Shown in pieces: positions 1 to 42,446 of a stretch of DNA of 42,446 bases (positions are counted from its first letter, which is position 1; the number at the start of each line of letters is the position of its first letter). The stretch is from NCBI GenBank assembly GCA_025057955.1, contig JANXER010000010.1, positions 1 to 42,446 of the forward strand, read 5' to 3'. The stretch is from Candidatus Methanomethylicaceae archaeon. Its GTDB lineage: Archaea; Thermoproteota; Methanomethylicia; Methanomethylicales; Methanomethylicaceae. Made by a program: the position numbers and the translations under genes. A model generated the notes under the pieces. The model was not told the DNA's origin. It saw nothing but the letters and a program-made list of their open reading frames with translations, and did no database searches.

Positions 1-287
1 TTAGATTTCGTGCTCCTCAAATAAACTGTATTTCAAAAGTGGATCTCCTTTCAGAGGAAGAACTTAGAAAAGCTAGTAAATGGATAGAGGAACCAATAAT
101 GCTCAAAGAGGCATTTCTATCTGAGTCTTCTAACTTAAGAAGAGAAATTTCTGAGAGAGTTTTTGAGGCATTGATGGAAATGGGAGGATTAGGAGAATTT
201 ATATTTATCTCATCCTATAGTGGACAAGGAATGGATAATCTCTATGCTCAAATACAGCGAATCCACACTGGAGGAATCAATATTTGA
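1..287 (+). CDS. GPN-loop GTPase, C-terminal fragment (5' end outside window)
   Basis: The reading frame is open from the window edge; the first whole codon is at position 3. The visible start reads RFRAPQINCISKVDLLSEEE. This matches the G4 region of archaeal GPN-loop (XPA-binding protein 1-like) GTPases, with SKVD standing for the usual NKxD guanine-specificity motif. The later segment, ending FISSYSGQGMDNLYAQIQ, fits the G5 (SA-type) loop and the C-terminal helix. The P-loop and the GPN motif lie upstream of the window and cannot be checked. The eukaryotic homologues assist RNA polymerase assembly; the archaeal role is not settled. The TGA stop overlaps the TTG start of the next gene by four bases, so the two are probably co-transcribed. 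A GTG at 39 could be mistaken for a start, but it lies inside the conserved motif. Confidence 0.75.
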   Translation, partial: RFRAPQINCISKVDLLSEEELRKASKWIEEPIMLKEAFLSESSNLRREISERVFEALMEMGGLGEFIFISSYSGQGMDNLYAQIQRIHTGGINI

Positions 288-1156
288 GAAATGAAATACA
301 AGATATAGTTAAACAAATCAAAAATTTGGAAAATGTTATTAGCACTAGCTATTCAAAAATGGATGAATTAAGAAATAGGAAAAAAGAACTAATTGAGAAG
401 TTAAAATCCATTAGGGAGAAAATAGAAGAATTCAAAAAAAATAGAGATGAAACAAATAAGAACATTGTTGAAAAGAAGAAAATAAGAGAAGAACTTAATA
501 GTAAGCGCAAGGAGGTAAGTCAAAAAATAAAAGAATTGATATTGAACAAAAAAGAGCTTTTAAAATTAGTAAAAGAGAGTGAAAGCAAACTCTTAAATCA
601 ATTGAAGGAATTGGATTGGAAACAACAAACAATGTCTTTATCTCTTGAAGAAGAGAAGAGACTTCTTCAGAAGAGAAATGAAATAGAAAGAAAATTATTA
701 ATTTATAAACAAATAAGAGAATTAGAGCAAAAGAGTTTATCATTAAAAGAGTTAATGGAAGATTTAAGAAATAAGGCAAATTCCATACATAATGAAATAG
801 TTATGCTGGCTGAAAATTCGAGAAAAAATCATGAAAATATATTGAAATTGATTGAGGAAAGAAAATTAATAAAACATGAATTGAATAAAATTAATGAAGA
901 AATAGAATCTCTGAAGAATACCATAAATAATCATAAGAAAGAATTAAGAGAATTGAATTCTAACTACAAAAAAATTATGGAAAAATTTATGGAAAGAAAA
1001 TTAGAAGAATTAGCTGAAGAAACAAAGAAAATATTTAAAACAAGAATGGAATTAGCAAAAAGAGCAGAGGAGAAAATAAAAAATGGAGAGAGACTTACTT
1101 TCGAGGAATTTATGGCAATGTTATCCCTCAAGAAGGAGAGTTCTAGTATGGAATGA
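284..1156 (+). CDS. COG1340-type coiled-coil protein
   Basis: The product has 290 residues, almost all Glu, Lys, Leu, Ile and Asn in heptad-like patterns from about residue 5 to 255, so it is essentially one long coiled coil with no enzymatic motif. The C-terminal segment GERLTFEEFMAMLS resembles the short conserved tail of the archaeal COG1340 family of uncharacterised coiled-coil proteins. It starts with TTG overlapping the stop of the GPN GTPase gene, which indicates translational coupling. Function is unknown. Low-complexity coiled coils are easy to over-assign, so the family name rests mainly on the tail motif and the length. Confidence 0.7.
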   Translation: MRNEIQDIVKQIKNLENVISTSYSKMDELRNRKKELIEKLKSIREKIEEFKKNRDETNKNIVEKKKIREELNSKRKEVSQKIKELILNKKELLKLVKESESKLLNQLKELDWKQQTMSLSLEEEKRLLQKRNEIERKLLIYKQIRELEQKSLSLKELMEDLRNKANSIHNEIVMLAENSRKNHENILKLIEERKLIKHELNKINEEIESLKNTINNHKKELRELNSNYKKIMEKFMERKLEELAEETKKIFKTRMELAKRAEEKIKNGERLTFEEFMAMLSLKKESSSME

Positions 1157-1216
1157 AACAATATTTAAATTTTTCCATAATAGTTTTAAACATAGTATAG
1201 ATATTATTCAGATATA

Positions 1217-2287
1217 ATGAAAAATAGAATACTTATACTTGGCGTAGATAAAGATGATGATATAGGTAGAATTACTGGAATATCCACACCTATAGTTGGA
1301 AAGGATGCAGTTCTATCAGCTGCAATTCAATTTGCCATGAAAAGTCCAGAGGATTCTGATGCAAATTCTATATTTGCAGCACTTAGTATTTATGATACAC
1401 TAGTAAAGGAAGGACAAATGTGTGAAATAGCTATAATAACTGGCTTACCAGGAGGAGGTTACAAATCTGATTTAAAAATTTCATCAGAACTTGATGAAAT
1501 ATTGAAATATTTTAAGGCAGATGGTGTAATATTTGTAAGTGATGGTGTAAGCGATGAGCAAGTTATTCCTATAGTACAATCAAAGGTACCAATAATATCA
1601 ATAAAACGTATTTTTGTTCAGCAAGAAAGAAGTGTTGAAGAAACTTATGTTCTACTATATAGATACTTTAAGAAACTGACTGATCCTGAATATTCAAAAA
1701 TAGCACTAGGAGTGCCAGGAGTTGCCATTTTTGCTATTATTGTGCTCTATTTACTTAATCTTCTAAGCTATGTTGTGATTTTATTAGGGCTTATTTTTAG
1801 TTCAATTCTTATTATAAAGGGCTTCAGCATAGATAGAATGATAAAATCAGCATGGTCTGAGTCGCCGATAAAGCTTATAACTTCTATTATAGGAGTAATC
1901 ATATCAGTCATTGCAATATATCGAGGGGCAGGAATTGCTATAATAGAGATACCAATTTCGGGAGAGACCCTGAATTTATTTGCAGCATCCATGCTATCTA
2001 ATACCATAGATTTATTGGCTCTAGGCATTGGAGTTTATGTTGTAGGAAGATTAGTTGTTAAATACCTTGATGAAGATCCAAAGATATGGCATGAAATGGT
2101 TTCAATAGTAGTATTGATATTTATAAGACAAATAGTCATGGAAGCATCTCTAATAATAAAAGATCCAAAGGTTAGCCTAATACCATTTCTATTGGCATCC
2201 GGACTTGGAGTATTAGTATGTGGTTTTCTTGTAATAGTATTCTCAATTAAGCCTCTCTTCTTCAGGAAGAAGATAAAAAAGGATTAA
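1217..2287 (+). CDS. DUF373 family membrane protein
   Basis: The 356-residue protein opens with ILILGVDKDDDIGRITGI, the characteristic N-terminus of the archaeal DUF373 (COG2237) family. A soluble N-terminal part of about 155 residues contains GLPGGGYKSD and a Rossmann-like pattern of beta strands. About six hydrophobic segments follow between residues 165 and 350, so this is an integral membrane protein with a cytosolic N-terminal domain. The family has no assigned reaction. It starts with ATG about 60 bases after the coiled-coil gene, downstream of AT-rich promoter-like sequence (an ATATTTAAATTTTT stretch near 1160). Its 3' end overlaps by four bases with the convergent radical SAM gene. 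Confidence 0.85.
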   Translation: MKNRILILGVDKDDDIGRITGISTPIVGKDAVLSAAIQFAMKSPEDSDANSIFAALSIYDTLVKEGQMCEIAIITGLPGGGYKSDLKISSELDEILKYFKADGVIFVSDGVSDEQVIPIVQSKVPIISIKRIFVQQERSVEETYVLLYRYFKKLTDPEYSKIALGVPGVAIFAIIVLYLLNLLSYVVILLGLIFSSILIIKGFSIDRMIKSAWSESPIKLITSIIGVIISVIAIYRGAGIAIIEIPISGETLNLFAASMLSNTIDLLALGIGVYVVGRLVVKYLDEDPKIWHEMVSIVVLIFIRQIVMEASLIIKDPKVSLIPFLLASGLGVLVCGFLVIVFSIKPLFFRKKIKKD

Positions 2288-3397
2288 GTTATTACGTTTG
2301 TAAGATTAAACTCTCTCACCATTTCCAATGCTCTTTTCCATTCTAATGCTGTTAATCTTCTATTAATTTCAGGTAGCTCTCTTGCCCTCCAATGTGGAGT
2401 ATATTGATCCATTAAGTTGACTCTAGTATCAGGACTAAGTTCCTTAGCTATAAATTCTAAGATTTTTGCTAAGCAGCAATCAAGATGATTTGGTAATACT
2501 AAGACTCTTATGAGAAGCTCTCCATATTGTTTGGCTAATTTAAGATTTCTAGTTATAACTTCCATATAACGAGGAGCATCTGAAATTTTCTTTGCACACT
2601 CATCATTTCCATATTTAAAGTCTATTTTATAAATATCCACTACACCCCTAAGAAGTTCTGCAGCCTCTATGGTATAATATCCATTTGTGTTAAAGAATAC
2701 TGGCATATTTTCCTTTTCATATAATAAAACTCTGAGCCAAAATGGAATATGAGGTATTGGATCGCCTCCAACCCAATTTTGATTTCTACAGCCTCTTCTC
2801 CTTGCATCATCTATCAATAGAGCTAACTCCTTCTCTGTATAATATTCACCTTTTTCAAATTGTTGGCTTATGGTCCAGTTCTGACAGTGAAGACACTTAA
2901 AGTTACATCCCAAGCTAATTCGGCCGGTCTACTCGACCGCATACCGTAAAGCTTGGGACTATTTCCGGTTCCTCTCCCACATGATCAAAGTAAGATGAAA
3001 CAAACATTTCCTTTCCAACTTTACAATATCCAAGATTTCCTCTACTTCTATCTTTTTTACATCTATGCTCACATAAGATGCAGCTTTCTAGGAGCTTATC
3101 AGCAATAGCAGACTTTAGATGAAGAAGTGAGAAATTGGGAAGTTCAGAAGGTTTGATTTTTCCATAATCCAACAGCCTTTCCAGCCTTTGATATTCATCC
3201 ATTGCTTTTTTATGAATTTCCCAGAGCTCCTTCAAATTCTCAGTAGGAATTTCCTCTATACCAATCATTCTAGCAATTTTGAATTTTGCAAGCTTCCTAT
3301 TCTTTACAATATCCACATATCTAGGCAGTGCTTTCAATACACCTGGATCTTCTAAAGCAGATGCTGCATCAGGACGATAGAAAAACCACATGCTCAT
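2284..3397 (-). CDS. COG1313 (PflX-like) radical SAM protein, interrupted by a 22-nt BHB intron
   Basis: In the DNA this gene is two frames: 3397 down to a stop at 2915, then 2918 down to 2284. Joining exon 1 (3397-2941) to exon 2 (2918-2284) gives one 363-residue protein reading PSFTVFSLGCNFKCLHC across the junction, with radical SAM cysteines at about C157, C161 and C164. The N-terminal part has the family's cysteine pattern CILCEHRC...GYC and the HVGEEPEIVPS motif. Exon 2 has NWVGGDPIPHIPFW, close to the GGDPTPHLP hallmark of COG1313. The family resembles pyruvate formate-lyase activating enzyme, but its substrate is unknown. The ATG at 3397 follows a G-rich Shine-Dalgarno six bases after the stop of the upstream radical SAM gene, so the two form an operon. 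The alternative, a frameshifted pseudogene, is less likely because removing a structurally canonical intron restores frame and motif exactly. Confidence 0.8.
2919..2940 (-). other. Candidate protein-coding archaeal intron (BHB type, 22 nt)
   Basis: On the minus strand the pre-mRNA folds into a canonical bulge-helix-bulge. The central helix is 4 bp: CGGU (2946-2943) with GCCG (2924-2921). Two 3-nt bulges lie on opposite strands: AUG (2942-2940) and AAU (2920-2918). The inner helix is 5 bp, CGGUC/GACCG (2939-2935 with 2929-2925), with a 5-nt loop. The outer helix starts with AU and UA pairs, then, after two unpaired U's, seven pairs CCCAAGC/GCUUGGG (2957-2951 with 2915-2909). Cutting after the second base of each bulge removes exactly 2940-2919. 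The intron splits a Phe codon after its first base (phase 1) and contains an in-frame TAG. Fifteen of its 22 bases are G or C in an AT-rich gene. Confidence 0.8.
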
Positions 3398-3402
3398 CCC
3401 CC

Positions 3403-4401
3403 CTAAATAATAATATTTATCTCATAATCACAATATGCACATCTCTTCCCCTTAAGCTTAATATCCAATATTTCAAAACCAATTCTTCTTATTATTATAT
3501 TACCACAACTCGGACAGTATGTATGTTCATATTCATGCCCAGGAACATTTCCTAAGTATACATATTTCAACCCATGTTGTTTAGCAATCTTCCAAAATTC
3601 CTCTAAAAGCTTCACTGAAGGTGATGGGCTTTTATACATATAGCTTGGAAAGTATCTCAATATATGAATGGGAACGGAATCTCCAAGTTCATCAACTATC
3701 CACTTCATCAATCTAATGAAGGCCTCTTTCGAATCCCCTCCTCCAGTTACTATTAAGTTAGTTATTTCAATAAAAATTGATTTATGCTTCATTTCAATTA
3801 GCGCTTGATATATTGGCTCAGTATCATAAACCTTACAAAATTTTCTATAGAATTCTGGATCTCCACTTCCCTTGAAGTCCACAGTAGCTGCATCCAAATA
3901 TCCATTTATCAACTCTATGGCTTCAGGTGTCATATAGCCATTTGTTACAAAAGTATTGTATATTCCCTCTCTATGGGCTAATTTAGCAGTATCGTAAGCA
4001 TATTCAAAGAAAATTGTAGGCTCAGTATAAGTATAGCTTATGCATTTACATCCATAGATTTTAGCCATTTCAACTATTTTTTCAGGTGATAAATCCTCTC
4101 CTTTAACTTCTCTATCTTGGCTTATACACCAATTGTCACAGAAAATGCATCTAAAATTACATCCCACAGTAGCTAAGGAGAATGCTAAAGATCCTGGGTG
4201 AAAGTGAAAAAGGGGCTTTTTCTCTATTGGATCAATGGCATAAGATATGGCTTTACCATAGACCAATGTATAAAGAATTCCATTCCTATTTTCCCTAACA
4301 CCACATAATCCTCTTTTACCCGAGTTTATGGTACATCTGAAACCACATAGTTTACACTTTACGGCAGAGTTTAATTTATCGTAGAGCAAGGCTTCCAACA
4401 T
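3403..4401 (-). CDS. AmmeMemoRadiSam-type radical SAM enzyme (PflA-like)
   Basis: The product has 332 residues. N-terminal cysteines (C16, C19, C23, C33; CKLCGFRC...GLCGVREN) precede HPGSLAFSLATVGCNFRC, and the radical SAM cluster is C81-x3-C85-x2-C88. This N-terminal cysteine block together with PIEKKPLFHFHPGS is typical of the archaeal radical SAM member of the AmmeMemoRadiSam set (COG1180). A C-terminal zinc-ribbon-like pair (CPSCG... CAYC) closes the protein. The family has no firmly assigned substrate, and the Memo and AMMECR1 partners are not in this window. The ATG at 4401 is preceded by GGTGG four bases upstream. The gene is divergent from prs and shares its promoter region. The second radical SAM gene follows within six bases. 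Confidence 0.88.
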   Translation of the reverse strand: MLEALLYDKLNSAVKCKLCGFRCTINSGKRGLCGVRENRNGILYTLVYGKAISYAIDPIEKKPLFHFHPGSLAFSLATVGCNFRCIFCDNWCISQDREVKGEDLSPEKIVEMAKIYGCKCISYTYTEPTIFFEYAYDTAKLAHREGIYNTFVTNGYMTPEAIELINGYLDAATVDFKGSGDPEFYRKFCKVYDTEPIYQALIEMKHKSIFIEITNLIVTGGGDSKEAFIRLMKWIVDELGDSVPIHILRYFPSYMYKSPSPSVKLLEEFWKIAKQHGLKYVYLGNVPGHEYEHTYCPSCGNIIIRRIGFEILDIKLKGKRCAYCDYEINIII

Positions 4402-4428
4402 TAGCCACCTTTCAAAAATCCCTAAAGA

Positions 4429-4442
4429 TTTATTTAAATAAA
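4429..4442. promoter_or_regulatory. Palindromic TATA element between divergent genes
   Basis: A perfect 14-bp palindrome, TTTATTTAAATAAA, lies midway between two divergent start codons (ATG at 4401 on minus, ATG at 4472 on plus), about 34 to 36 bases from each. Because it reads the same on both strands, it could serve as the TATA box in both directions. The distance allows short leaders that carry the visible Shine-Dalgarno motifs (GGTGG for the minus gene, GGTGA at 4463-4467 for prs). Function is inferred from position and composition only. Confidence 0.5.
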
Positions 4443-4471
4443 GAAAATATTTAATTTTTGATGGTGAAATA

Positions 4472-5341
4472 ATGATAGTATTCTATGGCCCTTATTCATC
4501 AAAACTTGGAGAGAAAATGGCCAAACAACTTAATGCTAAAAGTATGGGAATAGAGCATAAAATTTTTCCTGATGGTGAATCTTACATAAGAGTTCCCATA
4601 AATGTAAAAGGGGAGAACGTGCTATTAATACAATCCACATATCCAAATCAAGATAAGAGAATTATTGAGCTTCTACTTATGATAGATGCTCTCAAGGATC
4701 TTGGAGCAGAGAAAGTGAAGGTGATTGTTCCATACATGGCTTATGCTAGACAAGATGCTAGATTTAGAGAAGGAGAAGCTATAAGCATAAGAACAATATT
4801 AAAATTAATAGAAGCTGCAGGAGCAGATGAATTTTTTACTGTAGATATTCATAAGGAGTTCTCCCTTGATATCTTAAAGATAAAAGCAAAGAATATAATG
4901 GCAGTAAATGCCATAGCAGAATTCTTAAGAAATATGGATTTGAAATCTCCATTTATTCTATCTCCAGATAGAGGAGGATTGGAAAGAGCAAGGATTCTTG
5001 GAGAAAAATTGGGATTAGAGTTCGGATACTTTGAAAAAACTAGAGATAGAATTAGTGGTGCAATCACCATGAGGGGGGAAAAAATTGAATTTAATGGTAG
5101 AGATGTAGTAATAGTAGATGATGTTATAAGCACAGGAGGAACAATAGCAACAGCTTGTAGAATTGCTAAGGAGGGAAGGGCAGGAAAGGTTATAGCGATA
5201 TGCACTCATGCACTTCTCATTAATAATGCTGTGGAGAAAATGAGATTGGCTGGAGTTGATGATATAATTGCAACAGATACTGTGGAAGGAGAATTTAGTA
5301 AAATTACAGTGGCCCATCTTCTAGCAAGGGAAGTGCAGTGA
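4472..5341 (+). CDS. prs: Ribose-phosphate pyrophosphokinase
   Basis: This enzyme makes PRPP from ribose 5-phosphate and ATP for nucleotide, NAD and histidine synthesis. The 289-residue protein has FPDGESY (residues 32-38), the catalytic loop YARQDARF (91-98), DIHKE (125-129) and the PRPP-binding signature VVIVDDVISTGGT (212-224). The length fits the short archaeal form. ATG at 4472 follows GGTGA with a four-base gap. The next gene starts with GTG overlapping the TGA stop, so prs leads an operon with the tRNA methyltransferase and RNase Z. Nicotinate phosphoribosyltransferase at 34803, a PRPP user, is also in the window. Confidence 0.95.
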   Translation: MIVFYGPYSSKLGEKMAKQLNAKSMGIEHKIFPDGESYIRVPINVKGENVLLIQSTYPNQDKRIIELLLMIDALKDLGAEKVKVIVPYMAYARQDARFREGEAISIRTILKLIEAAGADEFFTVDIHKEFSLDILKIKAKNIMAVNAIAEFLRNMDLKSPFILSPDRGGLERARILGEKLGLEFGYFEKTRDRISGAITMRGEKIEFNGRDVVIVDDVISTGGTIATACRIAKEGRAGKVIAICTHALLINNAVEKMRLAGVDDIIATDTVEGEFSKITVAHLLAREVQ

Positions 5342-6363
5342 TAGCAATATTACTATCTGGAGAGCATCCATCAATTCCATATTCTGAAGTTCGCGCCATA
5401 TTGAATGGTGAAAACATTAAATTTATTGAAGTAAATAAATTCAATCAATTAATGATAATTGAGGCAGATGAGATAGTATGTGAAGTGCTTAGAAGAAGAG
5501 GAGCATATATTATTGAGGGGGGCAAGTTAATATTACATTCTGAGCCTTCCATTGAATCTATAATAAAAGAAGGTCAAAAAATTGATTGGAGTTTTTTAAA
5601 AGGAAAAAGTTTTGGTGTAAGAATTGCTAGAATTAAAGGATTTTGGAGGGAAATATCTTCAATGGAAATAGAGAGAATATTAGGAGATATCATAAAAAAA
5701 TCCTCAGATTCTAAAGTTAACTTAAGAGATCCAGATGTTTGGATAAAAGGAGTAATAACCGATGGTGGTATTTTTCTTTATGAGTGTAATTTTGAAGTGG
5801 ATAGAAAATCCTTCTATAGAAGAAGGCCCAGAAAGAGGCCTTTTTTCCATCCAGGAGTTTTAGATGTAAAGCTTTCAAGAGCTTTTGTTAATTTATGTAG
5901 AATTAAAGAGGGTGAGAAGTTCCTAGATCCTTTTTGTGGAACTGGAGGATTTCTAATTGAGGCGGCAATGATGGGATTTGAAGTATATGGAATTGATTTA
6001 GATAGAAGAATGGTACTAGGAGCCAGAAGGAACTTAGACTACTATGGATTAAAAGCTGAGTTAATATTAGGAGATGCTAAGCATTTACCAATAAGTGAAA
6101 TTGATGGAATTGCCACAGATCCTCCATATGGTAGGGGAACTTCCACCAAAGGAAGGGATGTAAAAACAATATTGAGTGAATTTCTAGAGGAGGCTCATGA
6201 AGTATTAAAAAGTGGTAGGTACATTTGCATTGCTGCACCAAGGGAGTTGAAACTTCAAGAATTAGCAAAATTAAAAGGTTATAAAATTGAAGAAAGTCAT
6301 GAAATGAGAGTTCATAAGTCGCTTACTAGATCTATAGTAGTGGTGAAAAAACTTGAATGTTAA
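5338..6363 (+). CDS. tRNA (guanine(10)-N2)-dimethyltransferase, TrmG10/Trm11 family
   Basis: This is a SAM-dependent tRNA methyltransferase of COG1041. A THUMP-like RNA-binding region lies at about residues 50-160. After the linker RRRPRKRPFFHPGVLDVKLS comes the Rossmann methyltransferase domain, with motif I LDPFCGTGGFLIEAA (196-210), GIDLDRRM (218-225) and the amino-methylating signature DPPYG (261-265). This arrangement and length (341 residues) match archaeal Trm-G10 enzymes that methylate N2 of G10. It starts with GTG overlapping the prs stop by four bases and ends 11 bases inside the RNase Z gene, so all three genes are translationally coupled. Nearby tRNA maturation genes (rnz, cca) fit the role. 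Confidence 0.85.
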   Translation: MIAILLSGEHPSIPYSEVRAILNGENIKFIEVNKFNQLMIIEADEIVCEVLRRRGAYIIEGGKLILHSEPSIESIIKEGQKIDWSFLKGKSFGVRIARIKGFWREISSMEIERILGDIIKKSSDSKVNLRDPDVWIKGVITDGGIFLYECNFEVDRKSFYRRRPRKRPFFHPGVLDVKLSRAFVNLCRIKEGEKFLDPFCGTGGFLIEAAMMGFEVYGIDLDRRMVLGARRNLDYYGLKAELILGDAKHLPISEIDGIATDPPYGRGTSTKGRDVKTILSEFLEEAHEVLKSGRYICIAAPRELKLQELAKLKGYKIEESHEMRVHKSLTRSIVVVKKLEC

Positions 6364-7264
6364 AGTCATAATTCTTGGCTCTGCAGGCGGACTTCCTACT
6401 CCAGATAGAAGTTTACCAGCAATACTTATTGATTATAATGGAGAGCTAGTACTAATGGATTGTGGCGAAGGAGCTCAGAGACAAATAATGAAGGCAGGAT
6501 ATAGTTTATGTCGGAGGATGAAGGTATTAATAACACATCTCCATGGCGATCATGTATTTGGGTTGCCAGGAATGATACAGAGCATGAATTTGCTTAATAG
6601 AATTCATCCACTTGAAGTATACGGACCAAAGGGATTAAAGGAGTTTATAAATAAAGTTGTTGAAATTGCTAAATGTGAGCCAAAATTTGAGCTTATTGTA
6701 AGAGAAATATCAGAGGGGGATGTTCTTTCCTCAAGACATATTAAAATTAATGGGATTTTAACAGAACATTCTAGGGAGAACTTAGCATATAGCATAATTA
6801 TTGGCAGTAGTCTTGGTAAATTCATACCAGAAAAAGCAAAAGAGCTTGGTGTACCAGAAGGCCCTCTTTGGGGGATTTTAAAATCTGGAAAGGCAATAAC
6901 CCTTGAAAATGGTAGAATTATAGAACCTAAGGAAGTTCTTGGAGAGCCAATTCCTGGAATTAAGATAGTTTATACGGGGGATACAAGATATTGTGAGCGA
7001 TTAATAGATTTTGCTAAAGAGGCAGATCTTCTCATACATGAAGCTACATTTGCATCAGATCTTTCTGAGAGAGCCTATGAAGAGGGACATTCTACAGCTG
7101 AGGATGCTGCAAAAATAGCTAAAGCAGCAAAGGTGAAGAAATTAATAATGACACATATAAGTAGTAGATATAGAGATTCAAAGACTTTAGAGGAAGAAGC
7201 AAGAAAAATTTTTGAAAACTCAGAATTTGCAGAAGATTTTAGAACTTATGATTTAAAAAGCTGA
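6353..7264 (+). CDS. rnz: Ribonuclease Z
   Basis: tRNase Z cleaves the 3' trailer of tRNA precursors. The 303-residue metallo-beta-lactamase protein has the zinc motif HLHGDH (residues 62-67), GSAGGLPTPDRS near the N-terminus, the exosite-like segment around LGVPEGPLWGIL (165-176), GDTRYC (209-214), HST (246-248) and the late histidine in MTHISSRY (about 268). Length is normal for the short (ELAC1-like) form. The start is TTG at 6353, inside the end of the methyltransferase gene. None of the four tRNA genes in this window encodes CCA, so RNase Z cleavage followed by the CCA-adding enzyme (9563-10945) is required. Its last 19 bases overlap a convergent gene. Confidence 0.93.
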   Translation: MNVKVIILGSAGGLPTPDRSLPAILIDYNGELVLMDCGEGAQRQIMKAGYSLCRRMKVLITHLHGDHVFGLPGMIQSMNLLNRIHPLEVYGPKGLKEFINKVVEIAKCEPKFELIVREISEGDVLSSRHIKINGILTEHSRENLAYSIIIGSSLGKFIPEKAKELGVPEGPLWGILKSGKAITLENGRIIEPKEVLGEPIPGIKIVYTGDTRYCERLIDFAKEADLLIHEATFASDLSERAYEEGHSTAEDAAKIAKAAKVKKLIMTHISSRYRDSKTLEEEARKIFENSEFAEDFRTYDLKS

Positions 7265-8016
7265 ATTGCTCTTTCATAGGATACTATTGCATCATTCAAA
7301 CTAGTATTTTCTACAACTGCATATATTCTATCTAGGGATATGTTTGATTTTATAAAATTCCAATCCACATTTCCATCACCTATTATTCTATGTTCATCTT
7401 CGATTCCATAATTATCATGAAGATGTAGATGGATGATTTTATCCTTAAGTTCAGTTATAAATTTCTTAATTTGGGAAGAAGTATTTGCATGACCTATATC
7501 CAAAACAATGTATGGAGAGAATCCATTTTCTATGAGCTCAGAAAATTCCTCTGAATTTTGCATGAAACAACGAGTTCCTGCTGGCATATTTTCTATTGCA
7601 ACTTTAAGTCCTAAGTTCTCTCCATAATTTAAAATTCTTCTCAATGATTCCATATTGAGATGTTTGTTGAGATTGGGCACTAAGTTCTCCAATGGTGTTC
7701 TCAAACCTGGATGAATGACAAATACTTCAGCATCAATAGCTCTAGCTCTTTCCATAGAATTCATAATTATCTTAATGGAAGTATTTCTTATTGTATCATT
7801 AGAAGCAGCTATATTCAGATCTAAAATAGGAGCATGTACAGTATATCTTATGTTTGATGTATTTTTGATTTCATTCAAAGTTTTAATTCTATTCTTAGTA
7901 AGCTTATCCTTCCATTCATCCAATAGTTCTAGAAGCTCAATTCTCAAGGAAATTAATTCATTTATTACTTTGAAGGTTTTTCCAACTGTGCATAAGGTCG
8001 ATATTCCGATGGGCAT
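7246..8016 (-). CDS. Sugar phosphate isomerase/epimerase-like TIM barrel protein
   Basis: The 256-residue protein belongs to the xylose isomerase-like/AP endonuclease 2 TIM-barrel superfamily. Conserved strand ends are visible: IGISTLCT (N-terminus), VHAPILDLN, VFVIHPGL, VAIENMPAG, IVLDIGHA, IIHLHLHDNYG, GDGNVDW and VVENTS. The His, Glu and Asp residues at these positions are the usual metal ligands. The substrate cannot be told; family members include sugar isomerases and endonuclease IV, and this one is closer to the isomerase/epimerase branch. The ATG at 8016 is well supported because strand 1 begins immediately (PIGIST), although this places 52 bases inside the UPF0201 gene. It is the third gene of a minus-strand operon with UPF0200 and UPF0201. 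Confidence 0.8.
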   Translation of the reverse strand: MPIGISTLCTVGKTFKVINELISLRIELLELLDEWKDKLTKNRIKTLNEIKNTSNIRYTVHAPILDLNIAASNDTIRNTSIKIIMNSMERARAIDAEVFVIHPGLRTPLENLVPNLNKHLNMESLRRILNYGENLGLKVAIENMPAGTRCFMQNSEEFSELIENGFSPYIVLDIGHANTSSQIKKFITELKDKIIHLHLHDNYGIEDEHRIIGDGNVDWNFIKSNISLDRIYAVVENTSLNDAIVSYERAIQLFKS

Positions 8017-8432
8017 AGCTCATCAACAGGCACTCCGCCTATAGTCCTTGTAGCAAGCCAATCTATTAATTCTTTTACATTTTCAGTCCATATATGAAAA
8101 GTTATTGGACCTAATGGAGATTCACCTTCTGGTTTACAAAAGCTTATGTGTCCTACGTAGGCCACTTGTCTATTCAAATGAAAAGTTATTGTTTGACCTT
8201 CTACTCCTTGCATTATTATTCTCCTTGCAGCATCTAATATGCGCTCTCTTCTTAATAGCTCCCTTAATCTTATGAGTAGAGATTCATCACCCTCTTGAAT
8301 AATATATTCGAAGTTTCCTTCATGCTCCTTTCTATAATTCTCAAAACCAGTTAAATTTACAATAGCTCTCATAAGCTTAGATTCATCTTCAGTAGGATTG
8401 AGTTTGGCTCGAACAATTACTTTTACCTTCAA
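7965..8432 (-). CDS. UPF0201 family protein (COG1325-like RNA-binding fold)
   Basis: The 155-residue protein starts MKVKVIVRAKLNPTEDESK and contains QTITFHLNRQVAYVGHISFC and ESPLGPITFHI, the conserved features of archaeal UPF0201 (COG1325). That family is related to the ribosomal L5/RNA-binding exosome-subunit-like fold. No reaction is known. It begins with ATG overlapping the end of the UPF0200 gene by 44 bases, and its own end overlaps the isomerase-like gene by 52 bases, so the three genes are tightly linked. UPF0200 and UPF0201 are commonly adjacent or fused in archaea, which supports the call. Confidence 0.85.
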   Translation of the reverse strand: MKVKVIVRAKLNPTEDESKLMRAIVNLTGFENYRKEHEGNFEYIIQEGDESLLIRLRELLRRERILDAARRIIMQGVEGQTITFHLNRQVAYVGHISFCKPEGESPLGPITFHIWTENVKELIDWLATRTIGGVPVDELCPSEYRPYAQLEKPSK

Positions 8433-8958
8433 TGAATTCCCTCCTAAAAAAATCCCTTACTTTTTCTACTAATTCTTCTATAGTTCCTTCATTAATAAAC
8501 ATAATATCAGCTAAGGCTATAACAGAGCCTATTCCTATTCTTATCTCTCTCATATCTCTTATAATGAATTCCTCTAGATTCTTTGGATCATCTGGTCTAC
8601 CTCTTTTAAGTAAACGCTTGAATCTCGTTAAAGGAGATGCATGAACTGCAATTAAGCAGACTTCAGCCTTACTTTTGAAAAAATCCAGCTCTTCCAAGCT
8701 TCTAATGCCCTCTATAATAGCAACCTCATCAGACAATTTTTCAATACATCTTTTTGCAATTGCTTCAGGACCTTCTTCTCTCCTAAGAGCTAACATTAAT
8801 TCTCCTAGAGATTCTGGAGATTCACTAATGCCTCTCCTCCTCGCTTCTTCTCTTATCACATCTCCCATAGCTATTACCTTTAGACCAATGGATTCTGCAA
8901 CACTAGCGATTATGGATTTTCCAGCACCAGGCATTCCCGTGATGCAGAAAAGTTTCAT
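8389..8958 (-). CDS. UPF0200 family nucleotide kinase-like protein
   Basis: The 189-residue P-loop protein has CITGMPGAGKSI at residues 5-16 (Walker A), an adenylate/dephospho-CoA kinase-like lid segment LLKRGRPDDPKNLEEF, and AIIEGIRSLEELDFF as a probable Walker B region. This matches archaeal UPF0200, annotated as related to dephospho-CoA kinase (COG0237). The phosphate acceptor is unknown. It is the first gene of the minus-strand cluster, with ATG at 8958. Its promoter must lie in the 47-bp gap shared with the divergent thpR gene. Confidence 0.85.
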   Translation of the reverse strand: MKLFCITGMPGAGKSIIASVAESIGLKVIAMGDVIREEARRRGISESPESLGELMLALRREEGPEAIAKRCIEKLSDEVAIIEGIRSLEELDFFKSKAEVCLIAVHASPLTRFKRLLKRGRPDDPKNLEEFIIRDMREIRIGIGSVIALADIMFINEGTIEELVEKVRDFFRREFIEGKSNCSSQTQSY

Positions 8959-9005
8959 GAGAGAGATTATTTACTAGCATGCATATAACCATATCTGGTG
9001 ATATT

Positions 9006-9563
9006 ATGGATCTAGTGAGATCCTTCATTGCCATTGAGATTGAGGAAGATGTTAAAAATAGAATAATGGAATTTGAAAAAAGACTGAAGGAGTGCCGTTC
9101 AGAAATAAAACCTGTTGAAAAGGAAAATCTTCATTTAACTATAAAGTTCCTTGGTGAAATAAGCATTAAACTTTTAGATGAAGTCTATGAAAAAATGGAA
9201 GAAATAAAAGAGGAGAAATTTACAATAGGTATAAGAGGCGTAGGTGTATTTCCAAGTGAAAAATTTATACGTGTTATATGGGTTGGAGTGGAAGAAGGAA
9301 AGGAAAAAATTTTGAAGATTCAAAAGAAATTGGATGAAAGTCTAGCGAAAGTAGGCTTCATTAAGGAAAGAGATTTCGTTCCACATATAACTGTAGCAAG
9401 GGTGAAATCCTTAGGAGATAGAAATGAAATTCTAAACATATTAAATGAATTCAAAGAAAAAGATTTTGGGAGGTCAATAGTGGATAGAATTGTTTTAAAA
9501 AGAAGCCTATTAACCCCAAAGGGCCCAATCTATTCAAATATAAAAGAGGTGCTCTTTAAGTAA
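9006..9563 (+). CDS. thpR: RNA 2',3'-cyclic phosphodiesterase (2'-5' RNA ligase family)
   Basis: This is a 2H phosphoesterase with both signature motifs: HLTIKFLG near residue 45 and HITVARVK near residue 132. The N-terminus LVRSFIAIEIEEDVK is typical of the family, whose archaeal members open 2',3'-cyclic phosphates and ligate tRNA half-molecules in vitro. I place the start at ATG 9006 (185 residues), which has GGTG five bases upstream and begins directly at the conserved strand. An in-frame ATG at 8979 would add nine unconserved residues and fall on the promoter. The stop overlaps the cca start by one base (TAATG), so the two are coupled. Confidence 0.9.
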   Translation: MDLVRSFIAIEIEEDVKNRIMEFEKRLKECRSEIKPVEKENLHLTIKFLGEISIKLLDEVYEKMEEIKEEKFTIGIRGVGVFPSEKFIRVIWVGVEEGKEKILKIQKKLDESLAKVGFIKERDFVPHITVARVKSLGDRNEILNILNEFKEKDFGRSIVDRIVLKRSLLTPKGPIYSNIKEVLFK

Positions 9564-10945
9564 TGAAGGAAGTTCTAGAAGAAGTTCTAAATAAAATTAA
9601 ACCAAAAAACGAGGACTTTATAGAAATAATAAAGTTATTTGAGAATATAAAAAACAGAATTGTTCAAAAAGCCAAAGAGTTGGGTGTAAATGTTAGAGTT
9701 GAACTGGAAGGTTCAGTAGCAAAGGGCACTTGGCTCTCTACAGATAAAGACATAGATATATTCATAGTATTTCCCTGGGGAACAAAAGTGGAATTTGCTA
9801 AGGAAGTTGGCTTAGAGCTTGCAAAATATGGTGTTGGAGAGGGATGGAGATTAGGATATGCTGAACATCCTTACATTGAAGTGAAAATAAATGGATATGA
9901 TGTAGAAATTGTACCAAGCATTGAGATGAAGGAAGGAGAAAGGCCTATAACAGCTGTGGATAGAACGCCTTTGCATACAATTTTTATAAAGAATAAATTG
10001 AGTGAAAAAATGAAGGATGAAGTTAGACTCTTAAAACAATTTGCTAAAGGTATAGGTGTTTATGGAGCAGAGCTAAAGGTTGAAGGATTTTCAGGATATC
10101 TTTGTGAGCTTCTAATATTAAATTATGGAAGCTTTGAAGAAGTCATAAGAAGCGCTTCAAAATGGAAACCAAAGACAGTAATAGACTATATGAAGCACTA
10201 TGATAATGAAGATTTATGTAAACAAATATTCGATGATCCATTAATAGTGATAGATCCAATTGATATGAGAAGAAATGTAGCTGCAGCTTTATCTTTACAG
10301 TCTTTTTCAACTTTCGTAGCTGCTTCTAAGTATTTTCTTAAAAAACCGAGCATTGAATTTTTCTTTCCTAGGGAGGAAAGGCCAAAACCAGAGGATATTT
10401 TTAGAGAGTTGAAGAAGAAAGAATCTAACATAGTTGCAATAAAAATCAATTGTCCGAAGATTTCACCTGACATCCTTTGGGGGGAAATTAATAGAAGTTT
10501 AAATAAGTGTGTAAAATTATTAGAAAACTATGATTTTCAAGTAATAGACTCAATGGCTTGGAGTGATGAAGAAAGTTGTATTTTTTTAATTATAGAATTG
10601 GAAAAGGATAGCCTCAGATGTGGGAAGGTTCATGAGGGGCCAAAAATATGGTGGGATGAGAATGTAGAAAAGTTCTTGAATAAGCATTTAAAAAGCGCTC
10701 TTGCCGGCCCTTATATAAAAGGAGAAAGATGGTATGTGGAAATTGAAAGAAAGTATACAAGAGTAAAAGAGCTTTTGATTAATGAGTTTGGAAAGCTTAA
10801 ATTGAGCAAAGATATAATGAATAAAGTAAGGGAAGGTTTTTCAATTTATTTAAATGAAGAGATGGAAAAAGAGCTCTTGGAAAATCCAGAATTGGCAAAG
10901 AAGCTGTTTAGATTCATAAGGAAGAAAGAACCATGGCTGAATTGA
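9563..10945 (+). CDS. cca: CCA-adding tRNA nucleotidyltransferase (archaeal class I)
   Basis: The enzyme adds the 3'-terminal CCA to tRNAs. The 460-residue length and layout fit class I archaeal enzymes. The nucleotidyltransferase head has LEGSVAKGTW (48-57, helix-turn motif) and the catalytic carboxylates DKDIDIF (61-67), with the third in VEIVPS at about residue 112. Neck, body and tail follow (KGIGVYGAELKVEGFSGY is a conserved body segment). ATG at 9563 overlaps the thpR stop. The tRNA genes at 18736, 20431, 37307 and 37994 all lack encoded CCA, so this activity is essential here. Thirteen bases of its 3' end overlap the kinase-like gene. Confidence 0.95.
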   Translation: MKEVLEEVLNKIKPKNEDFIEIIKLFENIKNRIVQKAKELGVNVRVELEGSVAKGTWLSTDKDIDIFIVFPWGTKVEFAKEVGLELAKYGVGEGWRLGYAEHPYIEVKINGYDVEIVPSIEMKEGERPITAVDRTPLHTIFIKNKLSEKMKDEVRLLKQFAKGIGVYGAELKVEGFSGYLCELLILNYGSFEEVIRSASKWKPKTVIDYMKHYDNEDLCKQIFDDPLIVIDPIDMRRNVAAALSLQSFSTFVAASKYFLKKPSIEFFFPREERPKPEDIFRELKKKESNIVAIKINCPKISPDILWGEINRSLNKCVKLLENYDFQVIDSMAWSDEESCIFLIIELEKDSLRCGKVHEGPKIWWDENVEKFLNKHLKSALAGPYIKGERWYVEIERKYTRVKELLINEFGKLKLSKDIMNKVREGFSIYLNEEMEKELLENPELAKKLFRFIRKKEPWLN

Positions 10946-11667
10946 TACCTATTGAGGATGAAAAAGCAAAGCTAGTATTATCCTATCCTAGATTTGATGG
11001 TAAGCTTTATTTAAGAAACATTAGAGCTCTAAAAGAGATTGGTATAGATGTTCTATTATCTGAAGGAAGAGTGGATATAGGAAAGTTCAAAGTTGTAGGC
11101 AAGGGCTGTGTTGGTATAGTTTTATTGGGAATTTTAAATGGTGAAAAAGTTGCAATTAAAGTATTGAGAAGTGATGCAAATAGAACCTCATTAGAGGGAG
11201 AAGGAGCCATCCTTAAACTTGTAAATGAGGCTGGAATAGGCCCAAAGCTCATTTCAGTCAAAGATACAGTAATTGTCATGGAATATATAGAAGGAGAGTT
11301 TCTACCAAATTGGCTTAGAAACGAAAAGAATTCTGAAAAAATAATTAAAATAATAAGAGAAATCTTGGAACAGTGTTATAAATTGGATGTTATGGGAATA
11401 GATCATGGGGAGCTCTCTAACCCTAAAGAGCATATAATAGTGAAAAATGAGAGGGTTGTAATAATAGATTTTGAAACAGCTAGCCTTCATAGGAAGTGTA
11501 GAAATTTATCCTCAATAATAAGCTACCTCTTCTTCAATAAGGAAAATGCGGAAATCCTAAAGAAGATTATAAAATGGGATGGTGAGATATTGCTTAAATT
11601 GATTAAAGAATATAAAAGTTCTTTTACGGCATATCTTAAAATCCTAAATGAAATTGAAAAATTTTAA
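10933..11667 (+). CDS. COG2112-type serine/threonine protein kinase-like protein
   Basis: The 244-residue protein has a short protein-kinase fold. It contains the glycine-rich loop GKGCVGIVLLG (about 56-66), the lysine strand EKVAIKVLR (about 70-78), the hinge VIVMEYIEGE, the catalytic loop IDHGELSNPKEHII, and the magnesium loop IIDFETAS, in which DFE replaces DFG. The HGEL form, with Glu at the usual catalytic Asp, is a feature I recall for archaeal COG2112 kinases, which are RIO-like. The substrate is unknown. ATG at 10933 overlaps the end of cca by 13 bases, so it is co-transcribed with the tRNA maturation genes. Confidence 0.8.
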   Translation: MAELIPIEDEKAKLVLSYPRFDGKLYLRNIRALKEIGIDVLLSEGRVDIGKFKVVGKGCVGIVLLGILNGEKVAIKVLRSDANRTSLEGEGAILKLVNEAGIGPKLISVKDTVIVMEYIEGEFLPNWLRNEKNSEKIIKIIREILEQCYKLDVMGIDHGELSNPKEHIIVKNERVVIIDFETASLHRKCRNLSSIISYLFFNKENAEILKKIIKWDGEILLKLIKEYKSSFTAYLKILNEIEKF

Positions 11668-11692
11668 TTAATTAAAGATTATAAGTTGAATC

Positions 11693-13255
11693 GTGGCTAA
11701 TTGGGAGGATTACTTAGAGTTTCTGAATAATGGACCATATTCCATAAAGATTTTAATATCCGATCTTGTTCCAAAGGAGAGGATAGAATTTAATCAAAGG
11801 ATAAGAGTAACCAAAATAAATTATGAACTATATCCATTTCAGCAAAGAATTTTGAATAAGATAAAGGATGACACATTTATTGTAGGATTGCCTACGGGAT
11901 TGGGGAAAACCTATATTGCAGGAGCTTTTCTTTTGAGAGAAACCATTAATGATTCAAAGAGGATTCTTTTTCTCACTCCATCTATACCATTAGGAGTTCA
12001 ACAAACTTTATTTGCTCGCAAAATGCTCAATGTAAATTCGGCATATTTCATATCAGGAAACATACCACCAGAAAAAAGAAGAATTCTAAAAGTTTGGAAT
12101 GCAGGATTCATTATAACAACTCCCCAAACCTTCTATAACGACTTTTTGCTAGAATATGAGAGTGAAATAAAGCTAGCTAAATCTTTAGATAATACATTGG
12201 AAGTTCTGAAGAATGTTTTGAATTTCAAATTCCCTTTTGACATAGTTGTAGCCGATGAATGCCATGGTTATATAGGGGATACCAGTGGATATTCTATTTT
12301 GCTTGCTGCAAAGGCACATGGAAGTAAAATACTCGCGCTAAGTGCTACACCACAGTTACATTCTCCAATTAGGTTGAGAGAATTAAAGAAGGTATTTGAG
12401 AACATAGAAGTAATCTCTGTAGAGGATGTGGAAATTCGTTCCTTTGTTCCAAAAAGGATGATAAATATAGTTAATGTAAATGCACCAAAAGAGCTCATTT
12501 TAATTTATAATAAATTGATGAATATAATAAATCAATATAAGGAAAAAATTAAGGAGGAATATGGAAGAGATCACATCAAAAAATATTGTAAAGATCATTC
12601 CATCTGCATATCATTCATAGCATTAAAATTACTAAGAATTAGAATAATTGAAAATGGTGCAAGTAGTGTAACAAACTATAGCATATGGAGATTAAGAGAG
12701 CTGAGTGAAATTCATGATATTTATAAAAAAATACTAAATTCAAATCATAAATTCTCATCAGTAAGTGATATCTTGGAAATGGAGAATTATGATAAGGCTA
12801 TTATATTTGTTGAATCTGTAATGGCGGCAAAGCAACTTGGACTAATGCTTCAGGAAAAATATGGAATTGAGAATGTAGCTATATTAGTAGGTAAAGGAGA
12901 GATGGATATGGAGGAACAAGCCTCAACCCTTATACATTTTAAGGAAAGAGCGAAAATTCTAATTACAACAAGTGTAGGAGAAGAGGGACTTGATATCCCT
13001 ACAGCAGATTTAGAAATTTGGCTAGATCCACCTAGTAATCCAAAAAAATGGATTCAGAGATTTGGAAGAGTATTACGTCAAACTAATAAAGATAAAATTG
13101 CAAAGATATATACAATTATAACTATGGGAACACATGAAAAAAGAAAGCTGATAGGAGTGATGAAAAAAGTCGAAAAAATATATAGATTTACACATGATGT
13201 GAAAGATATTAAAAAATTAAAGGGAGGTCAAATTAGGCTTACGAAATATATGTGA
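11693..13255 (+). CDS. Hef-like SF2 DEAD/DEAH-box helicase without nuclease domain
   Basis: The 520-residue protein has a full SF2 helicase core: Q-region YELYPFQQRIL (45-55), Walker A GLPTGLGKT (65-73), motif Ib ITTPQTF, motif II DECH (188-191), motif III SATP (217-220), an insertion of helices (about 255-360), motif IV IIFVES, motif V ITTSVGEEGLDIP and motif VI QRFGRVLRQ. This order and the helical insert resemble the helicase half of archaeal Hef (COG1111), which acts on branched DNA. The ERCC4 nuclease and HhH domains of Hef are absent. It starts with GTG at 11693. The next gene lies 12 bases downstream and has a possible nuclease-like domain, so the pair may act together. Confidence 0.8.
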   Translation: MANWEDYLEFLNNGPYSIKILISDLVPKERIEFNQRIRVTKINYELYPFQQRILNKIKDDTFIVGLPTGLGKTYIAGAFLLRETINDSKRILFLTPSIPLGVQQTLFARKMLNVNSAYFISGNIPPEKRRILKVWNAGFIITTPQTFYNDFLLEYESEIKLAKSLDNTLEVLKNVLNFKFPFDIVVADECHGYIGDTSGYSILLAAKAHGSKILALSATPQLHSPIRLRELKKVFENIEVISVEDVEIRSFVPKRMINIVNVNAPKELILIYNKLMNIINQYKEKIKEEYGRDHIKKYCKDHSICISFIALKLLRIRIIENGASSVTNYSIWRLRELSEIHDIYKKILNSNHKFSSVSDILEMENYDKAIIFVESVMAAKQLGLMLQEKYGIENVAILVGKGEMDMEEQASTLIHFKERAKILITTSVGEEGLDIPTADLEIWLDPPSNPKKWIQRFGRVLRQTNKDKIAKIYTIITMGTHEKRKLIGVMKKVEKIYRFTHDVKDIKKLKGGQIRLTKYM

Positions 13256-13267
13256 GAGGATAATTCA

Positions 13268-14260
13268 ATGAGCGTCTATGATACAATCTTAAGTGACAAG
13301 AACTTAGTTAAGCTATTTGAACATCTAATTAAAAAAGGCAAGGACGTTTTGGTTCCAGAGTTTGATCCTAAGGAAGGAACAACCTATCCTGATGTAGTGG
13401 AAGCATGTAATGTTAAACAGAATGAAGTTCTAGAGATTATAAATAAATTAGTAGCTCTTGGTTTGGGAAATTTTGAGTATCATGATCAAATTTTAAGATG
13501 TCCCTATTGTGGGGCTGAACATCTTAAAATATATTTTTATTGTCCATTTTGCAATTCTTTACAAATATATAAAGAAATCTTAATGGAACATATAAGAGAT
13601 GGAGTTATTGGTCCAATATCTAAATTCAAAAAATCTGATGGAACACTAGTATGTCCGAGCTGTGGTACAAAACTTACAGTAGAAGGGAAGGATTATAGAA
13701 CTATAGGAATATGGTATAGATGTCTTTCATGTTATAGACAATTTGATATCCCAAAAATTAATTATCAATGTAGAATTTGTAAGAAAGAAATGACTCCGCA
13801 TGGACTTATGATAACATCTATTTCCAAAGTAATTATAAAGAAGGAAGTGTTAGAAGAGTTTGCAAATAAACATTTTGTAATTAAGCCATTGATGGATGAT
13901 ATTAAAAATGAATTATTGAATATAGGATTTACAATAAGTTCTCCTGGGGTATTAATAGGAAAATCTGGAATAGCTCATCAATTCAGTATAGTAGCCGTGG
14001 ATAGCACAGGAAGAAATATAGTTATTGATTTAATAACTTCTAAGGGAAAGGTCGGAGAGGGAGAAATTTTAAGCTCTTTTCTTAAAAATGCAGATGTAAA
14101 TCCATATAAGGCGATAGTTATAGCAATTCCAGGATTGACTGAAGGTGCAAGAAAATTAGCAACAACATATGGGATAAATGTTGTAAGTGGAGAAAATCCC
14201 TCAGAAATTATGTCTCAGTTAAAACCACTTATACCAAAGAGTGAAAAGCTCTCTGGCTAA
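13268..14260 (+). CDS. wHTH / multi-zinc-ribbon protein with restriction-endonuclease-like C-terminus
   Basis: The product has 330 residues. The N-terminal 75 residues look like a winged helix. A central cysteine-rich block follows, with five CxxC pairs (C78/C81, C92/C95, C129/C132, C152/C155, C168/C171) that could form two or three zinc sites; the arrangement resembles the TackOD1 output domain described in TACK archaea. From about residue 225 a mixed alpha/beta domain has GIAHQFSIVAVDS, IVIDLITSKGKVGEGEIL and KAIVIAIPGLTEGARKLA, like the degenerate PD-(D/E)XK (Mrr-type) fold, but a strict (D/E)xK triad is not obvious. Domain assignments are from memory and unconfirmed. It sits 12 bases after the helicase gene and converges with the pilus operon. 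A sensor/regulator role is an alternative. Confidence 0.55.
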   Translation: MSVYDTILSDKNLVKLFEHLIKKGKDVLVPEFDPKEGTTYPDVVEACNVKQNEVLEIINKLVALGLGNFEYHDQILRCPYCGAEHLKIYFYCPFCNSLQIYKEILMEHIRDGVIGPISKFKKSDGTLVCPSCGTKLTVEGKDYRTIGIWYRCLSCYRQFDIPKINYQCRICKKEMTPHGLMITSISKVIIKKEVLEEFANKHFVIKPLMDDIKNELLNIGFTISSPGVLIGKSGIAHQFSIVAVDSTGRNIVIDLITSKGKVGEGEILSSFLKNADVNPYKAIVIAIPGLTEGARKLATTYGINVVSGENPSEIMSQLKPLIPKSEKLSG

Positions 14261-15084
14261 AATATGAATAATGTGAATAGAATTAATGTCAAGAATAGCA
14301 TTATCACTATATGTTTAAGGCCTGCAAAAATAGAACCTTCTCCAAGCTTTCCAGTAACAAGCCCAGAGAATATGGCTTGAGTTATTGCGAAAAAAAAGAA
14401 AGCTCTTCTATATTCTTCATATCCAACTGGAGATATAAAGAGCGGAGCTGTACCCAATTGTAGTGTTGGTAGGAAGAATTGATTTAATAGAATTGCCACT
14501 ATAACTAACAAAACCCCAAAGGCAATATAGGATATTCCTATATAAGTACGCATGGCCGTCCTTCTCTCCTCACTAATAGTTAATATCATTTTTATGTAAT
14601 CTGCTAAGCTTCTTACTACTTCTACAATATCTCCACCGAATCTATTCACATCCGATATTATTGCGCCAACTCTTCTAACGAGTTGAGAGTCTGTTCTTTC
14701 AGCAAATCTTCTAATTGCTTCTTCAAAGCTCATCCCCAATTTCACTTGTGCCAAAACTTTCTTGAGCTCAATTGACATCACACCATATTCTTTGCTCGTA
14801 GCTGTTTGAAGAGCTCTTATAAAACTCATGCCTGTAATCTGTCCCTCCGCTATATCATATAATAAGTCTGGCATTCTCTCCTCAATAGCTTTCCTCCATT
14901 TGTACTCTAGATAATTGAGCATACCTATAGGAAATAACATTGTCATTATTGAAACTGTTACCAAATAATCACCAAATCTAGTATTTGTAGGATAGACTTG
15001 AAGCGCAATTAATATGATTATCAGCCCACTTGCTATTGATATTATGTAAAGCAAATATTTTTCATTCTTCCTAACAAATGGCAA
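14257..15084 (-). CDS. Type II secretion system F-domain membrane protein (TadC-like)
   Basis: The 275-residue membrane protein has two N-terminal hydrophobic segments (YIISIASGLIIILIALQ; MLFPIGMLNYLEY), a central cytosolic T2SF domain (about 60-175, with PDLLYDIAEGQITGMSFIRAL and VRRVGAIISDVNRFGGDI), and two or three C-terminal membrane segments. This is the platform protein of archaeal type IV pilus, archaellum and Tad systems. It lies two bases after the second T2SF-domain gene, so the platform is probably a heterodimer of both. It is the last gene of the operon, and its end overlaps the convergent zinc-ribbon gene by four bases. Confidence 0.85.
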   Translation of the reverse strand: MPFVRKNEKYLLYIISIASGLIIILIALQVYPTNTRFGDYLVTVSIMTMLFPIGMLNYLEYKWRKAIEERMPDLLYDIAEGQITGMSFIRALQTATSKEYGVMSIELKKVLAQVKLGMSFEEAIRRFAERTDSQLVRRVGAIISDVNRFGGDIVEVVRSLADYIKMILTISEERRTAMRTYIGISYIAFGVLLVIVAILLNQFFLPTLQLGTAPLFISPVGYEEYRRAFFFFAITQAIFSGLVTGKLGEGSIFAGLKHIVIMLFLTLILFTLFIF

Positions 15085-15086
15085 TA

Positions 15087-15953
15087 TTATTCCTCCTTAG
15101 GCATTATTGTATCAACAAGAATTATAATTACTATAGATGATAATGGTACTAGTAATAAAGTAATTAAGTAAATCCAAAGTATGAAATTACTAACTTGGCC
15201 TAATAAAGAAATTACTGAAAGCATTATTATCATGATAAGAGGCATTACAATGCAAGTAGTTACAAATATTTCAGCAATAATGCCAAGCTGATCAAGTGCC
15301 TTCTTTAAAGATATTCTTCTCAATCTAATGAAATATCTTGCTTGTAAGCGAAGAAATCGTTTGAGATCCCCTCCTGTTTTACTAACTATTAAAATTCCTT
15401 TCAATAGTTCTGAAAATTGCTTTGAGGGTGTTTCCTCAGATTTGTTCTTAACTGCTAATAAGAAATCCTCTCCTGTAAGCTCAATCCTCCTAACAATATC
15501 AGCGAATTCCTCCCTTACTACAGGATCGATGTTTGCCATAGATAGGCTTTTGAAAATTCTCTCTGGGATTACATTTGCAGATGAAAGTATTGCCATATAG
15601 TTTGTAACAAATGCTAATGTTCTCTCCATTTTACTTTTTCTATCCATGGCAATTATTTTTGGAAGAATATACATTATCCAAAATGTTATTCCTGCTGAGA
15701 GTATGCCCAATCCAAGCGATCCTACTAGGGCATAAAAAATAGGCATTCTAACCATTAGGAAAATTAAAGGAATAAGAAAGGACAATAGAAAGGCTATGGA
15801 GCTCATCCATAACATAATGCTTATGTATTTTGAAAGAGAAATTTTCAAGCCAGAACTTTTCAAATCCTTTCTCAAGTCCTCAAAATAGCTCTCTATCAAA
15901 ATTGCAAATCTTCCAAAGATTCTATAGGAAAGAGAATATAAGCTTCTGCTCAT
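15087..15953 (-). CDS. Type II secretion system F-domain membrane protein (TadB-like)
   Basis: The 288-residue protein has an N-terminal amphipathic region, two hydrophobic segments at about 45-100, a cytosolic T2SF domain (about 115-225, with TLAFVTNYMAILSSANVIP and GILIVSKTGGDLKRFLRLQ) and two C-terminal membrane segments. It has the same architecture as the adjacent 275-residue protein, so the locus encodes two paralogous platform subunits. The ATG at 15953 overlaps the ATPase stop by four bases. The nearest parallels are TadB/TadC and the archaeal pilus platforms. Confidence 0.85.
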   Translation of the reverse strand: MSRSLYSLSYRIFGRFAILIESYFEDLRKDLKSSGLKISLSKYISIMLWMSSIAFLLSFLIPLIFLMVRMPIFYALVGSLGLGILSAGITFWIMYILPKIIAMDRKSKMERTLAFVTNYMAILSSANVIPERIFKSLSMANIDPVVREEFADIVRRIELTGEDFLLAVKNKSEETPSKQFSELLKGILIVSKTGGDLKRFLRLQARYFIRLRRISLKKALDQLGIIAEIFVTTCIVMPLIMIIMLSVISLLGQVSNFILWIYLITLLLVPLSSIVIIILVDTIMPKEE

Positions 15954-17425
15954 ATAATCTCAACCATAGCACGCTTGAAGAGACTTTCGCTATCTGCATA
16001 ATATTCTCTAAGCACACTCCCTATCTCAGTGTAACGCCTCATTCCCTTCTTTACCATCCAGCTTAATACATGCTTTCTTCTATTAATTTCATCAATTATT
16101 TTTTGTGGAGTAATTCCTCTTTGCTCAGAAATTCTATCTAGGACAATGCTATTTTTTTCAATTATATGATGATCCTCAAATGGATCCCATCTAGCAAAAT
16201 AATTAAAGGTGATTTCTCCCCTATCTCTATCATACCCCTTTATCTCTGCTAGATATAAAGTTCTTCTTGCAGGTCGATCTCCTATTCTTACTCTACCTTG
16301 AATAAGAATAACATCAAGAAGCTCAACCATGCTCTTTGGAATATTCATTGGAGGAGATGTCAATCTATCTATGACTTTTTCGATGGATTCAGCATGTATA
16401 GTTGCTTGAATTCCATGTCCTGTGGCTAGTGCTTGAAATAGAGTATATGCTTCTGCACCTCTTATCTCTCCTACGATAATATAGTCAGGCCTCTGTCTCA
16501 GAGCATTTTTAAGTAAATCAAATAATGAGATATCTGCATCTTTTCTTCCAAAACCAGTTCTAGTAACCATTGGCACCCAGTTTGTGTGTGGAAGATTCAG
16601 TTCTGGTGTTTCTTCTATTGAGACTATTTTCATATCAGGCCTTATAAACATGGAAGTACAATTAAGCATAGTTGTTTTTCCTGAGGCAGTTTCTCCTGAT
16701 ATTAGAATTGAGCGTTTATTCTCTATTATGAACCATAAGTATGCTGCTAAATCTATTGAGATTGTACCAAATTGTATTAAATCTATTATAGTTAGAGGAT
16801 CGGCTCTAAATCTTCTTATGGTAAAAGTAGTTCCTCTTCTTGAGATCTCTGAACCATAAGTTGCATTAACTCTACTTCCATCAGGTAAGGATGCATCAAG
16901 TATGGGTTGTGCTATGGAAATATGTTTACCACATAAATAAGCTAATCTAGTGACAAACCTATTGAGTTCTTCCTCATCCTCATAAACAATATTAGTTTTT
17001 ATGGATTCATATTCTCTATGCCATATATAAATGGGAATTTTAACACCATCACATGATATATCTTCAACATAGTGATCTTTCATAAGAGGATCAATTCTTT
17101 CAAATCCTAGGAAATCTCTTTTGAGAAAATATAGTATCTTTTTAAGTTGTCCTTCATCTACATTTATTTTATAATCCTTTACAATCTTTCTAACTCTATT
17201 TTCTAGTATTTTAGAGGCTTCTTCTTTATTAAGCTCCATTAAATCAACATCAAGTTCTTCTAAGAATATTTCCTTAATCCTTCTTAGAGCTTTTTTATCT
17301 TCATCAGTAAGTGTTGGCTCTATTACAATATATTTAATTTCCCTAGTAGTAGGATCCTCTACTATAGTAACATAAACATATGGTTCCTCTATTGGGTAAG
17401 TTGTCTTAAATCTTCCAAATTCCAT
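15950..17425 (-). CDS. Type II/IV secretion system ATPase (VirB11/TadA-like)
   Basis: The 491-residue protein is the hexameric motor that drives pilin assembly. The N-terminal domain (about 1-200) is followed by an arginine-rich linker, GTTFTIRRFRADPLTIIDL. The RecA-like core has Walker A ISGETASGKTTM, an Asp box SIEETPELNLPH, Walker B PDYIIVGEIRG, and the His box TGHGIQATIHAESIEKVIDR. The best match is archaeal pilus/Tad ATPases rather than FlaI. ATG at 17425 lies 36 bases after the pilin gene, and the stop overlaps the TadB-like gene. Confidence 0.93.
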   Translation of the reverse strand: MEFGRFKTTYPIEEPYVYVTIVEDPTTREIKYIVIEPTLTDEDKKALRRIKEIFLEELDVDLMELNKEEASKILENRVRKIVKDYKINVDEGQLKKILYFLKRDFLGFERIDPLMKDHYVEDISCDGVKIPIYIWHREYESIKTNIVYEDEEELNRFVTRLAYLCGKHISIAQPILDASLPDGSRVNATYGSEISRRGTTFTIRRFRADPLTIIDLIQFGTISIDLAAYLWFIIENKRSILISGETASGKTTMLNCTSMFIRPDMKIVSIEETPELNLPHTNWVPMVTRTGFGRKDADISLFDLLKNALRQRPDYIIVGEIRGAEAYTLFQALATGHGIQATIHAESIEKVIDRLTSPPMNIPKSMVELLDVILIQGRVRIGDRPARRTLYLAEIKGYDRDRGEITFNYFARWDPFEDHHIIEKNSIVLDRISEQRGITPQKIIDEINRRKHVLSWMVKKGMRRYTEIGSVLREYYADSESLFKRAMVEII

Positions 17426-17461
17426 TATTAGTTAATTAGTTCTACTTAAATTAAATATTTT

Positions 17462-18256
17462 TCACTTTCCAGTGTAAAAATCAGCATTTATAACATTAAA
17501 TGAAATACCAAGAGGACATTTTCCCCGAAAGAGCAAGGTTAGTGTATGAACTGATCCAGGTGAGGTGGATAATTTAACAGGGTAAACATGCGGTCCTGAC
17601 ATCCATCCACTATCCATTCCTCCTATTATTACTCTTGCATTATCTGTCCAATTTTTAAGGAAGAGGGTTATCGTTATCTCGGGGCCTAAGGCAATAATAC
17701 GTGCTGTTGCATTAAATCCTATATCTGATAAATTAAGGTAATATATATTTGTTCTTTCGAAGGAAAGTTCATACCAATATGATTCCCCCAGCCTTTCAGT
17801 AAACACACCGCCTGAGACATTATACCATTGAACATACCATCTTCCTACGCTCATTGGTGGAGCTTCAGTAGTAAATATATTTCCCCTACTGGTTATCAGT
17901 TTACAATTATAGGTATAATTAAGATTTGTTACAATTGTTAAATTGCTTTGCGAAGGCACTATCCAATTACCTAGCTGATATGTATGATTAGACCAAACTT
18001 GAGTTATTATAATTGGATTGGCAGTTGGATTATAAACTTCAACAAGAAGTAAACCTGATGAATTTTTAAATGTTAATATCAGCTTCTCCGACATTTTGCT
18101 TATTAAAAATTCTCCTTCCTCTCTTACAGCTTCAAAATATTCAATATAATTATTAAAAATTAATGAGAGGGTTAAAGTTGATGTCATAAATAGAATAATG
18201 AAAATAGCAGTTGCAATTAATGTTGAAACACCTTTATTGGTACACAAGGATTTCAT
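17462..18256 (-). CDS. Type IV pilin-like secreted protein (large)
   Basis: The 264-residue protein has a class III (prepilin) signal. A short basic leader, MKSLCTNKG, is followed by VSTLIATAIFIILFMTSTL, with probable cleavage after the glycine. The rest is extracellular, rich in Asn/Thr/Ser sequons (for example NSS, NHT, NLT, NYT, NWT), predicted mostly beta, with no recognised domain. It is encoded just before the ATPase and overlaps the first pilin gene by 23 bases, so it is a likely minor pilin or tip subunit of this system. No prepilin peptidase gene is visible in the window. Confidence 0.75.
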   Translation of the reverse strand: MKSLCTNKGVSTLIATAIFIILFMTSTLTLSLIFNNYIEYFEAVREEGEFLISKMSEKLILTFKNSSGLLLVEVYNPTANPIIITQVWSNHTYQLGNWIVPSQSNLTIVTNLNYTYNCKLITSRGNIFTTEAPPMSVGRWYVQWYNVSGGVFTERLGESYWYELSFERTNIYYLNLSDIGFNATARIIALGPEITITLFLKNWTDNARVIIGGMDSGWMSGPHVYPVKLSTSPGSVHTLTLLFRGKCPLGISFNVINADFYTGK

Positions 18257-18662
18257 GATAATTCCCCAATTTGCTTACAATCCTCAAATTAAATGTTGAA
18301 TTAAAGATCTTTAATGGAATGGTTCCATTGAACCAAATTAAGCTATTAGGGGATAACTTAATTTCCTCTACTTCAGCCTTAGTTCCATTTATAAACATTT
18401 GATTTAGAACTATATCTGTTTTCCCATAGTTATATACAGCAGCATGTATAATTGAATTATCGCCTATTACTCTCACGAGAACATCAACTATAATGAATTT
18501 CTCTCTTAAACTCATGATATTTATATTTGTCTTCTCTCTAAATGCTGATGTAGTTCCAGTGAATAATCCTACGCTATATACATATATGACCAAGCTTATT
18601 GATGATACTATAACTATCATCATAAGAACTGCTATGATTTCGCTTATTCCTCTAGCCATCAT
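18234..18662 (-). CDS. Archaeal type IV pilin
   Basis: The 142-residue protein starts MMARG followed by ISEIIAVLMMIVIVSSISL, a canonical archaeal prepilin leader and hydrophobic assembly helix with cleavage after the glycine. The C-terminal part is a small beta-rich head. It is the first gene of the operon and probably the major pilin. There are ATG codons at 18662 and 18659. A TATA-like CATATATAT at 18680-18688 lies about 23-26 bases upstream, so the transcript would begin at or near the start codon (leaderless). Confidence 0.8.
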   Translation of the reverse strand: MMARGISEIIAVLMMIVIVSSISLVIYVYSVGLFTGTTSAFREKTNINIMSLREKFIIVDVLVRVIGDNSIIHAAVYNYGKTDIVLNQMFINGTKAEVEEIKLSPNSLIWFNGTIPLKIFNSTFNLRIVSKLGNYHEILVYQ

Positions 18663-18679
18663 TAGAGTATATTGTAGTC

Positions 18680-18688
18680 CATATATAT
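18680..18688 (-). promoter_or_regulatory. TATA box of the pilus operon
   Basis: The minus strand carries CATATATAT about 23-26 bases before the pilin start codons, the normal archaeal TATA-to-start-site spacing, which implies a leaderless mRNA. The identification rests on position and composition only. Confidence 0.4.
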
Positions 18689-18735
18689 GATGTTTTCCAA
18701 AAATTTTTAATTTGTGTGAATTTAAAAATAAATCA

Positions 18736-18810
18736 GCTCCGGTAGTATAGTCCGGTCAAGTATACTGGCCTCTCGAGCCAGTGACGCGGGTTCAAATCCC
18801 GCCCGGAGCA
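18736..18810 (+). tRNA. tRNA-Glu (CUC)
   Basis: The acceptor pair is GCTCCGG/CCGGAGC with discriminator A. The anticodon stem is CTGGC/GCCAG around the loop CTCTCGA, giving anticodon CTC at about 18772-18774. The T arm is GCGGG/CCCGC with loop TTCAAAT. No intron and no encoded CCA. The D loop, with TCCGGTCAAG, is close to the usual archaeal tRNA-Glu. The gene is divergent from the pilus operon and convergent with the CDF transporter gene. Confidence 0.93.
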
Positions 18811-18826
18811 TTTTATATTGAATTTT

Positions 18827-20182
18827 TTAATTACTTTTTGGTTCAATATGAGTATTAATAATTACTTCTAAAAATCTCTTTTTTATCATACTTTCTATCT
18901 TTGAGACAATCCTATGAGTCTCCTCTATTGGAATTTCATTCTTAAAACAACAATCAATATTAATGTAACGCTTTCCATCAACTACATAAGTCACTATTCT
19001 TTTTAAAGTCAATATATCATTAAACCCCTCAGCTATTTTATATATAACATCTTGAATTTTTTCGTCGCTTACTATGGATCCTCGTTCAATCTTGTAAATA
19101 AATGGTTCTATATGAACAGAAATATGTTTAACATTTTCTAATTTTTTAATTAATTCGCTTTCTACTTTTTCTGCAAGATTATGAGCTTCTACTACAGAAA
19201 GCTTAGGATCAACATATGCATGTAATGTTATATATAAATATCCATTAACATAAGTGACATTCACATTATGTACTCCCTTTATATTCTCCATTTTCTCAGC
19301 TAATTCCTCCACAATTTTCAAAGTAGAAACTTCTTGAGGTTCTAAGTGAATCATCACTTCAGTAATTTTCAATGTATTTTTCAGTCTTTCCTCTATTTTT
19401 GATGCGAGTAAATGAGCTTCTACTAAACGCATATAGTCTGGAGTTTTAATTACTGCTTCGACGAATGTTTTTAATCCAGCTTTTCTAACTCTTAATCTCA
19501 TAAGGCTTGAAGGATCTACTATTGAAGTTATTTCCTTTCGCACCATCTCTACAACTTCTTTAGAAATGTAATCACTTAACTCCATAATGCTCGTTCTCAT
19601 TAATCTAACACCCAGGAAGCATATAGCAAGACTTAATAATAACGAGGCTAAAGCATCTGATGTTGGAAAGCCAAAAGTAGCAAGTCCAAATCCAATAATT
19701 GCAACAATTGTTGAGCTGATATCTGCTAGAGAATCAAAGAATCCAGCTTTAATAGCGATACTTGTTCCAGATCTCAATATTGTAGCTCTCAAAATTCCTA
19801 TAAAAAGAGCATATGTTAATGCAAAAAAACCAACACTTTCCAACTCTTTATTTATCAATATTTCTCCATATATCAACCCCTGAACCGCCTTAAGTATTAA
19901 AGATGCAGCTATGCCCAATAGGATCATAGCACAAATTAAGGCACCAATTGGTTCAATTTTCTCATGTCCATACATATGATCCTCATCTGGTGGCTTCAAA
20001 GAAGATTTGGTTGTTGTTAGAAGGATAACTACTATTATTAAGTCAGTCAATGTATGTACCCCATCACTAATTATTGCTAAGCTACCAACAGCCAGACCAG
20101 ATGTAATTTCAATAACAACTACACTAAATATAGCAATTATAGCAAACTTTAATTTTTTGAGATCTTTTTCCATTAATTGCAT
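18827..20182 (-). CDS. Cation diffusion facilitator (CDF) metal transporter with three C-terminal domains
   Basis: The 451-residue protein is far longer than the usual 280-310. The first 205 residues form the six-helix CDF channel with metal-site motifs SDGVHTLTDL (TM2) and FFDSLADI (TM5), plus the loop HMYGHEKIEP. Three successive cation-efflux dimerisation-type domains follow. Each has a V.V.Y/R..G......V......L.VVEAH..A..IE..L pattern and ends in HIEP or HLEP: about 215-290 (ending MIHLEP), 292-370 (ending SVHIEP) and 380-451 (ending NTHIEP). It probably exports a divalent metal (Zn, Mn, Fe, Co or Cd) in exchange for protons; which one cannot be told. ATG at 20182 or 20173 is possible. Confidence 0.9.
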   Translation of the reverse strand: MQLMEKDLKKLKFAIIAIFSVVVIEITSGLAVGSLAIISDGVHTLTDLIIVVILLTTTKSSLKPPDEDHMYGHEKIEPIGALICAMILLGIAASLILKAVQGLIYGEILINKELESVGFFALTYALFIGILRATILRSGTSIAIKAGFFDSLADISSTIVAIIGFGLATFGFPTSDALASLLLSLAICFLGVRLMRTSIMELSDYISKEVVEMVRKEITSIVDPSSLMRLRVRKAGLKTFVEAVIKTPDYMRLVEAHLLASKIEERLKNTLKITEVMIHLEPQEVSTLKIVEELAEKMENIKGVHNVNVTYVNGYLYITLHAYVDPKLSVVEAHNLAEKVESELIKKLENVKHISVHIEPFIYKIERGSIVSDEKIQDVIYKIAEGFNDILTLKRIVTYVVDGKRYINIDCCFKNEIPIEETHRIVSKIESMIKKRFLEVIINTHIEPKSN

Positions 20183-20429
20183 AATCTCAAATAGAATAAA
20201 AATGAAATTAAATTTAAAAATTATTGAAAATGCTTAAAAAATTTTAATAATAACCTTCATAATTTTCTCTCTTCTATTATAACAAATAAAGTAAATGTGT
20301 GAAAGATGTTTAAAAGCTGATGTAAAAGTAATTGAAAAACTAAATGTAAGGGATTAGAATATCAATCCTTCAGCATTATAGCTAGGCTTAAATAAAATAA
20401 TTTCATATTTTTGATTTGCTGGAGGGCAT

Positions 20430-20517
20430 GGCCCGGGTAAGACATACCCCGAAGGGTAGCGGTTATCCCGGGGGCCTGTGGAGCCCCAGTTCGCGGGTTC
20501 GATCCCCGCCCCGGGCC
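20430..20517 (+). tRNA. tRNA-His (GUG) with a 14-nt intron at position 9/10
   Basis: The acceptor is GCCCGGG/CCCGGGC with an encoded G-1 (20430) facing C73, as expected for tRNA-His. The anticodon stem GGGGC/GCCCC encloses CTGTGGA (anticodon GTG). The T arm is GCGGG/CCCGC with TTCGATC. Between A9 and G10 there are 14 extra bases (20440-20453). Removing them gives a normal D arm, GGGTAGCGGTTATCCC, and a 73-base body. No CCA is encoded. Reading through the locus on the other strand gives a 62-codon open frame that I do not regard as a gene. Confidence 0.9.
20440..20453 (+). other. Non-canonical tRNA-His intron (14 nt, D-arm side)
   Basis: The precursor forms a textbook BHB here. The central helix is CGGG (20434-20437) with CCCG (20448-20451). 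The opposing 3-nt bulges are UAA (20438-20440) and AAG (20452-20454). The outer helix is GCC/GGU (20431-20433 with 20455-20457, one G-U pair). The inner helix is reduced to G-C with a 5-nt loop. Cleavage after the second base of each bulge removes exactly 14 nt between positions 9 and 10. Confidence 0.85.
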
Positions 20518-20538
20518 CTCGGATATTCGCCCTCCAGT

Positions 20539-21624
20539 TCATATTTTAATTAGCTTATACCTTCTGGAGCCCATGCCCAATTTTTCTAGTTCAATGATTT
20601 GAATTCTACTATTAGTTCCATTAATTTTTCCCAATGGATCGGGTGGAGATATATTAAGATTAGGAAATATAGGACTCGCATCTATTAAGTCCAAAGATGC
20701 TTCATCAATTGCTACTGGATCTCTCGATGCTAGTATTCCAATGTTTTGAGTGATGATATTTCCAGCTGGAGTTGCACAATCGCACATTTGAGTAATATCA
20801 ATTAGGAAGTTCATGAATACCATGGGTTTATTTTTAAGACCTTTTATAACTCCAGCAGCAGCATGAGCTAGGGACTCTTGAAATCTTTCCTTTCCATTTT
20901 CAAATATTGTTATTGCATTTCGATCACATGAAAAAATACAGTTTCCGCAATACATACATCTAGATTCCTCTCTAATTGGTTTACCATTTTCCATGGATAT
21001 TGCTGAAAAAACACAGGCTTCTAAACACTTTCCACAACCATTACACATATCATAACGAAGTATAATTCCATGAGCGGCATGCTGAAGCCTCTTGCTACTT
21101 CTTGTAGTACAACCCATGGCTAAATTTTTAATAGCACCTCCAAAGCCTGAAAATATATGTCCTTTTACATGACTTACTAGTAAAACTCCATCCGCATCAA
21201 TAATAGCCTTTGCAATCCTTATGCTCTTCATATATGGAGATTCTACATCAATATCCAACCCATTCTCTCCATCAGGTCCATCGGCAACTATTATAGGACA
21301 TCCAAGCCCTTCCTCTGTGAAGCCATTGTATTTAGCAGTCTCTAATATTTCTAGCTCATTTCTTCTGAGGCCCGTAGGATATAAAGCAACAGTTTCAGTT
21401 ATAAATGGATTAATTTCAAAACTTTTGAGAAAATCAACAATCTTTCTTACAAAGAAGGGCCGTATATATGTATAATTTCCTCTTTCCCCAATATGGACTT
21501 TTACAGCAATTTTTGATTTTGGTTTAAAGCATGAAATAAAATGTTCCATTAGATTATCCATGCCTCTCATTACATCTATAGGTTCCCTTAAATCTAAGAA
21601 ATATACCTCGGAAGACATAATCAA
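20539..21624 (-). CDS. DUF362 family protein with two [4Fe-4S] ferredoxin motifs
   Basis: The 361-residue protein has an N-terminal DUF362 domain, with KIAVKVHIGERGNYTYIRP at about 38-56 and GVLLVSHVKGHIFSGFGGAIKN in the middle. A bacterial-type ferredoxin insert follows at about residues 190-240, with CNGCGKCLEAC and CMYCGNCIFSC, enough for two [4Fe-4S] clusters. The C-terminal part, GILASRDPVAIDEASLDLI, is also typical. The domain occurs in many anaerobic archaea and bacteria without a firm function, possibly electron transfer or metal-cluster handling. ATG is at 21624; a second ATG at 21618 is possible. It converges on the tRNA-His gene. Confidence 0.88.
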   Translation of the reverse strand: MIMSSEVYFLDLREPIDVMRGMDNLMEHFISCFKPKSKIAVKVHIGERGNYTYIRPFFVRKIVDFLKSFEINPFITETVALYPTGLRRNELEILETAKYNGFTEEGLGCPIIVADGPDGENGLDIDVESPYMKSIRIAKAIIDADGVLLVSHVKGHIFSGFGGAIKNLAMGCTTRSSKRLQHAAHGIILRYDMCNGCGKCLEACVFSAISMENGKPIREESRCMYCGNCIFSCDRNAITIFENGKERFQESLAHAAAGVIKGLKNKPMVFMNFLIDITQMCDCATPAGNIITQNIGILASRDPVAIDEASLDLIDASPIFPNLNISPPDPLGKINGTNSRIQIIELEKLGMGSRRYKLIKI

Positions 21625-21666
21625 GATTATGATAATCTTATTTATTATTTTTATTTGTGATATTAT

Positions 21667-22176
21667 ATGGGAATTCTAATAGTAACTGTTCCATGTGGAA
21701 AAGAAAAAAGCGCAAAGCTTGAAATATTGGATTGTCTTTTTCCTAAGGATCATGAAGCCTACTTCATTGAACATAAGTACTCTGGAATTTTAATATTAGA
21801 GTCTAAACTATCCTCAGATGAATTAGCAAGATTAATTTTAAATTGTCCAACTGCTTATGTCCATAAAGTAATTCCCGTGGATGCTATAGTGAATTCTAAT
21901 CTAGATTCAATAATTGAGAAAATTAAGGAGCTTGTAAAAAATAAAAAAGGAAAAATACGTGTGGATTGTCGTAGGAGAGGAAGAAGTATTCAATCTAGCC
22001 ATGAAGTGGAAGTTGTCGTAGGAAGAGTTCTAAAAGAATTGGGATATACAATAGATTTAAAAAAACCAGAATATCTAGCAATTATAAATATAATTGATGA
22101 ATGGACTGCAATCTCCTTTGGTCCTATGGAAAGATTCATAGATAAAAGAGCTTACAATGGTTTACAAAAATCATAA
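21667..22176 (+). CDS. THUMP domain protein (COG1818-like)
   Basis: The 169-residue protein is essentially an NFLD plus THUMP RNA-binding module. VTVPCGKEKSAKLEI opens the N-terminal part, and the THUMP domain covers about 60-165, with IRVDCRRRGRSIQSSHEVEVV and a late ..IINIIDEWTAISF strand. No catalytic domain is attached. Such stand-alone THUMP proteins (COG1818) are related to Tan1, the tRNA acetyltransferase adaptor for ac4C12, so a role in tRNA modification is likely but not proven. It is divergent from DUF362 and upstream of cdc6. Confidence 0.8.
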   Translation: MGILIVTVPCGKEKSAKLEILDCLFPKDHEAYFIEHKYSGILILESKLSSDELARLILNCPTAYVHKVIPVDAIVNSNLDSIIEKIKELVKNKKGKIRVDCRRRGRSIQSSHEVEVVVGRVLKELGYTIDLKKPEYLAIINIIDEWTAISFGPMERFIDKRAYNGLQKS

Positions 22177-22209
22177 ATTTTACTGAATAAAAAATATCTT
22201 AGATAGAAA

Positions 22210-23373
22210 TTGACCTTTGATATTATTGCAAAGGAACTAAGAAGGCCTACTATATTCAAAAATGAAGGGACGCTTCTTCCTGATTATGTTCCAATAAATT
22301 TAATCCATAGAGAAGAGCAAATGAGAGCTTTAAGTAGAATATTTAGGATAATGATTGATTCTCCTGGCATTGCTTCACAAAAAGCAATATTAATTGGAGA
22401 TGTTGGTGTTGGTAAGACTGCAGTAGCAAAAAGATTTGGATTTACACTAGAAACTATTGCAAAGGAGAGAAAAATAAATCTAAAATATATTCATGTAAAT
22501 TGTTATAAGGATAGAACTTTCTTTCTCATAATGAAGAGAATTATTCAAACAATAATGCCAGGATTTCCAGATAGAGGATATTCTGCACAAGAACTATTTC
22601 ATACAATTTGGAATTTTTTGGATAATGAAAATTCATATTTACTAATTACTCTAGATGAAATGGATTTTCTAACTGAAGGGGAGGCGCCCATATACTTCCT
22701 ATCAAGATTAAGTGATGAATATTTGAATAGAAAGCAGAGATTGAGCTTAATATTAATTGTAAGAAGAATAGAGTCTTTGGAAGATTTAGATGGACGCACC
22801 AGAAGTACATTACTTCATAATATAGTAAAATTTGAACGTTATAATTCTAATCAGCTCTATGATATAGTAAAAATGAGAGGTCAGGAGGCGTTAAAAGAAG
22901 AAGCTATTAGCGAGGAGGTATTACGAATGATAGCTGAAATAGCAGCTTCAAAAGGAGATGCAAGATATGCTCTTGAGCTTCTTTGGAGGGCTGGAAAATA
23001 TGCAGATGCTGAAGGCTCCAATAGAATACTTCCTGAACATGTTAGAAAGGCTCAAGCAGATGTTCTTCAAATCCCAAAGAATATAATATTGGAGCTTCCA
23101 TTACATGAACGACTTCTTCTACTTTCAATAGCTATATTATTGAAGAAGAAGGGGTCCGCCCATGTTACTATGGGTGAAGTTGAAGAGACTTATAAAGTTC
23201 TATGTGAGGAAAAAGGATTGGAACCAAGGCGACATACTCAACTATGGGAATATGTCCAAGATTTGAAAAATTTAGGAGTACTACAAACTAAGGTAACAAA
23301 TATGAAGGGAAGAACTACACTAATAGGACTGATGGATATTTCAGTTGATGCTTTAGAATCAATATTGAGGTAA
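22210..23373 (+). CDS. cdc6: Orc1/Cdc6-type replication initiator AAA+ protein
   Basis: The 387-residue protein has an N-terminal tail with LIHREEQMRALSRIF, typical of Orc1/Cdc6, Walker A GDVGVGKT (63-70), Walker B LLITLDEMDFL (144-154), a lid (AIAEIAASKGDARYALELLWRA-like segment near 260), and a C-terminal winged helix (about 300-385). The Walker A has Val for the usual Thr (GTGKT), so it may be a divergent paralogue. It starts with TTG at 22210, with no clear Shine-Dalgarno; an AT-rich TATA-like stretch 20-25 bases upstream suggests a leaderless mRNA. I see no obvious origin-recognition-box repeats in the 33-base gap before it. Confidence 0.88.
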   Translation: MTFDIIAKELRRPTIFKNEGTLLPDYVPINLIHREEQMRALSRIFRIMIDSPGIASQKAILIGDVGVGKTAVAKRFGFTLETIAKERKINLKYIHVNCYKDRTFFLIMKRIIQTIMPGFPDRGYSAQELFHTIWNFLDNENSYLLITLDEMDFLTEGEAPIYFLSRLSDEYLNRKQRLSLILIVRRIESLEDLDGRTRSTLLHNIVKFERYNSNQLYDIVKMRGQEALKEEAISEEVLRMIAEIAASKGDARYALELLWRAGKYADAEGSNRILPEHVRKAQADVLQIPKNIILELPLHERLLLLSIAILLKKKGSAHVTMGEVEETYKVLCEEKGLEPRRHTQLWEYVQDLKNLGVLQTKVTNMKGRTTLIGLMDISVDALESILR

Positions 23374-23377
23374 GAAA

Positions 23378-23656
23378 ATGTCAATTGAAGAAGTATTTTC
23401 TTCAAGAGGAAGGGTGAAAATACTGAGGATTCTATCTGAGAGAGGAGAGATTAATATTTCAGCAATAGCAAAGAAAGCGGGCCTTAATCATTCAACTACT
23501 CACTCCCACCTCAAAAAGCTTTGTGAGATGGGAATAGTAGAAGAAAAAAGATTTGGTAAGATAAGGATATTTAGGTTGAGAAAAGAAGACCCAAAGGGGT
23601 TGGCCATAATTAATTTGTTTAATGTATTTAAGGAGGTTGAAAGAATTGGCCGTTAA
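23378..23656 (+). CDS. ArsR-like winged-helix DNA-binding protein
   Basis: The 92-residue protein is a single winged helix. It contains VFSSRGRVKILRILSERGE, then the HTH ISAIAKKAGLNHSTTHSHLKKL, and the wing MGIVEEKRFGKIRIFRL. No metal-binding cysteines are present, so it is not a metal sensor of the classical ArsR kind. It lies four bases after cdc6 and overlaps the start of moaC, so it is co-transcribed with both. It may regulate this operon, but its target is unknown. Confidence 0.85.
   Translation: MSIEEVFSSRGRVKILRILSERGEINISAIAKKAGLNHSTTHSHLKKLCEMGIVEEKRFGKIRIFRLRKEDPKGLAIINLFNVFKEVERIGR
23633..23637 (+). promoter_or_regulatory. Shine-Dalgarno that decides the moaC start
   Basis: GGAGG lies eight bases before the TTG at 23646 and 20 bases before the ATG at 23658. 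The spacing favours the TTG as the moaC start codon, although the conserved protein begins at the ATG. Confidence 0.55.
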
Positions 23657-24083
23657 AATGATTGATATAAGTCATAAAGAAGTGGTAGAAAGAGAGGCAA
23701 AAGCATCTGGAAGAATAAGATTGAAAAAAGAAACTATAAATCGTATAAGAAGTGGATTAATAGAGAAAGGCGATGTATTGACAGTAGCAAAAATTGCAGC
23801 CATACAAGCAATTAAAAATACTTCCAATATACTCCCTCTATGTCATCCAATACAAATTGAATATATTTCTGTGGATTTCAAAATTAATGATTATGAAATA
23901 GAAACAATTGTATCAGTAAAGACAAATGCTAAGACAGGAGTTGAAATGGAGGCCCTTATTGGAACATCCATAGCACTACTTACAATATGGGATATGGTAA
24001 AAAAGTATGAAAAAGATGAATATGGACAATATCCAGAAACTTTAATAAAAGAGATTAAAGTTGTTGAAAAGCAGGTAGCTTGA
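23646..24083 (+). CDS. moaC: Cyclic pyranopterin monophosphate synthase
   Basis: MoaC converts the GTP-derived 8-cyclo intermediate made by MoaA into cPMP in molybdopterin synthesis. Hallmarks are MIDISHKEVVEREA, LPLCHPIQIEYI and the segment KTGVEMEALIGTSIALLTIWDM, which holds catalytic Lys/His neighbours. Length is about 145 residues, normal for the family. I choose TTG 23646 because of the GGAGG eight bases upstream; ATG 23658 remains possible. It is part of a moaC-moaB-mobB-moaA run. Confidence 0.93.
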   Translation: MAVKMIDISHKEVVEREAKASGRIRLKKETINRIRSGLIEKGDVLTVAKIAAIQAIKNTSNILPLCHPIQIEYISVDFKINDYEIETIVSVKTNAKTGVEMEALIGTSIALLTIWDMVKKYEKDEYGQYPETLIKEIKVVEKQVA

Positions 24084-24084
24084 T

Positions 24085-24600
24085 TTGAATCATAAAGAAG
24101 ATCTTCCAAAAAAATTGAATTATTTAATGATAGTAACAAGCGATAGTATATTTTCAAAAATAGAAAAAGGTGAAAAGTTCGAGGATTTAAGTGGAAGTTT
24201 GGCTGAGGAAATAATCATCAAGAGTGGAAATGAATTTTTAGGTCGCATCTATGTTCCAAATAATATAGATTTAATAAGAAGGAAAATAAAGGAGGTTCTA
24301 TCCGAAGGAAAGGTAGATGTTATTTTAGTGAGTGGAGGAACTGGGTTAAGTTCAAAAGATGTAACTGTTGAAGCAATTTCACCTATATTTGAAAAAACTC
24401 TTCCAGGATTTGGAGAGCTATTTAGATTTATTTCATATGGAAAAATTGGAACTTCAGCAATAGCTTCCAGAGCTACAGCAGGCATTGTAAGAAAAGTGCT
24501 TATATTTCTACTACCTGGATCTCCAGATGCTGTAAAGCTTGCACTTGAAGAGATAATTTTACAAGAGGCGCCTCATTTAATAAAAATGATAAGAGGATAA
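24085..24600 (+). CDS. moaB: Molybdopterin adenylyltransferase (MoaB/MogA family)
   Basis: The 171-residue protein activates molybdopterin by adenylation. The family signature is VILVSGGTGLSSKDVTVEAI, with SGGTG at residues 83-87, followed by LPGFGELFRFISYGKIG and the late LLPGSPDAVKLALEE, both well conserved. The start is TTG at 24085, one base after the moaC stop. A closer split between MoaB and MogA cannot be made from sequence reading. Confidence 0.9.
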   Translation: MNHKEDLPKKLNYLMIVTSDSIFSKIEKGEKFEDLSGSLAEEIIIKSGNEFLGRIYVPNNIDLIRRKIKEVLSEGKVDVILVSGGTGLSSKDVTVEAISPIFEKTLPGFGELFRFISYGKIGTSAIASRATAGIVRKVLIFLLPGSPDAVKLALEEIILQEAPHLIKMIRG

Positions 24601-24604
24601 TAGA

Positions 24605-25093
24605 ATGAAGATAATATGTATAATATCCCCAGGGAGTGGTTATGGAAAAACCACTTTAATTGAGAAAATTATAAGGGAAATGGTGAAAAGAGGACTAAGG
24701 GTATGTGCAATTAAGCATTCTTCTCATCATATTGAGGAAGATTATGGAAAGGATAGTTGGAGATTCAGAAGAGCTGGAGCCATGGCTTCTGCTTTAATAT
24801 CAAATAATGGAATAATCTATGTATCAAATCCAAATTTTGTTTTTTCAATTATATCCTCAATTAACCCAGATTTTATAATTTGTGAAGGATTCAAGGAATC
24901 GAATTATCCCAAGCTAGTTATAATAAAGGATGTGAATGAGTTTCAAATGTTGAAGGAAATTAGTAATATTATTGGAGTGGTATATGATGGAGTGGTATAT
25001 GATGGGAAAATAACTAATATGAAGATTCCTATTTTAAAAAATGTAGAAGAAATCGTGGAATTCTTAATTTCTGTGGTGAAGGAAATTGTATGA
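24605..25093 (+). CDS. mobB: Molybdopterin-guanine dinucleotide biosynthesis protein B
   Basis: The 162-residue P-loop GTPase has Walker A GSGYGKT at residues 10-16, then VCAIKHSSHHIEEDYGKDSW, RRAGA and FIICEGFKESNYPK, all typical of MobB, which assists guanylation of molybdopterin. Near residue 125 the protein has GVVYDGVVYDG, caused by an exact 15-bp tandem duplication in the DNA. It starts with ATG five bases after moaB and overlaps moaA by eight bases. Confidence 0.9.
   Translation: MKIICIISPGSGYGKTTLIEKIIREMVKRGLRVCAIKHSSHHIEEDYGKDSWRFRRAGAMASALISNNGIIYVSNPNFVFSIISSINPDFIICEGFKESNYPKLVIIKDVNEFQMLKEISNIIGVVYDGVVYDGKITNMKIPILKNVEEIVEFLISVVKEIV
24974..25003 (+). repeat. 15-bp tandem duplication inside mobB
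   Basis: GGAGTGGTATATGAT occurs twice back to back (24974-24988 and 24989-25003). It keeps the frame and adds five residues (GVVYD). It lies in a loop before the C-terminal helix. Confidence 0.9.
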
Positions 25094-25985
25094 TTCATTC
25101 AATAGATTAATAACGGGGCTTAGAATTAGCCTCACTCAAAGATGCAATTTAAATTGTAAATACTGTCATCATGAGGGAGAGTTCCAAGTAAGTAAGGAAA
25201 TGACTAAGGAAGAAGTCTTGAGAATCGTAAGGATTGCTCATTTACTAGGTATAAAAAGGGTGAAGTATACAGGAGGGGAGCCTCTTTTGAGGAAGGATTT
25301 GGTAGATATAATAAAAGGTTCAATTGAAATGGGATTTGAGGATGTTGCTATCACTACCAATGGATCTCTTCTAAAGGGGAAATCTGAAGCTCTATTTAAA
25401 GCTGGGCTTAGGAGAATTAATATCTCTCTACCAAGCTTAGATCCAAAAATTTACTTTGATATAACTGGAGGAGATATCAATAAAGCAATATCTGGAATTT
25501 ATGATGCTATAAGTAATGGAATAAAAGTAAAAATCAATGTTGTCTTAATGAGAGGAATTAATGAAAATGAATTGCTTAAATTCATAGATTTTGTTTCATC
25601 TATAGGAGGATCACTTCAGCTAATAGAGCTTGAAAAATTGAATTTGGATGATGAATTCTTCAATAAGCATTATTTAAGCTTATCTTCAGTGGAGCCCCTT
25701 CTGAATAACATGGCTGAGAGGGTTATAGTTAGAGAGGATATGAATAGTAGAAGAATATATGTAATAAATAATACTAGTGTTGAAGTGGTATGTCCAACTA
25801 CTGCTGATTTTTGCATGCGCTGTTCGAGAATTAGAATTACAAGTGATGGAAAGATAAAACCATGCTTAATGAGATGGGACAATTGTGTAGATATATTAGA
25901 GCCTATGAGAAAAGGAGCAACAGATGAAGAACTAAAGAGAATTTTCATTAAAGCAATATTGCTTAGGTCTCCTTACTATAAATAA
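25086..25985 (+). CDS. moaA: GTP 3',8-cyclase (radical SAM)
   Basis: MoaA carries out the first step of molybdopterin synthesis. The 299-residue protein has the radical SAM motif RCNLNCKYCHHEGE (C20, C24, C27), YTGGEPLLRKDLVDII, ITTNGSLL and RINISLPSLD. At the C-terminus, CPTTADFCMRCSRIRIT and KIKPCLM supply the second cluster ligands. It lacks the C-terminal GG tail residues but ends normally for a short archaeal form. TTG at 25086 overlaps mobB. Its last 23 bases overlap the convergent rfcL gene. Confidence 0.93.
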   Translation: MYDSFNRLITGLRISLTQRCNLNCKYCHHEGEFQVSKEMTKEEVLRIVRIAHLLGIKRVKYTGGEPLLRKDLVDIIKGSIEMGFEDVAITTNGSLLKGKSEALFKAGLRRINISLPSLDPKIYFDITGGDINKAISGIYDAISNGIKVKINVVLMRGINENELLKFIDFVSSIGGSLQLIELEKLNLDDEFFNKHYLSLSSVEPLLNNMAERVIVREDMNSRRIYVINNTSVEVVCPTTADFCMRCSRIRITSDGKIKPCLMRWDNCVDILEPMRKGATDEELKRIFIKAILLRSPYYK

Positions 25986-27117
25986 TGTTTATATAAGGTA
26001 AATATTCTGTAATTACTTTCTTCATTGACGCATGAAGTTCTCTTCCCAATAATTTAAGCTCTTCTTTTCTTCTATCTCTCTCCTCTTTATCATGACTTAA
26101 TCTCTCAATAGCTTTGGGAAAAGAATATTTTGTAAATTTATATGATTCCTTTTTTGCAAGAGCGGCTCCTCCAACTGCAAGTTCTATAGCATAGCTTATT
26201 AAGTCCCATATTTGCTTTCTTTTGGCTTTATTTAGAAAAACATCAGCCTTTGAGAACCAATCATAAGCCTCTGCTCTTTCTTCTGAATTAGTATATTGAT
26301 TTGGAATGTTTTCATTAAGCCATTGCATTAGCATATCAATATCCACGGCAGAGCTTTCAGCAACCATTTTCGCTCTTAGAATGGTATTAGCTGAGAAAAT
26401 TCCCTTCATAACCTCAAATATCTCAAGCTCTTGAGATCTTTGATATAGCTTAATTACATCTGATTCTCTTAATATTTTCTTTCCCTCCGCAAGCATTTGA
26501 AAATCATTTATAGCTGCCCTTAAATCTCCATTAGCAGCTTCTGCTATTCTCTTAAGCGCTCCCTCCTCAGCATTAACTCCAACTAACTGAGCTATTCTTC
26601 TTAGTCTTACCACAATGCTTGGGCTTCTTATCCTATTGAACTTTATCATATGAGATATTTCTCTTAGCTGTTTGAGCCTTGAATCCCAAGGATTATTAGC
26701 AATTAATACAACGGGATATCTTGATTTATTAATGATATTGATTATGGCGCTTATGCCCCCTTTATCCTCTTTTCCAGAGATTCCATCTATTTCATCAAAA
26801 AGAATCAGCTTTCCTCTTTTTCCAAATAGAGAGGTTTGAAGAGAAGCTCCACCAGCGATTTCATTTATTACTTCCTCAGTTCTGAAATCGCTTGCATTCA
26901 TCTCTATGAGTTCTAAATCAAGAGCTTCAGCTACAAGATGAGTTGAGAGAGTTTTTCCATTTCCTGGTGGACCGTAGAGAAGGGCTGCTTTTTTATCTGC
27001 CTTTCCAGCCAAATATGATTTAACCCACTCAAGTAGCTCAGATGCAGCATTATAGTTTCCAACAATTTCTTGAAGAGTTTTTGGTTTAAATCTATCGACC
27101 CAAGGGAGTTTATTCAT
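25963..27117 (-). CDS. rfcL: Replication factor C large subunit
   Basis: This is a AAA+ subunit of the clamp loader that places PCNA on primer-template junctions. The 384 residues include WVDRFKPKTLQEIVG, Walker A GPPGNGKT (49-56), Walker B DEID (108-111), and LRAAINDFQ (sensor 2). The protein is shorter than many archaeal RfcL proteins and ends EYLPYINIIYSKET; I see no C-terminal PIP box of the QxxLF type. It starts four bases inside the end of rfcS, giving an rfcS-rfcL operon. Confidence 0.93.
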   Translation of the reverse strand: MNKLPWVDRFKPKTLQEIVGNYNAASELLEWVKSYLAGKADKKAALLYGPPGNGKTLSTHLVAEALDLELIEMNASDFRTEEVINEIAGGASLQTSLFGKRGKLILFDEIDGISGKEDKGGISAIINIINKSRYPVVLIANNPWDSRLKQLREISHMIKFNRIRSPSIVVRLRRIAQLVGVNAEEGALKRIAEAANGDLRAAINDFQMLAEGKKILRESDVIKLYQRSQELEIFEVMKGIFSANTILRAKMVAESSAVDIDMLMQWLNENIPNQYTNSEERAEAYDWFSKADVFLNKAKRKQIWDLISYAIELAVGGAALAKKESYKFTKYSFPKAIERLSHDKEERDRRKEELKLLGRELHASMKKVITEYLPYINIIYSKET

Positions 27118-28094
27118 CTATTCTCCCCTAGTAGAGCAATTTTAGCAATCATAGTATTCAATTGAATATCATCTGTCCCCCCTTCAAGTATTCTATATTC
27201 AGTCTCTCCCAAAATCTCTATAATTTTAAGCTTTAATTTTTCATCAATATCCAATATGATTACTTCTCTGTGAAGTTGTTTTATTATATCCAAGCCAGAA
27301 AGCCCATATTCAAACATAAGGTTCATTATTTTATTTCTTGCACCAGAGAAATCTCCATTTAAAGCTTTCTCTAGAGCTTCTCTCAATTCCCTTGGGCTAA
27401 TACGACCAGCCACTTTAAGCACTGAGTTTTCATCAACTTTTTTACTAAGAGCTGCAGCTGCTTGTAAGGTATTTATAATTTTTCTGAGATCGCCATTACC
27501 AATGTATATAAGAGCTTCCATTCCATCCTCAGTTATATCCACTTCTTCCATATTACATATGTATCTGACTCTGGCTTTTACATCCTCTGGCTTTAAAGGC
27601 ATGAATCTAAATAGCGCACATCTGGACTGAATTGGTTCTATGATCTTAGTATAATAATTGCAAGCAAGAATAAATCTGCATGTACTGGTATACATTTCCA
27701 TTGTTCGCCTTAAGGCTTGTTGAGCATCTGCTGTCATATTATCAGCTTCATCTAATACAAGTATTTTAAATGGTACGTTGCCCATGCTAACAGTTCTTGC
27801 AAACTCTTTAACTATAGTCCTTACAACATCAATTCCTCTTTCATCACTTGCATTTAATTCAAGGAAGTTTTTATGATAATCCTCTCCAAATAAATCCATG
27901 GCAAGAGCTATAGCAGCCGTCGTCTTTCCAGTTCCAGGAGGACCAGCAAATAAACAATGGGGCATAGATTTTTCCTTAACAAATCTCTTTAATCTTTCCA
28001 CTATCTCCTCTTGATTAACTATTTCATCAAGTGTTTTAGGTCTATACTTCTCTGTCCACATTACTTCTCTAATCCTTTGTTTTATCAATGACAC
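27114..28094 (-). CDS. rfcS: Replication factor C small subunit
   Basis: The 326-residue AAA+ clamp-loader subunit has MWTEKYRPKTLDEIV, Walker A GPPGTGKT (51-58), NASDERGID, Walker B VLDEADNMT with DEAD at 115-118, the arginine-finger SRC motif IQSRCALFRF, and sensor 2 NGDLRKIINTLQ. All motifs are intact and there is no intein, although RFC genes often carry one in archaea. It is the first gene of the minus-strand rfcS-rfcL operon and is divergent from the GINS-MCM operon, with about 53 bases between start codons. Confidence 0.95.
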   Translation of the reverse strand: MSLIKQRIREVMWTEKYRPKTLDEIVNQEEIVERLKRFVKEKSMPHCLFAGPPGTGKTTAAIALAMDLFGEDYHKNFLELNASDERGIDVVRTIVKEFARTVSMGNVPFKILVLDEADNMTADAQQALRRTMEMYTSTCRFILACNYYTKIIEPIQSRCALFRFMPLKPEDVKARVRYICNMEEVDITEDGMEALIYIGNGDLRKIINTLQAAAALSKKVDENSVLKVAGRISPRELREALEKALNGDFSGARNKIMNLMFEYGLSGLDIIKQLHREVIILDIDEKLKLKIIEILGETEYRILEGGTDDIQLNTMIAKIALLGENR

Positions 28095-28147
28095 TCAAAT
28101 CACCATTATACTAAATTGTTAAATTTCCGATTTATTAATAGATCTAT

Positions 28148-28702
28148 GTGTCCATTGAATTTATAAAATATCATCAATTCATTTATGATGAAGATTATGT
28201 AGCAGTAGTATTCCAAAAACCCATTTCCAAACTGAGGATTGGAGGAGAAGATTATGGTTCGCCCACAAAGGGAAGTGAATTAAAAATTCCTAGATGGGCG
28301 GCCAAGGCTCTTGAAGAAGAAGGTTATGTAAAAATAAAAGATGAGGAGCAATTGAAATCAGTTGACGTAATAAAACTTCTTTGGAAGGAGGAAAGAAGTG
28401 AAACTTTATGTAAAATACCTGAGAAATTCTATCCAAAATTGAGAGAGCTTTTGAAAACATTAAATGAAAATGTAAAAAGAAATCCAACAGATACTGCAAT
28501 AAGTGAACAGAGGCAAACTCACATGAAGGCGCTTGATTTAATAAATTGTAGATTACAAAAAATAATTAGACTTTCCTTCGAGCGATCCCCACCAAAATCA
28601 TCCATTGATATGCTTGAGCCAGAGGAGCTTGCTTTATTTAAGATATTGAGATCTGAGATAGAGAATTGGAAGCAGAGAATTATTATTGAAGGAGTTGAGT
28701 GA
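28148..28702 (+). CDS. GINS complex subunit, Gins23 type
   Basis: The 184-residue protein begins with the small beta-rich B domain, with SELKIPRWAAKALEEEGYVKI at about 38-58, and continues with the helical A domain (about 75-180). The B-then-A order points to the Gins23 (Psf2/Psf3-like) subunit rather than Gins51. GINS activates the MCM helicase in the CMG-type complex. It starts with GTG at 28148. The stop is one base before the likely MCM start, the same gins23-mcm order known from Sulfolobus. Confidence 0.82.
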   Translation: MSIEFIKYHQFIYDEDYVAVVFQKPISKLRIGGEDYGSPTKGSELKIPRWAAKALEEEGYVKIKDEEQLKSVDVIKLLWKEERSETLCKIPEKFYPKLRELLKTLNENVKRNPTDTAISEQRQTHMKALDLINCRLQKIIRLSFERSPPKSSIDMLEPEELALFKILRSEIENWKQRIIIEGVE

Positions 28703-28703
28703 A

Positions 28704-31700
28704 TTGAGAGGAGAGGCTAGGGAAAGATTTGCAAATTTCTTAAAATACTTTCAGGATCCACAAGGTAAATTTAAGTATAGAGATGCATTAGCTCAAATGG
28801 CCTCCTTGGGCAAGACTTCATTAGTAATAGATTTCGAGGATCTTATGGTTTTCGACTCTGATTTAGCGAAAGAACTTAAAGAAAACCCTCTAAAAACACT
28901 TCAATATGCGAATCTAGCTATAGCAGATGTCCTTAGAATAGATAATATGGAATATTTAGCCAGAGTGAAGGAATTTAAAGCAAGGTTTAGAAGACTTGAT
29001 GAAATTGTGCCGCTAAGAGCCTTGAAGGCCTCTCTTATAGGAAATTTAATAATGATTGAAGGTATTATTACTAGGACTTCTGCTGTAAAACAATTGCTAG
29101 AGATAGCAGTATTTCAATGCCCAGTATGTGGAAAGGAAATTTCAATGGAACAGAGTGGTATTATTATAATAACACCTAGTCAATGTGATGAATGTGGAAG
29201 AAAAGGGCGCTTTAAGCTTATTCATGAAAAATCGAGATTTATAGATTGGCAAAGAATAAGAGTACAAGAGAGGCCGGAGGAACTTCCACCTGGTCAACTC
29301 CCACGCTCAATAGATTGTGTATTGAGAGGAGATTTAGTAGATACTATAAGGCCAGGGGATAGGGTTTATGTTGTAGGAGTTCTTCAGCCAAAGCAAGATT
29401 CAAGTAGAACTGCCACTTTCTCCATAGAAATTGATGTAAACAATATTGAAATCTCAGAGAAGGGAATGGAGGATGTTAAGATTACTTCAGAGGATGAAAA
29501 GGCAATAATTGAACTCTCAAAGGATCCACTTATATATCAGAAAATATTTTCTTCAATAGCTCCATCAATATATGGCTATGAGGAAATAAAGGAGGCTATA
29601 GCATATCAACTGGCTGGTGGAGTTCCAAAAATAATGCCAGATGGAATAAAGATTAGAGGAGATATAAACATACTATTGGTTGGAGATCCTGGAACAGGGA
29701 AATCTCAATTGCTACAATACGTGGCAAAAATAGCTCCTAGAGGGATATATACTTCAGGAAAAGGAGCTACTGCCGCAGGACTTACGGCTACAGTAGTTAG
29801 AGATAAGGAAACTAATGAATTCTTTTTAGAGGCTGGAGCATTAGTACTTGCTGATAATGGAATTGCTTGTTTACATCCTAACATGCGCATAATGGTTAAT
29901 AATGAATTTATTAGAATAGAGGAGCTTTTTAATGAAAAGGAGATTGTAAGAGGTTCATCAAAAGGAGAGGTTGTAGAGCTTAATTATTCATTAAATGAAG
30001 TTTTAAGTATTGATACATTAAATCTCAAGGCGAAAAAAGCTACTTCTACTATTTTACGTAGAAAATTTTTGAAGGGAAAGTTAATGAAATTAACATTTGA
30101 GAGCGGTCATGAGATTATATTGACTAAGGATCATCTGCTTCTGGATGGAAGCACTTTAGAATGGAAATGTGCTGAAGACTTTAAACCAGGAGATGTAATA
30201 GTATCATTAAGAAGATTTCCAAACCATAATAATGATATTTATATAATGGATATAGTGCCAGAGGATTGGATTGCAACAATAGATGGTAGGGATAAAGATG
30301 AACTATTAGCTGATGTATTTAAGCTCTATAAAGACATAGCTTTTTTTGATAAGGCATATGTTACTAATAAAGAGATGTATTTAAGAGTGGGGCTTTTAAG
30401 ACAATTATTGAAGTTACTCAATAAGTATGATAAATGGAGGGAAAAAACTACAATAAAATATTCTCATGAAAAACTCTTAATAGCAAAGATTACTCCAGAA
30501 TTGGGTTATCTAATTGGATTCATTCTTGGCAATTATAGCAACTTAGGTAATGAGAAGGAAAATATAATAGAAAATATAACAATAATTAACACAAATAAAG
30601 TTATTGAAAACCTTAATAGAATCATTGATAGAGAATTGCTGAAGATAGATAATAGAACTTCAAGAATTGTTATAGATTCCTTACTTCTTAAATATATAGT
30701 GAACTATTTCCTTGAGGATGAGCTCAAGCGTATATTTAAACTTCCAAATAACATACTAAGAGCATTTTTAGCAGGTCTTATTGATTCAAGCGGACAGATA
30801 AATGCTGATATTGAAATCAAGTTAAGCAATCTTGAAAGAGCAAGAGCAATCTCCTTAGTTTTACGAAGATTCAACATATTATCAAAGATCATATGTGAGG
30901 GAAATTTTGTTAAGTTAAAAATTATTGACACAAATAAGTTGATAGAAATTATAAGAGCATATAGCTCAAGCGTGATTTTAGAGATGATTAAAAAGGAGAT
31001 TTCAGTGACAACCTACAATGGAACCTCAATAAAATGCATTATGTTGAATAATGAAATTCATAGTAATTATCACTGGGATAATAATGAGAGGCTATTGAAT
31101 CATAGTGAGTTAACAGGAAAAATCGAAAGTAGAGACTATTACATGGATAGAATAATAAAAATGGAACTCATAGATTATGAAGGATTTGTTTATGACTTAT
31201 ATGTACCAGGTGTACATAACTTTTTAGCTGAAGGAATTATAGTGCATAATTGTATAGATGAGATTGATAAAATGAGGGCAGAGGATAGAGTAGCAATACA
31301 TGAGGCCATGGAACAGCAAAGTTATCATCCTTCATTCGAAATTATTCTTGCAAACAATATGAAATATAAAATTGGAGCTTTTGTAGATTCCCTATTTGAA
31401 AGATATCCTGAGAGAATTATAAATGGAATAAATTGTCAAATTCTTCCAATTGAAGATTTAGGACTGGAAATATTAACAACAGATTTCTCAAAGGTTTATA
31501 GAACTAAAGTTAATAGGGTAAGTAGACATAAAGCTTCTGATTACTTCATTAAGATAATTTACTCCAATGGTGTAGAAATTATTGTCACTCCAGAGCACCC
31601 TATATTCATATTTCAAAATGATAAAATTACAACAATTGAGGCCTCAAAAGTTAGAGAAGGAACTCTAGTACCAACCATAGATGCCTTAGAATCTAGCTAT

Positions 31701-32630
31701 TCCAAAGTTAATATTAAAAAAGTGGAAATTATATTGAATGAAGGTAAACATAAGACAGACTATGTTTATGATGTTACAGTTGAGCCAACTCATAATTTCA
31801 TTAGTCATGGGCTCATCTTTCATAATACTATTAGTATAGCGAAAGCAGGAATAGTTGTTCAATTGAATGCTAGAACTAGTATACTTGCAGCTGCAAATCC
31901 AACATTTGGACGATATGTAGCACAACGCTCTATTGCTGAAAATCTCTCAGAGCTGCCAGTTACAATCTTATCTAGATTTGATTTAATATTTCCACTAATG
32001 GATAGACCACAGGAGGCAAGGGATAGGGCTATGACTGAGCATATTCTTGCCCTTCATCAGGGTTCAGCAATAGGAAGAACGCCCATTATTAATCCAGAAC
32101 TTCTGAAAAAATATTTCTATTATGTTAGAAAGAATGCAAAACCAAGATTAAGTGAAAAAGCCGCAAGGAAGATAGAAGAGTTCTTTCTTGAAATGAGAGG
32201 AAAGAGTGAAGGAACGGATTCTCCTGTGCCAATAACCATGAGGCAATTGGAGGCGCTTATTAGGCTGGCTGAAGCTAGAGCTAAACTAGCACTTAAAGAG
32301 GAAGTTACAGAGGAGGATGTTGAGCCAGCAATAAAACTAATGAAGTCGTTCTTGCTTCAGGTTGGCATGGATAGAACCACAGGGAAGCTAGATATAGATA
32401 CAATAATGGTTGGAAGACCAAAGTCCATAAGTGATAAGCTAGCTGCTCTCTTCGATTTATTAATGACAATGGAAAAAGAGAATGGAATGAATCCAGTAAA
32501 AAGAGATGCATTCATAGCAAGAGCTGAAAGTGAGGGATTTAGTAGGAGCTTTATTGAAAATGCTCTTATTAAATGGACAAATGAAGGAATAATATATGAG
32601 GCAAAGCCAGGATACATAAAGAAGGCATAG
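28704..32630 (+). CDS. mcm: MCM replicative helicase precursor with two inteins
   Basis: The precursor is 1308 residues; the spliced helicase would be 678. The extein has the N-terminal MCM domain, a zinc site (CPVC...CDEC near residues 139-170), Walker A VGDPGTGKSQLL (about 325), Walker B CIDEIDKM, sensor 1 LAAANPTFG, the arginine finger LSRFDLIF and a C-terminal winged helix. Intein 1 interrupts before the Cys of CIDEIDKM. Intein 2 lies after MEQQ, before TISIAKAG. I place the start at TTG 28704, after GGAG at 28691-28694 and just after the GINS stop; an earlier TTG at 28686 would overlap GINS. Splicing is needed for activity because both inteins lie in the ATPase core. Confidence 0.95.
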   Translation: MRGEARERFANFLKYFQDPQGKFKYRDALAQMASLGKTSLVIDFEDLMVFDSDLAKELKENPLKTLQYANLAIADVLRIDNMEYLARVKEFKARFRRLDEIVPLRALKASLIGNLIMIEGIITRTSAVKQLLEIAVFQCPVCGKEISMEQSGIIIITPSQCDECGRKGRFKLIHEKSRFIDWQRIRVQERPEELPPGQLPRSIDCVLRGDLVDTIRPGDRVYVVGVLQPKQDSSRTATFSIEIDVNNIEISEKGMEDVKITSEDEKAIIELSKDPLIYQKIFSSIAPSIYGYEEIKEAIAYQLAGGVPKIMPDGIKIRGDINILLVGDPGTGKSQLLQYVAKIAPRGIYTSGKGATAAGLTATVVRDKETNEFFLEAGALVLADNGIACLHPNMRIMVNNEFIRIEELFNEKEIVRGSSKGEVVELNYSLNEVLSIDTLNLKAKKATSTILRRKFLKGKLMKLTFESGHEIILTKDHLLLDGSTLEWKCAEDFKPGDVIVSLRRFPNHNNDIYIMDIVPEDWIATIDGRDKDELLADVFKLYKDIAFFDKAYVTNKEMYLRVGLLRQLLKLLNKYDKWREKTTIKYSHEKLLIAKITPELGYLIGFILGNYSNLGNEKENIIENITIINTNKVIENLNRIIDRELLKIDNRTSRIVIDSLLLKYIVNYFLEDELKRIFKLPNNILRAFLAGLIDSSGQINADIEIKLSNLERARAISLVLRRFNILSKIICEGNFVKLKIIDTNKLIEIIRAYSSSVILEMIKKEISVTTYNGTSIKCIMLNNEIHSNYHWDNNERLLNHSELTGKIESRDYYMDRIIKMELIDYEGFVYDLYVPGVHNFLAEGIIVHNCIDEIDKMRAEDRVAIHEAMEQQSYHPSFEIILANNMKYKIGAFVDSLFERYPERIINGINCQILPIEDLGLEILTTDFSKVYRTKVNRVSRHKASDYFIKIIYSNGVEIIVTPEHPIFIFQNDKITTIEASKVREGTLVPTIDALESSYSKVNIKKVEIILNEGKHKTDYVYDVTVEPTHNFISHGLIFHNTISIAKAGIVVQLNARTSILAAANPTFGRYVAQRSIAENLSELPVTILSRFDLIFPLMDRPQEARDRAMTEHILALHQGSAIGRTPIINPELLKKYFYYVRKNAKPRLSEKAARKIEEFFLEMRGKSEGTDSPVPITMRQLEALIRLAEARAKLALKEEVTEEDVEPAIKLMKSFLLQVGMDRTTGKLDIDTIMVGRPKSISDKLAALFDLLMTMEKENGMNPVKRDAFIARAESEGFSRSFIENALIKWTNEGIIYEAKPGYIKKA
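29868..31250 (+). other. MCM intein 1 (461 aa) with degenerate homing endonuclease
   Basis: The splicing blocks are complete: Cys1 in CLHPNMRIMVNNEF, block B ILTKDHLLLDG, block F VYDLYVPGVHNFLAEG, and the terminal VHN followed by extein Cys. The middle has a LAGLIDADG-type endonuclease region, with motif 1 LGYLIGFILGNYS (30501-30539) and motif 2 LAGLIDSSG (30768-30794). In both, the catalytic Asp is replaced, by Asn (codon 30531) and by Ser (codon 30789). Protein splicing should work, but DNA cleavage probably does not. Confidence 0.92.
31320..31826 (+). other. MCM intein 2 (169 aa mini-intein)
   Basis: It starts with Ser1 in SYHPSFEIILANNMKYKIG, has block B TPEHPIFIF and block F VYDVTVEPTHNFISHG, and ends FHN before extein Thr (TISIAKAG). 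At 169 residues there is no room for a homing endonuclease. It uses Ser/Thr rather than Cys chemistry, unlike intein 1. Only 23 extein residues (31251-31319) separate the two inteins. Confidence 0.92.
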
Positions 32631-32631
32631 T

Positions 32632-32637
32632 GGAGGG
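32632..32637 (+). promoter_or_regulatory. Shine-Dalgarno of the Hel308 gene
   Basis: GGAGGG lies immediately after the MCM stop and six bases before an ATT codon at 32644, where homology to the Hel308 N-terminus begins. It supports translation from ATT, since the frame has no ATG, GTG or TTG until 32806. Confidence 0.55.
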
Positions 32638-32643
32638 CTAAAG

Positions 32644-34764
32644 ATTAAGATAGATGATCTCCCAATTTCAGAGGAAGCAAAAAATCTACTTAGTGAGCTT
32701 GGAATTAGAGAGCTCTATCCTCCTCAAGAGGAAGCTATAAGAGCAGGGGCTTTAGAGGGAAGGAATATTTTATTAGCAGCTCCAACAGCTTCTGGAAAAA
32801 CTCTAGTGGCAATTCTTTGTTCAATAAAGCATGCACTAGAGAGAAGAGGCAAGGTCATTTATCTTGTGCCTTTGAAGGCTTTAGCAAGTGAAAAATATGA
32901 GGAATTTAAATTATTGGAAAAAATTGGAATAAAAGTTACATTTTCAACAAGCGATTTTGACTATGTAGATCCTTCATTAGGAGAATATGATATAATAATA
33001 GCAACAAATGAAAAAGCAGATTCAATTGTAAGACATAAGCCAATTTGGATAAATAGAATATCATTAATTGTAGCTGATGAAGTACATTTATTGAGTGAGC
33101 CATCTAGAGGTCCTACACTTGAAGTATTATTGACATCTCTTAGAGAACTAAATCCTGAGGCTCAAATAATTGCCTTAAGTGCAACAATAAAGAATGCTTC
33201 AGAGATCGCAGAATGGTTAAGAGCTGTGCCAATCAATAGCAATTGGAGGCCTATACCTTTAAAGGAAGGAGTTTTTCTAAATAATACAATCATATTCAAG
33301 GATGGAAGTTTTACAAAAATATATGAAAATGAGAAGGACTCAGTAGTAGCTTTGACAATTGATTGCATAAGGCAAGGAGGACAGGTGCTCATATTCACAG
33401 GTAGTAGAGCTTCTGCAGTCTCTCTTGCAAAAAGGCTCTCTGAACCAATAAGAAGATTTCTAAAAAATGAGGAAGAAAGGAAGCTAATGGAACTTTCCTC
33501 AAGAATATTAGGATTAGGAGAAAGAACAAGAATTTCAGAATTACTTTCGAAATTGATTTCTTATGGCGTAGCTTTTCATCATGCTGGTTTAACATATCAA
33601 CAGAGAAGAATTATAGAGGATAATTTCAGATCATCCTTAATAAAATGCATATGTGCAACTCCAACATTGGCTGCTGGAGTTAATCTTCCTGCTAGACGCG
33701 TAATAATATATGATTACAAAAGATATGAGCCAGGGATTGGTCAAATAAATATATCAGTTATGGAAGAAAAACAAATGGCTGGAAGAGCTGGAAGACCAAA
33801 ATATGATAGAGAAGGAGAGGCAATTCTTCTAGCAAAAAGTGAAAGTGAAAGAGAATACCTCTTTGAAGAATACGTGCTAGCTGATCCAGAGAGAATATGG
33901 TCAAAGCTTGGCGCTTCCTCTTCACTAAGATCACATGTATTAGCCGTAATAGCCACTAACTTGATAAATTATGAAGAAGAGCTCTTAGAATTCTTCACAA
34001 AAACACTATTTGCTCATCAATATGGTCTAGGTAGCTTTAGGAAGAAGATTGTAAGAATTTTGAATATATTGATTAATGAAGATTTAATTGAATATTCTAA
34101 AGGAAAATTAAAAGCTACAAAATTTGGAAAAAGAGTTGCAGAGCTATACATTGATCCAGAGACTGCAATTATTATAAGGGATGGATTGAAAAGCCCTCTT
34201 ATGTCCGCTCTAGAGTATTTGATGCTAATATGTCAAACTCCTGATATGCCGGGTCTTCCATTTAGAAAAAAGGATTTGCCTATGGTAAGTGAGTTTATTG
34301 ATAAAGAATTGAATTTTGAGGAATCAGAATGTTTGGCTAAACTTGAGAAAATTAAAGCTGCATTAATGCTCAATAGTTGGATAGAGGAAGAAACAGAGGA
34401 TAAAATTATTGAGAAGTTCGATGTTGGTTCTGGTGATATTTATTCTTATGTAGAGACGGCTAAATGGTTAATACATTCAGCATATGAGATAGCAAAATTA
34501 TTTGGTTATGAAAGACATTTAATTTCACTTAGTAATTTATACTTAAGAGTTGAAAATGGCGTTAAAGAAGAACTTCTTCCATTAATAGAATTAAGAGGCA
34601 TTGGTAGAGTAAGAGCAAGAGCACTTTATTCCGCAGGATTCAAAACCATTGAAGATTTGAAGAAAGCAGATCCATCAGTTTTAATGAATATACCTCAAAT
34701 TGGTCCAGAAACTGTGAGGCTCATAAAAGAACAAGTGGGTAATAATAAAGTAATAATAAAATAA
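32644..34764 (+). CDS. hel308: Hel308 (Ski2-like) DNA helicase, probable ATT start
   Basis: This is an SF2 helicase acting at stalled replication forks. From ATT 32644 the product has 706 residues, the usual size. It begins IKIDDLPISEEAKNLL and includes IRELYPPQEEAI (Q motif), Walker A PTASGKT (about 47-53), ADEVHLL (motif II, about 144-150), LSATIKN, the motif V region ATPTLAAGVNLPARRVI, motif VI QMAGRAGRPKYD, a winged helix, the ratchet domain, and C-terminal HhH motifs LRGIGRVRARALYSAG and IPQIGPETVRLI. The GTG at 32806 would delete the Q motif and Walker A, so it cannot be the real start. The gene follows mcm by 13 bases. Confidence 0.92.
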   Translation: MKIDDLPISEEAKNLLSELGIRELYPPQEEAIRAGALEGRNILLAAPTASGKTLVAILCSIKHALERRGKVIYLVPLKALASEKYEEFKLLEKIGIKVTFSTSDFDYVDPSLGEYDIIIATNEKADSIVRHKPIWINRISLIVADEVHLLSEPSRGPTLEVLLTSLRELNPEAQIIALSATIKNASEIAEWLRAVPINSNWRPIPLKEGVFLNNTIIFKDGSFTKIYENEKDSVVALTIDCIRQGGQVLIFTGSRASAVSLAKRLSEPIRRFLKNEEERKLMELSSRILGLGERTRISELLSKLISYGVAFHHAGLTYQQRRIIEDNFRSSLIKCICATPTLAAGVNLPARRVIIYDYKRYEPGIGQINISVMEEKQMAGRAGRPKYDREGEAILLAKSESEREYLFEEYVLADPERIWSKLGASSSLRSHVLAVIATNLINYEEELLEFFTKTLFAHQYGLGSFRKKIVRILNILINEDLIEYSKGKLKATKFGKRVAELYIDPETAIIIRDGLKSPLMSALEYLMLICQTPDMPGLPFRKKDLPMVSEFIDKELNFEESECLAKLEKIKAALMLNSWIEEETEDKIIEKFDVGSGDIYSYVETAKWLIHSAYEIAKLFGYERHLISLSNLYLRVENGVKEELLPLIELRGIGRVRARALYSAGFKTIEDLKKADPSVLMNIPQIGPETVRLIKEQVGNNKVIIK

Positions 34765-34802
34765 AAAAGAAGCAAATGACATATCAATAGCTGGTGATTA
34801 AA

Positions 34803-36002
34803 TTGCGAAGATTTCATATTGCCACAGATGAGGAAATAAAATCAGGTCTAACATCCGACATATATTACATAAGAACAAAGGAGATTATTGAAAAGAAGAA
34901 TATGAATAGAGAAGTTGTTGCAGAAATAAGTGTGGGAAAGCTTCCAAGGAATTGGGAATGGGGAGTATTATGTGGAATTGAAGAGCTTGTATATTTATAT
35001 GAAGGAGTTTCTGTTGATGTATTTGCTTTACCTGAAGGAACAATTTTTCCAAAAAGAGACATAAATGGAATCAAAGTACCCTTGGTTGAAATAATTGGAA
35101 GATATGGCAACTTTGTAAGTATAGAAACTGCAACCCTAGGATTTCTTTGTCAAGCTTCTGGAGTTGCTACAGCTGCTGCTAGAATAAAGAAATTGGCCAA
35201 GGGAAAAGAGGTTTTAGCTTTTGGAATAAGAAGAATGCATCCAGCCATTTCTCCCATGTTAGATAGAGCGGCATATGTGGGAGGATTTGATGGAGTATCT
35301 GGAATTCTTGGAGCAAAGCTTATAGGAATAAAACCAGCAGGTACTATGCCTCATACTTTAATTCTAATTTTTGGAGATCAAGCTTCAGCTTGGAAAGCCT
35401 TTGATGAAGTTATTGATCCATCTGTGCCAAGAATCGCTCTAGTGGATACAATGTGGGATGAAAAATATGAAGGAATATTAGCGGCAGAAACGCTCAAAAA
35501 TAAATTGAATGGAATAAGGCTTGATACACCAGGATCAAGAAAGGGAGATTTCCTTGAGATAATAAGAGAAGTTAGATGGGAATTAAATTTAAGAGGCTAC
35601 AATCATGTTAAAATATATGTTTCTGGTGGAATGGACGAAAAAACTGTAAAGACATTAGCAGAAGGTCCTGTGGATGGATTTGGTGTAGGGACTTGGATTT
35701 CAAATGCTCCAACAATAGATTTTTCAATGGATATTGTTGAAGTTGAAGGTAAGCCCATATCTAAGAGAGGAAAATTGAGCGGTAGAAAGAAACCATGGAG
35801 ATGCAATTCTTGCTATACATGGAAGGTTACACCCTTTAATATAGATTCAATCAAATGCCCAAATTGTGGCAATGATATGATATTCATGCTTAGAAAGTAT
35901 ATAGAGGGAGGAAAAATTGTTGGAGTCTTAGAGAGTCCCAAGGAAATAAGAGAATACGTGCTTAAACAATTAGAAAGATATAGCTTGGAGGACTTGGATT
36001 GA
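34803..36002 (+). CDS. pncB: Nicotinate phosphoribosyltransferase
   Basis: The enzyme makes nicotinate mononucleotide from nicotinate and PRPP in NAD salvage. The protein has about 399 residues with RRFHIATDEEIKSGLTSDIY, IGRYGNFVSIETATLGFL, GIRRMHPAISPMLDRAAYVGG, RLDTPGSRKGDF and IYVSGGMDEKTV, all fitting archaeal COG1488. A C-terminal zinc-ribbon-like pair (CNSC...CPNC) is present. I choose TTG 34803, preceded by GGTGATT; a GTG at 34794 in the same frame is an alternative. The symbol is by family only. Confidence 0.88.
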   Translation: MRRFHIATDEEIKSGLTSDIYYIRTKEIIEKKNMNREVVAEISVGKLPRNWEWGVLCGIEELVYLYEGVSVDVFALPEGTIFPKRDINGIKVPLVEIIGRYGNFVSIETATLGFLCQASGVATAAARIKKLAKGKEVLAFGIRRMHPAISPMLDRAAYVGGFDGVSGILGAKLIGIKPAGTMPHTLILIFGDQASAWKAFDEVIDPSVPRIALVDTMWDEKYEGILAAETLKNKLNGIRLDTPGSRKGDFLEIIREVRWELNLRGYNHVKIYVSGGMDEKTVKTLAEGPVDGFGVGTWISNAPTIDFSMDIVEVEGKPISKRGKLSGRKKPWRCNSCYTWKVTPFNIDSIKCPNCGNDMIFMLRKYIEGGKIVGVLESPKEIREYVLKQLERYSLEDLD

Positions 36003-37267
36003 TGGATTATATTATAAGAAAAATTCATGCATATGAAATAATAGATTCACGAGGAAATCCAACAGTGGAATGTGAGGTATTTACTGATAGAGGATTTGGA
36101 AGAGCTTCAGTGCCATCTGGTGCTTCAACGGGAACTTATGAGGCTTTGGAACTAAGAGATGGAGATGCTAGATTCAAAGGTAAAGGAGTATTGAAGGCAT
36201 GTAGAAACATAAATGAAATAATAGCACCAACCATAATTGGAATGGATGTTAGAAATCAAAGAGAAATAGATTATAAGATGATTGAACTTGATGGAACTGA
36301 AAATAAATCGAATCTTGGAGCAAATGCTATATTAGCAGTATCTCTGGCTGTAGCTAAAGCTGCATCAAATACAGCTAATTTACCACTCTTCAAATATTTA
36401 AATAAAGAGGCTTCAATTCTCCCCGTACCATTAATGAATATTATCAATGGAGGAAAACATGCAGGAAATGCATTATCAATTCAAGAATTTATGATTGTTC
36501 CAGCTGGTTTCGATTCCTTTAGAGAGGCTCTAAGGGCTGGATGTGAAGTCTATATGGAGCTCAAAAATCTACTTAAGAACAAGTATGGAACACAAGCTAT
36601 AAATGTTGGAGATGAAGGTGGATTTTCACCCCCAATTTCCAATACAAGAGAGGCCCTTTGTAGCTTAGAAAAAGCCATAGAAAATGCTGGATATTCTAAG
36701 CATATTGTTATAGCAATGGATGCTGCAGCCTCAAGCTTCTATAGCAATGGATATTATAACATAGATGGAAAAAAATTGAGAAGTGAAGAGCTAATGGATT
36801 ATTATATTGAACTCTCTTCAGAATTTCAAATATTATTGCTAGAGGATCCATTTCACGAAGAGGATTTCAATTCCTTTCGTGAGCTTACTAGGAAATTGGG
36901 AGACAAAATGGAAATAGTAGGAGATGATATCTTTGTAACTAATATTAAACGCTTGAAAAAAGGCATAGAGGAAGGAGCTGCTAACTCCATACTTATAAAG
37001 GTAAATCAAATAGGAACTCTTACAGAGGCCATTGAGGTTGCAAAATTCGCTCTGAAGAACAACTATGGAATTGTAATAAGCCATCGCTCTGGTGAAACTG
37101 AGGATAATTACATTGCAGATCTTGCAGTAGCATTAGAGGGGGGAAAAATTAAAACTGGAGCACCAGCCAGAGGTGAAAGAACCTCCAAATATAATCAATT
37201 GATAAGAATTGAGAATATGCTTGAAGAGAAGAGGTTTTTAGGATTTTCAGCATTTAAGCGTAAATAG
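36002..37267 (+). CDS. eno: Enolase
   Basis: Enolase interconverts 2-phosphoglycerate and phosphoenolpyruvate. The 421-residue protein has IDSRGNPTVECEV, PSGASTGTYEALELRDGD, NIINGGKHAGNALSIQEFM, VGDEGGFSPP with the catalytic Glu, the metal ligands in AMDAAAS, LLEDPF and GDDIFVTN, the catalytic Lys in ILIKVNQIGTLTEA, and SHRSGETED. Nothing is missing. ATG 36002 overlaps the stop of the previous gene by one base; a TTG directly upstream is less likely. Confidence 0.97.
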   Translation: MDYIIRKIHAYEIIDSRGNPTVECEVFTDRGFGRASVPSGASTGTYEALELRDGDARFKGKGVLKACRNINEIIAPTIIGMDVRNQREIDYKMIELDGTENKSNLGANAILAVSLAVAKAASNTANLPLFKYLNKEASILPVPLMNIINGGKHAGNALSIQEFMIVPAGFDSFREALRAGCEVYMELKNLLKNKYGTQAINVGDEGGFSPPISNTREALCSLEKAIENAGYSKHIVIAMDAAASSFYSNGYYNIDGKKLRSEELMDYYIELSSEFQILLLEDPFHEEDFNSFRELTRKLGDKMEIVGDDIFVTNIKRLKKGIEEGAANSILIKVNQIGTLTEAIEVAKFALKNNYGIVISHRSGETEDNYIADLAVALEGGKIKTGAPARGERTSKYNQLIRIENMLEEKRFLGFSAFKRK

Positions 37268-37306
37268 AAATCCCATTTAAGTAAAATGATATTAACTTTT
37301 CTAAAG

Positions 37307-37382
37307 TGGGGCCGTCGGGATTTGAACCCGAGATCACAAGCGCCCCAGGCTTGCATCCTAGACCAAGCTAGACTACGGCCCC
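37307..37382 (-). tRNA. tRNA-Pro (GGG)
   Basis: On the minus strand the acceptor is GGGGCCG/CGGCCCC with discriminator A, and the anticodon stem CAAGC/GCTTG encloses CTGGGGC, anticodon GGG. The T arm is TCGGG/CCCGA with TTCAAAT. There is no intron, unlike the tRNA-His and tRNA-Gly genes here, and no encoded CCA. It is convergent with enolase. Confidence 0.93.
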
Positions 37383-37453
37383 ATTTTAGGTTATTCTCTA
37401 TTGTTTGAGCTTTTATTTTTTATTATCATATATTGAGCAAAGCTCTTGGTAAA

Positions 37454-37462
37454 GTTTAAAAC
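37454..37462 (+). promoter_or_regulatory. TATA-like box of the flavodoxin gene
   Basis: GTTTAAAAC is centred about 27 bases before the ATG at 37485, consistent with a leaderless transcript that begins at the start codon. It argues against the in-frame TTG at 37446, which would lie upstream of the box. Confidence 0.45.
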
Positions 37463-37484
37463 AATAAAATCTAATTCAAATCTT

Positions 37485-37955
37485 ATGAAGTGTCTGGTTG
37501 TATTTTACTCTAGAACTGGAAATACTAAAAAAGTTGCTGAAAAAATTGCTGAAATACTGAATTGTGATATTGAAGAAATTGTAGATATAAAGAATAGAAG
37601 CGGAATAATTGGATTTTTACGCTCAGGTTATGAGGCTGCTAGAAGAAAATTAACAATAATTGCTAAAACGAAGTATAATCCTAGTGATTATGATGTTGTA
37701 ATTATAGGAACGCCAGTATGGGCAGGAAATATATCAGTACCTATTAGAACTTATATAATTATGAATAGAAATAAATTCAATAAATTAGCATTTTTCTGTA
37801 CCATGAAAATGAGAAGCTCACCTATGATATTTAAAGAGATGAGAGAACTTTGTCAAAAAGATCCTATATCTGCACTTATAATTAGAACCTCAGAGATTAA
37901 CTCAGGGACTTATATCAAAAAAGTTGAAGAATTCATATCAAAAATTAAAGCTTAA
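37485..37955 (+). CDS. Flavodoxin family protein
   Basis: The 156-residue protein has the FMN phosphate loop VVFYSRTGNTKKVA right at the N-terminus, VIIGTPVWAGNISVPIRTYI (50s/FMN isoalloxazine loop region) and ALIIRTSEINSGTY later. This is a short flavodoxin-like electron carrier or regulator; its partner is unknown. ATG 37485 starts directly at the conserved strand (MKCLVVFYSR) and has a TATA-like element about 27 bases upstream, so it is preferred over TTG 37446. Confidence 0.88.
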   Translation: MKCLVVFYSRTGNTKKVAEKIAEILNCDIEEIVDIKNRSGIIGFLRSGYEAARRKLTIIAKTKYNPSDYDVVIIGTPVWAGNISVPIRTYIIMNRNKFNKLAFFCTMKMRSSPMIFKEMRELCQKDPISALIIRTSEINSGTYIKKVEEFISKIKA

Positions 37956-37993
37956 ATAACAGTTAAATATTCGAAATTAAAACTAAAATTTGT

Positions 37994-38083
37994 GCGGCCG
38001 TAGTCTAGCATGGTCTAGGACGTCGGCCTTCCAAGAATATCCGAAGATCGCCGAGGACCCGGGTTCAAATCCCGGCGGCCGCA
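37994..38083 (+). tRNA. tRNA-Gly (UCC) with a 15-nt intron at 37/38
   Basis: The acceptor is GCGGCCG/CGGCCGC with discriminator A. The anticodon stem TCGGC/GCCGA is split by a loop of 22 bases beginning CTTCCAA; after removing 15 bases the loop is CTTCCAC, anticodon TCC. The T arm is CCGGG/CCCGG with TTCAAAT. CCA is not encoded. Confidence 0.93.
38034..38048 (+). other. Canonical tRNA-Gly intron (15 nt)
   Basis: The BHB has central helix CUUC (38028-38031) with GAAG (38043-38046), and bulges CAA (38032-38034) and AUC (38047-38049). The outer helix is the anticodon stem, and the inner helix is one G-C pair. Cleavage after the second base of each bulge releases 15 nt at the standard 37/38 site. 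Confidence 0.9.
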
Positions 38084-38137
38084 CTATTTATTTGTTCGCC
38101 AAATAAACATATAAGGAAAAATAACATATAATAATTC

Positions 38138-38935
38138 ATGATCTATCCACTAGATTTGTGTAGATGGGTAAAGTTTCCAAATAGAGAGTTAATTGAAGTG
38201 TTATTAGTTCAAAGGGATGAGACGCAGAGTGTTAATTTTCCAAAAATTTGCGAAGTTTTGAAAAAATTTAATATAAAAGTAATTTTGCAAATAAGCTATT
38301 ACATGAATAATTTACCACACATATTGTGCTTTTTAGATATAACAGATTTAAATTTACCCTTTGAAAATGTAATTAAGGAATTTGAGAAAGAGAATTTGAG
38401 AATTATTGAAATAGCAAAGCCAAAGAGAAAGGGAATAATAATTGATACAATATCATTTCCATTAATGGCTGGAAGATCTAGAGTAATAATATTCAGAGAT
38501 TTTGCATATTCAAATATAATAAAAGGATTGAGAGAGAGGTTTGGCTCAGGCGGAGAAGTTTTATTGTATTACATAGGTCTTGAATGTGGAAGAGGTTTTG
38601 GTAAGCTTCATAAGGAATTTGCTCAAGACGTTGAAATAGAAGATCCAGCTGAAATATATAGAGAAATAAGTTGTGCTTTCTTTCAATGGGCAGGGTTCGG
38701 AAGGATTGCTGATGTGGAAATTACGGAGGAAGGTGGATCAATAACTTTACATGATAGCTTTGAATGTGAAATCATGAGAAATAAGCTCAGAAAATCCTAT
38801 AGTCAACTTGTTAGAGGAATGATTACTGGAATACTAAATGAAGTATTTAATAAAGAATTCGATGTTATTGAGGAGAGATGTTTAGCTAAAGGGGATCCTT
38901 TCTGTAGATTTAAAATATCTTCTAGATATCGTTAA
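38138..38935 (+). CDS. V4R (4-vinyl reductase) domain protein
   Basis: The product has 265 residues. The first 95 or so residues form an alpha/beta, ACT-like region with no recognised family. The C-terminal V4R domain spans about 110-262, with GLRERFGSGGEVLLYYIGLECGR-type entry residues (about 130-152), ITLHDSFECEIM, and the hallmark EERCLAKGDPFCRFKI. V4R domains bind small hydrophobic ligands or contribute metal ligands in sensors; the ligand here is unknown. ATG at 38138 follows tRNA-Gly by 54 bases. Its last 54 bases overlap the convergent bioY gene, which is long for a tail-to-tail overlap. Confidence 0.8.
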   Translation: MIYPLDLCRWVKFPNRELIEVLLVQRDETQSVNFPKICEVLKKFNIKVILQISYYMNNLPHILCFLDITDLNLPFENVIKEFEKENLRIIEIAKPKRKGIIIDTISFPLMAGRSRVIIFRDFAYSNIIKGLRERFGSGGEVLLYYIGLECGRGFGKLHKEFAQDVEIEDPAEIYREISCAFFQWAGFGRIADVEITEEGGSITLHDSFECEIMRNKLRKSYSQLVRGMITGILNEVFNKEFDVIEERCLAKGDPFCRFKISSRYR

Positions 38936-39379
38936 TGCTAATATAGCCTTTAATAAATCCCATGGAATAAAAGGTAGAACGCCAATTAGAAAAGCTTGAT
39001 GAAAACCAATCCAATAGGATAGCCAAAGCCATCCAAGCCCAAATATTATGGTCATACAAAGAAATACTGATGGTACATCTCTCTTTAAAAGACCAGAAAA
39101 TGATCCAAGAAAAAATCCCAATATATAACCACCAGTGGGCCCTAATAGAGCCGCGTATGCTGATTTTCCCATAGCGAAAACTGGTAAGCCTATTAATCCC
39201 ATTAGTATGTATATTCCTTGGCTAATAAAGGCATATTTTCTGAGCAAAAGCACAGAGAGATAAACGAAAAAAGTTTGAAGCGTAAAGGGAACATTAAAAA
39301 TCGGTATGGATATCCATGCGCCTATTGCTGTAAGAGAGGCAAATATAGCGGAAACAGCAATAATCCTTGATGAGAACAT
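38882..39379 (-). CDS. bioY: BioY biotin transporter substrate-binding subunit
   Basis: The 165-residue membrane protein has five or six transmembrane segments. The family markers are visible: ISIPIFNVPFTLQTFFVYLSVLLL and GLIGLPVFA, then LLGPTGGYILGFFLGS. BioY is the S component of ECF-type biotin uptake and can also act alone. The start ATG at 39379 lies about 26 bases from the TATA element inside a BirA-like operator, so the mRNA is likely leaderless and biotin-controlled. The ECF module genes are not in the window. Confidence 0.93.
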   Translation of the reverse strand: MFSSRIIAVSAIFASLTAIGAWISIPIFNVPFTLQTFFVYLSVLLLRKYAFISQGIYILMGLIGLPVFAMGKSAYAALLGPTGGYILGFFLGSFSGLLKRDVPSVFLCMTIIFGLGWLWLSYWIGFHQAFLIGVLPFIPWDLLKAILALTISRRYFKSTERIPFS

Positions 39380-39385
39380 AGTATT

Positions 39386-39428
39386 TTTAATTGTTAACCA
39401 CTATATAAAAATTTGGTTAACAATTAAA
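39386..39428 (-). promoter_or_regulatory. BirA-like biotin operator enclosing the bioY TATA box
   Basis: A perfect inverted repeat has 14-bp arms (39386-39399 and 39415-39428) separated by 15 bases. Its core is TTGTTAACC-N15-GGTTAACAA, the known BirA biotin-repressor operator form. The spacer holds, on the minus strand, TTTTATATA, a TATA box about 26 bases before the bioY start. A bound dimer would mask the TATA box. The right arm overlaps the stop codon of the upstream surface-protein gene. No birA gene is visible in the window. Confidence 0.85.
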
Positions 39429-40206
39429 TTGCATATATATCTAGTTTTATCTGATCAGCTCTAAAGTCAAATTGCTGCTGCTCAAAAGCATAAACCCTAA
39501 TCCTTGACTCCCCTGAGCTTATATATCTTGAATCTATTAGAGTTACTGCAATAGTCTCAGGAATGTTTGGAGTTGCAATGTAGGATCGAATTAAAGCCCA
39601 TGAAGATGTAGAATAATCCCATAGATAAAATGTTGCATTTACGGATCTAGTGAAAATACATGTTACATTATATGTCATATTTATAATAAGACCTACACTA
39701 ATATTAGTAAAGGTGAAGTATGCATCCAATTCATATTTTACTATTGCTGTTGGTGAGAAAAGTATGTAATCATTCATCATATAAAACTGATTTCCCATCC
39801 TAGTAGCCGTAACTCTAACTTTCCAATTTCCTGAAGAATCTCTAAAATCCTCTGCTCTATGAGATGTATTCTGTGAAAATGATTGATATGAGAAGGGCGG
39901 CCCTGATGAATAGCTTACATAACCAAAGCCTGACGTCTGATAAGCTCCTGCAGTATAATTGTATAATTGTATAGTAACATTAACTGAGGGAAGACTGAAG
40001 GCTTGTGTTGAACGCCATAATAGTGAAGGCCACGAAAGTATATCACTAGTTCCATAGAACTCCACTGCTACCGAATGTATATTGATCCTTGGTATAAAGT
40101 TAAGCATGTTCAATCCAAAGTTTAATGTTGGATTATTGCTCAATATTAGTATAGATAATCGCCAACCTCCCGTGGAGTTTCTAAAGCTATTTGCTCCTGA
40201 AGTTAT
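39424..40206 (-). CDS. Surface protein repeat region downstream of an in-frame stop
   Basis: The frame is open from directly after the TAA at 40207-40209 to 39424, in the same frame as the large gene upstream; as a separate gene it could begin at TTG 40143 (239 residues). The first residues, ITSGANSFRNSTGGWRLSI, are the natural continuation of the upstream repeat. A second copy of the same repeat follows (VEFYGTSD..W ... TIQLYNYTAGAY ... DFRDSSGNWKVRV). It is rich in Tyr, Ser, Asn and sequons, and has no signal peptide or anchor. I read it as the C-terminal part of one interrupted protein rather than an independent gene. Confidence 0.65.
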   Translation of the reverse strand: MTSGANSFRNSTGGWRLSILILSNNPTLNFGLNMLNFIPRINIHSVAVEFYGTSDILSWPSLLWRSTQAFSLPSVNVTIQLYNYTAGAYQTSGFGYVSYSSGPPFSYQSFSQNTSHRAEDFRDSSGNWKVRVTATRMGNQFYMMNDYILFSPTAIVKYELDAYFTFTNISVGLIINMTYNVTCIFTRSVNATFYLWDYSTSSWALIRSYIATPNIPETIAVTLIDSRYISSGESRIRVYAFEQQQFDFRADQIKLDIYAI

Positions 40207-42446
40207 TTAAAACTCCCTAAGCAACTCGCTAGTATTAGTATAAGTGAAGTTGAAATAGCCCATCTCACCATAGTTTGGATATCTTCCCAATTCAAAATTG
40301 TAAACTCTTATCGTGCAATTTGCTGGTACATGAGAGACATTTGAAACCATTCTTATCCATATGGAGTTCCAATCCTCTGTATCAGAAATTCCTGAGAACT
40401 CAACATTTAGAACTGTTGGATATGAGATGAAGGCAATGCCAACATCATCTATTCTAGCAGTAATTAGAAACATATCCATTGGATTTAAACATCCTATATC
40501 GAAGACAATTTTAAGACTATAGTTAGTGCTAGGCGATAGTGTAACAGGTATGCCATTTCTAAAGAAGTATCCAACTGTTGTACCCATCCAACCGCTGCCA
40601 GCATTATTATCATTATATAGCACTGATATGTCATTACCTAAAGCATCAGCCAATATAAGTCTCACTGAGTACAAGACCACATTGCTATAGTTTCCATAGT
40701 TGTATAAACCGCTTGGTCCCAGTTCAAATCTCCAAGCAAAGCTAGCCAAAGCTCCACCCCATGAGCTTGGAGAGGAGAAATTAGTAAAGAAGGTTACATT
40801 CAATCTATGGAAGGAATGATCGAAATGTCTATCATCAATTAATATACAGAATGATCCTCCACCACTTCCACCTGGGTTTCCATTTCTTGAATCGTAAAAT
40901 GGACCATCTATCTTTATAAAACCTGTTGGAAATATGGCACCATATAAAATATGATTAGTTCCATTCAAAAATATTAAATCCACTGATGAAGCTAAGGGTC
41001 TGTATACTGAGTTTGGAAGAGTATAGTTACCACTATATAGTGGAATTTCTGATGACCATGTTCCATCGTAATATCTATAGGCTAAGCCAGTGGATATTTG
41101 ATATACTATGAAGATTCTTTCTGCTATAAAAGTTAAAGTTGGATATCTCATATTTGTGGGAGATGGTATATTCACCAAAGTATTATTGGATGTAAAATAA
41201 TAAACATATGAATACATGTTGGTAGAATTTACAAATGTAAATATTACGCGATTATTATAAGGATCTGGAGCTGAGGAAAGCTCTGCCATGCTTGCTCCAG
41301 AGCCAATGGTAAAATTGCCATGGCCATACCAATTTCCAGGCTCTGGATTCCATCCATATATTCTCGTATATTGAAGACTATCCCCCCTTATAAATATAGT
41401 ATATATGGCATTAGTATTGGGTTGTAGTGACATGGAAACTCTCGTCTCAAGAGTGATGGATTCTCTATACAAATCATTGGGTGAAGTGCTTGATCCCTCA
41501 TAGTTATACCAATTGCTCCTAATTGAAGGATCTGCATTGGGAATACATCTAATAAATTGTATTCTTAATCTATTCGCCCCCGAGGGAGCTTGATAATACC
41601 AAGCTACAGCTGGCCTCTCATCCTTTGAAGAATAAGTGCGAAATGCAAAGTCCCAAGTTGGTTGAGGAGTCCAAGTTGAGCCTCCATTATTGCTTATAAG
41701 AGCTGATCCATTTGCATATGGATTTGCTGTAGAATAGTAAAACATCCAACTATTTGAAGCTGTGCTATACCTAGAGTACACTACTATCCAATATACTTCG
41801 GAAACATTGAGATAAGCAGGGGTGTTAAAAATACAATCATACCATCGCACTGTGGTTATTACACTAGACTCTATTCTTCCAGAAGTAATAATGCCAGTTG
41901 AAGACATATCAGGAAGTGAACCATTGCTCCTTCTAATCTCTATGTAAAGATGATCAGTAGGCGCAGTTACACCTATGGTAAACAAGAAGAGCATCACTCC
42001 ACTTAATACGTTTGAAGAAGGTCTGAAGGATTGAGCTGCAAAATAATTGCCATAGACGTTATAGTATGTTGTTGTGGAATTGTTGCTTTGATCTAATGAA
42101 GTGAGATATGGATATAGAGCTATAGCTGGTCTATTAAGTGTTACTCCAGTAACACTATGTAATGTAACTCTAGCACCAGCAGTCCAGCCAAACCATCCTG
42201 GAATTCTAAAGCAAAAATGAACATTTGGGGATATTGACCAAGCAGTTGTATATGCCCATCCTCCAAGGCTTCCAACATAGGAGCTATTAACATAAGCCCA
42301 AGAAAATGTTCCATTGGTGCGAAGAAGAAGAGCATAATGATATCCTTTTTTAAGTTCAGCATTTATATTTACGCTCACCCATGAGAATGTGCTTGGAACG
42401 CTTGTTAATACCGCTGAGGCTACGAGTCCAACTGGACTCAAGTCAG
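40207..42446 (-). CDS. Large repeat-containing extracellular protein, 5' end outside window
   Basis: At least 745 residues, Ser/Thr/Asn/Tyr-rich, with many N-glycosylation sequons. The visible start is inside a domain. Next comes a block beginning AAQSFRPSSNVLSGVMLFLF and ending with WDFAFRTYS, which looks like a choice-of-anchor/jelly-roll type module; the end of an earlier copy precedes it (YALLLRTNGTFSWAYV ... VHFCFRI). A propeller-like middle (MRYPTLTFIAERIFIVYQ) and a C-terminal repeat follow. The frame ends at TAA 40207-40209 inside that repeat. It is probably secreted or cell-surface, but the signal peptide would lie beyond the window. No function can be named. Confidence 0.7.
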   Translation of the reverse strand, partial: DLSPVGLVASAVLTSVPSTFSWVSVNINAELKKGYHYALLLRTNGTFSWAYVNSSYVGSLGGWAYTTAWSISPNVHFCFRIPGWFGWTAGARVTLHSVTGVTLNRPAIALYPYLTSLDQSNNSTTTYYNVYGNYFAAQSFRPSSNVLSGVMLFLFTIGVTAPTDHLYIEIRRSNGSLPDMSSTGIITSGRIESSVITTVRWYDCIFNTPAYLNVSEVYWIVVYSRYSTASNSWMFYYSTANPYANGSALISNNGGSTWTPQPTWDFAFRTYSSKDERPAVAWYYQAPSGANRLRIQFIRCIPNADPSIRSNWYNYEGSSTSPNDLYRESITLETRVSMSLQPNTNAIYTIFIRGDSLQYTRIYGWNPEPGNWYGHGNFTIGSGASMAELSSAPDPYNNRVIFTFVNSTNMYSYVYYFTSNNTLVNIPSPTNMRYPTLTFIAERIFIVYQISTGLAYRYYDGTWSSEIPLYSGNYTLPNSVYRPLASSVDLIFLNGTNHILYGAIFPTGFIKIDGPFYDSRNGNPGGSGGGSFCILIDDRHFDHSFHRLNVTFFTNFSSPSSWGGALASFAWRFELGPSGLYNYGNYSNVVLYSVRLILADALGNDISVLYNDNNAGSGWMGTTVGYFFRNGIPVTLSPSTNYSLKIVFDIGCLNPMDMFLITARIDDVGIAFISYPTVLNVEFSGISDTEDWNSIWIRMVSNVSHVPANCTIRVYNFELGRYPNYGEMGYFNFTYTNTSELLREF

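Follow-up and report, generated by a model that had tools for sequence, protein, structure and literature searches.

A predicted BirA operator enclosing the TATA box of bioY in a Candidatus Methanomethylicaceae archaeon

The window analysed here, the whole stretch of 42,446 nucleotides from contig JANXER010000010.1 of a Candidatus Methanomethylicaceae archaeon (assembly GCA_025057955.1), carries a long inverted repeat at 39386-39428, next to the biotin transport gene bioY. The locus raises the question whether this repeat is an operator of the biotin ligase/repressor BirA and, if so, how such an operator would be combined with an archaeal promoter. A first-pass annotation, made from the letters of the window, had proposed that a BirA-type operator encloses the TATA box of bioY. 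The features concerned are, in window coordinates:

38882..39379, minus strand: bioY, biotin-uptake S-component, 165 aa (Pfam PF02632 BioY, E 7.3e-31, 107 bits, cut-off 25)
39386..39399, minus strand: downstream half-site in the bioY direction, conserved in 16 genomes of the family and without mismatch to the reverse complement of 39415-39428
39400..39414, minus strand: spacer between the arms, AAATTTTTATATAGT on the bioY strand, holding the core promoter
39402..39409, minus strand: TATA box TTTATATA, 8/8 match to TTTAWATA
39410..39415, minus strand: BRE-like A-run CAAATT directly upstream of the TATA box, with a putative function suggested by its position
39415..39428, minus strand: upstream half-site TTTAATTGTTAACC in the bioY direction, reverse complement of 39386-39399, containing TAA at 39424-39426

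The arms had been described as perfect over 14 bp, and they are: TTTAATTGTTAACC at 39386-39399 and GGTTAACAATTAAA at 39415-39428 are exact reverse complements, separated by a 15-bp spacer. The core was said to have the BirA-type form, and an exact TTGTTAACC-N15-GGTTAACAA is found at 39391-39423; the window has just this one copy, and 100 dinucleotide-shuffled versions of it have none. Perfect arms of at least 14 bp with a spacer of 3-40 bp are present at a single place in the window. A first-order Markov simulation yields 0.03 such arm pairs per window, with 5 of 200 simulated windows containing any. Taken alone, the repeat is unusual, yet not beyond chance; the chance question is settled by the conservation of the palindrome across genomes described below. 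The annotated overlap of an arm with the stop codon of the upstream gene is also real, the TAA of a minus-strand ORF lying inside the upstream half-site.

The TATA box lies entirely within the spacer, as had been claimed. In the bioY direction the order is upstream half-site, BRE-like CAAATT (adjoining the half-site with a one-base overlap), TATA box, downstream half-site and the ATG at 39379. The TATA-to-ATG distance is 22 nt, and 21 or 22 nt is also found in the nearest relatives (G001, G007, G011); the choice of the bioY start codon is less certain in other genera. Because the centre of an archaeal TATA box lies about 26/27 bp before the transcription start (PMC4158304), transcription of bioY is predicted to start at or next to the ATG, giving a leaderless mRNA. 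The downstream half-site is thereby positioned between the TATA box and the predicted start. TBP is encoded in the genome. The nearest named bioY locus is from a Nitrososphaeria archaeon, with 42% identity.

The genome was searched for a biotin ligase with an N-terminal winged HTH, as the first-pass annotation had suggested, and its single biotin protein ligase (317 aa, L001:1249-2202) is of this type, with the domain make-up of a Group II enzyme. The protein carries HTH_11 (PF08279, 55.8 bits, cut-off 25), BPL_LplA_LipB (PF03099, 78.8 bits) and BPL_C (PF02237, 44.5 bits) domains, each above its Pfam cut-off. It scores 231.9 bits against TIGR00121 (cut-off 83.1) and 51.4 bits against the NCBIfam model birA_repr_reg, TIGR00122, which is below the curated cut-off of 70. 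The alignment to the E. coli and S. aureus BirA proteins of known structure covers residues 10-316. A genome with only an HTH-less ligase had been named as counter-evidence; since the ligase carries HTH_11, that is not the situation here. A second ligase-like match (L002) was rejected as a biotin ligase, being a lipoyl ligase (PF21948).

Other genes suggest how biotin is obtained and used. The genes for a biotin carboxylase, a carboxyltransferase and a carrier protein bearing an ETMKM biotinylation motif form a cluster, and an EcfT-like transporter component is encoded elsewhere in the genome. No BioB was found above cut-off in the genome, the weak matches lying far below it. A search for further operator copies, also suggested earlier, left the bioY site as the only one: in the 1.21-Mb, approximately 94% complete genome neither a search at N15 allowing up to 3 mismatches nor the pattern GTWAACYN{14,16}RGTTWAC revealed a second operator. 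BirA control of birA itself or of the carboxylase cluster was consequently not found, although at this completeness a gene or site may have been missed. Taken together, these genes picture an organism that probably imports the biotin it uses, and bioY is its sole detected BirA target.

Relatives of bioY were sought in 61 genomes and found in 21. In the family, bioY occurs in 16 genomes of 7 genera, and each of them has a BirA-type palindrome upstream of the gene, in agreement with the earlier suggestion that the adjacent transporter is the logical target. It is also present upstream of bioY in one genome each of the same order (G022), the same class (G028) and the same phylum (G056). In these 19 archaeal genomes the predicted operator fits 9-bp half-sites near TTGTWAACC with N14-16 and sits upstream of bioY (PF02632), the spacers being 14, 15 or 16 bp long. 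In 15 of the 16 family genomes the best TATA-like 8-mer starts 5 bp in from the upstream half-site (spacer offset 5), irrespective of spacer length; it is the distance from the TATA box to the downstream half-site that changes, by 0-2 bp. Summed over the family, the TATA score is 112 of 128, a value reached in none of 5000 spacer shuffles, the best of which gave 102. Genus g2 has weaker TATA-like 8-mers (6/8). The enclosure of the TATA box by the operator was thus found throughout this family but not in G022, G028 and G056, which have a BirA-type operator without a good TATA at offset 5; in G056 a TATA-like sequence follows shortly after the operator. Because the operators of these three genomes enclose no clear TATA, enclosure is not needed for regulation as such, and it appears to be a feature of the family rather than a rule for all archaea.

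The operator was found only alongside an HTH-bearing BirA in the genomes where BirA was found. Seventeen bioY genomes have both the operator and a readable HTH-BirA. In G022 the operator is present and birA is cut by the contig end inside the HTH, and in the 87% complete genome G015 the operator is present and no BirA was found. Conversely, the bioY-bearing archaea G041, G057 and L026/G061 lack the operator, and no HTH-BirA was detected in them. G003 has an HTH-BirA, and neither bioY nor an operator was found in it. The birA gene adjoins or lies near bioY in G022, G028 and G056.

The recognition helix of BirA and the operator also vary together. In the alignment of archaeal winged HTH domains, a helix starting with SRV or SRT goes with the upstream half-site GTTAAC, and the SRA of genus g2 goes with GTAAAC. 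At the bioY loci of the Clostridial outgroup, SRA is found with TTGTAAACC, SRT with TTGTTAACC or TTGTCAACC, and SRN with GTCAAC. Over the BirA winged HTH domains of L083-L102 and L120-L133 from archaea and Clostridia, 31 of 31 genomes show agreement between the residue after SR (Ala versus Thr/Val/Asn) and base 5 in the upstream half-site. An A at this base is present in 13 of 13 SRA genomes and in 0 of 18 others (Fisher p 5e-9, a value that overstates the evidence because the genomes are related and were counted without correction for kinship). Independent switches of helix and operator were few, with at least one in each of archaea and Clostridia. Another helix residue (H/F/W versus S) distinguishes the archaeal groups as well, though not those of bacteria. 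The downstream half-site is GTTAAC in two g2 genomes, and in Clostridia it is GTCAAC irrespective of the helix, probably because it doubles as the -35 box TTGACA; these cases limit the base-5 rule to the upstream half.

In view of the above, with the observed operator site, promoter geometry, HTH-bearing BirA, conservation and co-variation as its basis, we consider it highly probable that the palindrome is the operator of the bifunctional ligase/repressor BirA, which would repress bioY at high biotin by hiding its core promoter. By analogy with known BirA proteins, BirA would bind as a biotinyl-AMP-loaded dimer and repress when biotin is high. When biotin is plentiful and the carrier proteins of the carboxylase are already biotinylated, BirA-biotinyl-AMP would accumulate and dimerise, and the dimer would place one winged-helix domain on each half-site. 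Since the half-sites flank the BRE and TATA elements, the bound dimer would keep TBP/TFB and RNA polymerase away from the core promoter, leaving bioY untranscribed. When biotin is scarce, BirA would remain in ligase mode, leaving the site free and bioY expressed. From the geometry we infer exclusion of TBP/TFB, and it may well be TBP specifically that is blocked, as the first-pass annotation had it; since the predicted start is separated from the TATA box by the downstream half-site, blocking of TFB or of RNA polymerase would give the same result.

The main alternative accepts BirA as the repressor. TBP and TFB could still bind while the dimer blocks recruitment of RNA polymerase through the downstream half-site. 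Its position before the predicted start is compatible with this, TrmB, MDR1 and Phr have been described as hindering polymerase recruitment (PMC4158304), and the TATA-like sequence of G056 lies downstream of the operator and is not enclosed. However, within the family the distance from the upstream half-site to the TATA box is fixed and the distance on the downstream side varies, which points to overlap with BRE/TATA as the feature that is kept. We regard a block of polymerase alone as possible but rather unlikely. Binding of the palindrome by a regulator unrelated to BirA is quite improbable. The score of the HTH domain below the birA_repr_reg cut-off would allow it; the fit of the core to the BirA consensus family, the tracking of HTH-BirA by operator presence, the position of birA next to bioY in three genomes and the tracking of the BirA recognition helix by base 5 all argue against it. 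The inverted repeat could also be seen as an RNA hairpin that serves the upstream gene as 3' end or terminator, or bioY as a leader element, in line with the overlap of an arm with the stop codon of the co-directional upstream ORF. Yet the TATA box in the spacer puts the predicted start at the ATG and hence the repeat outside the bioY mRNA, the would-be loop holds a TATA box at a fixed offset, and the repeat persists next to other upstream genes, such as the divergent birA of G056; promoter geometry and conservation led us to reject this very improbable explanation. A chance palindrome, conceivable in a window of 34% G+C given the simulated frequency of such arms, is refuted by the recurrence of BirA-consensus letters at the same place in 16 genomes of 7 genera, and its probability is practically nil.

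Predicted BirA operators in archaea are already known: PMC545781 cites Rodionov, Mironov and Gelfand 2002 (Genome Res 12:1507) for a consensus TTGTAAACC-[N14/15]-GGTTTACAA, and the title of that paper, as cited there, presents the BirA signal as conserved in archaea. As far as the quoted consensus allows a comparison, the sites described here share the consensus family, bioY as target and occurrence together with the DNA-binding domain of BirA, and differ in the half-site TTGTTAACC, in spacers of up to 16 and in the TATA box at a fixed offset in the spacer. The present analysis adds a layout in which the operator encloses the TATA box, the conservation of this layout, and the co-variation between helix and operator. 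In the 2002 study, as its abstract reportedly puts it, BirA sites go together with an N-terminal DNA-binding domain in BirA, and bioY is said to be a regulon member. A description of a TATA-enclosing BirA operator was not found in the literature searched, which covered the 2002 paper through its title and quoted consensus.

Experimental work on a bacterial counterpart is available for Bacillus subtilis, where BirA binds the operators bioO, yhfU and yuiG only with biotin and ATP, and where the primer for a bioO half-site contains TTGTTAACC (PMC4016012). The two systems share an HTH-bearing ligase and this half-site. The B. subtilis promoter is bacterial, however, and biotin synthesis genes are repressed as well, whereas only bioY was found here. 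Clostridial bioY operators (L028-L051) likewise consist of a palindrome upstream of bioY in genomes with an HTH-BirA. Their downstream half-site is usually GGTTGACAA, which contains the -35 hexamer TTGACA, so that the promoter element lies in an operator arm in Clostridia but in the spacer in the archaeal family. Archaeal repressors that act at BRE/TATA are known, for example the Pyrococcus TrmB at malE, and they too use a palindrome at these elements, hindering assembly of the pre-initiation complex (PMC4158304). They differ in belonging to another protein family, in responding to sugar ligands and in having shorter spacers.

These comparisons lead to a more general proposal, which we hold to be somewhat favoured. 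In this family BirA operator and archaeal core promoter would be fused, the spacing from the upstream half-site to BRE/TATA being constant and the dimer enclosing both promoter elements, and Clostridia would embed the -35 hexamer in a half-site; in both, Ala versus Thr/Val in the helix would set A versus T at base 5, a code that spans two domains and has changed jointly at least once within the family. BirA is among the few regulators whose operator can be recognised in bacteria and archaea alike. With the TATA box inside the operator, one protein-DNA pair appears fitted to the archaeal promoter, and the comparison with Clostridia suggests how a single operator can be fitted to two promoter systems that are unrelated. 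The co-variation offers a simple, testable recognition rule that would allow BirA regulons to be predicted in uncultured genomes.

Some further observations concern other sites and the neighbouring genes. Operator-like matches in G042, G051 and G058, which have HTH-BirA and no bioY, showed no clear excess over a reversed-pattern control; for this reason, and because two of them lie upstream of a ribosomal protein L3-like gene, they were left out as biotin sites. In L080 and L081 (family f12), from genomes that carry HTH-BirA and in which bioY was not found, a GTTAAC palindrome with a 14-bp spacer is located at about 1501-1528, just upstream of a ribosomal protein L3-like gene. L020 (G028) has a second palindrome, GGTAAAC...GTTTACC, upstream of its BirA-type site; it encloses a TATA-like sequence, and its half-sites are oriented opposite to the BirA consensus. 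Upstream of bioY in the window, the two ORFs 40207-42441 and 39424-40143, both on the minus strand, share a reading frame with a single TAA at 40207-40209 between them, and the matching region of the relative G001 (L005) has no stop and a glutamine at the TAA position. The stop either breaks up a gene that appears to encode a large protein of secreted or surface-like type, or reflects a wrong base in the assembly. At the other end, bioY and a V4R-domain gene on the plus strand (38138-38935) overlap convergently at their 3' ends by 54 bp (38882-38935).
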